Shown here: in pieces, positions 1-64,000 of the stretch | Layout: the number at the start of each line of letters is the position of its first letter | Position numbering within the stretch: position 1 is the stretch's first letter | Source of the DNA: Mesoflavibacter zeaxanthinifaciens DSM 18436 | Lineage (GTDB): Bacteria > Bacteroidota > Bacteroidia > Flavobacteriales > Flavobacteriaceae | Direction: 5' to 3' | NCBI RefSeq assembly: GCF_000422365.1 | Contig: NZ_AULQ01000005.1 | Span: 124,001 to 188,000 of the forward strand | Length of the DNA stretch: 64,000 nt | The notes under the pieces: model-generated | Told to the model about the DNA's origin: nothing | Database searches by the model: none | What the model saw: only the letters and a program-made list of their open reading frames with translations | Position numbers and translations under genes: made by a program

Positions 1-501
1 CTTGAAAAAAGTAAAGCACTACCAACTTTAAGTGCCTTTTTAAGCGGTGCATATATTGGGAATAATAACGAGTTTAAATTCTTATCAGATCAACAAAAAT
101 GGATTGGCACAGCTACATTTGGCGCTTCATTAAACATCCCAATTTTTAGTTCTGGTATGCGTAGTGCAGCAACACAACGCGCAAAAATTAACTTAGAAAA
201 AGCTCAAATAAATCTAGATGAAACCGAGCAACAATTAAAATTACAAATTGAAGCTGCTAAAAGTGATTTTATTCTTGCTACAGAAGAATACGAAAACAAA
301 AAGCAAAATCTTAATCTTGCCGAGAGAATCGAAAATAAAAATCAGACCAAATTTTTTGAAGGTGTTGGCTCTAGTTTTGAACTAAGACAAGCACAAACAC
401 AACTATACACAGCACAACAAGAATTTTTACAAGCTATGTTAGACGTAATTAACACAAAAGCAGAATTAGAAACATTAACCAACACAACAACCAAATACTA
501 A
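1..501 (+). CDS. TolC-family outer membrane efflux protein (C-terminal part)
   Basis: The reading frame is open from the first base of the window and ends at TAA 499-501, so the gene is cut off at its 5' end and about 166 residues are visible. The piece has long amphipathic helices rich in Gln, Glu and Lys (for example the stretch around KINLEKAQINLDE) followed by the helix with LRQAQTQLYTAQQEFL, which is typical of the second repeat of TolC/OEP outer membrane channels. It lies 12 nt upstream of an RND adaptor and an RND pump, so it is most likely the outer membrane exit duct of that tripartite efflux system. The substrate cannot be read from the sequence. Confidence 0.88.
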   Translation, partial: LEKSKALPTLSAFLSGAYIGNNNEFKFLSDQQKWIGTATFGASLNIPIFSSGMRSAATQRAKINLEKAQINLDETEQQLKLQIEAAKSDFILATEEYENKKQNLNLAERIENKNQTKFFEGVGSSFELRQAQTQLYTAQQEFLQAMLDVINTKAELETLTNTTTKY

Positions 502-513
502 ACTCTTAAAACA

Positions 514-1686
514 ATGAAACATATACAATTAATAATCCTTACATCACTATTATTAGTAGCTTGTGGCGGTGATAAAAAGAAAAATACCGTACAAAGTGTT
601 TTAGAAACTAATAATCTAGAAACCATTAGAGCTAAACGCGCAGAGCTTGTAGAAAATCAAGAAGAAATACATGCAAAAATCAAACAGTTAGATGAAGCTA
701 TTGCAAAAATAGACACTGTAAAAAAAGTACCATTAATTACTACAATTACAGCCAAAACTGAAGTTTTTAATCACCAATTAGAAATTCAAGGTAACGTAAC
801 CACAAAAAACCTATTAGTTATTACACCAGAATTTAATGGCATACTAACAAATGTATACGTTAAAGAAGGCCAAAAAGTTAGCAAAGGACAATTATTAGCA
901 AAAATTGATGATGGCGGATTAAGCCAACAATTAGCACAATTAAAAATTCAAGCAGATTTAGCGCGTACAACTTTTGAGCGTCAAAAACGTCTTTGGGATC
1001 AAAACATTGGTAGCGAGATACAATACTTACAATCAAAATCAAATTACGAAGCGCAACAAGAAGCTGTTAATCAACTACAACAACAAGTCTCAAAAACTAG
1101 TGTAAAAGCTCCTTTTTCAGGAACTATAGATGATGTAATTACAGAACAAGGAAGCGTTGTTGCTGCAGGACAAACACCGCTTATGCGTATTGTTAATCTA
1201 AATGATATGTACATAGAAACAGATGTACCAGAAAGTTACATAACAGATGTAACCAAAGGTAAAGATGTTACAGTCTCAATTCCTGTAATTAACAAAACTG
1301 TTGACACCAAAATTAGACAAGCCGGAGATTATATAAACCCAGCTAACAGAACATTTAAAATTGAAGTTCCTGTTCCTAATAAAGACAAAGACATTAAACC
1401 AAACTTAACTGCCAAATTAAAAATTAACGATTATACCAACAAAGAAGCTTTACTAGTGCCACTAAGCATTATATCTGAAAATGCAGAAGGAGAGCAATAC
1501 CTTTATACTATTAAAGATAAAAATAAAAACGGAGAAGGTATTGCTACTAAAGTAATCATCAAAACTGGTAAAACACAAGGCGATGTTATAGAAGTGCTTG
1601 AAGGCATTAAAAACGGTACCGAAATTATTAAAGAAGGTGCTCGTAGCGTAAAAGACGGACAAACAGTTAAAGTCATTAAATACTAA
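514..1686 (+). CDS. RND efflux periplasmic adaptor subunit (membrane fusion lipoprotein)
   Basis: 390 residues. The N-terminus is a lipoprotein signal with the lipobox LLVACGG, so the mature protein is anchored at Cys17. A coiled-coil stretch (about 25-70) is followed by a biotinyl-lipoyl-like half (GILTNVYVKEGQKVSKGQLL), a helical hairpin (about 135-190), the second lipoyl half (VKAPFSGTIDDVITEQGSVV) and a beta-barrel region, the standard order of HlyD/AcrA-type adaptors. It bridges the pump encoded 11 nt downstream to the outer membrane channel encoded just upstream. The extra coiled coil between lipobox and lipoyl domain is common in Bacteroidota members. Substrate unknown. Confidence 0.93.
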   Translation: MKHIQLIILTSLLLVACGGDKKKNTVQSVLETNNLETIRAKRAELVENQEEIHAKIKQLDEAIAKIDTVKKVPLITTITAKTEVFNHQLEIQGNVTTKNLLVITPEFNGILTNVYVKEGQKVSKGQLLAKIDDGGLSQQLAQLKIQADLARTTFERQKRLWDQNIGSEIQYLQSKSNYEAQQEAVNQLQQQVSKTSVKAPFSGTIDDVITEQGSVVAAGQTPLMRIVNLNDMYIETDVPESYITDVTKGKDVTVSIPVINKTVDTKIRQAGDYINPANRTFKIEVPVPNKDKDIKPNLTAKLKINDYTNKEALLVPLSIISENAEGEQYLYTIKDKNKNGEGIATKVIIKTGKTQGDVIEVLEGIKNGTEIIKEGARSVKDGQTVKVIKY

Positions 1687-1697
1687 AAAATCAACCA

Positions 1698-4600
1698 ATG
1701 ACTAAAAAGAAAAAAAATAAAAAAGTAGACAAAGAGTTTGCACTATCATCGTGGGCAATTAACAATAAAACCACAATGTATGTACTTATTCTGGTCATAT
1801 TTTACTTAGGTGTATCTGCTTTTTTCAGTATGCCAAGAGAAAACTTCCCAGAAGTTAACGAGACTAAAATATACGTAAGCGCTGTGTTCCCTGGTAACAC
1901 AGCAGAAGACATAGAAAAACTTATCGTAGATCCATTAGAAGACGAGCTTAAAACAGTTAGCAACGTTGTCGAAATCACATCTACTTCTCAAGAAGATTAC
2001 GGAATGTTAATGGTAGAATTTGACGAAAACATAACTGTAGAACAAGCAAAACAAAAGGTAAAAGACGAAATTGACACCAAAACTTCTGGCGAGGATTGGC
2101 CAACTTTTAATGGTGCAAAAGTAGAACCTGATGTGTTCGAGTTAAGTCTTTCTGAAGAAATGCCAATTCTTAACATTAACATTTCTGGTGATTATCCGAT
2201 TGAAAAACTTAAAGATTATGGCGAATATCTTCAAGATGAAATTGAAGACCTTTTAGAAATCAAAAAAGTAGACATTCGTGGTGCACAAGAAAAAGAAGTT
2301 GAAGTCGCTGTAGACATTTACAAAATGATGGCTGCTCAAGTTACTTTTAACGATATTATAGGCGCTATAAATAATGGTAATGTTACTATGTCTGCTGGTA
2401 ATTTAAAAGCAAGCGGACAAAGACGTACCATTCGTATTTTAGGAGAAATAGAAGATCCTGCTCAATTAGAAAATTTTGTTGTAAAATCTGAAAACGGAAA
2501 CGCTATCTACCTAAAAGATATCGCTGAAGTATCTTTTAAAGAAGAAGACAAAACAACCTTTGCAAGAGAATTTGGTCATCCAGTAGTAATGTTAGACGTT
2601 AAAAAACGTGCTGGTAAAAACATGGTTGCTGCTGCAGAGCAAATTCAAGTCATTGTAAAAAATGCAAAAGACAATGTATTTCCTCAAGATTTAACTGTTA
2701 CCATAGCAAACGACCAATCTTCTGTAACCATTGGTCAGGTAGATGACCTTGTAAACAACATTATTTTTGGTGTTCTTTTAGTAGTTACCGTTTTAATGTT
2801 CTTCTTAGGATTTAAAAACGCCATATTTGTTGGTTTTGCTATACCAATGTCTATGTTTATGTCTTTAATGATTTTAGAATTATTAGGACAAAGTCTTAAT
2901 ACCATGGTACTTTTTGGACTAATTATGGGGCTTGGTATGCTAGTAGATAACGGTATTGTTGTTGTAGAAAACGTCTACCGTTTAATGGATGAAGAAGGCA
3001 TGACGCGTATGCAAGCTGCCAAAAAAGGAATTGGAGAAATTGCTTTCCCTATTATTATCTCTACACTAACAACTGTTGCTGCATTCGTACCGCTTGGTTT
3101 ATGGCCAGGTATTATGGGAGAATTTATGATGATTTTACCTATCACACTTTCAGTAGTGTTAGGATCATCGCTGTTTGTAGCTATATTTTTCAACTCAGTA
3201 TTAGTATCTCAATTTATGAGTACAGAAGATAAAGACATGCCATTAAATAAAATTATTCGTACAACAGTAATCATGGCTGTTATAGGAATTTTAGTCTTAA
3301 TAGTTGGCGGTAGCTATCGTGGTTTAGGTACACTTATGGTATTTACCGCAATAATGTTATGGGTTTACAGATTAGTGTTACGTGGTTGGGCAAACAACTT
3401 TCAAAATAAAACATTAGTTAAGTTAGAGCGTTGGTACGAAAAACAATTACGCTGGGCTTTATCAGGTAAAAAACCATACCTACTAAGTTTAGGTACATTT
3501 GCATTACTTATTTTATCCTTTGTAGCTTTTGGTTTTTCATTATTTAAGCAACGTACCAAAGTTGAATTTTTCCCAGACAATAAACCTAATCAAATTATTG
3601 TCTATATAGAATATCCACAAGGAACTGCAATAGAAAAAACAAACGCTATTACCAAAGAAATTGAGCAACGCGTCTACAAAGTTTTAGACAACAATCAATA
3701 TAAAGATGGCGACTATAACTTTATGGTAGAAAGTGCAGTTTCTCAAGTTGGCGAAGGTGCTGGTAACCCACAAACCGATGGTGGATCTGCTGCCGAAATG
3801 CCTCATAAAGCCAAGATTACCGCGTCTATGCGCGAGTATAAATACCGTCGTGGTGAAGATAGTGAGCTTTTAAGACAAAAAGTACAAGAAGCGCTTGTTG
3901 GTATTTATCCAGGTGTATTAATTTCTGTAGAAAAAGACCAGAATGGTCCGCCTGCTGGTGCTCCTATTAATATTGAAATTGAAGGTGAAGATTATAACGA
4001 GTTAATTGCTACAGCCGAAAAAATGCGTGAGTTTATTAACTCAAGAAACATTGCTGGTATTGACGAGCTTAAAATTGATGTAAATAAAGATAAACCATCA
4101 ATGCAAGTTATTGTAGACCGTGAGAAAGCTGGAGAATTAGGAATAAGCTCTGCGCAAGTTGGGCAACAATTACGTAACTCAATCTTCGGTTCTAAAGCTG
4201 GGATTTATAAAGAAGGTGGAGACGATTATGATATTTATGTTCGTTTTAACGAAGATAACAGATACAATACAAGTGCGTTATTTAATCAAAATATCACATT
4301 TAGAAATACAACTGGACAAATAGTAAACGTTCCTGTTTCTGCAGTTGCCTCTTACGAAAACAATTCAGGGTTTAGTGCCATTAAACATAAAGACACTAAA
4401 CGTGTTGTAACTGTATATTCTGCATTAGCACCAGGTTATACAGATGCTGGCGCAATTGTAACAAAAATTCAAAACGAAATGAAAAGCTTTGAAGGTTTAC
4501 CAGAAAACATCAAAATAGATTATACTGGTCAAATCGAAGAGCAAAACAAGCAAATGGCATTTTTAATGGGTGCATTTTTTACAGGACTTGGATTAATCTT

Positions 4601-5201
4601 TTTCATCTTAATTTTCCAATTTAATTCGGTTTCAAAACCAGCTATTATAATGTTAGCTATTTTCCTAAGTTTTATTGGTGTATTTGGCGGATTAGTTATA
4701 ACTGGTAAAGCATTCGTAATTATGATGACAATGGTTGGTATCATTTCGCTTGCCGGAATTGTGGTAAATAATGGTGTTGTACTATTAGATTACGCACAAC
4801 TTTTAATAGATAGAAAGAAAAACGAATTAGACTTAGACGACAACGAATATTTAAGCAACGACGATCTTTTTGAAAGCATAGTAAAAGCTGGTAAAGCACG
4901 TTTAAGACCTGTATTATTGACCGCTATTACAACAATTTTAGGATTAATACCATTAGCTATAGGTTTAAACATTAACTTCTTTACATTGTTTAGCGAGTTT
5001 GATCCAAACATCTATATGGGAGGAGACAACGTTGTATTTTGGGGACCATTAGCTTGGACAGTAATTTATGGATTGTTTGTTGCAACATTCTTAACATTAA
5101 TTGTTGTTCCGGTATTATTCTTCTTAACAATGAAATTAAAAATGTGGATTAGAAATAAATTCTCTTCTAATAAAACAGAAGTAATCGCAGAAGACATTTA
5201 A
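1698..5201 (+). CDS. RND-family efflux transporter permease subunit
   Basis: 1167 residues, somewhat longer than the usual 1020-1060 of AcrB/HAE1 pumps. It shows the RND plan: TM1 (YVLILVIFYLGVSAFF), a large periplasmic loop, a TM2-6 bundle containing GMLVDNGIVVVENV, a cytosolic helix, TM7, a second periplasmic loop and TM8-12 containing GIVVNNGVVLLD. Compared with AcrB, Asp407 is kept while the second Asp and the TM10 Lys are both Asn, a pattern I know from many HAE1-type pumps, so the drug-type assignment holds but the proton relay differs from AcrB. It is the last gene of the channel-adaptor-pump operon and is followed by a terminator. Substrate range cannot be predicted. Confidence 0.95.
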   Translation: MTKKKKNKKVDKEFALSSWAINNKTTMYVLILVIFYLGVSAFFSMPRENFPEVNETKIYVSAVFPGNTAEDIEKLIVDPLEDELKTVSNVVEITSTSQEDYGMLMVEFDENITVEQAKQKVKDEIDTKTSGEDWPTFNGAKVEPDVFELSLSEEMPILNINISGDYPIEKLKDYGEYLQDEIEDLLEIKKVDIRGAQEKEVEVAVDIYKMMAAQVTFNDIIGAINNGNVTMSAGNLKASGQRRTIRILGEIEDPAQLENFVVKSENGNAIYLKDIAEVSFKEEDKTTFAREFGHPVVMLDVKKRAGKNMVAAAEQIQVIVKNAKDNVFPQDLTVTIANDQSSVTIGQVDDLVNNIIFGVLLVVTVLMFFLGFKNAIFVGFAIPMSMFMSLMILELLGQSLNTMVLFGLIMGLGMLVDNGIVVVENVYRLMDEEGMTRMQAAKKGIGEIAFPIIISTLTTVAAFVPLGLWPGIMGEFMMILPITLSVVLGSSLFVAIFFNSVLVSQFMSTEDKDMPLNKIIRTTVIMAVIGILVLIVGGSYRGLGTLMVFTAIMLWVYRLVLRGWANNFQNKTLVKLERWYEKQLRWALSGKKPYLLSLGTFALLILSFVAFGFSLFKQRTKVEFFPDNKPNQIIVYIEYPQGTAIEKTNAITKEIEQRVYKVLDNNQYKDGDYNFMVESAVSQVGEGAGNPQTDGGSAAEMPHKAKITASMREYKYRRGEDSELLRQKVQEALVGIYPGVLISVEKDQNGPPAGAPINIEIEGEDYNELIATAEKMREFINSRNIAGIDELKIDVNKDKPSMQVIVDREKAGELGISSAQVGQQLRNSIFGSKAGIYKEGGDDYDIYVRFNEDNRYNTSALFNQNITFRNTTGQIVNVPVSAVASYENNSGFSAIKHKDTKRVVTVYSALAPGYTDAGAIVTKIQNEMKSFEGLPENIKIDYTGQIEEQNKQMAFLMGAFFTGLGLIFFILIFQFNSVSKPAIIMLAIFLSFIGVFGGLVITGKAFVIMMTMVGIISLAGIVVNNGVVLLDYAQLLIDRKKNELDLDDNEYLSNDDLFESIVKAGKARLRPVLLTAITTILGLIPLAIGLNINFFTLFSEFDPNIYMGGDNVVFWGPLAWTVIYGLFVATFLTLIVVPVLFFLTMKLKMWIRNKFSSNKTEVIAEDI

Positions 5202-5230
5202 TATCCCTTAATCACTTCTAAATAAAAAAG

Positions 5231-5256
5231 CCGAAGCACTTGCTTCGGTTTTTTTA
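5231..5256 (+). terminator. Rho-independent terminator of the RND efflux operon
   Basis: An 8-bp perfect stem CCGAAGCA/TGCTTCGG with a 2-nt formal loop, preceded by A6 and followed by T8. It sits 29 nt after the pump stop codon. The aspS promoter starts inside its right arm. Confidence 0.88.
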
Positions 5257-5269
5257 TTGCTTAAATTTG
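5240..5269 (+). promoter_or_regulatory. aspS promoter (Bacteroidota -33/-7 type)
   Basis: TTG at 5240-5242, 19 nt, then TAAATTTG at 5262-5269, matching the Bacteroidota consensus TTG-N17-23-TAnnTTTG. Transcription would start near 5274, about 15 nt before the aspS ATG. The TTG overlaps the preceding terminator hairpin. Confidence 0.7.
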
Positions 5270-5288
5270 CACCTACTAAAACATAATT

Positions 5289-7043
5289 ATGTATAGAAGT
5301 CATAGCTGTGGTGAGTTAAGAGCATCACATATAAATACAGACGTTACCCTTTCTGGTTGGGTACAAAAATCTAGAGATAAAGGATTTATGATTTGGGTAG
5401 ATTTACGTGATCGTTACGGAATTACTCAACTTATTTTTGATGAAGAACGTACGCCTAAATCCATCATGGAACAAGCACAAAAGTTAGGTCGTGAGTTTGT
5501 GATTCAAGTTGAAGGAACCGTAATCGAACGTGAATCTAAAAACAAAAATATACCAACAGGTGATATCGAAGTTTTAGTAAAAGAATTAACCATTCTTAAC
5601 GAATCTAAATTACCACCTTTTACTATAGAAGATGAAACTGATGGTGGCGAAGAGTTACGCATGAAATATCGTTACATCGATATTAGACGTAATCCCGTAA
5701 AAAACAACTTGATTTTTAGATCTAAAGTCACACAAGAGGTTAGAAATTTTTTATCAAACCAAGGATTTATAGAAGTAGAAACACCTTATTTAATCAAATC
5801 TACACCAGAAGGTGCACGAGATTTTGTAGTACCAAGTAGAATGAATGAAGGACAGTTTTATGCGCTTCCGCAATCACCACAAACCTTTAAGCAACTGCTT
5901 ATGGTTGGTGGCATGGATAAATATTTTCAGATTGTAAAATGTTTTAGAGACGAAGATCTACGTGCAGATAGACAACCAGAATTTACGCAAATAGATTGCG
6001 AAATGGCGTTTGTAGAGCAAGAAGACATATTAAATGTTTTTGAAGATTTAACACGTCATTTGTTAAAAGAAGTAAATGGTGTTGAAGTTGAAAAATTCCC
6101 ACGTATGCTTTATGACGATGCTATGCGCCTTTACGGAAACGACAAACCAGACATTAGATTTGGTATGCAGTTTGGAGAGCTTAACGATGTTGCACAACAC
6201 AAAGATTTTGGTGTATTTAATAATGCCGAATTAGTTGTTGGTATCGCAGTACCTGATGCTGCATCATATACTCGTAAAGAGATAGACAAACTTATAGACT
6301 GGGTTAAGCGCCCACAAGTTGGCGCTTTAGGTATGGTTTATGTAAAATGTAACGAAGACGGTACTTACAAATCTTCAGTAGATAAATTTTACGATCAGGA
6401 CGATCTTGCAAAATGGGCAGAAAAAACTGGCGCTAAAGCTGGCGATTTAATTTGTATCCTTTCAGGAGACACAAACAAAGTACGCGCACAACTTAGTGCT
6501 TTACGTATGGAAATGGCAGAACGTTTAGGATTACGTAAACCAAACGAATTTGCGCCACTTTGGGTAATCGATTTCCCATTATTAGAGCTTGATGAAGAAA
6601 CTGGTCATTACCACGCAATGCACCATCCATTTACATCTCCAAAACCAGGTCAAATAGAATTATTAGATACTAAACCAGGAGACGTTAAAGCTAATGCTTA
6701 CGACTTAGTATTAAACGGAAACGAAATTGGTGGTGGATCAATTAGAATTCATGATAAAGAAACTCAAGCCATCATGCTTAAACATTTAGGTTTTAGCGAA
6801 GAAGAAGCTAAAGCACAATTTGGTTTCTTAATGGATGCTTTTGAATATGGTGCGCCACCACATGGCGGACTTGCATTTGGATTAGATAGATTAGTGGCAA
6901 TTTTAGGCGGACAAGAAACCATTAGAGATTTTATTGCATTCCCTAAAAACAATGCTGGTAGAGATGTCATGATAGATGCGCCTGCACCAATTGATGATGA
7001 ACAATTAGACGAACTTAATTTAAGTTTAAAACTTAATTCATAA
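5289..7043 (+). CDS. aspS: Aspartate--tRNA ligase
   Basis: 584 residues, the normal size for bacterial AspRS. It has an N-terminal OB-fold anticodon-binding domain (about 1-110), class II motif 2 around residues 219-235 ([16 protein letters not shown]), a GAD insertion domain in the middle and class II motif 3 near residue 526 ([12 protein letters not shown]). It charges tRNA-Asp with aspartate in the cytosol. Whether it also acts on tRNA-Asn depends on the presence of GatCAB or AsnRS elsewhere. It stands as a single gene between two terminators, with its own promoter. Confidence 0.97.
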
Positions 7044-7052
7044 ATCAAAAAA

Positions 7053-7080
7053 AATCCTGCAACCTTTGCAGGATTTTTTG
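7053..7080 (+). terminator. Terminator after aspS
   Basis: A 10-bp perfect stem AATCCTGCAA/TTGCAGGATT with a 3-nt loop, preceded by an A-run and followed by TTTT. It starts 10 nt after the aspS stop. Confidence 0.9.
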
Positions 7081-7093
7081 ATTAACTTTAAGT

Positions 7094-8875
7094 ATGCCTA
7101 AACAATCGCTTTTAAAACGTTTTTTTATATGGAGATTAAAGCACATCTCCGAAAAAACTTTTACTTATATTTTAAGTGGTTTAGTTGGATTATTAGCAGG
7201 ACTTGCTGCAGTAACGTTAAGAAACATCACCTTTACCATAGAAGGTGCTTTAGACAATTTAGCAGTCTTTTCTAAAAACCAAGTTTACTTTATTTTACCG
7301 GTTATAGGATTGTTTTTAGTGTATCTGTTTGTCAAATACATTTCAAAGAAAAATATAGAACATGCTATTCCTTCAATTCTATTTAAACTATCAAAAAGAA
7401 GCGGATTAATAGATCGGTCTAAAATTTATATTCCATTAATAACTGCACCTTTAACGGTTGGTTTTGGTGGATCTGTTGGATTACTTGGACCAGCAATAGC
7501 TTCTGGATCTGCAATAAGTTCTAATTTAGGACGACTATTTCATGTTAATCAACAAACAAGAACGTTATTAATTGGTTGTGCTGCTGCAGGAGCAATTTCT
7601 TCAATATTTAAATCACCAATTGCAGCAATTATTTTTGCGGTAGAAGTGTTTAGTTTAGATTTAACTTTTGCTTCATTATTACCGTTATTAATTGCTTCGG
7701 TTTCGTCTGTATTAACATCTTACTTCTTTTTAGGAGACGATTTACTGTTCAACTTTAATTTTTCGGACAAGTTTCAAATAAAAGATACTTTATTTTATGT
7801 GGTTTTAGGTATAGGTACTGGATTTGCATCTATTTATTTCACTAAAATGTACTTTTTTATTCTTCAATTTTTTGAGCGTTTTAAAACCAAACTCTTAAAA
7901 TTAATAGTTGGTGGATTGGCTATTGGTGGTATGTTATTTTTAATTCCGCCACTTTATGGTGAAGGTTTTGGATTTATAAACAGCCTACTTGCTGGCGATC
8001 ATTTAAGTGCGCTTGGCACAACACCTTTTGATGCTTTTAAAGATAATATTTGGGTAGTAATTGCCTTACTTTTTGGTATTACTATTTTTAAAGCTATTGC
8101 GATGACCACAACTTTTGCTGCTGGCGGAGCAGGAGGAATTTTTATTCCAACTATGGTTATGGGAAGCGCTTTAGGTAATGTGGTTGCTAAAGTCATTAAT
8201 AACCTTGGTTTAGGATTTTACGTGTCAGAAACCAACTTTACCTTAATTGGTATGGCAGGACTAATTGCAGGTGTATTACATGCGCCTTTAACTGCCATTT
8301 TCTTAATTGCCGAAATTACTGGCGGTTACGAATTATTTATTCCTTTAATGATTGCTGTATCCATGTCGTTTATTATCAAAAAAAATGCGTTTGATTATAC
8401 CATTTATACTCGCGAACTTGCTTTAAAAGGCGAACTTTTAACACATGATAAAGACCAAAGCGTATTAACTTTAATGACTTTAGATAGTGTAATAGAAACT
8501 AATTTTATAGCGCTAAATCCTAAAATGACTTTAGGCGAAATGCTACATAAAGGCGTTGCAAAATCTACCCGAAATTTATTTCCTGTTATTAAAAAAGATA
8601 AGACTTTGGTCGGAATAATTTTATTGGATGATGTTAGAGAAATCATGTTTAATCAAGCCTTATACGACACCACTTTTGTAGAAGATTTAATGCACAATGC
8701 GCCAGATATTATCGATTATAAAAACGATTCTATGAAAGATGTAATGACTAAATTTCAAAACTCTAATGCGTGGAATTTACCTGTCGTTAAAGACCATAAA
8801 TACATTGGTTTTGTCTCAAAATCTAAATTATTAACAGCATACAGACGCCAATTAATTAACTTTACAAAATCTTAA
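7094..8875 (+). CDS. ClC-family chloride channel/transporter with C-terminal CBS domains
   Basis: 593 residues: a ClC membrane core (about 20-440) and a cytosolic CBS pair (about 460-590). Recognisable ClC pieces are HAIPSIL (helix D, residues 90-96), GLLGP (129-133, equal to GREGP in E. coli ClC), FKSPIAAIIFAVEV (172-185) and GGIFIPT. The external gating glutamate position (E148 of ClC-ec1) is Leu131, and the internal proton glutamate position (E203) is Val185, whereas E202 is kept as Glu184. In characterised ClCs both glutamates are needed for H+/Cl- exchange, so this copy may conduct passively; that is inference. CBS domains often bind nucleotides. A small membrane protein gene follows 10 nt later. 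Confidence 0.92.
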   Translation: MPKQSLLKRFFIWRLKHISEKTFTYILSGLVGLLAGLAAVTLRNITFTIEGALDNLAVFSKNQVYFILPVIGLFLVYLFVKYISKKNIEHAIPSILFKLSKRSGLIDRSKIYIPLITAPLTVGFGGSVGLLGPAIASGSAISSNLGRLFHVNQQTRTLLIGCAAAGAISSIFKSPIAAIIFAVEVFSLDLTFASLLPLLIASVSSVLTSYFFLGDDLLFNFNFSDKFQIKDTLFYVVLGIGTGFASIYFTKMYFFILQFFERFKTKLLKLIVGGLAIGGMLFLIPPLYGEGFGFINSLLAGDHLSALGTTPFDAFKDNIWVVIALLFGITIFKAIAMTTTFAAGGAGGIFIPTMVMGSALGNVVAKVINNLGLGFYVSETNFTLIGMAGLIAGVLHAPLTAIFLIAEITGGYELFIPLMIAVSMSFIIKKNAFDYTIYTRELALKGELLTHDKDQSVLTLMTLDSVIETNFIALNPKMTLGEMLHKGVAKSTRNLFPVIKKDKTLVGIILLDDVREIMFNQALYDTTFVEDLMHNAPDIIDYKNDSMKDVMTKFQNSNAWNLPVVKDHKYIGFVSKSKLLTAYRRQLINFTKS

Positions 8876-8885
8876 AATCACCTCA

Positions 8886-9125
8886 ATGAAATACTTAATT
8901 TTATTAGCTTTTATAGCCAGTTTAGCATCAATAATTTGCGGTTATGCATTAGACAATGTAGACAACCAAAAGTTAATTGGTTTTGGCGTTTTAGGCTTAT
9001 TTTTTGTGGTTATTCCGTTGTTTTCTTATCACCGTTGGAAAAACAAAAAAGTTGAAGATTACATGCTTACCAAAGAAAAACTTCAAGAGATGCGAGACAA
9101 AGAAGGCGATAAACGTAAATTATAA
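8886..9125 (+). CDS. Small two-helix membrane protein
   Basis: 79 residues with two hydrophobic segments, about 3-22 (LILLAFIASLASIICGYAL) and 33-48 (GFGVLGLFFVVIPLFSYH), then a charged tail ending EMRDKEGDKRKL. The segments are separated by a short loop (DNVDNQK), giving a hairpin in the membrane. It begins 10 nt after the ClC gene and is probably co-transcribed. I recognise no specific family; similar short proteins are common next to unrelated genes in flavobacteria. Another frame at 9004-9237 overlaps it and is taken as a shadow. Confidence 0.75.
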   Translation: MKYLILLAFIASLASIICGYALDNVDNQKLIGFGVLGLFFVVIPLFSYHRWKNKKVEDYMLTKEKLQEMRDKEGDKRKL

Positions 9126-9129
9126 TTTT

Positions 9130-9205
9130 AGCGTTACCCTATCGGGTCGCGCTTTCACAAGTCGCAATCAAAGATGTGCTCCAACAATTGTTCAATCGCT
9201 AACGC
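9130..9205. repeat. Flavobacterial intergenic repeat element, copy A
   Basis: A 76-bp segment bounded by the inverted hexamers GCGTTA (9131-9136) and TAACGC (9200-9205), locally GC-richer than its surroundings, with CCCTATCGGG and TCGCGC inside. It fills most of the gap between two converging genes. The left end (TTTTAGCGTTAC) is identical to that of a second element at 44980. I recall similar GCGTTA-bounded segments between genes in many flavobacterial genomes; its function is unknown. Confidence 0.55.
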
Positions 9206-9229
9206 ACATTCCAGCCAACATAAAGACCA

Positions 9230-9679
9230 TTAGTTAAGATTTCGTTTTTCTACAAAAAACCGTTTCATTAAAGCAGAAGCTTCTTCAGCTAAAATTCCAC
9301 CTTCAATTTTAGTTTTAGGATGCAATTTGGTGTTTAAATTAATACATCCGCGTTGTTCATCTCTAGCTGCATAAACAATTCTACTAATCTGACTCCAATA
9401 CAATGCACCAGCACACATTTGGCAAGGCTCTAAAGTTACATACAACGTACAATCTTTTAAATATTTTCCACCTAAAAAATTAGCAGCAGCAGTAATGGCT
9501 TGCATTTCGGCATGCGCCGTTACATCATTTAAACGCTCTGTAAGATTATGTGCTCTAGCGATAATGCGATCTTTAATTACAATTACAGCTCCAACAGGAA
9601 TTTCACCTTTATCAAAAGCCTCTTGCGCTTCTTGCAAGGCTTTTTTCATAAAATAAGTATCATCAAAAGGTTGTATCAT
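9230..9679 (-). CDS. tadA: tRNA adenosine(34) deaminase
   Basis: 149 residues, normal for TadA. The zinc/catalytic signature of the cytidine deaminase fold is complete: H56-A-E58 (HAEMQAI) and P85-C86-x-x-C89 (EPCQMC). The N-terminal part (MKKALQEAQEAFDKGEIPVG) is characteristic of TadA rather than of guanine or dCMP deaminases. It converts A34 to inosine in tRNA-Arg(ACG). It faces dxs, with only 41 nt between the two start codons. Confidence 0.93.
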   Translation of the reverse strand: MIQPFDDTYFMKKALQEAQEAFDKGEIPVGAVIVIKDRIIARAHNLTERLNDVTAHAEMQAITAAANFLGGKYLKDCTLYVTLEPCQMCAGALYWSQISRIVYAARDEQRGCINLNTKLHPKTKIEGGILAEEASALMKRFFVEKRNLN

Positions 9680-9701
9680 AAGCGTAAAAATACAATTTAA
9701 G

Positions 9702-9719
9702 ATACTACATTTGTAGTAT
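9702..9719. promoter_or_regulatory. Perfect palindrome at the dxs start
   Basis: ATACTACA TT TGTAGTAT is a perfect 8-bp inverted repeat around a TT centre, ending one base before the dxs ATG. It contains TACATTTG (9706-9713), a match to the -7 element TAnnTTTG, so transcription would start at or just next to the start codon. It may be an operator, or a hairpin in a very short leader. The -33 TTG is not evident. Confidence 0.45.
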
Positions 9720-9720
9720 A

Positions 9721-11499
9721 ATGAGCAAAATACTTCAACATATAAATTCGCCAGACGATTTAAAAACCTTAAATCAAGAACAGCTATTACTTTTAGCTAA
9801 AGAATTGCGTGAATTTATCATAAATATTGTTGCCACAAAAGAAGGCCATCTTGGCGCTAGCTTAGGCGTAATAGAACTTACTATTGCTTTGCATTATGTT
9901 TTTAACACACCAAAAGACCAATTAATTTGGGATGTTGGTCATCAAGCTTACGGACACAAAATTTTAACCGGAAGACGTGATATTTTTGAAACCAACAGAC
10001 AATTAAATGGTATTTCTGGATTTCCTAAGCGTAAAGAAAGTGATTATGATGCATTTGGTGTCGGGCATTCCTCTACGTCTATTTCGGCAGCATTAGGTAT
10101 GGCAATTGCTTCAAGAATAAAAGGCGATTTAAACACACAACATATTGCAGTAATTGGAGATGCTTCTATAGCTAGTGGTATGGCGTTTGAAGGTTTAAAT
10201 CATGCTGGTGTAAGTAAAGCTAATTTGCTAGTTATTTTAAACGATAACGCAATTGGAATTGATCCAAGTGTTGGCGCTTTAAAACAGTATTTAACCAACG
10301 TTAAAAAAGGCACACAAAAACAAGATAATATTTTTGAAGCTTTAAATTTTGACTATTCAGGACCAATTGACGGTCATGATTTACCAGCTTTAGTTAACGA
10401 ACTTGAGCGGTTAAAATCTGTTAAAGGACCAAAGTTTCTTCACGTTATTACCACCAAAGGAAAAGGTCTTAAACAAGCCGAAGCTGACCAAGTAAAATAC
10501 CACGCTCCAGGACAATTTGATGCAAAATCTGGCGAGCTTATTGCAAAAACTGAAACTAAACCTCAACCACCAAAATATCAAGATGTTTTTGGATATACTA
10601 TAGTAGAATTAGCTAAAACGAACAAAAAAATTGTTGGCATCACACCAGCTATGCCAACCGGAAGCTCTTTAAAATATATGATGGAAGCGTTTCCTGACCG
10701 AGCTTTTGATGTTGGTATTGCCGAGCAGCATGCAGTTACTTTGGCTGCAGGAATGGCTACACAAGGGTTAATTCCGTTTTGTAATATTTATTCGACATTT
10801 ATGCAACGCGCATATGATCAAGTTATACATGATGTTGCTACACAAAACTTACCTGTTATTTTTTGTTTGGATCGTGCAGGATTAGTGGGACAAGATGGCG
10901 CGACCCATCATGGTGTTTTTGATTTAGCCTATTTACGTTGTATCCCAAACTTGATCATTTTTGCACCAAGAAATGAGGTTGAATTACGTAACATGCTTTA
11001 CACTGCTCAATTAGGACTAAATCATCCAATTGCCATAAGATATCCAAGAGGTAGAGGAATTACAATAGATTGGAAACAACCATTTTCTAAAATTGAAATT
11101 GGTAAAGGCGAACAATTAAAAGAAGGTAAAGAAGTTGCTGTGTTATCTATTGGAACGATTTCAAAAAATGTTACTGAAGCACTTAACAGTATTGAAAACC
11201 CTGAAACTTTTTCTCATTACGATATGCGCTTTGTAAAACCATTAGATGAGGCTTTACTTCATTCAATATTAAAAAAACATCACACAATTATTACTATTGA
11301 AGACGGAACTGTTTCTGGTGGATTTGGCAGTGCTATTTTAGAGTTTGCTGCAAAGCACAACTATAAAAACAACTTTATAACAAAAGGAATTAAAGATGAA
11401 TTTATAGAACATGGCACAACTGAAGAACTACAAAAAATCAACGAAATTGATTCAGAAAGTTTAAAAATTTTATTTAAAAGCATAAAAAAAGCAGACTAG
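9721..11499 (+). CDS. dxs: 1-deoxy-D-xylulose-5-phosphate synthase
   Basis: 592 residues, slightly shorter than the roughly 620 of enterobacterial Dxs but usual for Bacteroidota. The thiamine-diphosphate motif begins near residue 146 (GDASIASG ... NDN), the pyrimidine-binding transketolase domain includes DVGIAEQHAVTLAAGMA near residue 329, and a transketolase C-domain follows. It condenses pyruvate and glyceraldehyde-3-phosphate, the first step of the MEP isoprenoid pathway. The gene stands alone; a perfect palindrome abuts its start codon, and its stop codon lies in the stem of the following terminator. Confidence 0.96.
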   Translation: MSKILQHINSPDDLKTLNQEQLLLLAKELREFIINIVATKEGHLGASLGVIELTIALHYVFNTPKDQLIWDVGHQAYGHKILTGRRDIFETNRQLNGISGFPKRKESDYDAFGVGHSSTSISAALGMAIASRIKGDLNTQHIAVIGDASIASGMAFEGLNHAGVSKANLLVILNDNAIGIDPSVGALKQYLTNVKKGTQKQDNIFEALNFDYSGPIDGHDLPALVNELERLKSVKGPKFLHVITTKGKGLKQAEADQVKYHAPGQFDAKSGELIAKTETKPQPPKYQDVFGYTIVELAKTNKKIVGITPAMPTGSSLKYMMEAFPDRAFDVGIAEQHAVTLAAGMATQGLIPFCNIYSTFMQRAYDQVIHDVATQNLPVIFCLDRAGLVGQDGATHHGVFDLAYLRCIPNLIIFAPRNEVELRNMLYTAQLGLNHPIAIRYPRGRGITIDWKQPFSKIEIGKGEQLKEGKEVAVLSIGTISKNVTEALNSIENPETFSHYDMRFVKPLDEALLHSILKKHHTIITIEDGTVSGGFGSAILEFAAKHNYKNNFITKGIKDEFIEHGTTEELQKINEIDSESLKILFKSIKKAD

Positions 11500-11515
11500 T
11501 TAGTCTGCTTTTGTT
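11484..11515. terminator. Bidirectional terminator between dxs and the FnIII lipoprotein gene
   Basis: GCAGACTA/TAGTCTGC (11491-11498 and 11501-11508) flanked by A7 and TTTTGTTTT. The stem includes the dxs stop codon. The A-run on the left gives a U-run for the converging minus-strand gene. Confidence 0.88.
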
Positions 11516-11531
11516 TTAAGCTAAGGGACAA

Positions 11532-12257
11532 TTAGTTTGTTGTAAATGTCCAAACAGCACCTATAGTTTTGGTACCAGAATTGTCTTTTGTATCGATTTG
11601 CCAGTAATATGTTGTTGCTGGATCTGTGCTTACATCAAAGTTTTCTGCTGTTAAGTCTGTGCTAACTGCTGTAGTTGGAGGATTAGACGTACCAAAATAC
11701 ACATCATAAGTTAATGTGTCGTTTATATCTACATCTGCTCCGGACCAATTTAAAGAAGTTGTTCCAGACACAACTGCATCTTCTTCATTAGGACTTACTA
11801 AATCCGCTAAGAACGGTGCATAGTTAGAAACACCTTCTCCTTCTGTATAAAATGCAAAAACCTGAGATGGACTAGCTGAATCTTCTGCATCTTTTGCTGT
11901 TACTGTCCAGTAATAAGCTGTACCAGGCTGTAAAGTTAATGTTCTTGTAGTTGTTGTAGATGTAACTTGTTCAACTAAATTAGTCATATTATTATCTAAC
12001 GCTACTCTCAATTCGTAACTTACTGTATCACCATCAGGATCTGTAGCTGCTGCCCATTCAAAATTAACAGTACTATCTATACATAATAAATCTGATGTTG
12101 GATAGATTAATTGACTAACTGCACTTGGCGCTGTATTTGGTGTATCTGGAGTAGGAGCTACTCCTCCATCACCACCATCTCCATCACTTCCTCCACAAGA
12201 AGTAATTACAACACTAAAAAATAATACAGTTATTATGTTATATAATTTCTTTTTCAT
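11532..12257 (-). CDS. Surface lipoprotein with two fibronectin type III-like domains
   Basis: 241 residues. The signal peptide ends in the lipobox VVITSCGG, followed by a Gly/Asp-rich linker (SDGDGGDGG), which in Bacteroidota can favour export of lipoproteins to the cell surface. Two FnIII-like beta sandwiches follow (about 45-140 and 150-241); both carry the typical strand containing AYYWTVTAKD or TYYWQIDTKD. No catalytic motif is seen. It lies 4 nt after the giant T9SS protein gene and is probably its operon partner, perhaps an adhesion or binding accessory; that role is inferred. Confidence 0.8.
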   Translation of the reverse strand: MKKKLYNIITVLFFSVVITSCGGSDGDGGDGGVAPTPDTPNTAPSAVSQLIYPTSDLLCIDSTVNFEWAAATDPDGDTVSYELRVALDNNMTNLVEQVTSTTTTRTLTLQPGTAYYWTVTAKDAEDSASPSQVFAFYTEGEGVSNYAPFLADLVSPNEEDAVVSGTTSLNWSGADVDINDTLTYDVYFGTSNPPTTAVSTDLTAENFDVSTDPATTYYWQIDTKDNSGTKTIGAVWTFTTN

Positions 12258-12261
12258 CTTA

Positions 12262-15200
12262 TTATTTTTTTATGATTTTTATAGTTTTTGGTGCTTTTTC
12301 TGACTGAATATTTACAAAATAAACTCCGCTTCTTAGTGATTGGAAAGGAATATAAATTTCTTTATTATTCGCAACATCAAAAGAGTTACTATAAACTACT
12401 CTTCCATTTATATCATAAACATTTACAGGAAGAGCGTTTACATCTAAACCATTTGGCAGTATAACTTTTAAATTATCTACCACTGGGTTTGGTGTAGCCT
12501 TAAATTCTATAATGTTAATCTGTTTAGTAAAAGTACCTTCGCAAGCTTGAGCTGTCTTAATTTCTAACAATCCAGACTTTAGATTTTCTAATATTATATT
12601 GTCTTGACTAGTTATTAAAATAACTTCACCATTTAAAGTCACTGTGTAAGGCGCTGTACCTCTGTACATGTTAACCTCAATATCTTCTCCATTATTTTGT
12701 TCTATAAGCTCTAGTTCTATTGTTTCTGCAGCTTCAACACTTACTTCTGAACATTGAACATGGTCATATTCGTTTACAGACACACATACAGTATATGGTC
12801 CACCTACAGATAAGTTTTCTATAGTTAAGTTGTTTGTTGTTAACTGTTCTGAAATATTTGTTCCTGGACCATTAACGGTAACCGTATAAGTTACATATGT
12901 TTCATTTACATTAATATTTATCTTACCGTTATCTTGTCCTTCGCATGTTTCTGAAACTACTTCTATTGAAATGTTATCTTGAGCTGCATAACTAGTATCA
13001 CAAATATCTCCTATCCCGTTATTGTTAACGTCTTCTTGATTTGGATTAGGTGTATCAACACAATTATCTATAGAATCTACGACACCATCTCCATCTGAAT
13101 CCTGACAAACATCTCCTACTCCATCATTATTACTATCTAATTGGTCTGGATTAGCTATTGTTGGACAATTATCATTTATATCTAATATTCCGTCTTGATC
13201 TGTATCTTGACAAACATCTCCAATTCCGTTGTTATCAACATCAGATTGATCTGCGTTTGCAACACTTGGGCAGTTATCTACACCATTAACAACACCATCA
13301 TTGTCATCATCTCCATTTGGATCAAAAGAGAACTGTCCTGAAAATATACCTCTACCATAAGTAGCTGCAAAAACCATATTATCGTCTCTTAAATCTAAAT
13401 CTAAAACTTTAACATTTGACATTCCGTTAAATGCAGGATTCCAAGTTGGATTAGCATCAGAAAAGTTGGTTGTATACCAAACACCTAACTCTGTACCTAT
13501 AATTACCTCTTCATTATTTAAAGGATTTCTTAATATTGACTTTACTGGTAAATCTGGAAGATTACCTTCTTTAGTCTGCCAGTTAGCCCCTCCGTCATTT
13601 GTGTACCAGATATTTTCTACTCCGTAGTTATGAATGGTAACAAAAATTTCGTCTTCATTGCTACCTAACTCTATGTCAGACACACTTCCTACTATAAAAT
13701 TATTAAGTTCTAACTCTGTCCAAGTATGATTACTACCATCTGCATTTTCTACTTTAAAAATATCTCCTAAAACTGTTCCTACAAATAAGGTTGAAGATGT
13801 TGTTGTAAAAGGAGACACTGTTAATGCTGTTGGTGTACTATCAAATTCAGAATTTGTTAAATCTGAAGACGTTAAAGTTGAGCTAGATTTTATGCCTGAG
13901 TATCTTCTTATTACAGTACTAAGGTTGTTAGAATAATTTGAATATAAAATATCCAGATTAGAGTCTAATGCTTGTGGGTTAATAAAAGCTCCGTTAGAAG
14001 CATTTTCATTATTAATTGTTACGTTAGTATTAGTTTCTAAATTAAATAAATTAATACCTGAGTTGTACACGTAGTTTCTAATAAAATACTTATCGTCTCC
14101 TTGATCAAAAAATGTATAAGCACCATCACCTCCATATGCTTCTACAGAACTATCCGCTCCATTTGAATTTGCATTTTGAAACAATTGCGTACCATTATCT
14201 TGTAAACCTCCTGCAAAATAATCTCCATTAAAAGCTGTTGTTGGAGCTACACCGACAGTGTAAAATTGACTTGTATTAAAATCTTTATCTCTTGGACTTA
14301 AGACTACACCTGCATTTGATGAATAGTAAATTCCACCATCATTTCCTACTAACATGACACTGGAACTATTGTTTCCAAAAACTAAGGCATGTTGATCTGC
14401 ATGAACTTCTTGATAGCCAAAACCACCATACCAATGAGATAATTGAGACCAAGAAGTACCACTATTAAACGACTTAAATAAATCTATACCTCCAGCATAT
14501 ACTATATCGTCATTTGCTGGATCTACCTCTAAAAGTAAGTCATAAAAAGCTTGACCTCTAGTAAAATCATTTGCTGATATACCAGTATCTGCATCATTTG
14601 GTAAAGTCATATTTGTAGTTGTAGAAAAACCATCTTCTGTTTTAATCATTATAACAGGAGTAGTTGTTCCTTCTGCTAAGACATAGATTTTATTAGGGTC
14701 TGATGAAGATACTGCTATTTGAGTTCTATCTGCATCTGCTACGACTTCTTCTACACTAAAAGAGTTTCCGTCTGTTGAAGATAAGATTGTTCCTCCTCCT
14801 TCACCAAAAACATAACTATTAATTGTAGAAACCCAAATTTTATTATCAGCTCCAATTTCTATATCATTTGGACAATACTGAACGCCTCCTGCAAGTGATT
14901 GTAACGAAACTAGTGACCACGAGTTTCCATTATCTGTTGATTTGTATAGTCCAAATTCTGGACCACCTAAATACGTAGTAGCGTTAGCAGATCCGTAAAA
15001 ACCATCTCCTGCAGCTACATAAACTTCAGAAACACCATTGTTATCTCTTATTTTAATATCATTAATGTGTTGAATACCTGGGACTAAATTTCCTGTAAAC
15101 GAACTAGACACAGGATTTAAAGAACCTGTCATTGTACTACCTGCAAGAATTGAAGCTTCTAGTATATCTCCATCTGCTTTAGAAATCATTACTGATGGTA

Positions 15201-16233
15201 TTGTAATTGTATTATCATCTCCTCCCATAGGGATAGGTTGACCTACTACATTATTCATCATAATAACTCCTACTGCTCCTGCATTTTGAGCATTTTTTAC
15301 TTTTTGAGTAAAGTTACAGTTACCTCTTCTTATTAAAGCTATATTGCCCGATATTTGAGCACCATTAACTAATGCGCTACATCCTTCTGTTGGTAATCCT
15401 GTTCCATCATCTACTAAAACTATATTTGCCGATATTACAGATGTAATTTCTGGTCCAAAAGCAGTTGTTGGGTATGACAAATAGTCTCCTGCTACATCTG
15501 AAGGTGAATTAACAGAAATATTAGATGCAGATTGAAATGATGTATCACCTGTAATACCTCCAAAAACATTTGTCCATGTTGCTCCTGCATCATCAGATTT
15601 CCAAACACCACTTCCGTTAACATCTCCTCCTACATAAGATTCTCCTGTTCCTAAGTAAAAGACATTACTATTGTTTGGATCGTATGTTATACAAGATACA
15701 GCTAAGTTTTCTGGCACATTAACTCTTTGCCACGATGATTCTGGATTTGATATGTTTGTGTTTTTCCATAAACCGCCACTAACTCCTCCTGCAAAAACAG
15801 TTTCATTTGATGCATCGTTTGGATCAAACATTATAGCTCTTGTTCTTCCTCCTACATTGTTTGGTCCTCTTTCTACCCATCCATTATTCATAGCATCACC
15901 CGGTACTCTTCCTGCAGCTAATGTATTTAGTCTAGCAGCATTTATGCTATCTCTTAATGGTTGTAATTTTTCTGGTGTTGGTCGTCCTAATAGAGGATTC
16001 ATTGTAAGTTCCCATTCTTGCTCGTAGAATTTATTTGGTGTTAAACCTTGAGCCTTTCTTTCTGACTTACTTAGCTTTAAAGTGTTTTTAAATGGGCTTT
16101 TTTCTAAGTTTTCTGAATGGATATTTCTAACTTGATTGTTTTGTTTTAAAGCAGAATTATCTTCAGAGAAATTTTGATATAATGCAAATATCCCTAAGGC
16201 TAATAATAAAATTATTAGTAATTTCTTTTTCAT
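12262..16233 (-). CDS. Giant T9SS-secreted protein with BNR/sortilin-like repeats, PA domain and thrombospondin type 3 repeats
   Basis: 1323 residues. After a signal peptide come beta-propeller repeats of the BNR/VPS10 type (motifs such as VWKSDDAGATW, LYKSTDNGNSW and WYTNDGGANW), interrupted at about 283-345 by a protease-associated (PA) domain (ALIRRGNCNFTQKV). Calcium-binding thrombospondin type 3 repeats occupy about 974-1078 (DxDxDGxxDxxDNC pattern). The C-terminal 75 residues are a T9SS type A sorting domain (NGRVVYSN ... GVYFVNIQ). Such proteins are displayed on or released from the cell surface. No protease active site is visible, so it is probably a binding protein or a polymer-handling propeller. 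Confidence 0.85.
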   Translation of the reverse strand: MKKKLLIILLLALGIFALYQNFSEDNSALKQNNQVRNIHSENLEKSPFKNTLKLSKSERKAQGLTPNKFYEQEWELTMNPLLGRPTPEKLQPLRDSINAARLNTLAAGRVPGDAMNNGWVERGPNNVGGRTRAIMFDPNDASNETVFAGGVSGGLWKNTNISNPESSWQRVNVPENLAVSCITYDPNNSNVFYLGTGESYVGGDVNGSGVWKSDDAGATWTNVFGGITGDTSFQSASNISVNSPSDVAGDYLSYPTTAFGPEITSVISANIVLVDDGTGLPTEGCSALVNGAQISGNIALIRRGNCNFTQKVKNAQNAGAVGVIMMNNVVGQPIPMGGDDNTITIPSVMISKADGDILEASILAGSTMTGSLNPVSSSFTGNLVPGIQHINDIKIRDNNGVSEVYVAAGDGFYGSANATTYLGGPEFGLYKSTDNGNSWSLVSLQSLAGGVQYCPNDIEIGADNKIWVSTINSYVFGEGGGTILSSTDGNSFSVEEVVADADRTQIAVSSSDPNKIYVLAEGTTTPVIMIKTEDGFSTTTNMTLPNDADTGISANDFTRGQAFYDLLLEVDPANDDIVYAGGIDLFKSFNSGTSWSQLSHWYGGFGYQEVHADQHALVFGNNSSSVMLVGNDGGIYYSSNAGVVLSPRDKDFNTSQFYTVGVAPTTAFNGDYFAGGLQDNGTQLFQNANSNGADSSVEAYGGDGAYTFFDQGDDKYFIRNYVYNSGINLFNLETNTNVTINNENASNGAFINPQALDSNLDILYSNYSNNLSTVIRRYSGIKSSSTLTSSDLTNSEFDSTPTALTVSPFTTTSSTLFVGTVLGDIFKVENADGSNHTWTELELNNFIVGSVSDIELGSNEDEIFVTIHNYGVENIWYTNDGGANWQTKEGNLPDLPVKSILRNPLNNEEVIIGTELGVWYTTNFSDANPTWNPAFNGMSNVKVLDLDLRDDNMVFAATYGRGIFSGQFSFDPNGDDDNDGVVNGVDNCPSVANADQSDVDNNGIGDVCQDTDQDGILDINDNCPTIANPDQLDSNNDGVGDVCQDSDGDGVVDSIDNCVDTPNPNQEDVNNNGIGDICDTSYAAQDNISIEVVSETCEGQDNGKININVNETYVTYTVTVNGPGTNISEQLTTNNLTIENLSVGGPYTVCVSVNEYDHVQCSEVSVEAAETIELELIEQNNGEDIEVNMYRGTAPYTVTLNGEVILITSQDNIILENLKSGLLEIKTAQACEGTFTKQINIIEFKATPNPVVDNLKVILPNGLDVNALPVNVYDINGRVVYSNSFDVANNKEIYIPFQSLRSGVYFVNIQSEKAPKTIKIIKK

Positions 16234-16277
16234 AATAATAAATAATTAATCTTTTTGCTAAAATAATATAAAATATT

Positions 16278-17618
16278 CTATAATGTAAATCCTTTTATCT
16301 TTTTATATTGAAGAATGGCTTGACTATCAGATAATGAAGCTACATAATGACAAATATTTAAAAGTCTTTGATATATACTTCCTTCTTTACTAAGTGTTTC
16401 TGGCAAACTCTTTAAAATTAATTTATCATAATTAGATGTTGGTCCTTCTTCAAAATTATTCTGAATAGATTTAGTGTAAGTTGTTAGAAGCGTATTTATT
16501 ATTTGATAGCCTGCTATTTCTTTTTCTAACACTTCTTTTGATTGATAAATTTTCTCAACACTCAGCTTTATAATGTCATTAATTTGAGCTTCATATTTAC
16601 TCTTATCTAATAAACTGATATTGAAATCTCCTCTTAAAATATCTTCTTCATTAGTCATAAATATTTGCACAGCTTCGTTTATAAGACTATTAATAGCTAA
16701 AGCTCTTAAGTAACTTACCCTATCTTGGGTATTAGTTAACAAAGCATACTTTTTAGTATTTATAGAGTCTCTAACTAGATTAATTAAATACTCTAAAGCA
16801 AACTCTTCTTCGATTAAACCTAGATTTATACCGTCTTCAAAATCTATGATTGTATAACAAATATCATCTGCTGCTTCTACCAAAAATGCTAAGGGATGTC
16901 TATTGTATCTTAAATGGTCGTCAGATTTTTTTATTAAACCTAATTCTTCAGCTACATCAACAAACGCTTCTTTTTCACTTTGAAAAAAACCATACTTTTT
17001 ATCTGATATCTGATTAGTTGGCTTTTTAGGTAATGATTCTTTAGGGTATTTTGTAAAAGCACCTAAAGTAGCGTAACTAAGTCTTAATCCTCCTTCTCTG
17101 CCAGACCTACTTTGTGTCGCGATTTTAAAACCGTTAGCATTGCCTTCAAAATCACATAAATCTTGGTATTCTTTATCAGATAGTTTTGATTGATATTTTT
17201 TTCCTTCACCATTTATAAAAAACTCTCCTATAGCTTTTTCTCCGCTATGTCCAAATGGCGGATTACCTATATCATGAGCCAAAGCAGCAGCAGCTACAAT
17301 TGCTCCAAAATCATTTGCTTGATATCCTAAAGTGGTTTGTAAATGTGGATGTTTTTCTAAAATCTTTTGACCAACCTTTCTTCCTAAAGAGCGTCCTACA
17401 ACACTTACTTCTAAACTATGTGTTAAACGTGTGTGTATAAAATCTGTCTGAGACAATGGGATAACTTGAGTTTTATCTTGCAGACTTCTAAATTCTGAAG
17501 AAAATATAACCCTATCATAATCCACTTCAAAACCTAAGCGAGTTTCATCTTGTTCTTTTCTTAGTCGTTTATTAGTATCACCAAAGCGCTTTAAGGATAG
17601 TAATTGTTCCCAATTCAT
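16278..17618 (-). CDS. dgt: Deoxyguanosinetriphosphate triphosphohydrolase (dGTPase)
   Basis: 446 residues from the ATG at 17618 (MNWEQLLS). An upstream in-frame start at 17708 would add 30 residues without family resemblance, so I reject it. HD-domain motifs are clear: RLTHSLEV (first His) and ALAHDIGNPPFGHSGE (HD pair), plus the N-terminal RSLQDKTQV typical of dGTPases. It hydrolyses dGTP to deoxyguanosine and triphosphate and helps set dNTP pools. It is followed 44 nt later by the T9SS protein gene in the same direction, with no functional link. Confidence 0.92.
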   Translation of the reverse strand: MNWEQLLSLKRFGDTNKRLRKEQDETRLGFEVDYDRVIFSSEFRSLQDKTQVIPLSQTDFIHTRLTHSLEVSVVGRSLGRKVGQKILEKHPHLQTTLGYQANDFGAIVAAAALAHDIGNPPFGHSGEKAIGEFFINGEGKKYQSKLSDKEYQDLCDFEGNANGFKIATQSRSGREGGLRLSYATLGAFTKYPKESLPKKPTNQISDKKYGFFQSEKEAFVDVAEELGLIKKSDDHLRYNRHPLAFLVEAADDICYTIIDFEDGINLGLIEEEFALEYLINLVRDSINTKKYALLTNTQDRVSYLRALAINSLINEAVQIFMTNEEDILRGDFNISLLDKSKYEAQINDIIKLSVEKIYQSKEVLEKEIAGYQIINTLLTTYTKSIQNNFEEGPTSNYDKLILKSLPETLSKEGSIYQRLLNICHYVASLSDSQAILQYKKIKGFTL

Positions 17619-17720
17619 TATATAAGTTTTTAAGCTGCAATATAAGTATTTGACATGTAAAATGTTCTCCTTTTCAATGTTAACTAAACGTTTTCTAGTA
17701 ATAAACAAACAACATATCTC

Positions 17721-17798
17721 ATAACGTTAAGCTAACTTTTTAGTGATTAACTATTAATACCTAGTTAACTTAGACTTTACAGTTTGCCAGTTTCTTTG
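17721..17798 (+). promoter_or_regulatory. PHO-box-like array and promoter of the TonB receptor gene
   Basis: Six 11-bp units run in register: ATAACGTTAAG, CTAACTTTTTA, GTGATTAACTA, TTAATACCTAG, TTAACTTAGAC and TTTACAGTTTG (17721-17786). The first pair has the 7-bp repeat, 4-bp spacer, 7-bp repeat layout of PhoB sites and resembles the two boxes upstream of the Pit gene. A -7-like TTTCTTTG follows at 17791-17798 (alternatively TACAGTTTG at 17778). Control by a PhoB-type regulator is inferred. Confidence 0.5.
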
Positions 17799-17820
17799 CA
17801 CCAAGAATTTAAACAACGCA

Positions 17821-20625
17821 ATGAAAAAAATATTTCTATTATTATTTACATTATTTAGTGTATACGCAAACGCTCAAGACACTGGTTCTATAGCTGGTAA
17901 ACTTACAGATAAAGAATTTGACAACGAACCACTTCCTTTTGCTAATATTCTAATTAAAGGCACTTCAAAAGGTACTACTACAGATGATGCTGGTCTTTAC
18001 ATGTTGGATAATCTAAAGCCAGGTGATTATGTAATTGAGTATAGCTTTGTGGGATACGAAACTCAAACAATAGAAGCAACTGTTGAAGCTGGTAAAGTCA
18101 CCGAAATAAATGTCCCAATGGGCGCTAATGCTGCTTCTTTAGAAGAAGTTGTTATTCAAACAACTACTAAAAGAGAAAGTGAAGTTGCAGTTTTATTAGA
18201 ACAGAAAAAAGCTGTTGAAATTAAACAAATAATAGGTGCAGACGAATTATCAAGAAAAGGAGTAAGTGATGCGGCTGGTGCAGTCGCTAAAATATCTGGT
18301 GTTTCTAAACAAGAAGGATCTAGTAATGTATATGTTCGAGGTTTAGGTGATCGTTACCTTAATACAACTATGAACGGTTTGTCTTTACCATCAAATAATG
18401 TTAATAAAAAGAACATTGACTTAAATTTATTCTCTTCAGATGTAATTCAAAATGTATCTATTAGTAAAGCATATGCAGCTCAATTTTACGGAGATTTCTC
18501 TGCTGGTAATGTAGATGTAACTTCTAAAGAACATAAAGGTGGAAGTTTTGTAGATGTATTTACTGGTTCTGGTTTTAACACAAATGCTATAGACAAAAAC
18601 TTTGTAAGAAGTGAAGGGACTGGTTATTTTGGATACTACGGAAGATATGATCACAACCCTTTTGCTGTTATATTATCTCACGGTGTTGATCCTGTAAGCG
18701 TAAACTCACCTATCAATGTGGCTTATGGAGCATCTGGAGGAAGCTCTCATTCATTTGAAAACGGTTCAAGATTAAGTTTCTTTGTTACAGGAGGATTTGA
18801 AAATAACTACGAATACAGAAACGGTAAAGCTGTAGATTTTTCTACTGTTGAGAAAAAAGCATTTGAAGCTGCAGAAGAATATGAATATTCTACAACTACT
18901 ACTGCTATGGCGAACTTAAACTACAAAATAAACAGTGATAATAACATAAGTTTTAATTCAGTATTTATTAATAGTTCTTCAGATGTTGTCGGTTATTTTG
19001 GTATTGATGGAACAGGTAGAAATAGAGATGCAATTTTAAATACAGACCAAGGGTTTTACCAACAAAATGTTCAGTTTGATCAAACTAAAATGTTTGTTAA
19101 TCAATTATTAGGAAATCACAAATCAGGAAAATTTGAGTTAGATTGGGGATTTGGTTACAACAAAGTATTTTCTGATCAACCAGACAGAAAGCGTTTTAGC
19201 GTAGAAAATTATCAATATGCTTTAGATAATGATCCTTCTACTAACCCAACATTCTACAGTAATGTTGTTTTTGATAATCAACGTTATTTTCAAAAAATTG
19301 AGGATGATGAGTACAACGGACGTTTAAATCTGTCTTATGAAGCTAATGAAAAATTAAAATTCAATATCGGTTATAATGGTCGTAACAAGAAAAGATTATT
19401 TAATAACATAAGATATGGTTACGATATAGTTGATGGTAGCTACGAAATTACAGATATAAACAACTTAAATTCTGTCTTTAACCTAGATAATTTAAATCTA
19501 AATGCAAGTAGTGGTGGTATTTACGAAATTAAAGTAATTAAACCTTACCCAACTTTATCTAACACAAATAGACCAGGACTTTTTGAAAATACGTACACAG
19601 GTAAACTAGACATCTATGCTGGATATTTAGATGCTGAAATAAAAGTTGGAGAAAAATGGTTATTTGTTCCTGGTATTAGAATAGAAAGCTTTGAACAAAA
19701 CATAGCCTATGATGTAATAAACTTAGGTAACAATGGTAACGATTCTAAAACATCTAAAGAAACTTTTATCCTACCTAGTTTAAACATTAAATACGCTATA
19801 AACGAAGACCAAAATCTACGTTTCTCTGCAAGTAAAACAGTATCTACACCAGAGTTTAAAGAAGTAGCTCCGTTTGTTTATGAAGATGTATCTGTACGAT
19901 ATGGAGGTAACCCTGATGCTTTAGGATACTCTGATATTTATAACGCCGATTTAAAATTTGAATCTTTCTTTGGAAGAGGTGAAATATTCTCAGTTGGTGT
20001 ATTTGCAAAACAAATTAACGATCCAATTAATTTAGTTGTTGTTGGTGATGCTACAGGAACACAACGTTACGTAAGAACTGGTGATAAAGCTGAAGTTTAC
20101 GGTGTTGAAGTAGAGTTGAGAAAGAACATTATTGAAGACGAAAACGAAGACGCAGTTTTAGCTTTTGGTGTAAACGCAACTTACATGGACACTAAACAAG
20201 ATTTATACGAAAATATAGACGGAACTTTTGACTTAGCTTTTAATAAAAGTGAAGATGAGTTACAAGGCGCTTCTCCTTTAATCTTAAATGCAGATATAAG
20301 CTACTCTCCTACTTTTAACAACTACAAACCGGTAGCTAACGTAGTATTCTCTTACTTTTCAGACAGAATAGATGCATTAGGATCTGGAGATCTTGGTAAT
20401 ATTATAGAAAAAAGTGTTCCTACTTTAGATTTTGTTTGGAAAAACACTATTAAGGACAATTTTGAAGTTAATCTTAGTGCAAAAAATTTACTAAACCCTT
20501 CAATACAATACGTTAGACAAGACCAAAATCAAGGTGACATTTTAGTTACATCTGCTAATGGTAAAGGTGTAACAGATTATAAAAGAGGTATCAACTTAGG
20601 ACTTCAACTTAAATACAAATTTTAA
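17821..20625 (+). CDS. TonB-dependent outer membrane receptor with N-terminal carboxypeptidase-regulatory-like domain
   Basis: 934 residues. The signal peptide ends at ANAQD, then a CarboxypepD_reg-like beta domain (about 24-110), a TonB plug (about 130-230, with VYVRGLGDRYLNT) and a 22-strand barrel ending in Phe (LQLKYKF). It is not a SusC: no SusD gene follows. Instead a beta-helix lipoprotein is encoded 43 nt downstream. Such receptors import ligands across the outer membrane using TonB energy. The PHO-box-like repeats in front and the phosphate transporter 2 kb downstream suggest a phosphorus-containing ligand, but nothing in the protein proves it. Confidence 0.92.
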   Translation: MKKIFLLLFTLFSVYANAQDTGSIAGKLTDKEFDNEPLPFANILIKGTSKGTTTDDAGLYMLDNLKPGDYVIEYSFVGYETQTIEATVEAGKVTEINVPMGANAASLEEVVIQTTTKRESEVAVLLEQKKAVEIKQIIGADELSRKGVSDAAGAVAKISGVSKQEGSSNVYVRGLGDRYLNTTMNGLSLPSNNVNKKNIDLNLFSSDVIQNVSISKAYAAQFYGDFSAGNVDVTSKEHKGGSFVDVFTGSGFNTNAIDKNFVRSEGTGYFGYYGRYDHNPFAVILSHGVDPVSVNSPINVAYGASGGSSHSFENGSRLSFFVTGGFENNYEYRNGKAVDFSTVEKKAFEAAEEYEYSTTTTAMANLNYKINSDNNISFNSVFINSSSDVVGYFGIDGTGRNRDAILNTDQGFYQQNVQFDQTKMFVNQLLGNHKSGKFELDWGFGYNKVFSDQPDRKRFSVENYQYALDNDPSTNPTFYSNVVFDNQRYFQKIEDDEYNGRLNLSYEANEKLKFNIGYNGRNKKRLFNNIRYGYDIVDGSYEITDINNLNSVFNLDNLNLNASSGGIYEIKVIKPYPTLSNTNRPGLFENTYTGKLDIYAGYLDAEIKVGEKWLFVPGIRIESFEQNIAYDVINLGNNGNDSKTSKETFILPSLNIKYAINEDQNLRFSASKTVSTPEFKEVAPFVYEDVSVRYGGNPDALGYSDIYNADLKFESFFGRGEIFSVGVFAKQINDPINLVVVGDATGTQRYVRTGDKAEVYGVEVELRKNIIEDENEDAVLAFGVNATYMDTKQDLYENIDGTFDLAFNKSEDELQGASPLILNADISYSPTFNNYKPVANVVFSYFSDRIDALGSGDLGNIIEKSVPTLDFVWKNTIKDNFEVNLSAKNLLNPSIQYVRQDQNQGDILVTSANGKGVTDYKRGINLGLQLKYKF

Positions 20626-20668
20626 ATATCAATAACACAATTAAGAATAAAAATTAAAAACTAAAAAA

Positions 20669-21841
20669 ATGAAAAAACAAATAATTCTTGGTTTAGCATT
20701 AGTATCTATGATATTTTCATGCTCTACAGACGACACTTCAGATATTGTAATTAATGACAATAGTGTTACAAATAACAACTCTGGCGGTGGTACAACAGAT
20801 CCTCAAACAATTTTCTTATCTGGTACTTACACAGAAGATTTAACTTTAGACGCAAATAACACTTACAAAATTAATGGTTCTTTAATCATGGCAAGTGGTA
20901 CTACATTAACTATTCCTGCTTGTATGACTATTGAAGCTTTAGCTTCTGGAGCAGACGTTTATGTAGCAATCTCTCAAGGTGCTAAAATTGTAGCTAATGG
21001 TACTCAAGATTGCCCTATAGTATTTACTTCTGATGCTGCTAACCCAGCTGCAGGAGATTGGGGAGGATTAATTTTATTAGGAAGAGCACCAATAAACTCT
21101 GTAACAGGAACAAACACAGCAACTTCAGAAATTGCTAGTCTACCATACGGAGGAAATATTTCTGATGATGATTCTGGATCTTTAAACTATGTACGTGTAG
21201 AGTATTCTGGTGGAGCTGCAGATGGACAATCTGAAAACAATGGTATTTCTTTTTACGGTGTAGGTAACGGTACAGATGTTAATTACATCCAAGCTTACGC
21301 AGGTAAAGATGATGGTATCGAGTTTTTTGGTGGTACAGTAAATGCTAATTATGTTTCTGTTATCAATGCAGAAGACGACTCTGTAGACTGGACAGAAGGT
21401 TACTCTGGTACGTTAACAAACGTATATATATCTAACAGAATTACTGACGATAAAGCTATTGAAGCTGATGGGTACAACACAGATTTTAGCAACGCTACAG
21501 GTACATTCTCTAAACCAACCGTTAACAACTTAACAATTGTTGGTCAAGGTACAGCTGCAGGACATGCAGAAGCTATAAGACTAAGAGCAGGAACACAAGG
21601 TATCTTTAACAACGTACATATTACAGGATACATCGAAGGTTTTGATCTTGATGATCAAGACACAGGTAATGGTGTTATTAGTGACGATTTACAAGTTACT
21701 AATGTAACATTTGTAGATGTTACTACTAAAGTAAAAAATGACACAACAGTATCTTTTACAGATGCAGACTTCTACGTAGGTGAAGGAAACGGAGCAACTA
21801 ATGATTATGCTACTTGGGGAGCAGGTTGGACTGCTGAATAA
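20669..21841 (+). CDS. Beta-helix surface lipoprotein paired with the TonB receptor
   Basis: 390 residues with the lipobox IFSCSTDD (Cys18). An Asn/Gly-rich linker is followed by a repetitive Gly/Asn/Asp-rich region (GDWGGLILLGRAPIN, GIEFFGGTVNANYVSVINAEDD, GTLTNVYISN) that looks like a right-handed parallel beta-helix. I know this protein type as a frequent partner of TonB receptors in Bacteroidota, often annotated as hypothetical. By analogy with SusD it may sit on the receptor as a ligand-capturing lid; this is inference. It ends in a strong terminator and is probably co-transcribed with the receptor. Confidence 0.8.
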   Translation: MKKQIILGLALVSMIFSCSTDDTSDIVINDNSVTNNNSGGGTTDPQTIFLSGTYTEDLTLDANNTYKINGSLIMASGTTLTIPACMTIEALASGADVYVAISQGAKIVANGTQDCPIVFTSDAANPAAGDWGGLILLGRAPINSVTGTNTATSEIASLPYGGNISDDDSGSLNYVRVEYSGGAADGQSENNGISFYGVGNGTDVNYIQAYAGKDDGIEFFGGTVNANYVSVINAEDDSVDWTEGYSGTLTNVYISNRITDDKAIEADGYNTDFSNATGTFSKPTVNNLTIVGQGTAAGHAEAIRLRAGTQGIFNNVHITGYIEGFDLDDQDTGNGVISDDLQVTNVTFVDVTTKVKNDTTVSFTDADFYVGEGNGATNDYATWGAGWTAE

Positions 21842-21860
21842 GCTAATTTTAAAAAATAAA

Positions 21861-21890
21861 AAAAAGCACCTTTTTGAGGTGCTTTTTTTA
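21861..21890. terminator. Bidirectional terminator
   Basis: Stem AAAAAGCACCT/AGGTGCTTTTT (21861-21871 and 21877-21887) with a 5-nt loop, A- and T-flanked, between the converging beta-helix lipoprotein and MORN-like genes. Confidence 0.92.
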
Positions 21891-21906
21891 TTTCTAAAAA
21901 TATAAA

Positions 21907-22263
21907 TTAATCTCTATCTGCTACAGCAGAAGTGTTTTTCCAAGTGTTTACAGAAGTAATACTGTTCGATGAATAATCTACTTCTTTTAAAGTATCGTCT
22001 GTCCAAAAAAACCACTTCCCTACTTTTTTACCATTGTCATAAGCACCTACTACAATTTTATCACCATTTGCATCATATTTTGTCCAAACTCCTTGTAACT
22101 TATTATTCTTATTAAAAAAACCTTGTTGTGCAATAGCACCATTATCATGATAGTATGTTGCTTGAATTAAATCTCCTTTTTTCTCCATTGTTGGCTTATT
22201 AACTTCTTGAGCTGAAACAAACCCTGTAATTAATACCGCAAAAGCCAAAATTAAATTTTTCAT
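21907..22263 (-). CDS. Small secreted MORN/YwqK-like repeat protein
   Basis: 118 residues with a signal peptide ending FVSAQE. The body holds short repeats of the type YYHDNGAIAQQGFF, KLQGVWTKYDANGDKIVVGAY and KKVGKWFFW, the YxxGxxxxxGxW pattern of MORN-variant (YwqK-like) repeats. Members in flavobacteria are often mis-annotated as nicotinic acid mononucleotide adenyltransferases; no nucleotide-transferase motif is present here. It is transcribed divergently from the Pit gene and shares an intergenic region that carries PHO-box-like repeats, so it may belong to the same regulon. The cellular role is unknown. Confidence 0.75.
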   Translation of the reverse strand: MKNLILAFAVLITGFVSAQEVNKPTMEKKGDLIQATYYHDNGAIAQQGFFNKNNKLQGVWTKYDANGDKIVVGAYDNGKKVGKWFFWTDDTLKEVDYSSNSITSVNTWKNTSAVADRD

Positions 22264-22302
22264 AGTATATATTTTTTAAGATTATTATTAATGTTTACAT
22301 AA

Positions 22303-22310
22303 CAAATATA
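22303..22310 (-). promoter_or_regulatory. -7 element of the MORN-like gene
   Basis: On the minus strand this reads TATATTTG, a perfect TAnnTTTG, 40 nt before the start codon. No TTG at the usual distance; PHO-box-like units lie just upstream instead (from 22319). Confidence 0.55.
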
Positions 22311-22318
22311 GTCTATTT

Positions 22319-22362
22319 TTTACAATTTAGATACCTTTACATAACATTAAGTTAACATTAAA
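22319..22362. promoter_or_regulatory. PHO-box-like repeats, copy 1 (between the MORN-like gene and pit)
   Basis: Four units in 11-bp register: TTTACAATTTA, GATACCTTTAC, ATAACATTAAG and TTAACATTAAA. The core at 22339-22360 is identical over 22 bp to copy 2 (22488-22509). It lies next to the promoter of the MORN-like gene and about 200 bp upstream of the Pit gene. Confidence 0.5.
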
Positions 22363-22489
22363 ACTATAAAATATTGATTATCAAGTGTTTGAAAATAAAA
22401 ATTTAACATTAAAAATCAATCAATTACATAAAATATTAGCAGTTTTAAGGGATATTTTACTTAAAAATTATAGAAAACTAAAAAAGAAC

Positions 22490-22534
22490 ATAACATTAAG
22501 TTAACATTACGTTGAAGATAAAAGATGAAATTTG
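22490..22534 (+). promoter_or_regulatory. PHO-box-like repeat, copy 2, and pit promoter
   Basis: ATAACAT (22490-22496), TAAG, TTAACAT (22501-22507): 7-bp direct repeats spaced by 4 bp. The second repeat occupies the -33 region, 19 nt ahead of GAAATTTG (22527-22534), a one-mismatch -7 element. This is the layout expected of an activator that replaces the -33 contact. Confidence 0.5.
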
Positions 22535-22557
22535 CCATAATAAATTAACCATAATTA

Positions 22558-24858
22558 ATGGAAAACATATACTTATTCATGATAATTGCTTTAGCTATTT
22601 TAGCTATTGCAGATCTTGTTGTTGGAGTTAGTAATGACGCTGTAAACTTCTTAAATTCAGCTATTGGCTCTAAAGCTATCTCTTTTAAAACAATAATGAT
22701 AGTTGCTAGTATTGGTGTTGCTTTAGGCGCCATATTTTCTAGTGGTTTAATGGAAGTTGCTAGAAAAGGAATTTTTAATCCTGGCGAATTTATGTTTGAT
22801 GAAATCATGATCATCTTTATGGCGGTAATGATTACAGACATATTACTACTAGACTTTTTCAACTCTGTTGGTATGCCTACCTCAACAACAGTTTCTATTG
22901 TATTTGAGTTATTAGGTGCTGCAGTTGCAGTTTCTTTAATTAAAATCTGGTCTGATGGCGGTACTTCTTCAGAATTAATAAACTATATCAATACATCTAC
23001 TGCAACAAAAATTATCCTTGGTATATTACTCTCGGTGGTTGTTGCATTTACAGTTGGAGCTATTGTTCAATGGTTTACCCGTTTACTTTTATCCTACAAC
23101 TTTCAAGAAAAAGCGAATTGGGTTGGCGCTTTATTTGGTGGTATTGCATTAACTGCAATTACATATTTTATTTTAATCAAAGGAATAAAAGGTACACCTT
23201 ATGCCGATTTAAAATTTGAATATACCAATGGTCTAACCATTAAAGAATACCTAGAAAGTAATGTTATAAACATTATAGGGATTAACCTTGTTGTATGGAG
23301 TGCTATTTCTTTTGCTTTAATAACCGCATTAAAACAAAACATATATAAAATCATAATTTTAGTAGGTACGTTTGCCTTAGCACTTGCTTTTGCAGGAAAC
23401 GATTTAGTAAACTTTGTTGGTGTATTTATTGCGGGTTGGCAATCGTATCAAGAGTATGTTGCCCAAGGTTTACCAGCTTCAGAATTATCAATGAAATTTT
23501 TATCTAAAGCTGTAGAGACGCCTACCCTACTTCTTTTTATAGCAGGTATGATAATGGTAGTTACCTTATGGTTTTCTAGTAAAGCAAAAGACGTAGTAAA
23601 AACATCTTTAGACTTATCTAGCCAAAGTAACACAAAGGAACGTTTTCAGCCTAACTTTTTATCCCGTGGATTTGTTAGATCTGCAATGTTAATGTCTCAA
23701 ATGTACTCTTATGTTGTACCTAACTCGTGGCAAGAAAAAATAAATAAGCAATTTGAAACTCCTGCTATTGATTTAACATTAAAAGAAGAAGATATACCTG
23801 CATTTGACTTAGCTAGAGCAGCTGTTAACCTTATGGTTGCTGCAGTACTAATATCTTTAGCTACATCTTTAGGGTTACCATTATCCACAACATACGTTAC
23901 ATTTATGGTAGCAATGGGTACATCTTTAGCAGATCGTGCTTGGGGCGCAGAAAGTGCTGTGTATCGTGTTGCTGGTGTAATTAATGTAATAGGCGGATGG
24001 TTTTTTACCGCTTTTATAGCTTTTGTCGCATCTGCATTAATTGCTTACTTACTACATCTTAATGTAAAGGTTATGACACCTATATTATTACTTATTGCAT
24101 TTACATTATTAGTAAGAAATTATATAGCTCATAACAAGAAAAACTCAAAAGCTAAAGAAGAAGACAGCTTATTTAAAGCAGAAAGTAGCTCTGTCCAAGG
24201 AGTAATTCATGAAAGTGCAGATAACATAGCTAATGTTGTAAAGAGAGGAAACAAAATTTACACCAATGCAGTTAATGGTTTAGCTAAACAAGATATAAAT
24301 GCGCTAAAGAAAAACAGAAGACAAATCACAAAACTATCTAATGAAGTTGATGATTTAAGAGATCATATTTTCTACTTCATAAAAAACCTAGACGAGTCTA
24401 GTGTTGAAGCAAGTAGTTTTTACATTAACATTTTAGGTTACTTACAAGACATGACGCAATCATTAGATTATATTTCTAAGATTAGTTATAAACATGTCCA
24501 TAACAACCACAAAAAATTAAAATTTAATCAACTTAAAGAACTAAAATTAGTAGACGAAGCTTTAGAAAAGCTATTAATGGATACTAAAGAAGCTTTTAAA
24601 TCTCGTTCTTTTGAGGATATAGCACGCATTTTAAACAACAGAGGTAAAGTGTACGACTTGGTAAAAGAAAAAATACAAATGCAGGTTGAACGTACTCGCA
24701 CTGAAGAATCTTCACCTAAAAACACCACACTTTATTTTAGTTTATTATTAGAAACTAAAGATTTACTTAGTGCTACAATGAACTTACTAGACGAATACAA
24801 TCAAGCTTTTGACAGTAAGGTACCACCAGCTAGAGTGGCTGAAAACGAAGAAGAATAA
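22558..24858 (+). CDS. Pit-type inorganic phosphate transporter fused to a PhoU/DUF47-like domain
   Basis: 766 residues. The N-terminal about 530 form a PiT permease with the duplicated signature: SNDAVNFLNSAIGSKAI near the N-terminus, GNDLVNFVGVFIAG, and GLPLSTTYVTFMVAMGTSLADRAWG in the second half. Residues about 560-750 are soluble, helical and charged, resembling a DUF47/PhoU-like bundle (KLSNEVDDLRDHIFYFIKNL). In many bacteria Pit and a DUF47 protein are adjacent genes; here they are one chain, as in other Bacteroidota. It imports phosphate (as metal phosphate) driven by the ion gradient. Two identical PHO-box-like elements lie upstream. Confidence 0.92.
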   Translation: MENIYLFMIIALAILAIADLVVGVSNDAVNFLNSAIGSKAISFKTIMIVASIGVALGAIFSSGLMEVARKGIFNPGEFMFDEIMIIFMAVMITDILLLDFFNSVGMPTSTTVSIVFELLGAAVAVSLIKIWSDGGTSSELINYINTSTATKIILGILLSVVVAFTVGAIVQWFTRLLLSYNFQEKANWVGALFGGIALTAITYFILIKGIKGTPYADLKFEYTNGLTIKEYLESNVINIIGINLVVWSAISFALITALKQNIYKIIILVGTFALALAFAGNDLVNFVGVFIAGWQSYQEYVAQGLPASELSMKFLSKAVETPTLLLFIAGMIMVVTLWFSSKAKDVVKTSLDLSSQSNTKERFQPNFLSRGFVRSAMLMSQMYSYVVPNSWQEKINKQFETPAIDLTLKEEDIPAFDLARAAVNLMVAAVLISLATSLGLPLSTTYVTFMVAMGTSLADRAWGAESAVYRVAGVINVIGGWFFTAFIAFVASALIAYLLHLNVKVMTPILLLIAFTLLVRNYIAHNKKNSKAKEEDSLFKAESSSVQGVIHESADNIANVVKRGNKIYTNAVNGLAKQDINALKKNRRQITKLSNEVDDLRDHIFYFIKNLDESSVEASSFYINILGYLQDMTQSLDYISKISYKHVHNNHKKLKFNQLKELKLVDEALEKLLMDTKEAFKSRSFEDIARILNNRGKVYDLVKEKIQMQVERTRTEESSPKNTTLYFSLLLETKDLLSATMNLLDEYNQAFDSKVPPARVAENEEE

Positions 24859-24883
24859 ATCACTTTAATTAAAAATATCAACT

Positions 24884-24912
24884 AAAAAGCCTCAATAATT
24901 GAGGCTTTTTTA
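24884..24912 (+). terminator. Terminator after the pit gene
   Basis: Stem AAAAAGCCTCAA/TTGAGGCTTTTT closed over a short AT loop, with a T-run to 24912. Confidence 0.9.
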
Positions 24913-24999
24913 ATGCTTAAATTTTGACTTTAACAAAATTTAAACATCTATACCATGTTAGAGAGCGTAAATAAAGTAACTCAAAAATTTAAACTATTT

Positions 25000-25875
25000 A
25001 TGAAAAAACTAACATTAGTAGCACTAAGCGCAATATTTTTAACTGCTTGCGTTTCAAAAAAGAAATATTTAGCCTTAGAACAAGAAAAAGGTGAAATTAA
25101 AAGTGAACTAACTAAAACCATAGTGGAAAAAGAAGAACTTGAAAAAAAGTTTGCCATTATAGAAGCTAGAGTTCAAAATTATAACTCTAAAATTAATAAC
25201 CTTACCGAAGAAGTTGGAGAGCTTACAGAAGAAAACAAAACAAAATTTGATGCAGTTGGTAACAAAGCTGTTATTTCAGAACAATCAAAAATTGGCATGC
25301 GTAAAACTTTAAGTAAGGTAGACCCAGAAGTGATGAAGTATGTAACGACTCTTGAAGATTCTATGAACTTAGCTTTATCTTTAAATCTTAAAAAATTTGT
25401 TGATGAAAGTGAAATTGATGAAAGCGATGATATTTCAATAAATATTGACGAAACTGTAGTAATGATTTCAATTTCAGATAAAATGCTATTTAATACAGCT
25501 AGCTATAGAATTAATAACAAAGCCAATAAAGTATTAAAAAAAGTAGCAGATGTAATTAAGTCAGAACCAAGCTTAAATGTTATGATTGAAGGTCATACAG
25601 ACTCCAGAACCATAAATACAGACAAAATACAAGATAATTGGGACTTAAGTGTACTACGTGCAACTTCTGTTGTTAGAGCATTACAAAAAGACTATGGTGT
25701 ACCGCCAGAGCAATTAATTGCAGCTGGAAGAAGCAGTTACCAACCACTAACAGATAACGACAGTAAAGAAAACCGCGCAAGAAACCGTAGAACACGCATT
25801 GTAATATTACCAAATATTGATAAGTTTTTTGCACTAATGGCATCTAGTGAAACGCTAGAAGCTAACGATATGTAA
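25000..25875 (+). CDS. OmpA-family peptidoglycan-associated lipoprotein
   Basis: 291 residues from the ATG at 25000, chosen because a lipoprotein signal starts there (MKKLTLVALSAIFLTACVSKK, lipobox LTAC); the frame also extends 45 nt further upstream. A coiled coil (about 25-85) is followed by an OmpA C-terminal domain (about 155-280) with MIEGHTDSR and the NRRTRIVI end, which binds diaminopimelate in peptidoglycan. It tethers the outer membrane to the cell wall. It is a single gene between two terminators. Confidence 0.9.
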   Translation: MKKLTLVALSAIFLTACVSKKKYLALEQEKGEIKSELTKTIVEKEELEKKFAIIEARVQNYNSKINNLTEEVGELTEENKTKFDAVGNKAVISEQSKIGMRKTLSKVDPEVMKYVTTLEDSMNLALSLNLKKFVDESEIDESDDISINIDETVVMISISDKMLFNTASYRINNKANKVLKKVADVIKSEPSLNVMIEGHTDSRTINTDKIQDNWDLSVLRATSVVRALQKDYGVPPEQLIAAGRSSYQPLTDNDSKENRARNRRTRIVILPNIDKFFALMASSETLEANDM

Positions 25876-25900
25876 ATTATAAAACTATTATTTGAAAACA

Positions 25901-25930
25901 AAAAAGAGTAGACATATGTCTACTCTTTTT
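25901..25930. terminator. Bidirectional terminator
   Basis: AAAAAGAGTAGACAT/ATGTCTACTCTTTTT is a 15-bp perfect inverted repeat (25901-25930) between the converging OmpA-like and DUF3109 genes. Confidence 0.92.
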
Positions 25931-25953
25931 TGTTTTATAGTGTTTACAACAAA

Positions 25954-26520
25954 TCACTTCATTTTATTAGCTACTTTTTCTAACTCGCTATACCAATCTT
26001 CTCCAAACTTTCTTATTAAAGCGTCTTTTACAAACTTATAAATTGGCACTTGTAGCTCTTTACCTAATGAGCAAGCATCATCACAAATATCCCAGCGTTC
26101 ATAGTTTACTGCAGAAAACTCTGTATAATCTTTAACTCGTATTGGATATAAATGACAAGATATTGGTTTTTTCCAATCTATTTTGCCTTTATTAAAAGCC
26201 TCTTCAATACCACAAAGCGCAGTTTTTTTGTCATCAAAAATAACATAGGCACAATCTGCATTGTCAATTAAGGGTGTTTCAATTTCGTCCCAGTCGTTTG
26301 TTGTAGATGTTCCTTGTGCTTCTATAGCTTCTATACCTTCTTTACGTAAAAAAGGTTTAACCTTCGGGTAGATTTCTTCAAGAATATCTGCTTCTTCTTT
26401 AGACAATGGTGCGCCTGCATCTCCATCTATACAACATGCACCTTTACAAGCCGATAGATTACAGACAAAGTCCTTTTCAATAATATCTTCAGAAACAATA
26501 GTTTTTCCTAACTGAAACAT
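25954..26520 (-). CDS. DUF3109 family cysteine-rich protein
   Basis: 188 residues. It carries many cysteines in a conserved layout: CNLSACKGACC near the N-terminus, then single cysteines in ADCAYV, ALCGIE and ISCHLYPIR, and WDICDDACSLG. This matches the DUF3109 family, related to YkgJ-type putative Zn/Fe-binding proteins. It probably binds a metal or iron-sulphur cluster in the cytosol. The reaction, if any, is unknown. It has a perfect -7 element (TATATTTG, minus strand, 26540-26547) and a bidirectional terminator. Confidence 0.85.
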   Translation of the reverse strand: MFQLGKTIVSEDIIEKDFVCNLSACKGACCIDGDAGAPLSKEEADILEEIYPKVKPFLRKEGIEAIEAQGTSTTNDWDEIETPLIDNADCAYVIFDDKKTALCGIEEAFNKGKIDWKKPISCHLYPIRVKDYTEFSAVNYERWDICDDACSLGKELQVPIYKFVKDALIRKFGEDWYSELEKVANKMK

Positions 26521-26539
26521 TTTGATTTAATATTTTTTG

Positions 26540-26547
26540 CAAATATA
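26540..26547 (-). promoter_or_regulatory. -7 element of the DUF3109 gene
   Basis: TATATTTG on the minus strand, 20 nt before the start codon; perfect match to TAnnTTTG. No clear -33 TTG at 17-23 nt. Confidence 0.55.
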
Positions 26548-26596
26548 GAGCTATTTGTTTCAAAAAAAAGACCTTAAAAAGAAATCAATATTTCGC

Positions 26597-26626
26597 TTGA
26601 ATTTCAACGAATTAAAACTAATTTTG
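26597..26626 (+). promoter_or_regulatory. marC-like gene promoter
   Basis: TTG (26597-26599), 19 nt, TAATTTTG (26619-26626): full match to the Bacteroidota promoter, 24 nt before the start codon. Confidence 0.72.
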
Positions 26627-26649
26627 CGCCAAATTTAAACCCTAATACT

Positions 26650-27231
26650 ATGTCGTTAAGTTTTAAAGAAATCTTTACCGTATTTATGGTCCTTTTTGCT
26701 GTAATTGATATTGTAGGTAATATTCCTATTATTATAGATTTACGTAAAAAAGCTGGTCATATTCAAAGTGAAAAAGCAGCTATTATTGCTGGTATTATTT
26801 TAATTGCATTTTTGTTTTTAGGTAAAAGTATATTAAATCTAATTGGTATTAATGTTAACTCTTTTGCTGTTGCAGGTGCGTTTATTTTGTTTTTTATTGC
26901 TTTAGAAATGATTTTAGGCATCACCCTTTATAAAGATGAAGAAACTAATCCAATGACAGCTTCTGTTTTTCCGTTAGCGTTTCCGCTTATTGCTGGACCA
27001 GGAAGTTTAACAACATTATTATCGTTGCGTGCAGAATATAGTATCCAAAACATAATTGTAGCAGTAGTTTTAAATGTTATAGTTATATACATTGTTTTAA
27101 AAACATCAAGACGTATAGAGCGACTAATAGGTCAAAACGGTATACAAATTATTAGAAAAGTTTTTGGTGTAGTATTATTAGCTATTGCTGTAAAACTATT
27201 TACCGATAACATTAAAATCTTATTAGCTTAA
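26650..27231 (+). CDS. MarC family integral membrane protein
   Basis: 193 residues with six predicted membrane helices and the MarC/UPF0056 features: a start region FKEIFTVFMVLFAVIDIVGNIP, and TASVFPLAFPLIAGPGSLTTLL in the middle. The family was once linked to multiple antibiotic resistance, but that link did not hold, and the transported substrate is not known. It may be co-transcribed with the small membrane protein gene that begins 53 nt downstream, although a -7 element lies between them. Confidence 0.9.
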   Translation: MSLSFKEIFTVFMVLFAVIDIVGNIPIIIDLRKKAGHIQSEKAAIIAGIILIAFLFLGKSILNLIGINVNSFAVAGAFILFFIALEMILGITLYKDEETNPMTASVFPLAFPLIAGPGSLTTLLSLRAEYSIQNIIVAVVLNVIVIYIVLKTSRRIERLIGQNGIQIIRKVFGVVLLAIAVKLFTDNIKILLA

Positions 27232-27237
27232 ATATTG

Positions 27238-27245
27238 TATTTTTG
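27238..27245 (+). promoter_or_regulatory. -7-like element before the small membrane protein gene
   Basis: TATTTTTG, a TAnnTTTG match 39 nt upstream of the start at 27284; no TTG at the expected distance. Confidence 0.35.
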
Positions 27246-27283
27246 TATAAACTTTTACAAAGCATTTATACATCGTTAAACTA

Positions 27284-27484
27284 ATGAAAACCTTTATACA
27301 TATTCTTACATTATTAGCTGTAGCATTAATTATTTTTAACGCTACACAATTAAATCTTGACGCTTTACTAGAAGGACAAAGCTTAATTGCTCTAATTACG
27401 ATTGTTTCCTCTTTGTGCGCTATAATGTTACTTCAAATTTTACGTATTTCTAAAAAAATTGAAGCTAAAAGTAAAGGACTTTAA
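27284..27484 (+). CDS. Small membrane protein, two predicted helices
   Basis: 66 residues. Hydrophobic segments at about 3-20 (TFIHILTLLAVALIIFNA) and 35-54 (LIALITIVSSLCAIMLLQIL) surround a short polar loop, and the tail is basic (RISKKIEAKSKG). It sits 1 nt before the FAD oxidoreductase gene, so the two are co-transcribed and perhaps translationally coupled. I recognise no named family; a membrane partner for the oxidoreductase is possible but unproven. Confidence 0.75.
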   Translation: MKTFIHILTLLAVALIIFNATQLNLDALLEGQSLIALITIVSSLCAIMLLQILRISKKIEAKSKGL

Positions 27485-27485
27485 G

Positions 27486-28088
27486 ATGAAAGATACAATT
27501 ATTGTTGGTGGTGGCGCAGCTGGACTTTCTTGTGCATTGGTTTTAGGTTCTGGGTTAAAAAAACCTTTTGCAGAAGGAAAAAATGTTGCTATTATTATGC
27601 ATCAAAAAGCTTCGCATTTACAAACTGCATTATTTAATAACGTATTAGGATTACAACCTGGCACATTAGGTGATGATATTCTTAAAGATGGAAAAGAGCA
27701 ATTAGCTAACTTATATCCAGAAGTAGAGCAAATAGAAAAAGAAAAAGTAAAAAAAATTGAAGAAACTAACTTTGGCTTTACTGTAACCACTAATAAACAA
27801 AGCTACGACACTAAACGTGTAGTAGTTGCTGTTGGATATACTAATTTATTAGACATTGAAGGTCTTGAAAGTTACATAAAACCTCATCCTAGAGCTGTTA
27901 TTGAAAAAGATAGAATCTGGTTAGAAAACAAAGATCATTTAGTTAAAAAAAACCTATATGTAGCAGGTACATTAGCTGGTTGGCGTAGTCAATTTGCAAT
28001 TGCATCTGGTAGCGGTGCACATGTTGCTACAGATATTTTAACAATTTGGAATAATGGCAAGCACACTAAAGTGCATGATAAGGCGTAG
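27486..28088 (+). CDS. Short FAD-dependent oxidoreductase, thioredoxin-reductase-like fold without the NADPH domain
   Basis: 200 residues from the ATG at 27486; the frame extends upstream into the previous gene, but this start gives a proper dinucleotide-binding N-terminus (DTIIVGGGAAGLSCALVLG). The C-terminal part (NLYVAGTLAGWRSQFAIASGSG) matches the second FAD contact of thioredoxin reductases. The roughly 120-residue NADPH-binding domain and the CxxC active site of a real TrxR (about 310 residues) are both absent. It could accept electrons from a partner protein or be a flavin carrier. The family occurs in other flavobacteria; substrate unknown. Confidence 0.78.
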   Translation: MKDTIIVGGGAAGLSCALVLGSGLKKPFAEGKNVAIIMHQKASHLQTALFNNVLGLQPGTLGDDILKDGKEQLANLYPEVEQIEKEKVKKIEETNFGFTVTTNKQSYDTKRVVVAVGYTNLLDIEGLESYIKPHPRAVIEKDRIWLENKDHLVKKNLYVAGTLAGWRSQFAIASGSGAHVATDILTIWNNGKHTKVHDKA

Positions 28089-28112
28089 GTGATTTTAGTC
28101 TTACAGAAAAGA

Positions 28113-29708
28113 TTACTCTTCAACTTCTACTTTCTGATGTAATTGGATTACCTTATCAATCATATCATCATGTTTGTTAAGTATTTTATGGTAAGCACCA
28201 AAACCATATAGCTGTTCTGCTATTGTAGCTTTTAGGTAATGCTTAACTTCTTCTCTATAGGCTACAAAAACAATGTTAGATCTTGTTTTAATTTTCAAAT
28301 ACTCTTCAAAACCTTTAATCATATTATCCTCTACTAAATAATCATCAAAAAAGTCTTGTCTTGATATAGAAGAGTAATAATTGCGGTCTTTTTCTATTTC
28401 TTCAAAAATGAAATTATTAAAAAAACCTTTTCTTTCTAAAAAGCTAAGTGTTTCGTTTTCCATTTTTCTGTTTAAAGGCACAAAAACATCTGGTATAATT
28501 CCGCCACCACCATACACCACTTTTCCTTTTGGTGTTGTAAATTTTAATGAGTCTGCTACTTCAATTTTAGATTCGTCAATTAGCTCACCACTTTTCATTC
28601 TGTACGAATAATCATCATAGTAATCTGTATTACCATTAGCGTAAGACCTTTGTATAGATCGTCCTGTTGGTGTATAATATTTAGATACTGTTAAGCGTAC
28701 TGCGCTACCATCTCCTAATTGCATTTCTCGTTGGACTAAACCTTTTCCGTAAGATCGTCTTCCTACAATTGTACCTTTATCGTTATCTTGTAAGGCACCT
28801 GCAATAATCTCTGAAGCTGATGCTGAATTTTCGTCTATCATTACAAAAAGTTCACCAGTTTCAAAATCTCCTTTAGATGTTGAGTAGCTTTTTTCTATAT
28901 CTCCTTTTTTGTTTTTTGTATAAACAATAAGTTTATTGTCTTCTAAAAATTCGTCAACAATATTCACAGCTATTTCTAAAAATCCTCCAGGGTTTTCTCT
29001 TAAGTCTAAAACTAGACTATTTGCACCTTCTTTTTTTAAATGTTTTAATGCTTTTTTAAATTCTTTGTAAGTGCTTTCTGCAAAACGATTAATTTTTATG
29101 TAACCTAAATCTTCGGTTAACATGTATGCTGCATCTACACTTTTAATTGGTACAACATCTCTTGTTACGTTAAAGGTTAAAAGTTTGGGTTCGCCTTTTC
29201 TGTAGACTTTTAACTTGACTTCAGAATAGCGCTTACCTCGTAAAGTTTCTACTAAACTATCATTTGTTTCGCCTAAAAGAGATTTTCCGTTTGCTTCTAG
29301 TATACGGTCGCCACCTTTTATTCCTGCTTTAGCACTTGGACCGTTTTCAACAGTTTTTATTACTGTTATTGTGTCTTTAAATGTGTAAAAATTAATACCA
29401 ATACCCACAAAATTTCCTTTCATGTTTTCGGCAGAACGTTTCATTTTTTCTTTAGGAATATAAACCGAATGTGGATCTAAGTTATCTAATATTCCGTTTA
29501 CGGTAACGTCTACTATACTATCTGTATTGACATCTTCTACGTATTCGTAATCTATATAATCAATTAGCCTATTTAACTTGTCTTTTTTACTGTTTGATGT
29601 AAATAGTTTATCTGATGTGTCTCCAAAGTCTAAATTACCACCAATAAATATGCCTGCTGCTACTGCTAGTCCTATTATAAATGGTATGTAAACTTTAAAT
29701 TTTGACAT
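28113..29708 (-). CDS. C-terminal processing peptidase, S41 family, membrane-anchored
   Basis: 531 residues. An N-terminal signal anchor (about 6-24) is followed by a helical region, a PDZ domain (about 95-180, GPSAKAGIKGGDRILEANG) and an S41 catalytic domain with the Ser/Lys dyad S297 (SASASEI) and K322 (SYGKGLVQ). It cleaves proteins from unstructured C-termini in the periplasm. A C-terminal extension of about 150 residues is common to Bacteroidota Ctp proteins. Its start codon overlaps the stop of the dCMP deaminase gene by one base, so the two are co-transcribed and probably translationally coupled. Confidence 0.92.
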   Translation of the reverse strand: MSKFKVYIPFIIGLAVAAGIFIGGNLDFGDTSDKLFTSNSKKDKLNRLIDYIDYEYVEDVNTDSIVDVTVNGILDNLDPHSVYIPKEKMKRSAENMKGNFVGIGINFYTFKDTITVIKTVENGPSAKAGIKGGDRILEANGKSLLGETNDSLVETLRGKRYSEVKLKVYRKGEPKLLTFNVTRDVVPIKSVDAAYMLTEDLGYIKINRFAESTYKEFKKALKHLKKEGANSLVLDLRENPGGFLEIAVNIVDEFLEDNKLIVYTKNKKGDIEKSYSTSKGDFETGELFVMIDENSASASEIIAGALQDNDKGTIVGRRSYGKGLVQREMQLGDGSAVRLTVSKYYTPTGRSIQRSYANGNTDYYDDYSYRMKSGELIDESKIEVADSLKFTTPKGKVVYGGGGIIPDVFVPLNRKMENETLSFLERKGFFNNFIFEEIEKDRNYYSSISRQDFFDDYLVEDNMIKGFEEYLKIKTRSNIVFVAYREEVKHYLKATIAEQLYGFGAYHKILNKHDDMIDKVIQLHQKVEVEE

Positions 29709-30139
29709 TATTCTTCTAATTGTTCTATATGTTCTACTTGTATACCTGCTTTGGTTAAAAATTTTATACCAGAATCGTCTTTATATCCTTGATTATATAC
29801 TACGCGTATTATACCTGCTTGGTGTATTAGCTTACTACACTCTTTACACGGTGATAGTGTTATATATAATGTTGCTCCTTTACAGGATTGCGTTGATGAG
29901 GCTACTTTTAATATTGCATTAGCTTCGGCATGTAAAACATACCATTTGGTGTAACCTTCTTCATCTTCGCAAAAATTTTCGAAACCTGTTGGTGTTCCGT
30001 TATAACCATCAGAGATTATCATTCTATCTTTTACAATAACTGCGCCAACTTGTTTGCGTTTACAGTAAGATAATTTCCCCCATTCTTTAGCTATACGCAA
30101 ATACGCCTTATCGTATTTCAATTGTTTTTTTTTGGACAT
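29708..30139 (-). CDS. dCMP deaminase family protein
   Basis: 143 residues with the cytidine-deaminase-fold zinc site H70-A-E72 (LHAEANAI) and P97-C98-x-x-C101 (SPCKEC). The N-terminal part (YLRIAKEWGKLSYCKRKQVGAVIVKD) and the NGTPTGFENFC segment are typical of the dCMP/ComE-type deaminases. It would convert dCMP to dUMP, feeding dTMP synthesis. It is the first gene of a two-gene operon with the S41 protease, an arrangement seen in other flavobacteria though functionally puzzling. Confidence 0.88.
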   Translation of the reverse strand: MSKKKQLKYDKAYLRIAKEWGKLSYCKRKQVGAVIVKDRMIISDGYNGTPTGFENFCEDEEGYTKWYVLHAEANAILKVASSTQSCKGATLYITLSPCKECSKLIHQAGIIRVVYNQGYKDDSGIKFLTKAGIQVEHIEQLEE

Positions 30140-30291
30140 GTAGTTAGTTTTTGTCGGATGTTTAGGTAGACAAACAAAAAACCTAACCCAAACCTATAAC
30201 GAAGATATAAGGTTAGTATTTTAATTACAATTTAAAAGGATAAGTTTTATGAAAACTTTAGATAAAATTGGCTCTTTTTAATATTTAATTA

Positions 30292-30879
30292 CTATAAAAT
30301 CCAATTATCTATTAACATCGGAATTACTAGTCCTATTACTATTGAAGAGACTACCATCATCCAATCTCTTTTAGAAAACCTAAATATTGTTTGAAATATA
30401 TATCCTAAAAATAGAACAATAAAGACTATTATTATTTGCGCTATTTCTATACCTAAAGCAAACTCTAATAAAGCTATAAATTTATTATCACCAGAGTCTA
30501 AGTTCATTCTAAACTCTCTTCCAAAACCAAAACCGTGTATTAAACCAAAAAATAATGTCGACACAAATAGAATACCTATTTTCTGACTATTTTTTTGCTT
30601 ACCAGCAGTAAACACATTGTAAACTGCCATTATTAAAATGGTAATTGGTATTAAAAACTCAATCAAACTTGCTTGTACACGTACATGACCATAAACAGAC
30701 AAAATTAAAGATAAAGTATGTCCTACTGTAAACATGGTAACCAGTAATAAAACGCGTTTCCAATCTCTAAATAAATAAGGTACAGCTAATACGATTAAAA
30801 ATAATACATGGTCATATGCGTTAATATCTAGCACATGATTCATTCCATATTGTACAGTTTGCCAAAAGTCGTTAAACAT
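30292..30879 (-). CDS. HupE/UreJ-like integral membrane protein
   Basis: 195 residues, about six membrane helices. The pattern DHVLFLIVLAVPYLF, followed by FTVGHTLSLILSVYG and LFFGLIHGFGFG, carries the conserved His residues (HxxF, GHT, IHGFG) of the HupE/UreJ_2 family. Classical HupE/UreJ are linked to nickel uptake for hydrogenase or urease; no such enzyme is encoded here, and this Bacteroidota subgroup has no established substrate. It has its own promoter and no co-directional neighbour close by. The 152 nt downstream (30140-30291) contain no gene I can support. Confidence 0.82.
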   Translation of the reverse strand: MFNDFWQTVQYGMNHVLDINAYDHVLFLIVLAVPYLFRDWKRVLLLVTMFTVGHTLSLILSVYGHVRVQASLIEFLIPITILIMAVYNVFTAGKQKNSQKIGILFVSTLFFGLIHGFGFGREFRMNLDSGDNKFIALLEFALGIEIAQIIIVFIVLFLGYIFQTIFRFSKRDWMMVVSSIVIGLVIPMLIDNWIL

Positions 30880-30927
30880 TAGGTGTTATTTTTAGGGTTG
30901 GGTAAATATACAAAAAGTAAAAAAACG

Positions 30928-30958
30928 CAAAAGTAATTTCAATATTTACTTATGTCAA
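30928..30958 (-). promoter_or_regulatory. Promoter of the HupE/UreJ-like gene
   Basis: Read on the minus strand: TTG (30956-30958), 20 nt, TACTTTTG (30928-30935), a full Bacteroidota-type promoter about 48 nt before the start codon. A second TACTTTTTG lies at 30911-30919. Confidence 0.6.
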
Positions 30959-31021
30959 AACTTAAAACTTATTTTTGGTTGTATCTTCGCAAAAAAAATA
31001 CTCAATTCGCATCTAATACTA

Positions 31022-32011
31022 ATGGTAAAAACAATTTTTAAATTTATACCACTTACACTTCTATTTTCAATATTAACGTTAACTAGTTGTAAGGAAAATA
31101 AAACACCAGTAGAAAAAAATGAGATTACTAATATTGCTACTTTAGAATATAAAATTAGCTCTAAATTAGGTGAAGGCGCTATATGGAATTATAAAACTGA
31201 AGAATTATACTGGGTAGATATTGAAGGGCAAACACTAAATATATATAACCCTAAAACAAAAAATAATAACGTAATTAAAACACCATCAAAAATAGGAACC
31301 GTTGTCCCTTACACAAAACAGCAAGCGGTTATAGCTCTTGAAGATGGTATATATCAGGTAAATTTAGACAACGGAAAATTAAATCAAATTTCTGATATTG
31401 AAGCTTCGATGACAGAGAACCGTTTTAATGACGGAAAGTGTGACCCACAAGGAAATTTTTGGGTTGGTTCTATGCATTTAAAAGAATCTTCACCTAAAGC
31501 AAGCTTATATAAAGTAGCACCTAACGGAACTACAACAAAAATGATTGATAGCGTTACAATTTCTAACGGAATTGTTTGGTCTAAAGATGCAAAAACCATG
31601 TATTATATAGACACACCAACCAAAACCATTAAAAGTTATGATTACGACATAAAGACCAGTACAATTTCTAACGAAAAAGTTGCCATTAATGTACCTGAAT
31701 CTTTAGGTTATCCAGACGGAATGACTATTGATCAAAATGATATGTTATGGGTTGCTTTATGGAATGGTAATGCTGTAGCGCAATTTAATCCAAAAACAGG
31801 ACAGCTAATTTCAAAAATAGAAGTACCTGCACATAATGTAACATCTTGTGCTTTTGGAGGCAAAAACTTGGATGTTTTATATATCACAACGTCTACCAAC
31901 GATATGACAAATGAAGAAAGAGAAAAATATCCTCTAGCAGGATCTATTTTTAAATATAAACCAGAAGCTAAAGGTAGACCAGCTTTCTTTTTTAAAGAAG
32001 CAATTAGATAA
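31022..32011 (+). CDS. SMP-30/gluconolactonase/LRE-like lipoprotein
   Basis: 329 residues with lipobox LTLTSCKE (Cys23). The rest is a six-bladed propeller of the SMP-30 type: KLGEGAIWNYKTEELYWVDIEG at the N-terminus, NRFNDGKCDPQGNFWVGSM in the centre and SLGYPDGMTIDQNDMLWVALWNG near the end. The conserved metal ligands appear as Glu in LGEGAIW, Asn in NDGKCD, Asn in ISNGIVW and Asp in PDGM. A sugar-lactone hydrolase of the periplasm or outer membrane is likely. A LacI-type regulator gene lies just downstream, suggesting carbohydrate control. Confidence 0.87.
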   Translation: MVKTIFKFIPLTLLFSILTLTSCKENKTPVEKNEITNIATLEYKISSKLGEGAIWNYKTEELYWVDIEGQTLNIYNPKTKNNNVIKTPSKIGTVVPYTKQQAVIALEDGIYQVNLDNGKLNQISDIEASMTENRFNDGKCDPQGNFWVGSMHLKESSPKASLYKVAPNGTTTKMIDSVTISNGIVWSKDAKTMYYIDTPTKTIKSYDYDIKTSTISNEKVAINVPESLGYPDGMTIDQNDMLWVALWNGNAVAQFNPKTGQLISKIEVPAHNVTSCAFGGKNLDVLYITTSTNDMTNEEREKYPLAGSIFKYKPEAKGRPAFFFKEAIR

Positions 32012-32029
32012 AACAAAAAACAATATTAA

Positions 32030-32050
32030 TTCTTGCTATTATAGTAGGAA
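32030..32050. promoter_or_regulatory. Imperfect palindrome upstream of the LacI-type regulator gene
   Basis: TTCTTGCTATTATAGTAGGAA pairs at 8 of 10 positions around a central T. It sits 34 nt before the regulator start and 18 nt after the SMP-30-like gene, so it could be an autoregulatory LacI-type operator or a weak terminator hairpin. Confidence 0.35.
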
Positions 32051-32084
32051 TTTGTAAATTTAATACTTGGGAAATTCAGAAAAA

Positions 32085-33089
32085 ATGAAGAAAAGCATCA
32101 CATTAAAAGAGTTATCAAAAATATTAGGTGTTTCAATATCAACAATATCTAAAGCATTAAATGATAGCCCAGAAATTAGTCATGATACCAAAACTAAAGT
32201 AAAAGAACTTGCTGCACTTCATAAATATCAACCTAATGTATTAGCCAGAAATTTAAAATCTGGAACTACCAAAACAATAGCTGTAGTTATCCCAAGTGTA
32301 CAAAACTTCTTTTTTGCACAAGTTTTATATGGTATTGAACAAGAAATTGCAAAAACTGACTACAACTTAGTTGTTAGTCTTACTAATGAATCTTTAGAAA
32401 AAGAATCTAATAACTTAAACCATTTCTCAAACGGAATTGTAGACGGTTTTATAGTAACCGCTTCTGAAGAAACTCAAATTAAAAAAGAATATACCCATTT
32501 TACATCTGCTCTAGATAACAAAAAAGCTATTGTCATGTTTGACAGAGTGGTTAAAGATATTAATTGTGATAAAGTTTTGGTAGATGATAAAGAAGCAGTT
32601 TACAAAGCTACATCACATTTAATAAAATCTGGAAGAAAAAAGATAGCACTAGTATCAACTATTAGCAACTTAACAGTTGGTAAATCAAGAATAGCAGGTT
32701 ACAAACAAGCGCTTAATGAAAACGGAATAGAGTTTTTAGAGTCTTATGTAGTATCATCAACCGAAGAAGGTATAAAAAAAGAAACAGATTTATTTTTAAG
32801 TAATAATCAAACAGATGCTATAATAGCATTAGATATTCAATCATCATTATCTGGTCTAAAATCTGTTAAAGAAAAAAGATTAGAAATACCTAAAGACGTT
32901 GCTATTATTGGCTATTCTAGTGAAAGAACAGCATCTCATCTAACGCCAGAATTATCTACTATAAGTCAAAATGGTATAGAAATAGGAAGAAAAGCCACAA
33001 AATTATTGATAGATCGATTAAAATTTCCTGAGAAACCATTTGAAAATATAGTAGTCGCTTCAAAAATTCAAAACAGACAATCCTCATAA
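32085..33089 (+). CDS. LacI-family transcriptional regulator
   Basis: 334 residues from the ATG at 32085, which puts the helix-turn-helix at the very N-terminus (ITLKELSKILGVSISTISKAL), as usual; an in-frame TTG further upstream is less likely. The hinge helix (YQPNVLARNLKSG) and a periplasmic-binding-protein-like effector domain (about 60-330, IAVVIPSVQNFFFAQVLYGI) follow. It should be a repressor or activator of sugar use. The neighbouring SMP-30-like lipoprotein gene is the obvious local target. Its terminator is weak on the plus strand. Confidence 0.92.
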   Translation: MKKSITLKELSKILGVSISTISKALNDSPEISHDTKTKVKELAALHKYQPNVLARNLKSGTTKTIAVVIPSVQNFFFAQVLYGIEQEIAKTDYNLVVSLTNESLEKESNNLNHFSNGIVDGFIVTASEETQIKKEYTHFTSALDNKKAIVMFDRVVKDINCDKVLVDDKEAVYKATSHLIKSGRKKIALVSTISNLTVGKSRIAGYKQALNENGIEFLESYVVSSTEEGIKKETDLFLSNNQTDAIIALDIQSSLSGLKSVKEKRLEIPKDVAIIGYSSERTASHLTPELSTISQNGIEIGRKATKLLIDRLKFPEKPFENIVVASKIQNRQSS

Positions 33090-33124
33090 AAAAAGTCTTC
33101 TAAACAACACATTTAGAAGACTTT
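33088..33124 (-). terminator. Terminator of the tRNA-Leu transcript
   Basis: A 13-bp perfect stem AAAGTCTTCTAAA/TTTAGAAGACTTT (33092-33104 and 33112-33124). On the minus strand it is followed by T7, directly downstream of the tRNA. On the plus strand the U-run is only three long, so it ends the LacI-type gene less well. Confidence 0.82.
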
Positions 33125-33125
33125 G

Positions 33126-33207
33126 TACTCAAGGTGGGAATCGAACCCACACTTCCGAAGAAACCGGATTTTGAATCCGGCGCGTCTACCAATTCCGCCA
33201 CTTGAGC
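33126..33207 (-). tRNA. tRNA-Leu (anticodon CAA)
   Basis: On the minus strand the 82-nt sequence begins GCTCAAGTGGCGGAATTGG and ends CCTTGAGTA without an encoded CCA. The acceptor stem GCTCAAG pairs with CTTGAGT (one G-T). The anticodon arm is CCGGA-TTCAAAA-TCCGG, giving anticodon CAA, which reads UUG. A long variable arm and the T-arm GTGGGTTCGATTCCCAC confirm a class II leucine tRNA. Confidence 0.96.
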
Positions 33208-33219
33208 AATTAGGAAGTG

Positions 33220-33227
33220 CAAAATTA
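33220..33227 (-). promoter_or_regulatory. -7 element of tRNA-Leu
   Basis: TAATTTTG on the minus strand, a perfect TAnnTTTG, 12 nt upstream of the mature 5' end. Confidence 0.55.
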
Positions 33228-33292
33228 AATATAATTTTAATCTTTTATACTAAAAATAGCTACTAATGTCTTTTAAAGCTGAAAAATTATAC

Positions 33293-33300
33293 TAAATTTG
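33293..33300 (+). promoter_or_regulatory. -7 element of the prs-rplY operon
   Basis: TAAATTTG followed by CACC, perfect match to TAnnTTTG; start codon 51 nt downstream. The -33 TTG is not evident. Confidence 0.55.
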
Positions 33301-33351
33301 CACCTCAAATAAAAATCTGTAGTCTTAAGTGCTGCTTAACAACACATTACT

Positions 33352-34293
33352 ATGTCTAGTACAACAACAGAAGCCAAAATATTTTCTATAACGCAAAGTA
33401 AAGCTTTAGCAGAAAAAATTGCGGCTGCTTACGGTACTAATCTAGGTAAAATTATTACCTCAACGTATAGCGATGGAGAGTTCCAACCTTCTTATGAAGA
33501 ATCTATAAGAGGAACAAGAATTTTCATAATTGGATCTACAAATCCTAGTTCTGAAAATTTAATGGAAATGTTATTAATGATAGATGCCGCTAAACGTGCA
33601 TCTGCAAGACACATAACAGCAGTACTACCTTATTTTGGTTGGGCTAGACAAGACAGAAAAGACAAACCAAGAGTACCAATTGCAGCAAAATTAGTTGCAA
33701 AAATGTTGGAAACTGCAGGAGCAACTCGCATTATAACAATGGATTTGCATGCAGACCAAATACAAGGGTTCTTTGAAAAACCAGTAGATCACTTATTTGC
33801 ATCTACTATATTTTTACCTTATTTAAAGGAGTTAAATTTAGACAATTTAACTATAGCTTCTCCAGATATGGGAGGATCAAAACGTGCCTACGCATACTCT
33901 AAAGCATTGCAAAGCGATGTAGTAATATGCTATAAGCAACGTGCTAAAGCCAATGTAATTTCTCATATGGAACTTATTGGTGACGTAACGGGTAAAAATG
34001 TTGTATTAGTTGATGATATGGTTGATACTGCTGGAACATTAACCAAAGCTGCCGATTTAATGATGGAAAGAGGAGCAAAAAGCGTAAGAGCGATTTGTAC
34101 TCATCCAATATTATCTGGCACCGCTTATGAGAGATTAGAAAACTCTAGATTAGAAGAGTTAATTGTAACAGATTCTATACCTCTTAAACAAGAAAGCAAA
34201 AAAGTAAAAGTTTTAAGCTGCGCAAATTTATTTGCAGAAGTAATGCATAACGTACACCATAATGCATCAATAAGCTCAAAATTTATAATGTAG
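33352..34293 (+). CDS. prs: Ribose-phosphate pyrophosphokinase
   Basis: 313 residues, standard length. The family signature DLHADQIQGFFEKPVDHL and the PRPP-binding loop VVLVDDMVDTAGTLTKA are intact, as are the N-terminal ATP-binding residues (GEFQPSYEESIRG, with the usual ... GE ... motif). It makes PRPP from ribose-5-phosphate and ATP for purine, pyrimidine, His, Trp and NAD synthesis. It is followed after 29 nt by rplY, a conserved pairing in many bacteria. Confidence 0.97.
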   Translation: MSSTTTEAKIFSITQSKALAEKIAAAYGTNLGKIITSTYSDGEFQPSYEESIRGTRIFIIGSTNPSSENLMEMLLMIDAAKRASARHITAVLPYFGWARQDRKDKPRVPIAAKLVAKMLETAGATRIITMDLHADQIQGFFEKPVDHLFASTIFLPYLKELNLDNLTIASPDMGGSKRAYAYSKALQSDVVICYKQRAKANVISHMELIGDVTGKNVVLVDDMVDTAGTLTKAADLMMERGAKSVRAICTHPILSGTAYERLENSRLEELIVTDSIPLKQESKKVKVLSCANLFAEVMHNVHHNASISSKFIM

Positions 34294-34322
34294 AAATAAT
34301 TAAATAAATATAAATAACAATT

Positions 34323-34955
34323 ATGAAATCAATTACAATCAACGGATCTCAAAGAGAAAGCGTGGGCAAAAAAGCAACAAAAGCCTTACGTAATGCTGGT
34401 CAGGTTCCTTGCGTATTATACGGAGGAGACAACCCAGTGCATTTCTCTGCACCAGAATTAGCCTTCTCAAAACTAGTATACACGCCAAATGCGCATACAG
34501 TTGTGATTGAGCTGGAAAATGGTGACACTTACAATGCTATTTTACAAGACATTCAGTTTCACCCAGTAACAGATAATATTTTACACATTGACTTCTATCA
34601 ATTATTTGATAACAAAGAAGTAACAATGGAAATTCCTGTACAATTCACAGGTAACTCTAGAGGTGTAAGAAATGGTGGTGTTTTACGTAAAAACAAACGT
34701 AGCTTACGTGTAAAAGCGTTACCTGGTAATTTACCTGATTACATCGAAGCAGATATTACAGATTTAAAGATTGGTAATAAGCTTTATATTACTGCTTTAA
34801 ACAGTGAAGACTTCAAATTTATGCACCCAGATAACACTGTAGTTTGTCAAGTAAGACGTTCTAGAGCATCTATGGCTGTTGCTGCTGACGATGAAGATGA
34901 AGATGAAGACGTACCAGCAACTGAAACAGACGATGTTGCTGCTGTAAAAGAATAA
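34323..34955 (+). CDS. rplY: 50S ribosomal protein L25 (CTC form)
   Basis: 210 residues: an N-terminal 5S-rRNA-binding L25 domain (about 1-95) and a C-terminal TL5/CTC beta domain (about 96-185), followed by an acidic tail rich in Asp/Glu ([13 protein letters not shown]). Bacteroidota usually have this long CTC form rather than the 94-residue E. coli L25. It binds 5S rRNA in the large subunit. It is co-transcribed with prs, and its transcript ends at a hairpin just before pth. Confidence 0.95.
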
Positions 34956-34977
34956 ACTCTTTTTAAACTCATAAATA

Positions 34978-35008
34978 AAGCATTCTGTTAATTCAGGATG
35001 CTTTTTTT
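34978..35008 (+). terminator. Terminator after rplY
   Basis: AAAGCATTCTG/CAGGATGCTTT (34978-34988 and 34994-35004, one T-G pair) with a 5-nt loop, followed by a T-run. Confidence 0.85.
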
Positions 35009-35015
35009 ATTTTTG
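35008..35015 (+). promoter_or_regulatory. -7 element of pth
   Basis: TATTTTTG directly after the rplY terminator T-run; perfect TAnnTTTG. It rules out the in-frame start at 34998, which would lie upstream of the transcript. Confidence 0.5.
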
Positions 35016-35033
35016 AAAAAAAACTTTAATAAG

Positions 35034-35666
35034 ATGTGTGATTTTTTCAAAAAATTATTTAAAAAAAATCCAACTGTATTAGTTAAAGAACAAAACCCTA
35101 TGAAAAAATTTTTAATTGTTGGCTTAGGAAATATTGGCGAAAAGTACACAAATACAAGACATAATATCGGTTTTAAAATTTTAGACAAATTAGCGTCTAA
35201 AGAAGAATTAACTTTTGAGACAGTTAAACTAGGAGATGTTACCACTTATAAATTTAAAGGAAGAACATTTATACTTTTAAAGCCTAACACCTATATGAAT
35301 CTTAGTGGAAAAGCTGTACAATATTGGCTGACTAAAGAAAAAATACCCTTAGAAAACTTATTAGTTATCACTGACGACTTAAATCTACCTTTTGGTACTT
35401 TGCGTTTAAAAACTAAAGGTAGTGACGGAGGACATAATGGCTTAAAAGATATTCAAGAAAAATTAAACACAACTAAATACAATAGGTTTAGATTTGGCAT
35501 AAGCGACGCGTTTAGTAAAGGCAGACAAGTAGACTACGTTTTAGGAGAATGGGATGAAGAAGAAAACCAAAAACTACCCGAACGCTTAGACAAAAGTATA
35601 GAACTAATTAAATCTTTTGGTACAGCTGGAGTTAATAACACAATGAATACCTTTAACGGTAAATAA
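35034..35666 (+). CDS. pth: Peptidyl-tRNA hydrolase
   Basis: 210 residues from the ATG at 35034 (MCDFFKKLF); the enzyme core itself starts at the Met at 35101 (MKKFLIVGLGNIG), which would give the usual 188 residues and is an alternative start. The catalytic elements are present: His in NTRHNIGF, Asn in NTYMNLSG and Asp in TDDLNLPFG. It releases tRNA from prematurely dropped peptidyl-tRNA. The basic N-terminal extension (KKLFKKNP) is seen in some flavobacterial annotations; I cannot tell whether it is translated. Confidence 0.92.
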   Translation: MCDFFKKLFKKNPTVLVKEQNPMKKFLIVGLGNIGEKYTNTRHNIGFKILDKLASKEELTFETVKLGDVTTYKFKGRTFILLKPNTYMNLSGKAVQYWLTKEKIPLENLLVITDDLNLPFGTLRLKTKGSDGGHNGLKDIQEKLNTTKYNRFRFGISDAFSKGRQVDYVLGEWDEEENQKLPERLDKSIELIKSFGTAGVNNTMNTFNGK

Positions 35667-35699
35667 AAAAAGGAAGCTAAATTAGCTTCCCTTTTTTTT
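35666..35699. terminator. Bidirectional terminator
   Basis: GGAAGCTAA/TTAGCTTCC (35672-35680 and 35682-35690), with A-run before and CT8 after, between converging pth and the M12-type protease gene. Confidence 0.9.
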
Positions 35700-35715
35700 A
35701 CTACTATGCTAAAAA

Positions 35716-38700
35716 TCAATCTATAATAAGTTTTTTAGTTTTAGTATTTTCTCCATCTGTTACATTAAGTATATACATTCCTGACTCAACATCATTTAAT
35801 CTAATTTGTTGAATAAAATTATTTGAGTTTTTAAAACTTTGATAAAATACTTTTCTTCCTCTTATATCATAAACATAAATTTCTACATCTTCTTTAAAAA
35901 CTGTGTTTTTCATTTTAATGGTAAATTCTCCATTATTAGGATTAGGATAAACACTAAACTCAGTGTTATTTAAAACATCATTTCCAATTGATAAAGCACT
36001 AAACAAGCACAACTCTAAATCAAAAGACAAAATTGTTCCTCCATCTTCAGGACCATAAGTATCATCTACAGATAAGGTCCAATTTCCTGCAGACATTTCT
36101 CCGTTTAATAAAGACAAATCACCTTCTGGTATAAACACTCCTGTAAAAGGAGCACTTCCTGTTGTAATAGAAGCTGTCGCGTCTTGATCAAAAACTGTAT
36201 TAGTATAATTATCAGAACTACCTCCGTTTCCTGTAGATAACTCTATAATTGTTCCTGCAGGACTTATCAAAGAAACATCTATATCACTATTCCAAGTATG
36301 ATTAATACTTATCGTAACATTAACATCTGCAATTGGTGCGTCTTCTAAAATATTAATTACGGAAGTATAATTAGCATCTGCTCCAGTTGAAGCAATTGTA
36401 ATTGGTAAATCTGTTGCACTATAAACAGTACATTCTACATCACATACATCTCCAATACCATCTCCATCTGCATCTGCTTGGTCTGCGTTTGGAGTATAGA
36501 TACAATTATCTGAAGTATTTAAAATACCGTCATTATCAATATCATCGTCACACACGTCTCCTATTCCATCTCCGTCTACATCGGCTTGATCAAAATTTGG
36601 AGTATTTACACAATTATCAGATCCGTCTGGTACACCATCTCCATCTGTATCATTCTGTGGTGAGCCACAAATCTCGATTGACCAATTTACTAAATCTCCA
36701 GTATCAAAACCGTAGCTATCTATAACTTTTAATGTCCAATCTCCAGAAGAAAACTCAGAGTTTAATATAGAAAGCGCTTCGGTAGGTTGATAAACACCAG
36801 TAAATGGCGCTGTACCACTTGCAATTGGGTTAGCAGCATCATCATCAAATACCGTGTCTGTATAATTCATACCCGAACCACCATTTTCAAAACTTAAATC
36901 TATCTCTGTACCTGCAGGACTAACTAATGAAACCGTTAAGTCTGAAACATAAGAATGAGTAATATTAATTGTAACATTTACATCTATTATAGAGCTAACA
37001 TCTGTAACTGTAATTATAGAAGATATTCCTGTTGTATTACTATCTGGTATTGCAATTGGTGTATCATTAGAAGTATATGTATTACACGCTATGTTTGCTG
37101 TTTCAAAATTTGAAGTAGCATAAGCACCATTACCACAATCGTTTACAGCTCTAACTCTCCACCAATACATTGTTTGAGTTGCTAAGCTTGTTGATGTGTA
37201 ATTATTTGATGTTAATGTTTGACTATCTATTATAGAAGTAAAACCAGAATCTGTAGCAATATCTAACTCATAAGAAGTCGCATTTGGGTCTGCATCCCAT
37301 GTAAACACAGCATTAGATGGCGCCACATCTGTTACGCCTAAAGCAGGTGTTAAAGTGTTGATGGTTGAAAAATTTGTGTCATTTACATTGAATTCTACAT
37401 TTGCAGAACTAGTAATTGAACCTGATGTTCCTGTTAGCGTAAACGGATAATTTCCTATTGACAAACCTCCGATACCTGTTACTGTAACTGTTACTGCTGT
37501 TCCGTCTGCTGTAGCTGTTGTAGGAGTTATAGTTGCAGTTGTACCTGCAGGTAAACCAGAAGTAGAGAAAGTGGTTGTTCCTGAAAAACCTAAAAAAGTA
37601 TTGTAGGTAAAATTAAACACAGCGTCATTAGGGCTACAAACATCAACAGGAGTATTATTTGCTGTTATAACAAATTCTGATTCTTGTATGTTAAAATTAG
37701 TAGTATTAATTGCATAAAAAATATTGTTATTACCTTCTACCATTACTCTTGCTGTAGCAGTATCTCCGCCAGTTACAGGAACTGTAATATCATGCGCACC
37801 ATCATTTGGCACATTAGTAGCTAATATAAAAGGATAAGTAAAACCACCATCTGTAGACAGTTTTATATTAACTGTAGGTGTGTTAACAGAACCAGTATCT
37901 GTACCAGCTACATCCCATGTGATTGTTTCTGTAGAACCAGCGTCCCATGTAACTGCAGAAGTTTGAGAAGTGACAGCAAATGGTCCAGAACTACCATCTA
38001 CTGTTACTGTCATAGTATCAAAATCACTTTGTGGTGTTTGACCAACTCCTCCAGCATCTGATCTATCTCTTACAGTTAAAGCAAAATTTAACGTTCTACC
38101 TATGGTAGATACGGTTTCCCAAGAACTATTATCAAAAGTTTCTACAGGGTTAGTTTCTGTTAATTCACCTGCAATAACTCTTTCTATTATTGGCATATAT
38201 CTATCTGGATTGGTACTTGGTGGTCTAGATCTCCATACAGGACCTGTATGCGCTGGTCCAAAAGACGTACTAGTTGTAGATCCGCTATCTATTTGTTCCC
38301 AAGTATAAGTTAATACATCTCCAGAATCCGCATCAGTAGCAGCTCCTTTTAAGACAAAAGCAGTACCATTAGGTATTGTATAATCTAAACCAGCATTAGC
38401 TACTGGAGGATTATTTGTAATAGCTGTTGTTGTTGCACAATTGTTTGGTGCTGATGCTACATTTGTTAAAATCTGATTAATACTATGATAATGAAAATAA
38501 GCATCACTATGATCTTGCACATCATTTGCACCAGTAATACCAGCATATCCCATAATTGTTGTACCACTTCCTGGTTCTGAATTTACACCAGTTCCTTCTG
38601 TATTAAAAGCAAAGGTATGATTAGCTCCCATTTGATGACCAATCTCATGAGGCACATAATCAATATCAAAAAAGTCTGACATGTAAGCTCCACCATCATT

Positions 38701-39684
38701 ATCTAAGAAAGAGTGAGAAGAAAACCCGCTTCCTTTTTGATTATCTTCACAAACACAGCCAATACATCCTGCATTACCATTATTACCTCCATAAGCAAAT
38801 AAATGTCCAATATCATAATTTGCTTCTCCTACGGTACTTGTTAATTCGTTTTGCAATTGGCTATTAAAGCTACCCGTGTAAGGATCTGTTGTTGGATCAG
38901 GAAAAATAATTTCTGTTCCTGTAACTAATGTAAATGTTATTGCCATATCCACTTCATAAACCTCATTTACTCTGTTTAATGTAGATACAACTTGCGCTAA
39001 AGCATCTTGTTGAGCGTCTCCGTTTGCTGCGTTACCATCATCCCAAAATTGGGTATATTCTCCGTTTGTAGAAACTGCAATTCTATAATCTCTTAATAAC
39101 TGGTCATTTGCATCCATTATTCTAGACTGACCTATGTTTTGATCTCTATTTTTAGTTTCATCAGTTAGACATTCAAACCTCTTAACATCTTCATTTATAG
39201 ATTTTCTTTTGTAAGCTATATGTTCTACATTAGAAAATCTAGACACTGGTTGTATTAATGTTAATTCTTGATTTGCTCGTGTAATCATAACATTAACACC
39301 TAACGGAGTTACGCTAAACCTAACTCTAGTAGTAACATCGTTTACAAGAGAACCTAAATAGGTTTTTATATTAGGATATTGTATCGATAATTCTTTAGAT
39401 AAAACAGGAGCTTCCACAACTCTAAATTGAAGTGCTTTACCAGTTTCATCAGGTATCGACACAATTGTACTGGACTGACCATTAGAATTTGACCTTAATG
39501 GAGCGCTTTGTAATTTTGCCTTAAAAGCTTCAATATCCAGACTAAATAAAGCTGAATGATTAGAATCAAACTTCTTTAAGTTAACATTTTCAATACTATT
39601 ACTTGATATTTTTTTCCATGAATTTTGCGCTAAACCAGAGAAAAAAGATAAAATGAAGACAGTTAAAAGTAGTTGTTGTTTCAT
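35716..39684 (-). CDS. T9SS-secreted reprolysin-like zinc metalloprotease with two P-domains and thrombospondin type 3 repeats
   Basis: 1322 residues. The signal peptide ends near FSGLAQN; a propeptide follows, then a reprolysin-like (M12B-type) catalytic domain (about 195-415) with [11 protein letters not shown] near residue 345. C-terminal to it lie a beta-sandwich region, an FnIII-like domain (about 770-860), a first proprotein-convertase P-domain (about 864-985), thrombospondin type 3 repeats ([24 protein letters not shown]), a second P-domain (about 1083-1225) and a T9SS type A sorting domain. It is an extracellular protease, probably for protein degradation as nutrient. The gene faces away from a second T9SS protease at 39802. 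Confidence 0.9.
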
Positions 39685-39768
39685 AATTTAAAATTTCAAT
39701 TGCTTATAAAAATAGTTAATATTTAAAACAAACCCATTAAATTAACTTACTAATAATTAATTTTTAAG

Positions 39769-39776
39769 TAAATTTG
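39769..39776 (+). promoter_or_regulatory. -7 element of the M43-type protease gene
   Basis: TAAATTTG, perfect TAnnTTTG, 26 nt upstream of the ATG in the 117-nt divergent region. Confidence 0.5.
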
Positions 39777-39801
39777 GGCTATAATTTTAAAAATTCTATA
39801 A

Positions 39802-42630
39802 ATGAAAAACTCTACTCTAAGTGCTTTATTATTTATTTTATTTGTAAGCTTCTCCTTAAAAGCTCAAAATAATCAAAATAAAAAAGCAACTAACGGTCAG
39901 AACTTCCAACTTACAGATCAAACTAAAGAATCTATAAACCAAACTGGATTTGCAAGATGTTTGACTGACGAAAACGAAAAGGCTTTACAGCAACAATATC
40001 GCAACAGAGCTGACAGAACTGATTTTGAAAATTGGTTAGCTCCTAAAATTGCTGAAATAAAAGCAAACAGAGCAAGTCAAAGATCTGAATCGCAGCAAGT
40101 AATTTATAATATTCCTGTTGTAATACATGTTGTTCATACAGGTGAAGCAGTTGGTACCGGACCAAATATTACTGATGCTCAAGCATTATCACAAATTCAA
40201 GTTTTAAATGAAGATTACAGACGTCTTGCTGGAACACCTGGTGGAGCAAACACTACAGGTCTTGCTGTAGATGTTGAAATTAACTTCTGTATTGCTCAAG
40301 TAGATCCCAATGGCGCACCTACTACAGGTATTGTTAGACATAACATAACACCTTATAGTAATAGTCAAACACCTGCAGACCCAACTGATTGGGAAACTAG
40401 ACCTAATGTGGAGTCTATGAAGTCTGTTACACAATGGGACCCTACCAAATATTTAAACATGTGGACAATAAATCCAGGAGGGAATCCTATTAATGACCTT
40501 TTTAATCCTGGATTAGGAGGATTATTAGGTTACGCTCAATTTCCTGACAATACACCTAATTTACCTGGTTTAAATCCGACTGGCGGAATGGCTAGTACTG
40601 ATGGTGTAGTAGCTGGTTATTATGTTATGGGAACCATTGCTGAAAACGATGGTACTTTTATGCTTGATGGTACTTACAACCTAGGAAGAACAATGACTCA
40701 TGAAGTTGGTCACTGGTTAGGTTTACGTCATATTTGGGGAGACGGAAATTGTAGTGTAGATGACTATTGTGCTGATACACCAAATGCTGCAGCACCAAAC
40801 TATACTTGTAATCTTTTTAATAACTCTTGTACTGACAACCCTGATTTTGATCAAGTACAAAACTACATGGATTATACTAATGATGCTTGTATGGATACGT
40901 TTACTCAAGATCAAAAAGACCGTATACAAGCCATTATGGCAAATGCACCAAGACGTGTCGAGTTAAACTCTTCAACTGCTTGTTCTATATCACCAACAGT
41001 ATATGTAACTACAGCTTTACCTGAAAATGTTACAGAAGGAAGTGATTGTAACTTCCAAGACATAACAATTGACTTAACAATGTCTATATCAGGTAACGCT
41101 TCTGCAACTGCTAGTTTAGTTAACACAGGAACTGCTACAGAAAATGAAGACTTCGAACTTATTAACAACTCTGTAACTTTTGCTTCTGGTTCAACAACTC
41201 CAAGTAACTCAGTTACACTAAGAATCTTTAATGATAACTTTGTAGAAGCTGATGAAACAATTTCATTATCTGTAAATGTTTCTACTACAGGAAACGTAAC
41301 TGCATCTTCAAATGTTTACGAAACAATGATTATTAATGATGATGAAGCTGTAACAACAACTACAACTACAGATTTATTCTTTGACGATTTTAACGATGGT
41401 GATGTTTCTGATTGGTCATTTATTGACTCTGATGGAGATACTAACAATTGGATTCCTGTTACATTAACAGATTCTGGTTTAGGTGCAGGAGACATTTCTG
41501 TTTTAAGATCTTTTTCTTGGGTAAGTACTACTGGAGCTTTAACTCCAGATAACTGGGCAATTACACCAGCTATAGATTTAACTTCTGTTACAGGATCTTT
41601 ACAATTACAATGGAAAATAGCTGCTGTAGATCCAGACTGGGATGTAGAAAACTATACAGTTTATGTTTCAACTTCTAACACTATAACTGCTTTACAAGCG
41701 TCTCCAACAAGCTTTAACGAAAGTACTCTTGATGGAATAAACACTTTAACTACAAGAACAATAGATATATCTAGCTTTATAGGACAAACTATTTATGTAG
41801 GATTTAGACATCATAACGTATCAGATCAATTCTCTATAGAGCTTGATGATGTAAGAGTTAGCGCTACTTTTGATACTAGTGTTCAAACAGACGTTAATAC
41901 ATCTACTCCAGATCAATTTAATTTATTAACTTCTGGATTAGTATACTCTACAGACGTAACAACAGGAGATATTATGACAGATATAGATAATACTTCTGGA
42001 TTTAATTATGGATGTACTACTGTTGCTGTATCTAGAGACGTAGCGACTGCAGGAGCAGATGCTGTAGCATATAATGGTGGTACTGATCCTGCTGGTTATG
42101 TTACTGCTAAAACATTTGACATTACTACAGCAAATGCAAGTACTTCAGATGCTGCTACAATTAATTTCTACTTTACTCAAGCAGAAATTTCAGCATGGGA
42201 AACTGCAACTGGTAATACTATAAATGATTTATTTGTATTAAACGAAACTACAGGAGAAGTTGTTGCTGTAACAAACTCTACTTTTGGATCAGATTATAAG
42301 CTTACTGCAAACCTTAGTATGGGTATTGCTGGTACTTATTACTTTGGTAGTCAATTAGCATTTTTATCAAATAACGATTTTGAATTAGCTAATAGCATCT
42401 CTATCTATCCAAACCCAACAGTTTCTGTTTTAAACATTAAAGTAGATAACCAAAATGACATGCCAGACTCTTATAAGGTTTACAATATGTTAGGTCAATT
42501 ATTAATTGACAATAAAATTAATAATGCTAGTGATTTAACAATTGATACAACACCTTTTAGCGACGGAATGTATTTTATAAAAATTTCTAAATCAAATAGA
42601 AACTTAACTTTACCATTTATCAAAAAATAA
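39802..42630 (+). CDS. T9SS-secreted pappalysin-like (M43) zinc metalloprotease
   Basis: 942 residues. The signal peptide ends LKAQN. The catalytic domain (about 95-390) contains the zinc site HEVGHWLGLRH near residue 299 and a Met-turn (NYMDYTNDACM) near 353, the signature of family M43B. A Calx-beta-like domain follows (about 395-515, FVEADETISLSV), then a MAM-like/choice-of-anchor-J domain (about 525-690), a further beta region and a T9SS type A sorting domain (about 865-942). It should be secreted and cleave extracellular proteins. The next gene is separated by a strong terminator. Confidence 0.92.
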   Translation: MKNSTLSALLFILFVSFSLKAQNNQNKKATNGQNFQLTDQTKESINQTGFARCLTDENEKALQQQYRNRADRTDFENWLAPKIAEIKANRASQRSESQQVIYNIPVVIHVVHTGEAVGTGPNITDAQALSQIQVLNEDYRRLAGTPGGANTTGLAVDVEINFCIAQVDPNGAPTTGIVRHNITPYSNSQTPADPTDWETRPNVESMKSVTQWDPTKYLNMWTINPGGNPINDLFNPGLGGLLGYAQFPDNTPNLPGLNPTGGMASTDGVVAGYYVMGTIAENDGTFMLDGTYNLGRTMTHEVGHWLGLRHIWGDGNCSVDDYCADTPNAAAPNYTCNLFNNSCTDNPDFDQVQNYMDYTNDACMDTFTQDQKDRIQAIMANAPRRVELNSSTACSISPTVYVTTALPENVTEGSDCNFQDITIDLTMSISGNASATASLVNTGTATENEDFELINNSVTFASGSTTPSNSVTLRIFNDNFVEADETISLSVNVSTTGNVTASSNVYETMIINDDEAVTTTTTTDLFFDDFNDGDVSDWSFIDSDGDTNNWIPVTLTDSGLGAGDISVLRSFSWVSTTGALTPDNWAITPAIDLTSVTGSLQLQWKIAAVDPDWDVENYTVYVSTSNTITALQASPTSFNESTLDGINTLTTRTIDISSFIGQTIYVGFRHHNVSDQFSIELDDVRVSATFDTSVQTDVNTSTPDQFNLLTSGLVYSTDVTTGDIMTDIDNTSGFNYGCTTVAVSRDVATAGADAVAYNGGTDPAGYVTAKTFDITTANASTSDAATINFYFTQAEISAWETATGNTINDLFVLNETTGEVVAVTNSTFGSDYKLTANLSMGIAGTYYFGSQLAFLSNNDFELANSISIYPNPTVSVLNIKVDNQNDMPDSYKVYNMLGQLLIDNKINNASDLTIDTTPFSDGMYFIKISKSNRNLTLPFIKK

Positions 42631-42652
42631 ATAGTTTAGGAAATAAATAACT

Positions 42653-42687
42653 AAAGCCAATTGAGTAAAATCAATTGGCTTTTTTAT
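42653..42687 (+). terminator. Terminator after the M43-type protease gene
   Basis: AAAGCCAATTGA/TCAATTGGCTTT (42653-42664 and 42671-42682), 6-nt loop, then TTT. The ribF promoter begins within it. Confidence 0.9.
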
Positions 42688-42692
42688 TTTTG
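42661..42692 (+). promoter_or_regulatory. ribF promoter
   Basis: TTG (42661-42663), 21 nt, TATTTTTG (42685-42692). The TTG lies in the left arm of the preceding terminator and the -7 just after its T-run. Start codon 20 nt downstream. Confidence 0.58.
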
Positions 42693-42711
42693 TATATCTA
42701 GAAATTAAATA

Positions 42712-43623
42712 GTGAAAAACAAAAGCTCAAACCATACAGTCTTAACCATTGGCACCTTTGATGGTGTACACATTGGACATCAAAAAATCATCAAACGTTT
42801 GGTTGAAATTTCAAAAATCAAAAATCTTACACCTTCACTATTAACCTTCTTCCCGCATCCTAGAATGGTTTTACAAAAAGATGCCAATATTAAACTTATC
42901 AATACAATTGATGAGAAAAAAGACATTCTTAAACAATTCGGTATTTCTAACTTAGTCATAAAAGAATTCACAAAAGAATTTTCTAGACTAACAGCCGAAG
43001 ATTTTGTAAAAAACATTCTTGTAGATCATCTTAAAGCAAAACACATCATTATTGGATACGATCATCATTTTGGTAGAAATAGAAATGCTAACATTGAAGA
43101 TTTAAAACAATTTGGAAAGGATTTTGATTTTGAAGTCGAAGAAATTTCTAAACAAGACATTAACGATGTAGCGGTAAGCTCTACAAAAATTAGAGCCGCT
43201 TTACAAGAAGGCAACATAAAAACTACTAATACTTATTTAGGCTACAACTTTATGCTAACTGGTAAAGTTATTGATGGGAAAAAATTAGGTCAAACTATTA
43301 ATTATCCAACAGCTAATTTACACATAGAAGAAACCTATAAACTTATACCAAAACATGGTGTTTATATTGTAAAGTCAATAATAGATAATATTACAGTCTA
43401 TGGTATGATGAATATTGGTCACAACCCAACAGTAAATGGCAAACATCAAACTATAGAAACTCATTTTTTTGATTTTAATAAAGACCTTTACGGACAAAAT
43501 TTAAAAATAGAATTATTACAAAGACTTCGTGATGAACAAAAGTTTAATTCTGTTCAAGAATTACAAAGTCAGCTTCATATTGATAAAAAAAATGCTTTAG
43601 AATTTATAAAATCTCATGCTTAA
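42712..43623 (+). CDS. ribF: Bifunctional riboflavin kinase/FAD synthetase
   Basis: 303 residues with a GTG start at 42712. The N-terminal FMN adenylyltransferase domain has GTFDGVHIGHQ and YDHHFGRNR; the C-terminal flavokinase domain has INYPTANL and GMMNIGHNPTV. It converts riboflavin to FMN and FAD. The gene overlaps the next one (HTTM protein) by 8 nt, so they are translated from one message. No FMN riboswitch is visible upstream: the leader is only about 15 nt. Confidence 0.94.
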   Translation: MKNKSSNHTVLTIGTFDGVHIGHQKIIKRLVEISKIKNLTPSLLTFFPHPRMVLQKDANIKLINTIDEKKDILKQFGISNLVIKEFTKEFSRLTAEDFVKNILVDHLKAKHIIIGYDHHFGRNRNANIEDLKQFGKDFDFEVEEISKQDINDVAVSSTKIRAALQEGNIKTTNTYLGYNFMLTGKVIDGKKLGQTINYPTANLHIEETYKLIPKHGVYIVKSIIDNITVYGMMNIGHNPTVNGKHQTIETHFFDFNKDLYGQNLKIELLQRLRDEQKFNSVQELQSQLHIDKKNALEFIKSHA

Positions 43624-44935
43624 CAAGTTCTTATTTAAACAAATTGATAATAGTTCTCTAATAGTATTTCGTATTATTTTTGGAGCTCTTTGTTTTTTAG
43701 AATCTGTTGGCGCTATTTTTACTGGATGGGTTACACGTACTTTAGTAGAACCTAAGTTTACTTTCAATTTTATTGGTTTCGAATTTTTACAACCTTTACC
43801 TGGTAATTGGATGTATGTGTATTATGTATTGATGGGTATTTTTGGCTTATTAATAATGCTTGGTTACAAATATAGATTAAGCATGTTAGCATTTACTTTA
43901 ATGTGGTCATGTACTTATTTAATGCAAAAATCCTCTTATAACAACCATTATTACTTATTAATGCTGTTAAGCGCCATAATGGTATTTTTACCAGCAAATA
44001 GATACGCTTCTTTAGATGTAAAAATAAATCCAAATATTAAACAAATTAGCATGCCTAGTTGGGTAAAATGGGTTTTTGTTATACAATTACTTATACTATA
44101 CACTTACGCTTCTATTGCAAAAATATATCCTGATTGGCTAGACCTATCGGTACCTAAACAATTAATGGCTAATAAGTCTAATTATATGATAATTGGAGAT
44201 TTACTTCAATATAAATTTATAGCTCAATTAATTGCTTATGGAGGAATACTCTATGATGGATTAGTAATACCACTACTACTTTACAAACCAACAAGAAAAT
44301 ATATGTTTGTTGCCTCTATTTTCTTTCATTTATTTAACTCTATTGTTTTTCAAGTAGGTATATTTCCTTATTTAGCTTTAGCGTTTTCGCTTTTCTTCTT
44401 TGAACCTGAAAAAGTCAAAAACATATTTTTAAAAAATAAACCACTTTACACAAAAGCTGAAATTATTGTAAAAGGCTACAAACCTATTTTAGTTAGTATT
44501 GGTGTTATATACTTTGTCATTCAAATAGCACTTCCTTTAAGACAACATGTTTTTACAGACAATGTGTTATGGACAGAAGAAGGTCACAGACTATCTTGGC
44601 GAATGATGTTAAGATCTAAATCAGGAAGAACTAGTTATAAAATTATAGATAAAGCAACTAATAAGTCAGAGTTTATTGTAATGTCTAACTATCTAACTAA
44701 AAAGCAAATTAGATCTGCTAGCTGTAAACCAGATGTGATATGGCAATTTGCACAGCATTTAAAGAAAGAATACGCTAAAAACGGTAAAGACATTATGGTC
44801 TTTGTAGACGCAAAAGTTAGCGTTAATGGTAGACCTTACAGACGTCTTATAGACAAAAATGTAGATTTAGCTGCTGTCCCTTGGTATTGGCACAAACACA
44901 GTGATTGGTTATTACCTTCTCAATTAGATAAATAA
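43616..44935 (+). CDS. HTTM-domain membrane protein related to vitamin K-dependent gamma-carboxylase
   Basis: 439 residues. An N-terminal membrane domain (about 15-300) with six or more helices has the HTTM features (LIVFRIIFGALCFLES, KSSYNNHYYLLMLLSA). After the last helix comes a soluble part with WTEEGHRLSWRMMLRSKSG, closely resembling the conserved segment of animal gamma-glutamyl carboxylase. Bacterial homologues are known, but their substrates are mostly not. Overlap with ribF suggests coupling to flavin supply, which is curious because the animal enzyme works on a reduced quinone; this link is inference. Confidence 0.85.
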   Translation: MLNKFLFKQIDNSSLIVFRIIFGALCFLESVGAIFTGWVTRTLVEPKFTFNFIGFEFLQPLPGNWMYVYYVLMGIFGLLIMLGYKYRLSMLAFTLMWSCTYLMQKSSYNNHYYLLMLLSAIMVFLPANRYASLDVKINPNIKQISMPSWVKWVFVIQLLILYTYASIAKIYPDWLDLSVPKQLMANKSNYMIIGDLLQYKFIAQLIAYGGILYDGLVIPLLLYKPTRKYMFVASIFFHLFNSIVFQVGIFPYLALAFSLFFFEPEKVKNIFLKNKPLYTKAEIIVKGYKPILVSIGVIYFVIQIALPLRQHVFTDNVLWTEEGHRLSWRMMLRSKSGRTSYKIIDKATNKSEFIVMSNYLTKKQIRSASCKPDVIWQFAQHLKKEYAKNGKDIMVFVDAKVSVNGRPYRRLIDKNVDLAAVPWYWHKHSDWLLPSQLDK

Positions 44936-44979
44936 TTTGTTTTTATAAACCCAAAATCTTACTACTTTTACCACTTAAT

Positions 44980-45084
44980 TTTAGCGTTACTTATTTGCGT
45001 TAAGGATTGAAGTGGCATCCTTTTTTTGCTGCCACATATGGCAAAAAAAGATATAACTGAAAGCCTGACCTTTAGGTAACGCCC
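44980..45084. repeat. Flavobacterial intergenic repeat element, copy B (with hairpin)
   Basis: About 105 bp starting TTTTAGCGTTAC as in copy A (9127). GCGTTA (44997-45002) and TAACGC (45077-45082) form the outer inverted repeat. Inside, CTTTTTTTGC (45020-45029) and GCAAAAAAAG (45041-45050) are perfectly complementary around an 11-nt loop containing CCACATATGG. It ends 16 nt before the serS start codon, so it probably lies in the serS leader if transcription starts upstream. Confidence 0.6.
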
Positions 45085-45100
45085 AAATAATAAAAAAACA

Positions 45101-46372
45101 ATGTTACAACTACCTTTTATTAGAGAGAACAAAGAAGCGGTTATAAAACGTTTAGCTGTAAGAAATATTGATGCTAAACCTTTAATTGACCAAGTAATTA
45201 TTTTAGATGAAGAACGCCGTGCACTACAAACACAATTAGATAATGTATTGGCAGAATCTAACAGTATCTCCAAAGAAATTGGTATGTTGTTTAAATCTGG
45301 TAAAGCTGAAGAAGCTAATGCACTTAAAGCTAAAACTGGCGATTTAAAAGAAAGCTCTAAAACCTTATCAGAACAGCTAAACCAAAAGGCAGACGCTTTA
45401 AACCAACTGCTTTATCAAATCCCTAACGTGCCACACGACAGTGTCCCATCGGGAAATACCGATGAAGATAACGAAGAGATTTATAAAGAAGGAGAAATAC
45501 CTCAATTACACAGCGAAGCTTTACCACATTGGGAATTAGCTAAAAAATACGATATAATCGATTTTGAGCTTGGTAATAAAATTACTGGAGCAGGTTTTCC
45601 TGTATACAAAGGTAAAGGTGCAAGATTACAACGCGCTTTAATCTCTTACTTTTTAGATAAAAATACAGAAGCAGGATACACAGAGTTTCAGTTTCCTCAT
45701 TTAGTAAACGAAGCATCTGGTTTTGGTACAGGTCAATTACCAGATAAAGAAGGACAAATGTATCACGTTACAGGAGACAACTTATACCTTATCCCTACAG
45801 CAGAAGTACCAGGTACTAATATCTTTAGAGATGTATTATTAAACGAAAGTGATTTACCAATTGGTATTACAGGATATACACCTTGTTTTAGACGTGAAGC
45901 TGGAAGTTACGGTGCACACGTACGTGGCTTAAACCGCTTACACCAATTTGATAAAGTAGAAATTATTAGAGTAGAACATCCTGATAATTCTTATAATGCT
46001 TTAGATAGCATGGTTAATCATATAAAAGAGATTTTAAAAGAGTTAAAATTACCTTATCGTATTTTACGATTATGCGGTGGTGATATTGGATTTACATCTG
46101 CTTTAACTTTTGATTTTGAAGTATTTTCTACTGCTCAAGACCGTTGGTTAGAAATATCTAGTGTATCTAATTTTGAAACCTATCAAGCTAATCGTTTAAA
46201 GCTTAGGTTTAAAAATAAAGAAGGTAAAAACGAGCTTGCTCATACATTAAATGGTAGCTCATTAGCTTTACCTCGTGTTTTAGCAGGTATATTAGAAAAT
46301 TACCAAACCGAAAAAGGAATTAAAATACCAGATGTTTTAGTGCCTTATACTGGTTTTGAGTGGATTGACTAA
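45101..46372 (+). CDS. serS: Serine--tRNA ligase
   Basis: 423 residues. The N-terminal two-helix coiled coil (about 30-105, with DEERRALQTQLDNVLAE) grips the long arm of tRNA-Ser. Class II motif 2 is PCFRREAGSYGAHVRGLNR and motif 3 is NGSSLALPRVLAGILENYQ. It charges tRNA-Ser (and tRNA-Sec where present). It stands alone, with an intergenic repeat directly upstream and a structured region downstream. Confidence 0.97.
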   Translation: MLQLPFIRENKEAVIKRLAVRNIDAKPLIDQVIILDEERRALQTQLDNVLAESNSISKEIGMLFKSGKAEEANALKAKTGDLKESSKTLSEQLNQKADALNQLLYQIPNVPHDSVPSGNTDEDNEEIYKEGEIPQLHSEALPHWELAKKYDIIDFELGNKITGAGFPVYKGKGARLQRALISYFLDKNTEAGYTEFQFPHLVNEASGFGTGQLPDKEGQMYHVTGDNLYLIPTAEVPGTNIFRDVLLNESDLPIGITGYTPCFRREAGSYGAHVRGLNRLHQFDKVEIIRVEHPDNSYNALDSMVNHIKEILKELKLPYRILRLCGGDIGFTSALTFDFEVFSTAQDRWLEISSVSNFETYQANRLKLRFKNKEGKNELAHTLNGSSLALPRVLAGILENYQTEKGIKIPDVLVPYTGFEWID

Positions 46373-46531
46373 AATCATCGATAAAAGTCACTATTTCCTT
46401 ACAAAACAACCATCGAAATCGTTAAAGTGTTAAAAATCGACGTTTTTTAACGATTTTTGAGTTATTAGTTTTGCTAAGATTTAAAAAAACCTTTTATTTG
46501 ATTGTTTTCTTAATTAAAACCTACATTTATT

Positions 46532-46654
46532 ATGAAGACTATAGCTAGAATTTTACTATGTATTCTCTTTATTGTAATAATGACTAAAATTTTTAATACA
46601 GATTTTAGCATCTCTTCAGAGTCTAAACATGGGATTGTTTTAGCCAAAAACTAA
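46532..46654 (+). CDS. Possible 40-residue single-pass membrane peptide
   Basis: An ATG-started frame of 40 codons: a Lys/Arg-containing N-terminus (MKTIAR), a hydrophobic stretch (ILLCILFIVIM, about 7-17) and a polar tail ending SKHGIVLAKN. A one-mismatch promoter (TTG 46502-46504, 17 nt, TACATTTA 46522-46529) sits directly upstream and a terminator lies 85 nt after the stop, which together define a short transcription unit. No homologue is known to me; the unit might instead encode a small RNA. Confidence 0.35.
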   Translation: MKTIARILLCILFIVIMTKIFNTDFSISSESKHGIVLAKN

Positions 46655-46738
46655 AAATTTATTACATAGATATACCCCAATCTTAGTAATTGAATCTTAT
46701 AGTGAATATATGATTAATAGCACTTTTATTAGATTGGC

Positions 46739-46771
46739 AAATGCCTGATTAAATTCAGGCATTTTTTTTGC
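46739..46771 (+). terminator. Orphan terminator before the TPR gene
   Basis: AAATGCCTGA/TCAGGCATTT (46739-46748 and 46755-46764) with loop TTAAAT and T8 tail. The nearest upstream coding candidate is the 40-residue frame. Confidence 0.85.
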
Positions 46772-46816
46772 ATTATATTTACATAATGTCCCTATCGGAT
46801 TTGTTATATTTACCCT

Positions 46817-48601
46817 ATGTTTTTAAAGCGCGTTTTAACAATATTAATCTTCTTTTTTTGCTTGTGTTCTTACGCTCAAGACGAAATTGTTGCAAATGAA
46901 TATTTTAAAAACGGCGAATTTGAAAAAGCACTTTCTAGCTATAAAAGGCTTTTTAAAGACAAGCCTAACAACACTAACTACTTACTTAAAATTGTTGAAA
47001 TTGAACAAGAATTAGAACTGTATAAAGAAGCTGAGCAAAGACTTATTAAAGCTTTACAAACAAGTAAATCTCCAAATTTATTAGTAGAACTTGGTTACAA
47101 CTATCAATTACAAAAAGATACAATTAACGCTAATAAAAACTATCAAAAAGCCATAGCTACACTAGAGCAAAGACCTACAAATGCCTACAGCATAGGTCGT
47201 GTATTTCAAAATCATTCATTGTTAGAAGAAGCAATTCAAGCATACACAAAAGCTATGCAATTACAACCTAGCTTAAACTTTAATTTGCAATTAGCACGTA
47301 TTTATGGAGAGCAATCTAACATAGAAAAAATGTTTGATAGCTATTTAAATTTTATCTCTGCAAATCCAACGTATCTAGACACAATAAAGCGATATATAAG
47401 CGAATTTATCACAGAAGATAGTGACAACGAAGGCAATATTATCTTAAGAAAAACCTTGCTGAAAAAAATACAGCAAAATCCAGATTTAATGTGGAACGAA
47501 ATGCTAAGCTGGTTATTTATTCAGCAAAAAGAATACAACAAAGCATTTGCCCAAGAAAAAGCCATTTATAAAAGACAACAAGAAAGTTTAGATCGTGTTA
47601 TCGAACTTGGATTTATTGCTAAAAATAATAAAGATTACGAGATGGCTATTTCTATTTTTGAATATGTTTTAGAAACATCTCAAGAGATTTCAACTAAGTT
47701 AGAAGCGCAATTAAAAATTATAGAATTAAAGACCGAAATAGCTTTACCAAAAGACTATAATGATATCGAAAAATCGTATACTTCAATTTTAGAGCAATAC
47801 GGTAAAACACCTCAAACTTTAAACATTCAAAAGTCTTATGCTCATTTTTTAGCCTTTTATTTAGAGCAGCCTGAAGAAGCTATTTCAATATTAAAAAACA
47901 CTTTAAAATATAATATTCCTGAGATTTATTTAGCCGAAGTCAAACTTGAACTTGGTGATATTCTAGTATTTCAAGAGAAGTTTAATCAAGCTTTAATTTA
48001 TTACACTCAAATTCAACGTAACTTAAAAAACAGTCCAATTTCTCAAGAAGCAAGATTTAGAGTTGCTAAAGCAAGCTATTATAAAGGCGATTTTAAATGG
48101 GCAGAATCTCAGCTAAAAATTTTAAAAGCATCTACATCACAACTAACCGCTAATGATGCATTAGATTTAAAACTGTTAATTAGTGATAATCGTGCCGAAG
48201 ACAGTACACAAACTGCTTTAAAAAAATACGCTAAGGCAGATTTGTTAGCATTCCAAAATAAAAATAAACCAGCCATAGCTATTTTAAACGATATTTTAAA
48301 GGCGCATAAAACTGAGGTTATTGTTCCGCAAGCTTTACTTAAACAAGCTGAATTATTTGAAAAAGAACACGATTACGACAGCGCCAAAGCTAATTACCTG
48401 CGCATAATTAAAGACTTCAAAGACAGCATTTTATTAGACAATGCACTTTATAATTTAGCCGAATTATTAAACAACACTTATAACCAACCCGAAGAAGCAA
48501 AACCCTATTACGAAACGATTCTTTTTGATCATCCAGATAGTATTTTTTATGTAGAGGCGCGTAAAAAGTTTAGAAAACTTCGTGGTGATGATATTAACTA
48601 A
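46817..48601 (+). CDS. Secreted/periplasmic tetratricopeptide repeat protein
   Basis: 594 residues. The signal peptide ends CSYAQD. The rest is almost entirely helical TPR-like repeats: FEKALSSYKRLFKDKPNN, LEEAIQAYTKAMQLQP, FNQALIYYTQIQR, and the last ones DYDSAKANYLRIIKDF and PEEAKPYYETILFDHPDS, which resemble the YbgF/TolA-binding type. It should be a periplasmic scaffold. It is followed 9 nt later by the DUF4286 gene and may be in an operon with rsmA and mgtE. Confidence 0.88.
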   Translation: MFLKRVLTILIFFFCLCSYAQDEIVANEYFKNGEFEKALSSYKRLFKDKPNNTNYLLKIVEIEQELELYKEAEQRLIKALQTSKSPNLLVELGYNYQLQKDTINANKNYQKAIATLEQRPTNAYSIGRVFQNHSLLEEAIQAYTKAMQLQPSLNFNLQLARIYGEQSNIEKMFDSYLNFISANPTYLDTIKRYISEFITEDSDNEGNIILRKTLLKKIQQNPDLMWNEMLSWLFIQQKEYNKAFAQEKAIYKRQQESLDRVIELGFIAKNNKDYEMAISIFEYVLETSQEISTKLEAQLKIIELKTEIALPKDYNDIEKSYTSILEQYGKTPQTLNIQKSYAHFLAFYLEQPEEAISILKNTLKYNIPEIYLAEVKLELGDILVFQEKFNQALIYYTQIQRNLKNSPISQEARFRVAKASYYKGDFKWAESQLKILKASTSQLTANDALDLKLLISDNRAEDSTQTALKKYAKADLLAFQNKNKPAIAILNDILKAHKTEVIVPQALLKQAELFEKEHDYDSAKANYLRIIKDFKDSILLDNALYNLAELLNNTYNQPEEAKPYYETILFDHPDSIFYVEARKKFRKLRGDDIN

Positions 48602-48610
48602 AAAAACAAA

Positions 48611-48934
48611 ATGATTATATATAACGTAACCGTAAACATAGACGACTCTGTGCATAACGAATGGCTTGTTTGGATAAAAGAGCATATTCCTCAAGTATTA
48701 GCCACAGGAAAATTTACAGAAGCCAAATTAACCAAGGTTTTAGTAGAAGAAGAAATGGGCGGACAAACCTACTCTATCCAATATCGTGCACATTCCAAAG
48801 AAGCATTACAAGATTATTATGCTAATCATGCAGAACAATTAAGACAAGATGGGTTACAAAAATTTGCAGATAAAATGCTTGCCTTTAGGACAGAACTTGA
48901 AGTTATAGACGAGTATTCTGTAGATTTTAAATAA
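48611..48934 (+). CDS. DUF4286 family protein
   Basis: 107 residues, soluble. The sequence MIIYNVTVNIDDSVHNEW at the start and the ferredoxin-like alternation of strands and helices match DUF4286, a small Bacteroidota family placed near rsmA in several genomes. The fold suggests an EthD/dimeric alpha-beta barrel relative, but no catalytic residue can be assigned. Function unknown. Confidence 0.85.
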   Translation: MIIYNVTVNIDDSVHNEWLVWIKEHIPQVLATGKFTEAKLTKVLVEEEMGGQTYSIQYRAHSKEALQDYYANHAEQLRQDGLQKFADKMLAFRTELEVIDEYSVDFK

Positions 48935-48973
48935 TCTAAATTTCATTATAATTTTAAAACTTTCAAAAAAATT

Positions 48974-49771
48974 ATGTCTAAAAACCATAGAAATAAAACC
49001 GAAGTCAAAGCCAAAAAGTTTTTAGGTCAACATTTTTTGGAAGACGAAAGTATAGCACAAAAAATAGCAGACGCCTTAACCTTAAACAGTTACGATCAAG
49101 TATTAGAAATTGGTCCAGGAATGGGCGTACTAACCAAATATTTATTAGAAAAACCAATAACAACTTATGTTATTGAAATAGATACAGAAAGTGTAGATTA
49201 TTTAAAAAATAACTATTTGCATTTAGCGCCACGTATTTTAGAAAAAGACTTTTTAAAATACGATTTAAAAGAGACTTTTGGGGACCAACCATTTGCAATA
49301 TCGGGTAATTTCCCTTACAACATATCAACACAAATTGTGTTTAAAACTTTAGAAATGCGCAACCAAATTCCAGAATTTTCTGGAATGTTTCAAAAAGAAG
49401 TTGCCAAGCGTATATGCTCTAAAGAAGGCTCTAAAGTATACGGCATTCTTTCTGTATTAACCCAAGCGTTTTATGATGCAGAGTATTTATTTACTGTGCC
49501 ACCAAACGTTTTTAATCCGCCACCAAAAGTAGATTCTGGTGTGTTGCGCTTAATAAGAAAAGACAATTATAGTTTACCGTGTGATGAAGCTTTATTTTTC
49601 AAGGTTGTAAAACAAGCCTTTCAGCAAAGACGCAAAACACTTCGTAACAGTTTAAAAACCTTCAATTTGTCTGATAATTTAAAAGCAAATAGTATCTTTG
49701 ACCAGCGTCCAGAACAACTAAGCGTTGATCAATTTATAACGCTTACCCAATTAATTGAAAACGACAAATAA
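48974..49771 (+). CDS. rsmA: 16S rRNA dimethyladenosine transferase
   Basis: 265 residues. The start [19 protein letters not shown], the SAM loop [15 protein letters not shown] and the catalytic NFPYNIS motif identify RsmA/KsgA, which dimethylates A1518 and A1519 near the 3' end of 16S rRNA in small-subunit maturation. The C-terminal helical domain contains [12 protein letters not shown]. It lies 9 nt before mgtE. Confidence 0.96.
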
Positions 49772-49780
49772 TATCTGCGT

Positions 49781-51151
49781 TTGGAAGAAAAAGAAAACAT
49801 ACAATTTCAGTTAACAGATCAGCTTATAGAAAAAGTAGAAATTCTTATCGAACAAAAAAATGATAAAGAATTAAAAAAACTACTTGACGAATACCATTAT
49901 GCTGATATTGCTGAAATACTAGATGAAGTCGATCTAGAAGAAGCCATGTATGTGATTAAGCTTTTAGATTCTGAAACAACTGCAGATATCTTAATGGAGC
50001 TTGATGAAGACAATCGAGAGAAAGTCTTAAGAAATCTTTCTGCCAAAGAAATTGCAGAAGAAATTGAAGAGCTAGATACCGATGACGCTGCAGATATTAT
50101 TGCCGAATTACCAGAAGAAAGACAGCACGAAGTCATCTCTAAAATTGAAGATTTAGAGCACAAAGCCGAAATTAAAGAACTTTTAAAGTATGACGAAGAT
50201 ACTGCTGGTGGATTAATGGCAAAAGAACTTGTAAAAGTTTACGAAACTTGGACAGTAGCCGGTTGTTTACGTCGTATACGTGGTCAAGCAAAAGATGTTA
50301 CACGCGTACACTCTATTTATGTTGTAGATAAACAAGAAAAACTAGTAGGTAGACTTTCTTTAAAAGATTTAATTACCGCTAAAAGCGAACAAAAAATCGC
50401 AGAACTTTCTAACGCAAATGTAGACTATGTTTTTGTAGATGAAGAAGCCGAAGAAGTAGCAAGAGTTATGCAAAAATATGACTTAGAAGCAATACCGGTT
50501 ATAGATCAAGAACGTACTTTACTGGGTCGTATAACCATTGATGATATTGTAGATGTTATTCGTGAAGAAGCCGATAAAGATTATCAAATGGCAGCAGGTA
50601 TCTCTCAAGATGTAGAGGCAGATGATAGTATATTTAAATTAACACGTGCACGTTTACCTTGGCTGCTAATTGGTGTTGTCGGTGGTATTGGAGCAGCAAG
50701 TATTATAGATAGTTTTAGTGGTAATTTAGGACCATATATTATCCTTCTTAGTTTTGTCCCATTAATTCAAGGTACTGCTGGTAATGTTGGCGTACAATCT
50801 AGTGCAATTATTGTACAAGGTCTTGCAAATGGTAGCATTGGCAACAATGTATTTAAAAGACTTCTAAAAGAATTACTTTTAGGCTTAGTTAATGGTATAG
50901 CAATTGGCTTATTAGCATTTATTATCACTCATTTCATATTTGGTGCGCCATATAATGTATCTTTTACCATTGGTATTGCCTTAATCACTGTAATTATTAT
51001 GGCAGCATTAATAGGTACATTTATCCCAATTTTTTTAGATAAAAAAGGAATAGATCCAGCAGTAGCAACAGGACCTTTTATAACAACAAGCAATGATATT
51101 TTTGGTGTGTTTTTATACTTTTTAGTCGCCAAAATAATTTTAGGATTTTAA
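49781..51151 (+). CDS. mgtE: Magnesium transporter MgtE
   Basis: 456 residues with a TTG start at 49781 (no in-frame ATG near). The domains are in the MgtE order: an acidic superhelical N domain (about 10-130, repeated LDEVDLEEA/LDTDDAADII), two CBS domains (about 140-270) and five membrane helices (about 290-455) with PLIQGTAGNVGVQSSAI, the Mg2+ pore motif. It is a Mg2+-gated channel of the inner membrane. No Mg2+ riboswitch is visible in the 9-nt gap after rsmA. Confidence 0.95.
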   Translation: MEEKENIQFQLTDQLIEKVEILIEQKNDKELKKLLDEYHYADIAEILDEVDLEEAMYVIKLLDSETTADILMELDEDNREKVLRNLSAKEIAEEIEELDTDDAADIIAELPEERQHEVISKIEDLEHKAEIKELLKYDEDTAGGLMAKELVKVYETWTVAGCLRRIRGQAKDVTRVHSIYVVDKQEKLVGRLSLKDLITAKSEQKIAELSNANVDYVFVDEEAEEVARVMQKYDLEAIPVIDQERTLLGRITIDDIVDVIREEADKDYQMAAGISQDVEADDSIFKLTRARLPWLLIGVVGGIGAASIIDSFSGNLGPYIILLSFVPLIQGTAGNVGVQSSAIIVQGLANGSIGNNVFKRLLKELLLGLVNGIAIGLLAFIITHFIFGAPYNVSFTIGIALITVIIMAALIGTFIPIFLDKKGIDPAVATGPFITTSNDIFGVFLYFLVAKIILGF

Positions 51152-51156
51152 CTAAA

Positions 51157-52092
51157 ATGAAAATTTTACACTTAGACACCAATCATCCTTTATTACTAAA
51201 TCAACTTAATGATTTAGGTTTTATTAATGATGAAGATTACACCTCATCAAAAGAAGAAATCAAGCTAAAAATTAAAGACTACGATGGCTTTATCATAAGA
51301 AGCCGATTTAGTATTGATAAAACATTTTTAGACGCAGCAACCAATCTTAAATTTATAGGTCGCGTTGGTGCTGGTTTAGAAAATATAGATTGTGATTATG
51401 CCGAAAGTAAAGGTATTACACTAATTTCTGCTCCAGAAGGCAACCGTAATGCTGTTGGAGAACACAGTTTAGCTATGCTTTTATCTTTGTTTAATAAATT
51501 AAATAAAGCAGATAACGAAGTACGTAACGGTAAATGGCTACGCGAAGATAATAGAGGTATCGAGCTTGATGGAAAAACCGTTGGACTTATCGGTTATGGT
51601 AACATGGGTAAAGCGTTTGCAAAAAAACTTCGTGGTTTTGATGTCAACGTTTTGTGTTATGATATAAAAGATAATGTAGATGATGAAAATGCTACACAAG
51701 TTTCTTTAGAAAAACTTCAAGAAGAAGCAGATGTTTTAAGTCTTCACACACCAGAAACGCCTTTAACTATTGGTATGGTCAGCCAAGACTTTATTAATAA
51801 TTTTAAAAAACCCTTTTGGTTAATTAATACCGCAAGAGGTAAAAGTGTTATAACTTCAGATTTAGTAAGTGCTTTAAAATCTAACAAAATTTTAGGTGCT
51901 GGATTAGATGTCTTAGAATATGAAAAAGCATCTTTTGAGAGTTTATTTTCTTCAACTTTACCAGAAGCATTTCAATATTTAATAGAAGCACAAAATGTAA
52001 TTCTTTCACCACATGTAGCAGGTTGGACCATAGAAAGTAAAGAAAAACTTGCGCAAACAATCGTAAATAAAATAAAAGCAAAATTTTGCTAA
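51157..52092 (+). CDS. D-2-hydroxyacid dehydrogenase (phosphoglycerate dehydrogenase-like)
   Basis: 311 residues with the NAD-binding motif LIGYGNMGKAFAKKL, the catalytic region Arg in NTARGKS, Glu near the end of the domain and His in LSPHVAGWT. There is no ACT domain, so it is shorter than classical SerA. It may be a serine-pathway 3-phosphoglycerate dehydrogenase of the short type or another 2-hydroxyacid dehydrogenase; context does not decide. It begins 5 nt after mgtE. Confidence 0.88.
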   Translation: MKILHLDTNHPLLLNQLNDLGFINDEDYTSSKEEIKLKIKDYDGFIIRSRFSIDKTFLDAATNLKFIGRVGAGLENIDCDYAESKGITLISAPEGNRNAVGEHSLAMLLSLFNKLNKADNEVRNGKWLREDNRGIELDGKTVGLIGYGNMGKAFAKKLRGFDVNVLCYDIKDNVDDENATQVSLEKLQEEADVLSLHTPETPLTIGMVSQDFINNFKKPFWLINTARGKSVITSDLVSALKSNKILGAGLDVLEYEKASFESLFSSTLPEAFQYLIEAQNVILSPHVAGWTIESKEKLAQTIVNKIKAKFC

Positions 52093-52116
52093 CTTAGTGT
52101 TTCAATAAAACACTAA

Positions 52117-52575
52117 ATGACATACGACGCAAAAACACCCGAGGATTACATAAAACAAGTCCCTGAAGAGCGACAAGACGCTTTAAAAAAACTTCGTAAA
52201 ACAATAAACGACAATTTACCTAATGGGTTTAAAGAGTGTATAAACTACAACATGATTGGTTATGTTGTACCTCACGAGATTTATCCAGATGGGTACCATT
52301 GTGATCCAAAATTACCATTACCTTTTATGAGTTTTGCTTCTCAAAAAAACTCAATTAACTTTTACCATAGCGGTATTTATGCAAAACCAGAATTACATAA
52401 CTGGTTTGTCAATGAATATCCAAAGCATAATAAACGTAAACTAGATATGGGAAAAAGCTGTGTTAGGTTTAAAAAAATAGACGAAATTCCTTATGATTTA
52501 ATTGCAGAACTAGTACAAAAAATGACAGTTGAAGAATGGATTTCAATCTATGAATCCGCATTAAAGAAAAAATAA
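52117..52575 (+). CDS. DUF1801 family protein
   Basis: 152 residues. The N-terminal YIKQVPEERQDALKKLRKTI and the central NYNMIGYVVP are typical of DUF1801/YdhG-like proteins, a small alpha-beta fold with similarity to frataxin-like or iron-handling proteins in Bacillus. Function is not established. The stop codon is 1 nt from the next start, so it is co-translated with the VOC protein. Confidence 0.83.
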   Translation: MTYDAKTPEDYIKQVPEERQDALKKLRKTINDNLPNGFKECINYNMIGYVVPHEIYPDGYHCDPKLPLPFMSFASQKNSINFYHSGIYAKPELHNWFVNEYPKHNKRKLDMGKSCVRFKKIDEIPYDLIAELVQKMTVEEWISIYESALKKK

Positions 52576-52576
52576 A

Positions 52577-52966
52577 ATGAAAAAAAGAGTTACAGGGATT
52601 GGAGGTTTATTCTTTAAAACCAAAGACCCAAAAGCGACAAAAGATTGGTATCAAAAACATTTAGGATTTAATACCGACGATTACGGTTGTACTTTTTGGT
52701 GGAAAGATGAAGCAGGTAATAAATGCTCTACACAATGGAGTGCTTTTGATCAAGATACCAAATATTACGAACCCTCAAAAAAAGACTTTATGTTTAATTA
52801 TAGAGTCGAAAACCTAGAAGAACTACTAAAGGTTTTAAAAGAAGAAGGCGTAACAATTATTGGCGAAATGGAAACCTATAGTTACGGAAAATTTGGTTGG
52901 ATTATGGATAATGATGGTAATAAAATAGAATTATGGGAACCAATTGATAGTGCTTTTGAAAAATAA
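52577..52966 (+). CDS. VOC (glyoxalase/bleomycin-resistance-like) family protein
   Basis: 129 residues forming two beta-alpha-beta-beta-beta modules: the first starts GIGGLFFKTKDPKATKDWYQKHLGF, the second ends YGKFGWIMDNDGNKIELWEP. A Glu in the final strand (IELWEP) is the usual metal ligand of this fold. Lactoylglutathione lyase, dioxygenase and resistance proteins share this fold, so the specific activity cannot be assigned. Confidence 0.87.
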   Translation: MKKRVTGIGGLFFKTKDPKATKDWYQKHLGFNTDDYGCTFWWKDEAGNKCSTQWSAFDQDTKYYEPSKKDFMFNYRVENLEELLKVLKEEGVTIIGEMETYSYGKFGWIMDNDGNKIELWEPIDSAFEK

Positions 52967-52986
52967 CTAATTAAAATACAAAACCA

Positions 52987-53484
52987 ATGAGTGAAGACAA
53001 CAAAAACCTGGAAGGCAAAGCTGAAGAGCTAAATAATACTACCGAAAACACAGAAAAAGCTAAAGAAAAATTAGACCAGTTTACAGAAAAAGCCGAAACT
53101 AAGTTTGAAGATATAAAAGCAGACGCAAAAGACACTTTTGAAAAAGCCAAAGCTAAAGCAAAAGAGTTTGTAGAAGAAGATGCTAAAGAACTTTATGATG
53201 AGGCTAAAGAAAAAGCATCTAAAATAGCTGACGAAGCTGAAGAAAAACTAGACGAACTTAAAGAAGATGCTAAAGCAGCTTACGAGAAAGCTAAGTCAAA
53301 AACAACCGAGTTTATTAATGAAGACGCAAAAGAGTTTGTAGATGAAACTAAAGAAAAGGTATCTAAATTGGCAGATGAGGCAGAAGAAAAATTAGATGAG
53401 CTAGCAGAAGATGCTAAAGAAGTTATTGAAGAAACTACTAAAAAAACTAAAAGCTTCTTTCAAAGGTTGTTTGGTAAAAAGTAA
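52987..53484 (+). CDS. Charged helical repeat protein with a 48-residue tandem duplication
   Basis: 165 residues, almost entirely Lys, Glu, Asp and Ala. Residues 51-98 and 99-146 are a direct duplication (both contain EDAKE, then KEKxSKxADEAEEKLDEL). The heptad/11-mer spacing predicts long amphipathic helices, like LEA-type or apolipoprotein-like stress proteins or YtxH-like proteins. The C-terminus is basic and aromatic (SFFQRLFGKK), which could touch a membrane. There is no signal peptide. Function unknown; desiccation/osmotic protection is a guess from composition. Confidence 0.8.
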   Translation: MSEDNKNLEGKAEELNNTTENTEKAKEKLDQFTEKAETKFEDIKADAKDTFEKAKAKAKEFVEEDAKELYDEAKEKASKIADEAEEKLDELKEDAKAAYEKAKSKTTEFINEDAKEFVDETKEKVSKLADEAEEKLDELAEDAKEVIEETTKKTKSFFQRLFGKK

Positions 53485-53492
53485 AAATCACG

Positions 53493-53522
53493 AAGTCTAG
53501 ACTAATGTTTAGACTTTTATTT
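53493..53522 (+). terminator. Probable terminator after the helical repeat protein
   Basis: AAGTCTA (53493-53499) pairs with TAGACTT (53510-53516), 10-nt loop, followed by TTATTTTATTT. The stem is short and the T-run broken. Confidence 0.5.
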
Positions 53523-53539
53523 TATTTAATAAAATTGTA

Positions 53540-53551
53540 ATATTGCAATAT
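53540..53551. promoter_or_regulatory. Candidate ArsR-type operator
   Basis: ATATTGCAATAT is a 12-bp perfect palindrome, 22 nt before the regulator ATG. It overlaps TAATATTG (53538-53545), a one-mismatch -7 element, so a bound repressor would block the promoter. Autoregulation is inferred. Confidence 0.5.
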
Positions 53552-53573
53552 CACGTTTATAAATAATTAAACT

Positions 53574-53900
53574 ATGGGTTTTACTAAAAAACATATTTTT
53601 ACAGATCAAATTAACACTATTGCTAACTATACAAAAGTTATTGGTCATCCAGCACGTGTTGCTATCATACAACACATTAGCGAAAATAAAGACTGTAATT
53701 GCAACGATTTAGTAAAAGCTATTGGTTTAGCACAACCAACAATCTCTCAACATCTTTCAGAAATACGTAAAACAGGTTTATTAAATCAAAAAGTAAAAGG
53801 TAAAAACTTATACTACACTATCAATAAAAATCAGTTAAATGAGTGTAGACGTGTTATTAATGACTTTTTTGTAAAAACGCAGGTAAGCTGTTCCAAATAA
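53574..53900 (+). CDS. ArsR/SmtB-family transcriptional regulator
   Basis: 108 residues with a winged helix (about 20-90): HPARVAIIQHISEN, then the recognition region LAQPTISQHLSEIRKTGLL and the wing KVKGKNLYYTI. Cys41 and Cys43 (DCNCNDLV) sit where classical ArsR has its ELCVCDL arsenite-binding pair, so a soft-metal or thiol sensor is plausible. Another Cys lies in the tail (VSCSK). No arsenic or metal resistance gene is adjacent. Its stop codon directly abuts the stop of the converging acyltransferase gene with no spacer. Confidence 0.9.
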   Translation: MGFTKKHIFTDQINTIANYTKVIGHPARVAIIQHISENKDCNCNDLVKAIGLAQPTISQHLSEIRKTGLLNQKVKGKNLYYTINKNQLNECRRVINDFFVKTQVSCSK

Positions 53901-55724
53901 CTACTCATTTTCACTTTGCTCTGACAACTTACGCTCAAGTTCTTCTTGAAACTCTTCCATTACCGGTCTAACTGTACTTTCTGGTAAGTCGGCAATCTCT
54001 ATATACATTAAACCGTCTACTGAGTTATTAAACAATGGGTCTACATTAAAAGCTACTAAACGTGCATTTTGTTTGATGTATTTTTTAAGTAGTACTGGTA
54101 AGCGTAATGCGCCTGGTTCAATCTCGTCAATAATTTTATCAAACTTATTTAAGTCGGCTTCAGTAGCATCAAACACAAAATCTTTATCTGCATCTTTTAG
54201 TTTGACCTTAAATTCTTTTTTAGGTCTAACGTATTGCGCTATATAAGGATCATAGTAATGCGATTTCATAAACTCGATCATCAAAGATTTTGAGAAGTTT
54301 GAAAATTGGTTACTAATACTTACGCCTCCAATTAAATATTTATGTTCAGGATAGCGTAATGTTGTGTGTACAATACCTTTCCAAAGTAAAAATAAAGGCA
54401 TTGGTTTTTGTTGATATTCTTTAATGATAAATGCACGACCCATTTCTATAGATTGGCTCATCATTTTATACAACTCTGGCTCAAATCTAAACAAATCCTG
54501 AAGGTAAAAACCATCAATACCGTAAGTGGCAAAAATCTTAGATCCTAATCCCATACGATAAGCACCTGCTATAACATTAGCTTCATTATCCCATAAAAAC
54601 ATATGGTGATAATAAGTATCAAAACTATCTAAATCTATAGCTTCGTTTGTTCCTTCTCCTACTTCTCTAAAAGTAATTTCACGTAAACGACCTATCTCAC
54701 GTAACAAGTTGGGCATCTTATCTGCAGATGCTAAAAAGACCTCATAGTTTTTACTGGTTAGTAATCTTAAATCGGCATCTCGCAATGCATTAACTTCTGC
54801 AATCATAGTTTCTTGACTTACAGGAGTTACAATTTTTTTTGGCGGTCTTATACTTTTAGGCGATTTTAACGTAGATGAAATTGTCTCTATTATTTTCTCT
54901 TTAGGTTCAAAAGAGTTAGAAAGCATATAGGTTTTTCGTCTTAAAAATTCTGAAAAATCTGCTAGACTTTCATGTTCATTTTGATCTGCTACAGATACTG
55001 GCCTACCTATTCTTACTTTAATAACACGTCTTTTCTGTGTCAATAATTCTGAAGGTAATTTTGCAGTTCTAAACGTGTCACTAATCTTAGATAGTTTATA
55101 AAAAAGATTGCTGTTTTTGGCGTGAAAATAAATTGGAACAACTGGCACATTAGCTTTTTGCACCAACTTCATTGCGGCTTCTTCCCATGGTTTATCAACC
55201 ATTAACTTTTCATCTTTATAGGTTGATACTTCTCCTGCTGGAAAAATCCCTAAAGGATGACCTTCTTTTAAATGCATTATAGCATGCTTAAAACCAGATA
55301 TGCTTGACTTAGCATCTTTCCTGTCTTCAAAAGGATTAACAGGCATGATGTAAGGTTTTAATGGCTCTATACGATGTAATAAAAAATTGGCTATAATTTT
55401 AAAATCTTTGCGTTGTTCTAACATCAATTTTAACAACAAAATACCATCAATACCTCCTAATGGATGATTAGACACAGTAATGTAAGCTCCATCTTTTGGT
55501 AGACGCTTTAGGTCTTCTTCAGGAATTTCAAATTTAATTTGAAATTCATCCAAAATACTATCTAAAAAATTTAAATCTTTTAGGTGCTTATTTCTATCGT
55601 ATATTTTATTTAATGTAGAAATTTTTAAAACTTTCATTAAAAGCCATCCAACAAAAGTGCCTAAAAACCCATATTTATCTAGTTTTATAGCAGACGAAAC
55701 TTCTTTAGCAGTGACTAATCCCAT
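53901..55724 (-). CDS. OlsF-like bifunctional acyltransferase (LPLAT + GNAT domains)
   Basis: 607 residues. The N-terminal domain (about 65-280) is a lysophospholipid-acyltransferase type, with the acceptor motif SNHPLGGIDG (H87...D93, five residues between rather than the common four) and FPAGEVSTY. The C-terminal domain (about 315-590) is a GNAT/hemolysin-like N-acyltransferase (REITFREVGEG, GAYRMGLG, KYLIGGVSIS). This fused layout is that of OlsF, described in Flavobacterium johnsoniae and Serratia as making ornithine lipid. Here the amino-acid substrate could be ornithine, glycine or serine. A -7 element TACTTTTG lies upstream (minus strand, 55749-55756). Confidence 0.82.
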   Translation of the reverse strand: MGLVTAKEVSSAIKLDKYGFLGTFVGWLLMKVLKISTLNKIYDRNKHLKDLNFLDSILDEFQIKFEIPEEDLKRLPKDGAYITVSNHPLGGIDGILLLKLMLEQRKDFKIIANFLLHRIEPLKPYIMPVNPFEDRKDAKSSISGFKHAIMHLKEGHPLGIFPAGEVSTYKDEKLMVDKPWEEAAMKLVQKANVPVVPIYFHAKNSNLFYKLSKISDTFRTAKLPSELLTQKRRVIKVRIGRPVSVADQNEHESLADFSEFLRRKTYMLSNSFEPKEKIIETISSTLKSPKSIRPPKKIVTPVSQETMIAEVNALRDADLRLLTSKNYEVFLASADKMPNLLREIGRLREITFREVGEGTNEAIDLDSFDTYYHHMFLWDNEANVIAGAYRMGLGSKIFATYGIDGFYLQDLFRFEPELYKMMSQSIEMGRAFIIKEYQQKPMPLFLLWKGIVHTTLRYPEHKYLIGGVSISNQFSNFSKSLMIEFMKSHYYDPYIAQYVRPKKEFKVKLKDADKDFVFDATEADLNKFDKIIDEIEPGALRLPVLLKKYIKQNARLVAFNVDPLFNNSVDGLMYIEIADLPESTVRPVMEEFQEELERKLSEQSENE

Positions 55725-55748
55725 TTATTTTTTTAAAGTTAATGCCCA

Positions 55749-55756
55749 CAAAAGTA
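55749..55756 (-). promoter_or_regulatory. -7 element of the OlsF-like gene
   Basis: TACTTTTG on the minus strand, perfect TAnnTTTG, 25 nt before the start codon; no -33 TTG seen. Confidence 0.45.
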
Positions 55757-55765
55757 AGCAAACAT

Positions 55766-57016
55766 TTATTTAGTTACTATTTGTACCGTATTTTGATACA
55801 TTTGTTTTAATAAAATCGTTTTTCCTTTCTCTAATTTCTGTATTGCTTGCTCATTATAATGCCTAATAGTAAATAGTGATACATTATCGTGACAAGTTAC
55901 TTTAAATTTAGCTTTTAGATGAAGTAATAACGGCTCTAAGTTATTATAATTGTTTTCAAAACACACAGAAAAACTTATAGCTGAGTTTTGAATAACATCT
56001 ACTTTCATTTTGTATTTGGACAACAAGTTAAAAATTTCGCTGATATTTTCTTCTACCACGTATGAAAAATCTAAGGTAGATAATGATATTAAAACTTGAT
56101 TTTGTTTTAAAATGAAACATGGTACTACGGGATCAATACCTTTAAACTTTTTAACTACTGTACCATTATTTTGTGGTTGTATAAAAGACTTTACATGTAA
56201 CGGTATTTCTTTACGTTGTAGTGGTTGTAATGTTTTAGGATGTATTACTGATGCGCCATAGAAAGCTAACTCTATTGCTTCTGTATAAGAAATTACATTT
56301 AATAATTGTGCATTTTCAAAATATCTTGGATCTGCATTTAATACGCCTGGTACATCTTTCCAAATGGTTACACTTTCTGCATTTAAACAATAGGCTATAA
56401 TTGCTGCAGTATAATCACTTCCTTCTCGACCTAAAGTAGTCGTAAAATTGTTTTTGTCGCTTCCTAAAAACCCTTGTGTAATATTTAATTGCTTAGTATT
56501 TATATGAGTTAAAATGTTAGTCTGAGTTTGATCCCAGTTTACATTTGCACGTCTATAATAATCATCTGTTTTTATTAATTGTCTTACATCTATCCAATTA
56601 TTTTTATAACCAACTTCATTTAAATAGGCGCTTATTATGGTTGTAGACACTAACTCTCCATAACCTATAACTTGATCATAAACAAAATTGTAATCTGGAG
56701 ATTTATTGGTTTTTAAAAATGCTTTTAATTCTTCAAAAAGTGTTTTTACAGTATTGAAAACAGCATGTCTTTCGTTTTCAAATAAATCAATGATAATTTG
56801 ATTATGGTATTTTATAACGTCTTGTAAAGCAGCTTGTAGTTCTGCTTGATTGTTAAAATAATTGCCAATTACAACTTCCATTGCATTGGTTGTCTTACCC
56901 ATTGCAGAGATAACAATTAGTGTATTTTCATGTCCAACCTCTTCTAATACAGATACTAAATTTTTTACACCTAAAGCATCTTTAACAGATGCTCCACCAA
57001 ACTTAAATACTCTCAT
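55766..57016 (-). CDS. Aspartate kinase, monofunctional
   Basis: 416 residues. MRVFKFGGASVKD is the kinase P-loop equivalent, and GREGSDYTAAIIAYCLNAESVTIWKDVPGVLNADPR matches the substrate region in pieces (TLGREGSD, KDVPGV). An ACT pair follows in the last 110 residues. It makes aspartyl phosphate for Lys, Met, Thr and peptidoglycan diaminopimelate. It is not fused to homoserine dehydrogenase. The upstream GNAT gene ends exactly at its start codon, so they form an operon. Confidence 0.92.
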   Translation of the reverse strand: MRVFKFGGASVKDALGVKNLVSVLEEVGHENTLIVISAMGKTTNAMEVVIGNYFNNQAELQAALQDVIKYHNQIIIDLFENERHAVFNTVKTLFEELKAFLKTNKSPDYNFVYDQVIGYGELVSTTIISAYLNEVGYKNNWIDVRQLIKTDDYYRRANVNWDQTQTNILTHINTKQLNITQGFLGSDKNNFTTTLGREGSDYTAAIIAYCLNAESVTIWKDVPGVLNADPRYFENAQLLNVISYTEAIELAFYGASVIHPKTLQPLQRKEIPLHVKSFIQPQNNGTVVKKFKGIDPVVPCFILKQNQVLISLSTLDFSYVVEENISEIFNLLSKYKMKVDVIQNSAISFSVCFENNYNNLEPLLLHLKAKFKVTCHDNVSLFTIRHYNEQAIQKLEKGKTILLKQMYQNTVQIVTK

Positions 57017-57496
57017 TTATAATTTTTCTATATAGTTTTTTATGGCGTCTCCTTCTAATTGTGCTAAATACCAATCTTTTAATATTTTAGCACCTTGTTT
57101 TTCATAAAAATTAATAGCATTTGTATTCCAATCTAAAACTTCCCAACATATACGTTGTACACCTTGACTGTAACCGTATTTAATAACCTCATCAAGAAGT
57201 AATGTACCTAACCCTTGTCCCCTAAACTCTTGTTTTACTATTAAATCTTCTAGATGAACAGTTTTTCCTTTCCATGTAGAAAATCTAAAATAAATTAAGG
57301 CTATTGCTACGATTTCTTGTTCGCTCTCGGCTACAAAACAAGTAAATAAAGGGTTTTTACCAAAACCGTGTTCTATTAAATCTTTTTCTGTTACAATTAC
57401 AGCATCTGGCTCTTTCTCAAAAACAGCTAATTCTTTTATTAGCTCTAATACTTTTGGCATGTCAGATTGCGTTGCAAAACGAATATTAAATTTCAT
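57017..57496 (-). CDS. GNAT family N-acetyltransferase
   Basis: 159 residues. The acetyl-CoA loop is REFRGQGLGTLLLDEV, and the sequence LEDLIVKQEFRGQGLG with WEVLDWNTNAINFYEKQGA resembles the SSAT/diamine-acetyltransferase branch. The start FNIRFATQSDMPKVLELIKELA is typical. It is the first gene of an operon with aspartate kinase, with no spacer between stop and start. Substrate unknown; an amine or thialysine-like compound is possible. Confidence 0.88.
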   Translation of the reverse strand: MKFNIRFATQSDMPKVLELIKELAVFEKEPDAVIVTEKDLIEHGFGKNPLFTCFVAESEQEIVAIALIYFRFSTWKGKTVHLEDLIVKQEFRGQGLGTLLLDEVIKYGYSQGVQRICWEVLDWNTNAINFYEKQGAKILKDWYLAQLEGDAIKNYIEKL

Positions 57497-57512
57497 CTTA
57501 AAAAGTTTTATT

Positions 57513-57520
57513 CAAATATA
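57513..57520 (-). promoter_or_regulatory. -7 element of the GNAT-aspartate kinase operon
   Basis: TATATTTG on the minus strand, perfect TAnnTTTG, 17 nt before the start codon. Confidence 0.5.
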
Positions 57521-57564
57521 GTCTAAACAGATTATAGACCATAAAATTAATTTAAACGAAAACG

Positions 57565-57595
57565 TTGTAGTTTATTGAAAATTCTATGATATTTG
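57565..57595 (+). promoter_or_regulatory. fbp promoter
   Basis: TTG (57565-57567), 20 nt, GATATTTG (57588-57595, one mismatch). Transcription would begin near 57600, which excludes the in-frame start at 57593 and supports the ATG at 57614. Confidence 0.5.
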
Positions 57596-57613
57596 TATCC
57601 AAATATAAGCTTC

Positions 57614-58618
57614 ATGTCTAAAAAAAATCAAACCTTAGGTGAATTTATTATCGAAAACCAATCCTCTTTTAAGTATTCTTCTGGAGAGTTATCTAGACTA
57701 ATAAACTCTATTAGACTTGCTGCAAAGGTTGTAAATCATGAAGTAAACAAAGCTGGACTAGTCGATATTATTGGCGCTGCTGGCGACACGAATATACAAG
57801 GAGAAGATCAGCAAAAACTAGATGTATACGCAAATGATAAGTTTATACATACATTAACTAACCGAAACATTGTTTGTGGAATTGCTAGTGAAGAGGAAGA
57901 CGACTTTATTAGCATAAACAGTCAAGATTCTAACAACCAAAACAAATATGTAGTCTTAATAGATCCTTTAGATGGCTCTTCAAATATAGATGTTAACGTT
58001 TCTGTTGGAACCATTTTTTCAGTGTTTAGGCGTGTTACACCTGTTGGTACACCTGTAACTATAGAGGATTTTTTACAGCAAGGCAACAAACAAGTTGCTG
58101 CTGGATACGTGGTTTATGGTACATCTACAATGTTAGTATATACAACTGGTCACGGTGTAAATGGCTTTACGCTAAACCCAGCAATTGGTACGTTTTACTT
58201 ATCGCATCCTGATATGCAATTTCCTGAAGATGGAAATATATACTCTGTAAACGAAGGTAATTACATTCACTTTCCGCAAGGTGTAAAAAACTACATTAAG
58301 TATTGCCAAATGGAAGAAGGCGATAGACCTTACACCTCAAGATATATTGGATCTTTAGTTTCAGATTTTCATAGAAATATGATTAAAGGCGGAATTTATA
58401 TGTATCCAAAAAGCTCAAAAAATTCTAACGGAAAACTACGTTTATTATACGAGTGTAATCCTATGGCATTTTTAGCAGAACAAGCTAATGGTAAAGCTAG
58501 TGATGGTTATACTAGAATACTTGACATTACCCCAACAGAGCTACACCAACGCGTACCTTTTTTCTGCGGAAGTAAAAATATGGTATTAAAAGCTGAAGAG
58601 TTTATGCAAAACGCTTAA
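57614..58618 (+). CDS. fbp: Class I fructose-1,6-bisphosphatase
   Basis: 334 residues from the ATG at 57614 ([11 protein letters not shown]). The metal site motif [19 protein letters not shown] and GIASEEED are intact, and the C-terminal region has [19 protein letters not shown], which is the active-site signature. It converts fructose-1,6-bisphosphate to fructose-6-phosphate in gluconeogenesis, as expected for a peptide-degrading marine bacterium. It is separated by 53 nt from the following signalling operon. Confidence 0.95.
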
Positions 58619-58671
58619 CTGGTAGCTAAATAACTATTTTTTTGCTATTTTTATCTCCTTAAACTATCAAC

Positions 58672-59028
58672 ATGGCAAAACAAGATAAAAATCAAGAAAA
58701 TATGGCGCCAAACGCTGTAGATGCTAGCTCAAAAATTGACGCTATAAAACAGCTTATTTTTGGAGAAAACATGCAAGCTTACGATAGTGAGTTTGAAACT
58801 CTAAAAAAAGATATACTTAACAAAAAAGAAGAATTAGAGCAATTAATAGACGAGGTTAAAACAGAGCTACTTCAAAATATTGATAATTTAAGTACAGACG
58901 TAAACATACGTATTACAGAGCTTGAAGCTTCTCTTGAAGAAAAAACAGACGCTTTAGAAGAGAAGAAAGTAGACCGTAAACTTCTGGGTGAACTTTTCAC
59001 AAAGCTTGGTGAGAAGATTAGTCAATAA
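58672..59028 (+). CDS. Coiled-coil protein heading the Rab-like GTPase operon
   Basis: 118 residues without signal peptide or membrane helix. A short variable N-terminus is followed by IDAIKQLIFGENMQAYDSEFETL and a continuous coiled coil (about 40-100), ending with VDRKLLGELFTKLGEKI. The DRxxLGxLF ending is one I recall from N-terminal regions of cyanobacterial OmpA-family fusion proteins. It lies 14 nt before the next gene of the operon. It is probably a scaffold that brings the GTPase module together or to the membrane; this is inference. Confidence 0.7.
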   Translation: MAKQDKNQENMAPNAVDASSKIDAIKQLIFGENMQAYDSEFETLKKDILNKKEELEQLIDEVKTELLQNIDNLSTDVNIRITELEASLEEKTDALEEKKVDRKLLGELFTKLGEKISQ

Positions 59029-59042
59029 AATTGACTCTATAA

Positions 59043-59861
59043 ATGACTCAAGACGATAAATTACAAATCTTAAAAGACATCTTATTAAAAGATGAGCACG
59101 AGTATGCATTATCGCTTGAACAAAAACTAAAAGATCTTGAAGCAGTAATAAACCAACAACCCAATTTATCAAAAAAAATTAATCCAATAATTGACGATAA
59201 ATTACTAGAGTTTGTTGAAGAAATACCTGAAACATTAGGACCTACTATTACCGAAACTTTAAAAGCAGAGATTAAAAACTCTCAAGATGCTGTTGTAGAA
59301 GCTTTATACCCTATTATGGGTAAAATGATAAAAAAGTATGTGCAAAAAGAAATACAACTTTTATCTGAAGCAATTAACAATAAAATGAATAACACCTTTT
59401 CTTTTGAGTCTTTAAAACGAAGGTTTAGAGCAAAAAGAAGTGGCGTATCAGAAGGTGATATAATCCTCCAAGACCACTTTAAACCAACCATAGAGCAGAT
59501 TATGGTTATAGAGCAAGGTTCTGGTATTGTAACTTCAGAATATTCAAAAACCCAAAACATAGACCAAGATACAGTTGCTGGTATGCTTACCGCAATTAAA
59601 AGTTTTGCAGAAGATGCTTTTCAAGCTGAAACTCAAAATTTAGAATATATAGAATATGAAAACTATCATATTCACCTTCAAAACTTTTCTAATTACTACA
59701 TTGCTGTAGTAATATCTGGAGCATTTACAGCCACATTTAGAAACAAACTAGAGGATAAGTTATTAGATTTTGCTCAAAATGTTATAAATAAAACAGACTT
59801 AGAAAATAGTAGTATTTTAGCAACAAAATTAAAAGCACAATTTGAACATGAAATTATCTAA
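59043..59861 (+). CDS. OmpA-associated N-terminal-type protein with a roadblock/longin-like core
   Basis: 272 residues. The segments LQILKDILLKDE at the start, ALYPIMGKMIKKYVQ (about 88-102), FSFESLKRRFRAKRSG (about 119-134) and DTVAGMLTAIKSFAEDAF (about 176-193) follow, in order, the region that precedes the OmpA domain in certain cyanobacterial and proteobacterial proteins (there: SLESLRWRFEALRTG, DMVSGMLTAI). Here no OmpA domain follows. The core at about 148-235 alternates strands and helices like roadblock/longin proteins, which bind small GTPases. The small GTPase gene overlaps its end by 14 nt. It may be the GTPase's partner or regulator (inferred). Confidence 0.7.
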   Translation: MTQDDKLQILKDILLKDEHEYALSLEQKLKDLEAVINQQPNLSKKINPIIDDKLLEFVEEIPETLGPTITETLKAEIKNSQDAVVEALYPIMGKMIKKYVQKEIQLLSEAINNKMNNTFSFESLKRRFRAKRSGVSEGDIILQDHFKPTIEQIMVIEQGSGIVTSEYSKTQNIDQDTVAGMLTAIKSFAEDAFQAETQNLEYIEYENYHIHLQNFSNYYIAVVISGAFTATFRNKLEDKLLDFAQNVINKTDLENSSILATKLKAQFEHEII

Positions 59862-60339
59862 AAAAGTTGTTTTAATAGGGCACTTTGGTGTAGGAAAATC
59901 GTCCTTAATTAGACGCTTTGTAGAAAACACTTTTACAGAAGATTATAAAGTCACTATTGGTGTACATATCTTAAAAAAAGATATTCAAATTCCAGAAACC
60001 AACAAAGACGTTACTCTAGTTATTTGGGACTTAGAAGGTAATGATGATATTACCAACACAAGACCATCATATCTTATTGGAACACATGGTTTTATTTACG
60101 TGTTTGATTTAACAAGACCAAACACCTATAAAAACTTAGAATTTGACTTAAATTATATAAAAGAACGTTATCCTAACTTACCTGTTAAAGTTATTGGCAA
60201 CAAAAAGGACTTAGTTACAAACGAGTTTATTAAAGAAAATAAAGAGATTTTTAAACAGTATGTAGACTTATATACAAGTGCAAAAACTGGCAAAAATGTA
60301 GAAGAGGTTTTTAATCAACTAGCTAAATCTTTAGTTTAA
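59848..60339 (+). CDS. Rab-like small Ras-superfamily GTPase
   Basis: 163 residues from the ATG at 59848, overlapping the upstream gene by 14 nt. All G boxes are present: GHFGVGKS (11-18), Thr36 in YKVTIGV (switch I, as in Rabs), DLEG (61-64), NKKD (118-121) and TSAKTG (143-148). The position of Ras Gln61 is Asn65 (DLEGND), which should lower intrinsic hydrolysis. No C-terminal Cys for prenylation. Bacterial Ras-like proteins of this kind (Rup families, MglA relatives) are known; this one stands between a roadblock-like protein and a histidine kinase. It is a cytosolic molecular switch; the input is unknown. Confidence 0.88.
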   Translation: MKLSKKVVLIGHFGVGKSSLIRRFVENTFTEDYKVTIGVHILKKDIQIPETNKDVTLVIWDLEGNDDITNTRPSYLIGTHGFIYVFDLTRPNTYKNLEFDLNYIKERYPNLPVKVIGNKKDLVTNEFIKENKEIFKQYVDLYTSAKTGKNVEEVFNQLAKSLV

Positions 60340-60357
60340 ACATAAAACATTCTTAAA

Positions 60358-61884
60358 ATGTTAGAAGAGTATAAAAAAAATTACGCACAATCTGTAAATC
60401 AATATTTAATTGTAGATACAGAAGGCAACATTAAAGAATCTGATGATGTTATCTTTAAAAAAATAGAAGGTAAACATATATCAGATATTCATCCTTTTTT
60501 TGAAAGTCTAACAGCTACATTAACCGAAAAAAACAAAGATTTAGTATTTTCTTGTATTCATCTTAATGATGAAGAAGGCAATACTATAATAACAGATATT
60601 ATTGTAAAAACTTTTGATGGTAAAAAACCACCATTAATTGTTATCCTAGATTTAACGGTACACTACAATAACTACCAAACTACAGCGCAGGTAAGAAATG
60701 AGTCGGTAATAAACTCTCAAATACTAGAACTAAAAAACGAGTATTTAAAAGAAAAAGAAGCTTTTAAAAATGCATTCATAGCAAATTTTAATCATGAATT
60801 AAGAGATCCAATAACAGGTATTTTAACTTTTTCTGAGATTTTAAAAAAGACAGGATTAACAGATGAGCAAACTAACTATATAAAAGTCATGGACTCTTCT
60901 ACAAACTACTTAAAGCAGTTAATAGAAGACATACTAGACATATCTAAAATAGAATCTGGAAAAGCAGAAATTATCTTAGAACCATTTAATCTACATGAAT
61001 TATTAGATGAAATAGCTCAAATACACAAAATTAATTCTGAAAAAAAAGGTTTAGAATTTATTACTGATTTTAATAGCAATTTACCACAAATAGTTGGTGG
61101 TGATAAGATGAAGCTAAGACAAGTTTTAAGCAACTTATTAAGTAATGCTATTAAATTTACAGAAGTAGGATCAATTACTTTTAAAGCTTCATTAAATCAA
61201 ACAAGAGCAAGAAAAGCTAATATTCATTTTGAAATTTCTGATACTGGAATAGGAATACCAGAAGAAGATCAAAACTCAATTTTTGAAAGTTTTAAACAAC
61301 TTAACCATTCATATAAATATACTGGATCAGGCTTAGGACTTGCTATTGCAAAACATTATGTAGAGTTAACCGGAAACAAAATTACAGTAGATTCTACAGT
61401 AGGAAAAGGCTCTACATTTTCTACTAATTTAAACTTTAGAATAGACCCAAGTTACAAATTAGAAAAATCTAATAATGAAGAAACTTCTTTTATAGAATCT
61501 GATAAAAAATACAATATTCTGTTGGTAGACGATTCAGAAATCACTCAGCTATCAGTTCTTAAAATACTTGCTTCTAAGGGTAATTACTTTTTAGATATTG
61601 CCACAAAAGGAGAAGATGTCATACCAAAAGTAACAAACTATGATTCTCCTGTAGATTTAATCCTTTTAGATATTAAATTACCAGATATAAATGGTGATGA
61701 AGTAGCAAAACTGGTAAGAAAATTACCAGAGAGAGAGCATAAAAAAATACCAATTATTGCCTTAACAGCTAGAGTATTTAAGGATGATTTAAAAAAATAT
61801 AAAAAAGCAGGTATTAATGATGTTGTAAAAAAGCCTTTTGATGAAGATACCCTTTTAACCAAAATAAGAGAACATCTAAAATAA
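60358..61884 (+). CDS. PAS-domain hybrid histidine kinase with receiver domain
   Basis: 508 residues, no membrane helix. A PAS-like domain (about 5-110) and a linker helix lead to the dimerisation/phosphoacceptor helix with His146 (FNHELRDPITGI), the ATPase domain with N box (LSNLLSNAIKFT), G1 box (SDTGIGIPEED) and G2 (GSGLGLAIAKHY), then a receiver domain (about 384-508) with the acidic pair Asp391/392, phosphoacceptor Asp438 (LLDIKLP) and Lys in VKKPF. It is a soluble sensor whose input may come from the GTPase module encoded just upstream. No separate output domain or response regulator is adjacent. Confidence 0.93.
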   Translation: MLEEYKKNYAQSVNQYLIVDTEGNIKESDDVIFKKIEGKHISDIHPFFESLTATLTEKNKDLVFSCIHLNDEEGNTIITDIIVKTFDGKKPPLIVILDLTVHYNNYQTTAQVRNESVINSQILELKNEYLKEKEAFKNAFIANFNHELRDPITGILTFSEILKKTGLTDEQTNYIKVMDSSTNYLKQLIEDILDISKIESGKAEIILEPFNLHELLDEIAQIHKINSEKKGLEFITDFNSNLPQIVGGDKMKLRQVLSNLLSNAIKFTEVGSITFKASLNQTRARKANIHFEISDTGIGIPEEDQNSIFESFKQLNHSYKYTGSGLGLAIAKHYVELTGNKITVDSTVGKGSTFSTNLNFRIDPSYKLEKSNNEETSFIESDKKYNILLVDDSEITQLSVLKILASKGNYFLDIATKGEDVIPKVTNYDSPVDLILLDIKLPDINGDEVAKLVRKLPEREHKKIPIIALTARVFKDDLKKYKKAGINDVVKKPFDEDTLLTKIREHLK

Positions 61885-61914
61885 AAAAAAGCAAGCGTTA
61901 TGCTTGCTTTTTTT
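61884..61914. terminator. Bidirectional terminator after the histidine kinase gene
   Basis: GCAAGC/GCTTGC (61891-61896 and 61902-61907) extended by A7 on the left and T7 on the right, loop GTTAT; separates the kinase gene from the converging TerB-like gene. Confidence 0.92.
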
Positions 61915-61933
61915 ATGTATTTCAAAAACTATT

Positions 61934-62365
61934 TTATCTATTCATAGTTTTAATTTCTTCCATAAAAACTTCTAAATCTACTCCGTTTTTAACAAGCTCT
62001 AAAGCTTTATCTGCAACGTATTTAGAATTACTAGACTTAAAACCTAAACCAACACAAAGACGCTCTAACATAGCCATTTGGTTTTCTCCTTCAATTTGAT
62101 CTGCCCAAACCATTCTAGCTAAATCGTATAAACGCTCTAAACGCATATCATAAGAAGTTGGTGGGTTTATAGGATGAGATTTATAATCCTTTAATATTAA
62201 CTTATAATCTTCTTCGCTAATATCTAAATTACGTGCTAATCTATCTAAAAACGCCTTTTCTTCTTCTGTGATAATACCATCACTCATAGCAACTCTTACA
62301 ATTGCAGCAAAATGATCTTCATTTCGCTTCTTAAACCCACTATCAAATAAATCTGAAAATGACAT
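61934..62365 (-). CDS. TerB-like (tellurite-resistance/DUF533-type) protein
   Basis: 143 residues, soluble and helical. HFAAIVRVAMSDGIITEEEKAFLDRLARNLDISEEDY is the TerB repeat with its EF-hand-like acidic loop (SDGIITEEE), and a second copy appears in MVWADQIEGENQMAMLERLCVGLGF. TerB-like domains are frequent in Bacteroidota and often associated with metal or membrane stress, but this stand-alone form has no defined role. It has a perfect -7 element and faces the kinase gene. Confidence 0.85.
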   Translation of the reverse strand: MSFSDLFDSGFKKRNEDHFAAIVRVAMSDGIITEEEKAFLDRLARNLDISEEDYKLILKDYKSHPINPPTSYDMRLERLYDLARMVWADQIEGENQMAMLERLCVGLGFKSSNSKYVADKALELVKNGVDLEVFMEEIKTMNR

Positions 62366-62387
62366 ACTTTTTAATTTTAATTCACTG

Positions 62388-62395
62388 CAAATATA
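62388..62395 (-). promoter_or_regulatory. -7 element of the TerB-like gene
   Basis: TATATTTG on the minus strand, perfect TAnnTTTG, 23 nt before the start codon. The remaining 242-nt gap to mfd shows no other gene. Confidence 0.5.
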
Positions 62396-62581
62396 GTTAA
62401 ACCTTGCTCCTTTTAAAATTAAAAAGTTTCTTTTTTTAACATGTATACTTAATATTATAAAAACTAATATAATTATTTTATTATCAATATTTTAAGTCAA
62501 TTTATAACGTTTATTTTCATTAGCATTGTTAATATCAGATTAAATTAATTAATCAGAAAGCTTTTAAAAAAATCTAAGCCT

Positions 62582-62589
62582 TATATTTG
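62582..62589 (+). promoter_or_regulatory. -7 element of mfd
   Basis: TATATTTG followed by C, perfect TAnnTTTG, 19 nt before the GTG start; no clear -33 TTG. Confidence 0.5.
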
Positions 62590-62607
62590 CAAAAAATTCT
62601 ATTAAAG

Positions 62608-64000
62608 GTGAGTAAATCTAACATCTCGCAAGCCTATTTACAATCTTTGCAAACGCAAAAATTGCAAACTGCTATTGCCCTACCTAAAAGTAAAACACAC
62701 GTTAAAGGATTAGTAGGATCTTCGGTTTCGTTTATAATTTCTCAAATTTTTAAACAATCCGAATTACCATTTTTACTAATATTTCAGGATAAAGAAGAAG
62801 CTGCTTTCTATTTAAACGATTTAGAACATTTAATAAATAAAAACGATGTTTTATTTTATCCAGGAAGCTATCGCAGACCTTACCAAATTGAAGAAACAGA
62901 TAACGCCAACGTTTTACTTCGTGCAGAAGTTTTAAACCGTATAAACTCACGTAAAAAACCTGCTATAATTGTTACGTATCCAGATGCGCTTTTTGAAAAA
63001 GTTGTCACCAGAAAAGAGCTAGAACGTAACACTCTAAAAATTACCGTAAACGATAATTTATCTATAGATTTTGTAAACGAAGTTTTGTTTGAATACAAAT
63101 TTAAACGTGTAGATTTTGTTACCGAACCTGGAGAATTTTCGGTACGTGGCGGTATTGTAGATGTGTTTTCATTTAGTCACGACCAACCATATCGTATAGA
63201 ATTTTTTGGTGACGAAGTAGACAGCATTCGTACCTTTGATGTAGAAACACAATTATCTACAGAGCAAATTAAAAAAATTAGTATTATTCCTAATGTTGCT
63301 AATAAACTAATTGAAGAAAAAAGGCAAAGCTTTTTACAATACATCGCTCAAAAAACAGTTGTTTTTGGGAAAAATTTCGATTTAACTTTTAACAGAATAG
63401 ACGATTTTTTCAATAAAGCTCAAACTGCATTTAACAACTTATCTACCGAGCTTAAACACGCCAAACCAAACGAGCTTTTTTCAAATTCTGAAACCTTAAA
63501 AAAAGAATTATTAGATTTTAGTATAGTAGAATTTGGGACAACATCTGTTTTTAAAGCAGAGCAATTTGTAAAGTTTGACACAGTACCTCAACCTGCATTT
63601 AACAAACAATTTAATTTATTAATAGATAATTTAAATGCTAATCACGACAAAGGTTACACCAATTATATTACTTGCGTAAGCGAGCAACAAGCAAAGCGTT
63701 TTCATGATATTTTTGAAGACGTTGATGGCAATGTACATTATCAAACAATTGTACAACCTTTATATCAAGGTTTTATAGATCACGACTTAAAAATGGTGGT
63801 TTATACTGACCACCAAATTTTTGAACGTTACCATAAATTTCATCTTAAAAATGGCTATGCAAAAAAACAAGCCATTACCTTAAAAGAACTTACAAATCTA
63901 GACATTGGCGATTATGTTACTCATATAGATCATGGTATTGGTAAGTTTGGCGGACTACAAAAAATTGATGTAGATGGTAAAAAACAAGAAGCTATAAAAT
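62608..64000 (+). CDS. mfd: Transcription-repair coupling factor (N-terminal part, cut by window end)
   Basis: About 464 residues are visible from a GTG start at 62608; an in-frame stop 36 nt upstream and the -7 element 19 nt upstream leave little alternative. The N-terminal UvrB-like UvrA-binding region has YPGSYRRPYQ, LLRAEVLNRI and EFSVRGGIVDVFSF followed by EFFGDEVDSIRTFD. The last residues (LDIGDYVTHIDHGIGKFGGL) begin the RNA-polymerase-interaction (CarD-like) domain. The helicase motor lies beyond the window. Mfd removes stalled RNA polymerase and recruits UvrA to lesions. Confidence 0.93.
   Translation, partial: MSKSNISQAYLQSLQTQKLQTAIALPKSKTHVKGLVGSSVSFIISQIFKQSELPFLLIFQDKEEAAFYLNDLEHLINKNDVLFYPGSYRRPYQIEETDNANVLLRAEVLNRINSRKKPAIIVTYPDALFEKVVTRKELERNTLKITVNDNLSIDFVNEVLFEYKFKRVDFVTEPGEFSVRGGIVDVFSFSHDQPYRIEFFGDEVDSIRTFDVETQLSTEQIKKISIIPNVANKLIEEKRQSFLQYIAQKTVVFGKNFDLTFNRIDDFFNKAQTAFNNLSTELKHAKPNELFSNSETLKKELLDFSIVEFGTTSVFKAEQFVKFDTVPQPAFNKQFNLLIDNLNANHDKGYTNYITCVSEQQAKRFHDIFEDVDGNVHYQTIVQPLYQGFIDHDLKMVVYTDHQIFERYHKFHLKNGYAKKQAITLKELTNLDIGDYVTHIDHGIGKFGGLQKIDVDGKKQEAIK

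Follow-up and report, generated by a model that had tools for sequence, protein, structure and literature searches.

Genes and candidate operator sites of the block

The DNA analyzed here, a stretch of 64 kb referred to as the window (G000:C4:124001-188000), comes from a genome of 2.97 Mb in 21 contigs whose nearest named relatives, based on the Pit protein, are Flavobacteriaceae, e.g., Aestuariivivens, Bizionia, Xanthomarina, and Tamlana. It holds a block of four genes, encoding a TonB-dependent receptor, a beta-helix lipoprotein, a MORN-like secreted protein, and a Pit-type phosphate transporter, together with the candidate regulatory elements listed below (scores in bits, from the matrix described in the text).

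17675..17694, minus strand: fourth box, AAAACGTTTAGTTAACATTG, score 17.2, between an HD-domain dGTPase-like gene and the receptor
17721..17740, plus strand: distal box of the receptor promoter, ATAACGTTAAGCTAACTTTT, score 17.7, half-sites TAAC at 17722 and 17733
17755..17780, plus strand: proximal half-sites on the same 11-bp grid, TAAT 17755, TAAC 17766, TTAC 17777
17795..17798, plus strand: TTTG, putative -7 core (Bacteroidetes type) of the receptor promoter
17821..20625, plus strand: TonB-dependent receptor, 934 aa, with CarbopepD_reg_2, Plug, and TonB barrel; TIGR01782-like
20669..21841, plus strand: outer-membrane lipoprotein, 390 aa, right-handed beta-helix (pectin-lyase-like) fold
21907..22263, minus strand: MORN-like secreted protein, 118 aa
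22303..22310, minus strand: TATATTTG, putative -7 element of the MORN-like gene, read from the sequence
22341..22360, plus strand: box near the MORN gene, orientation opposite to the gene, score 22.0
22490..22509, plus strand: pit box, score 22.0, half-sites TAAC at 22491 and 22502
22531..22534, plus strand: TTTG beginning 21 bp past the box, putative -7 core of the pit promoter
22558..24858, plus strand: Pit-type phosphate transporter (PHO4), 766 aa, long form
24154..24855, plus strand: C-terminal PhoU-fold domain of Pit, last 234 residues, all-helical, AlphaFold2 pLDDT 84.9

Two identical 22-bp copies of ACATAACATTAAGTTAACATTA lie between the MORN-like gene and pit (22339-22360 and 22488-22509), as the earlier note on this DNA had described, and the motif has no other exact copy in the genome: the 19-mer TAACATTAAGTTAACATTA occurs twice in the 2.97 Mb, both times in the block, and once more with one mismatch. 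The same note had reported a degenerate form upstream of the receptor. A site is indeed present there (17721-17740), and it has zero mismatches to the family consensus TAACNTT-NNNN-TAACNTT.

In an A+T-rich genome, identical copies of this kind could be put down to chance or to a recent duplication without function, and a loose search of the window is compatible with this, since the literal 18-mer with three mismatches allowed gave 31 matches versus 36.9 expected. Without enrichment, loose matching proves nothing and an independent test was needed. The literal motif with three mismatches was thus discarded as a search tool and replaced by a matrix built solely from the pit promoters of 80 relatives, all of them other species. 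With this matrix, only four places in the 64-kb window reached 14 bits or more, at 17675 (minus), 17721 (plus), 22341 (plus), and 22490 (plus), and all of them are in the block. The operator consensus is a direct repeat with an 11-bp period, aTAACNTT-NNNN-TAACNTT. Neither the minus-strand site at 17675-17694 nor the constant distance to the -7 element, described below, had been seen in the earlier note; the sister species (G001) likewise has a box between the dGTPase-like and receptor genes, with a score of 13.6.

Conservation of the box and promoter geometry

At pit, the site was found with at most one mismatch in 58 of the 80 relatives, nearly always 63 to 74 bp before the start of the gene, versus 0.1% of shuffled upstream regions. 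At 12 bits or more, the pit matrix also matched upstream regions of porin (38/67), receptor (23/51), and MORN (34/44) genes, and those of unrelated genes in 7 cases out of 539. Control sequence from the relatives, 448 kb in all, contained no match reaching 14 bits, and 4 of 533 unrelated upstream regions matched. The sister species, which carries the same reduced block as the window, keeps all the block sites at matching places. The conservation of the pit site, the TTTG spacing, and the matrix controls already refute chance or duplication as the origin of the two copies, and we give that explanation practically no weight.

The MORN-like gene was recognized at the equivalent position of the block in more than 40 relatives, and 33 of 44 loci had a box in reverse orientation upstream of it. 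In the relatives, the porin promoter falls in the interval equivalent to that of the 22341..22360 box. In operons that begin with the lipoprotein gene, this is the gene preceded by the box (L036, 19.2; L038, 18.0; L014, 16.4; also L016 and L029). Among Pit genes, a box was found in 16 of 26 long forms of an independent draw (score of at least 11) and in none of the four short forms, which are devoid of the C-terminal domain. Some secreted proteins of ca. 130 aa that resemble just the N-terminal carboxypeptidase-regulatory-like part of TonB receptors have a strong box of their own (17 to 22; L083:127-516, L066:177-557, L042:200-598, and L030:147-536).

The boxes keep a fixed distance to TTTG, which we take to be the core of the Bacteroidetes -7 element TAnnTTTG. 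At pit, 47 of 69 distinct promoters have TTTG starting precisely 21 bp past the 20-bp site, and no other offset is seen in more than one. The offset is 10 or 21 bp in porin promoters and 54 bp in receptor promoters (13 of 22 receptor-type promoters, and likewise in G001). As 10, 21, and 54 differ by multiples of 11, all of them fall on one 11-bp grid, on which the TAAC half-sites occupy positions -18, -29, -40, -62, and -73 from TTTG. TAAC was present at -29 in all 25 grid-aligned receptor promoters; because TTTG was picked among the grid offsets, the independent part of this test is provided by the secondary half-sites. In the window, the pit promoter has TAAC at -40 and -29, while the receptor promoter has TAAC at -73, -62, and -29, TAAT at -40, and TTAC at -18. 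The simplest reading of this arrangement would be an OmpR/PhoB-type regulator bound as tandem dimers beside RNA polymerase.

Phosphate genes and the PhoB-like regulator

In two relatives (G134 and G064) the block appeared in a fuller version, with the order receptor, lipoprotein, MORN, porin, pstSCAB, phoU, and pit. Sites were located at porin, receptor, and pit in G134 and at porin in G064. Genes pst, phoU, and pit are also clustered in G052, G061, and G037, and G004 has the order receptor, lipoprotein, porin-sized gene, and pst. Porin, Pst, and PhoU are missing from the genus of the window, where Pit carries a fused PhoU-fold domain. A profile search of this genome gave no PstC over the cutoff and no PstS, neither porin O/P nor PhoX was found in it, and the only PHO4 gene found was the pit of the block. 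Over the family, a PstS-like match was absent from 138 of the 149 genomes sampled. The idea that Pst and Pit are strict alternatives, suggested by two genomes with pst and no Pit (G004 and G008), was ruled out by five others that have both.

Since this genome is devoid of pst and PhoX, the expectation that the motif would also precede pst and phosphatase genes was examined in the relatives. Of the nine Pst operons found, seven have the box ahead of pstS or of the porin-pst operon, with scores from 11.6 to 21.5. The two best sites reached 21.5 and 21.3, and three to four of the seven were weak (11.6 to 12.9), which we count against the phosphate-starvation reading of the block, as we do the absence of a site before any of four PhoX genes, the phosphatases covered by this check.

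The best-scoring PhoB-like gene of this genome (C3:67249-67929), adjoined by a histidine kinase gene, has a box 93 bp upstream with a score of 21.6. Counting this genome, 29 of 30 species have a site of at least 11 within 250 bp upstream of the ortholog. The regulator box (L143:7157-7176) is nearly always reversed in the relatives, mostly near -91; the boxes of pit, porin, and receptor are forward and that of MORN is reversed. The protein falls under the curated PhoB cutoffs in its two best families (TIGR02154, 216 versus 296.2 bits; NF053854, 213 versus 270 bits), so that PhoB is its closest family and membership is not established by those scores, a further point against the phosphate-starvation reading. 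Taken with the boxes before pst and the blocks that include pstSCAB-phoU, the box before the regulator supports the earlier proposal of a phosphate-starvation block with shared PHO-box-like sites.

The putative operator shares several features with a PhoB-type PHO box, namely repeats of 11-bp period, sites before pst, porin, and pit, and a fixed spacing to the core promoter. As in the proteobacterial PhoB regulon, it is a direct repeat of 7 plus 4 bp located near the core promoter of phosphate genes. The half-site of the proteobacterial PHO box is CTGTCAT, whereas here it is TAACNTT, paired with a TTTG -7 element of the Bacteroidetes type. In a literature search, we found no such operator described with its promoter spacing, and the nearest was the PhoP motif of Riemerella anatipestifer. 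This regulator binds its own promoter, its motif has the conserved core TTTAACA, and a TonB receptor is among its targets (PMC9603813). It differs in that the motif is reported as ArcA-like and very widespread; neither a direct-repeat geometry nor a spacing to the -7 element is described in the accessible part of that report.

Riemerella PhoP is also an argument for a general OmpR/ArcA-like regulator, responding to envelope or respiratory stress and including the phosphate genes only as part of a wide regulon. It gave 583 peaks in vitro, with the ArcA-like motif, and affects a Bat operon (PMC9603813), and deletion of PhoPR raises pstS 8-fold (PMC5399024). With hundreds of binding places and a rise in pstS, PhoPR is perhaps not simply an activator of the phosphate response in that species, which we take as a caution on the sign of regulation in the case studied here. 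However, in the species examined here the box is rare and specific, as indicated by the control sequence and the unrelated upstream regions, and the genes it goes with are those of pst, porin O/P, the long form of Pit, and the regulator itself. We consider a general stress regulator unlikely.

The receptor-lipoprotein pair, Pit, and the proposed uptake locus

The lipoprotein gene is single copy in the genome. Its family has no structure in the PDB detectable by sequence, and the predicted model is a right-handed beta-helix (pLDDT 82.8, with low confidence for the first 42 residues). The top VIA-align matches were polysaccharide lyases, epimerases, and tailspikes (Z of 20 to 23 over 240 to 290 residues), while the best Foldseek E value was only 1.2e-3. 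An invariant Cys18 agrees with the lipobox, and there is an invariant acidic cluster (D214, D215, E218, D236, D237, D240, E265, and D267). With its gene beside a TonB receptor and a predicted pectin-lyase-like beta-helix, the protein shares two features with the ElpS/FI-FII-FIII family. The SusCD-like PusCD systems also combine a TonB receptor and a surface lipoprotein under phosphate control, but a domain search gave no SusD domain, and the lipoprotein, a beta-helix, does not qualify as a partner of that type.

The closest parallels come from Flavobacterium johnsoniae, in which TonB receptors (Plug, CarbopepD_reg_2) beside pectin-lyase-fold lipoproteins (FI/FII) belong to the low-phosphate clusters PUSIII and PUSIV and are made specifically under phosphate depletion and not under iron or nitrogen depletion (PMC8115612). 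One of these pairs sits in the cluster PUSIV, which holds phoBR and an OprP-type porin (PF07396); in our case, unlike in F. johnsoniae, the block includes pit, and the regulator gene lies on a different contig. That paper never uses the word "promoter", i.e., no regulatory sequence is described in it. The F. johnsoniae lipoproteins share 31 to 36% identity with a low-phosphate Caulobacter lipoprotein (PMC8115612). In Caulobacter crescentus, the gene of the secreted lipoprotein ElpS (cc0170), made under phosphate starvation, adjoins the TonB receptor gene cc0171 (PMC2996285). The differences are that elpS also adjoins type II secretion genes and that cc0171 is reported to be constitutively expressed (PMC2996285). 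The likeness to both pairs is one of order, fold, and regulation, and by analogy with the F. johnsoniae pairs, the receptor may import phosphate or a phosphorus compound.

It is possible, though less likely, that the locus is phosphate regulated and yet the pair imports iron, another colimiting nutrient, or a phosphatase metal, or serves only as a sensor. The receptor scores below the TIGR01782 cutoff and has no substrate assigned at the family level, the acidic cluster of the lipoprotein could bind metal, and the effect reported for ElpS is on alkaline phosphatase activity, not on measured uptake (PMC2996285). Against this, two phosphate transporters lie in the same block as the operon and have the same box, and the comparable F. 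johnsoniae pairs answer to phosphate only among the three depletions mentioned above.

Pit is clearly recognized by its PHO4 domain (115 bits versus a cutoff of 33.7). For its C-terminal domain, the best Foldseek matches were all PhoU-family structures (best E value, 6.6e-5), and VIA-align gave Z values of 16 to 18 to such structures over about 200 residues, while the Pfam PhoU score (20.6 bits) was under the cutoff of 23.5. Thus, this genome without Pst has kept a PhoU-like module fused to its only recognized PHO4 transporter. We suggest tentatively that in flavobacteria devoid of Pst and PhoU this fusion might be a phosphate sensor controlling the PhoR-PhoB-like pair. If so, a symporter would replace the Pst-PhoU signaling complex and would be induced by the regulon that it controls itself.

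Considering all of the above, we interpret the block as a phosphate-starvation uptake locus of a flavobacterium without Pst, with a probability of about 0.86. When phosphate is low, the PhoB-like regulator would bind the tandem 11-bp TAACNTT repeats just upstream of the -7 element, where they would take the place of a -33 element, and would switch on the receptor-lipoprotein operon, the Pit-PhoU transporter, and probably the MORN-like gene. The beta-helix lipoprotein at the surface would capture phosphate or a phosphorylated compound, or aid its release, the receptor would pull it across the outer membrane, and Pit would move phosphate across the inner membrane. This scheme builds on the observed sites, their conservation and fixed promoter geometry, their presence before pst operons and the regulator gene, and the gene neighborhood; that PhoB binds them, that low phosphate switches the genes on, and what compound is moved are the parts that we infer. 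What is new is the operator consensus with its promoter geometry, the Pst and Pst-less forms of the block, and the Pit-PhoU fusion under this putative control. In both marine waters and soils, Flavobacteriaceae are important consumers of organic matter, and a concrete operator sequence and promoter geometry for their phosphate response allows prediction of the phosphate regulon in hundreds of genomes. A TonB receptor and beta-helix lipoprotein of uncertain function are tied by gene order and regulation to phosphate uptake, and the question is raised of how phosphate is sensed without Pst.

Pattern matches and targeted stretches provided some other regulon candidates in this genome. A RagA/SusC-family receptor (C4:214394) with a one-mismatch site is at best a weak candidate, since its matrix score was only 11.7 and TTTG was off the grid. 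A gene for a GDPD lipoprotein (C1:143845) has a strong box of 18.2 (L146:5783-5802; G000:C1:143782) with TTTG at +10, but it was discarded as a conserved member because no site was found at orthologs of at least 45% identity, those of the sister species included; we count this, too, against the phosphate-starvation reading. The box before a calcineurin phosphoesterase gene (C1:514391; L009:1599-2435, about 514391-515227) is weak, scoring 11.4; TTTG follows it at +54, and half-sites on the 11-bp grid occupy -73, -62, and -18. We call the gene PlcP-like solely from its domain family and a general resemblance. PlcP is phosphate regulated in marine bacteria and in F. johnsoniae (PMC4796936, PMC8115612), and this gene is a possible lipid-remodeling member of the regulon.
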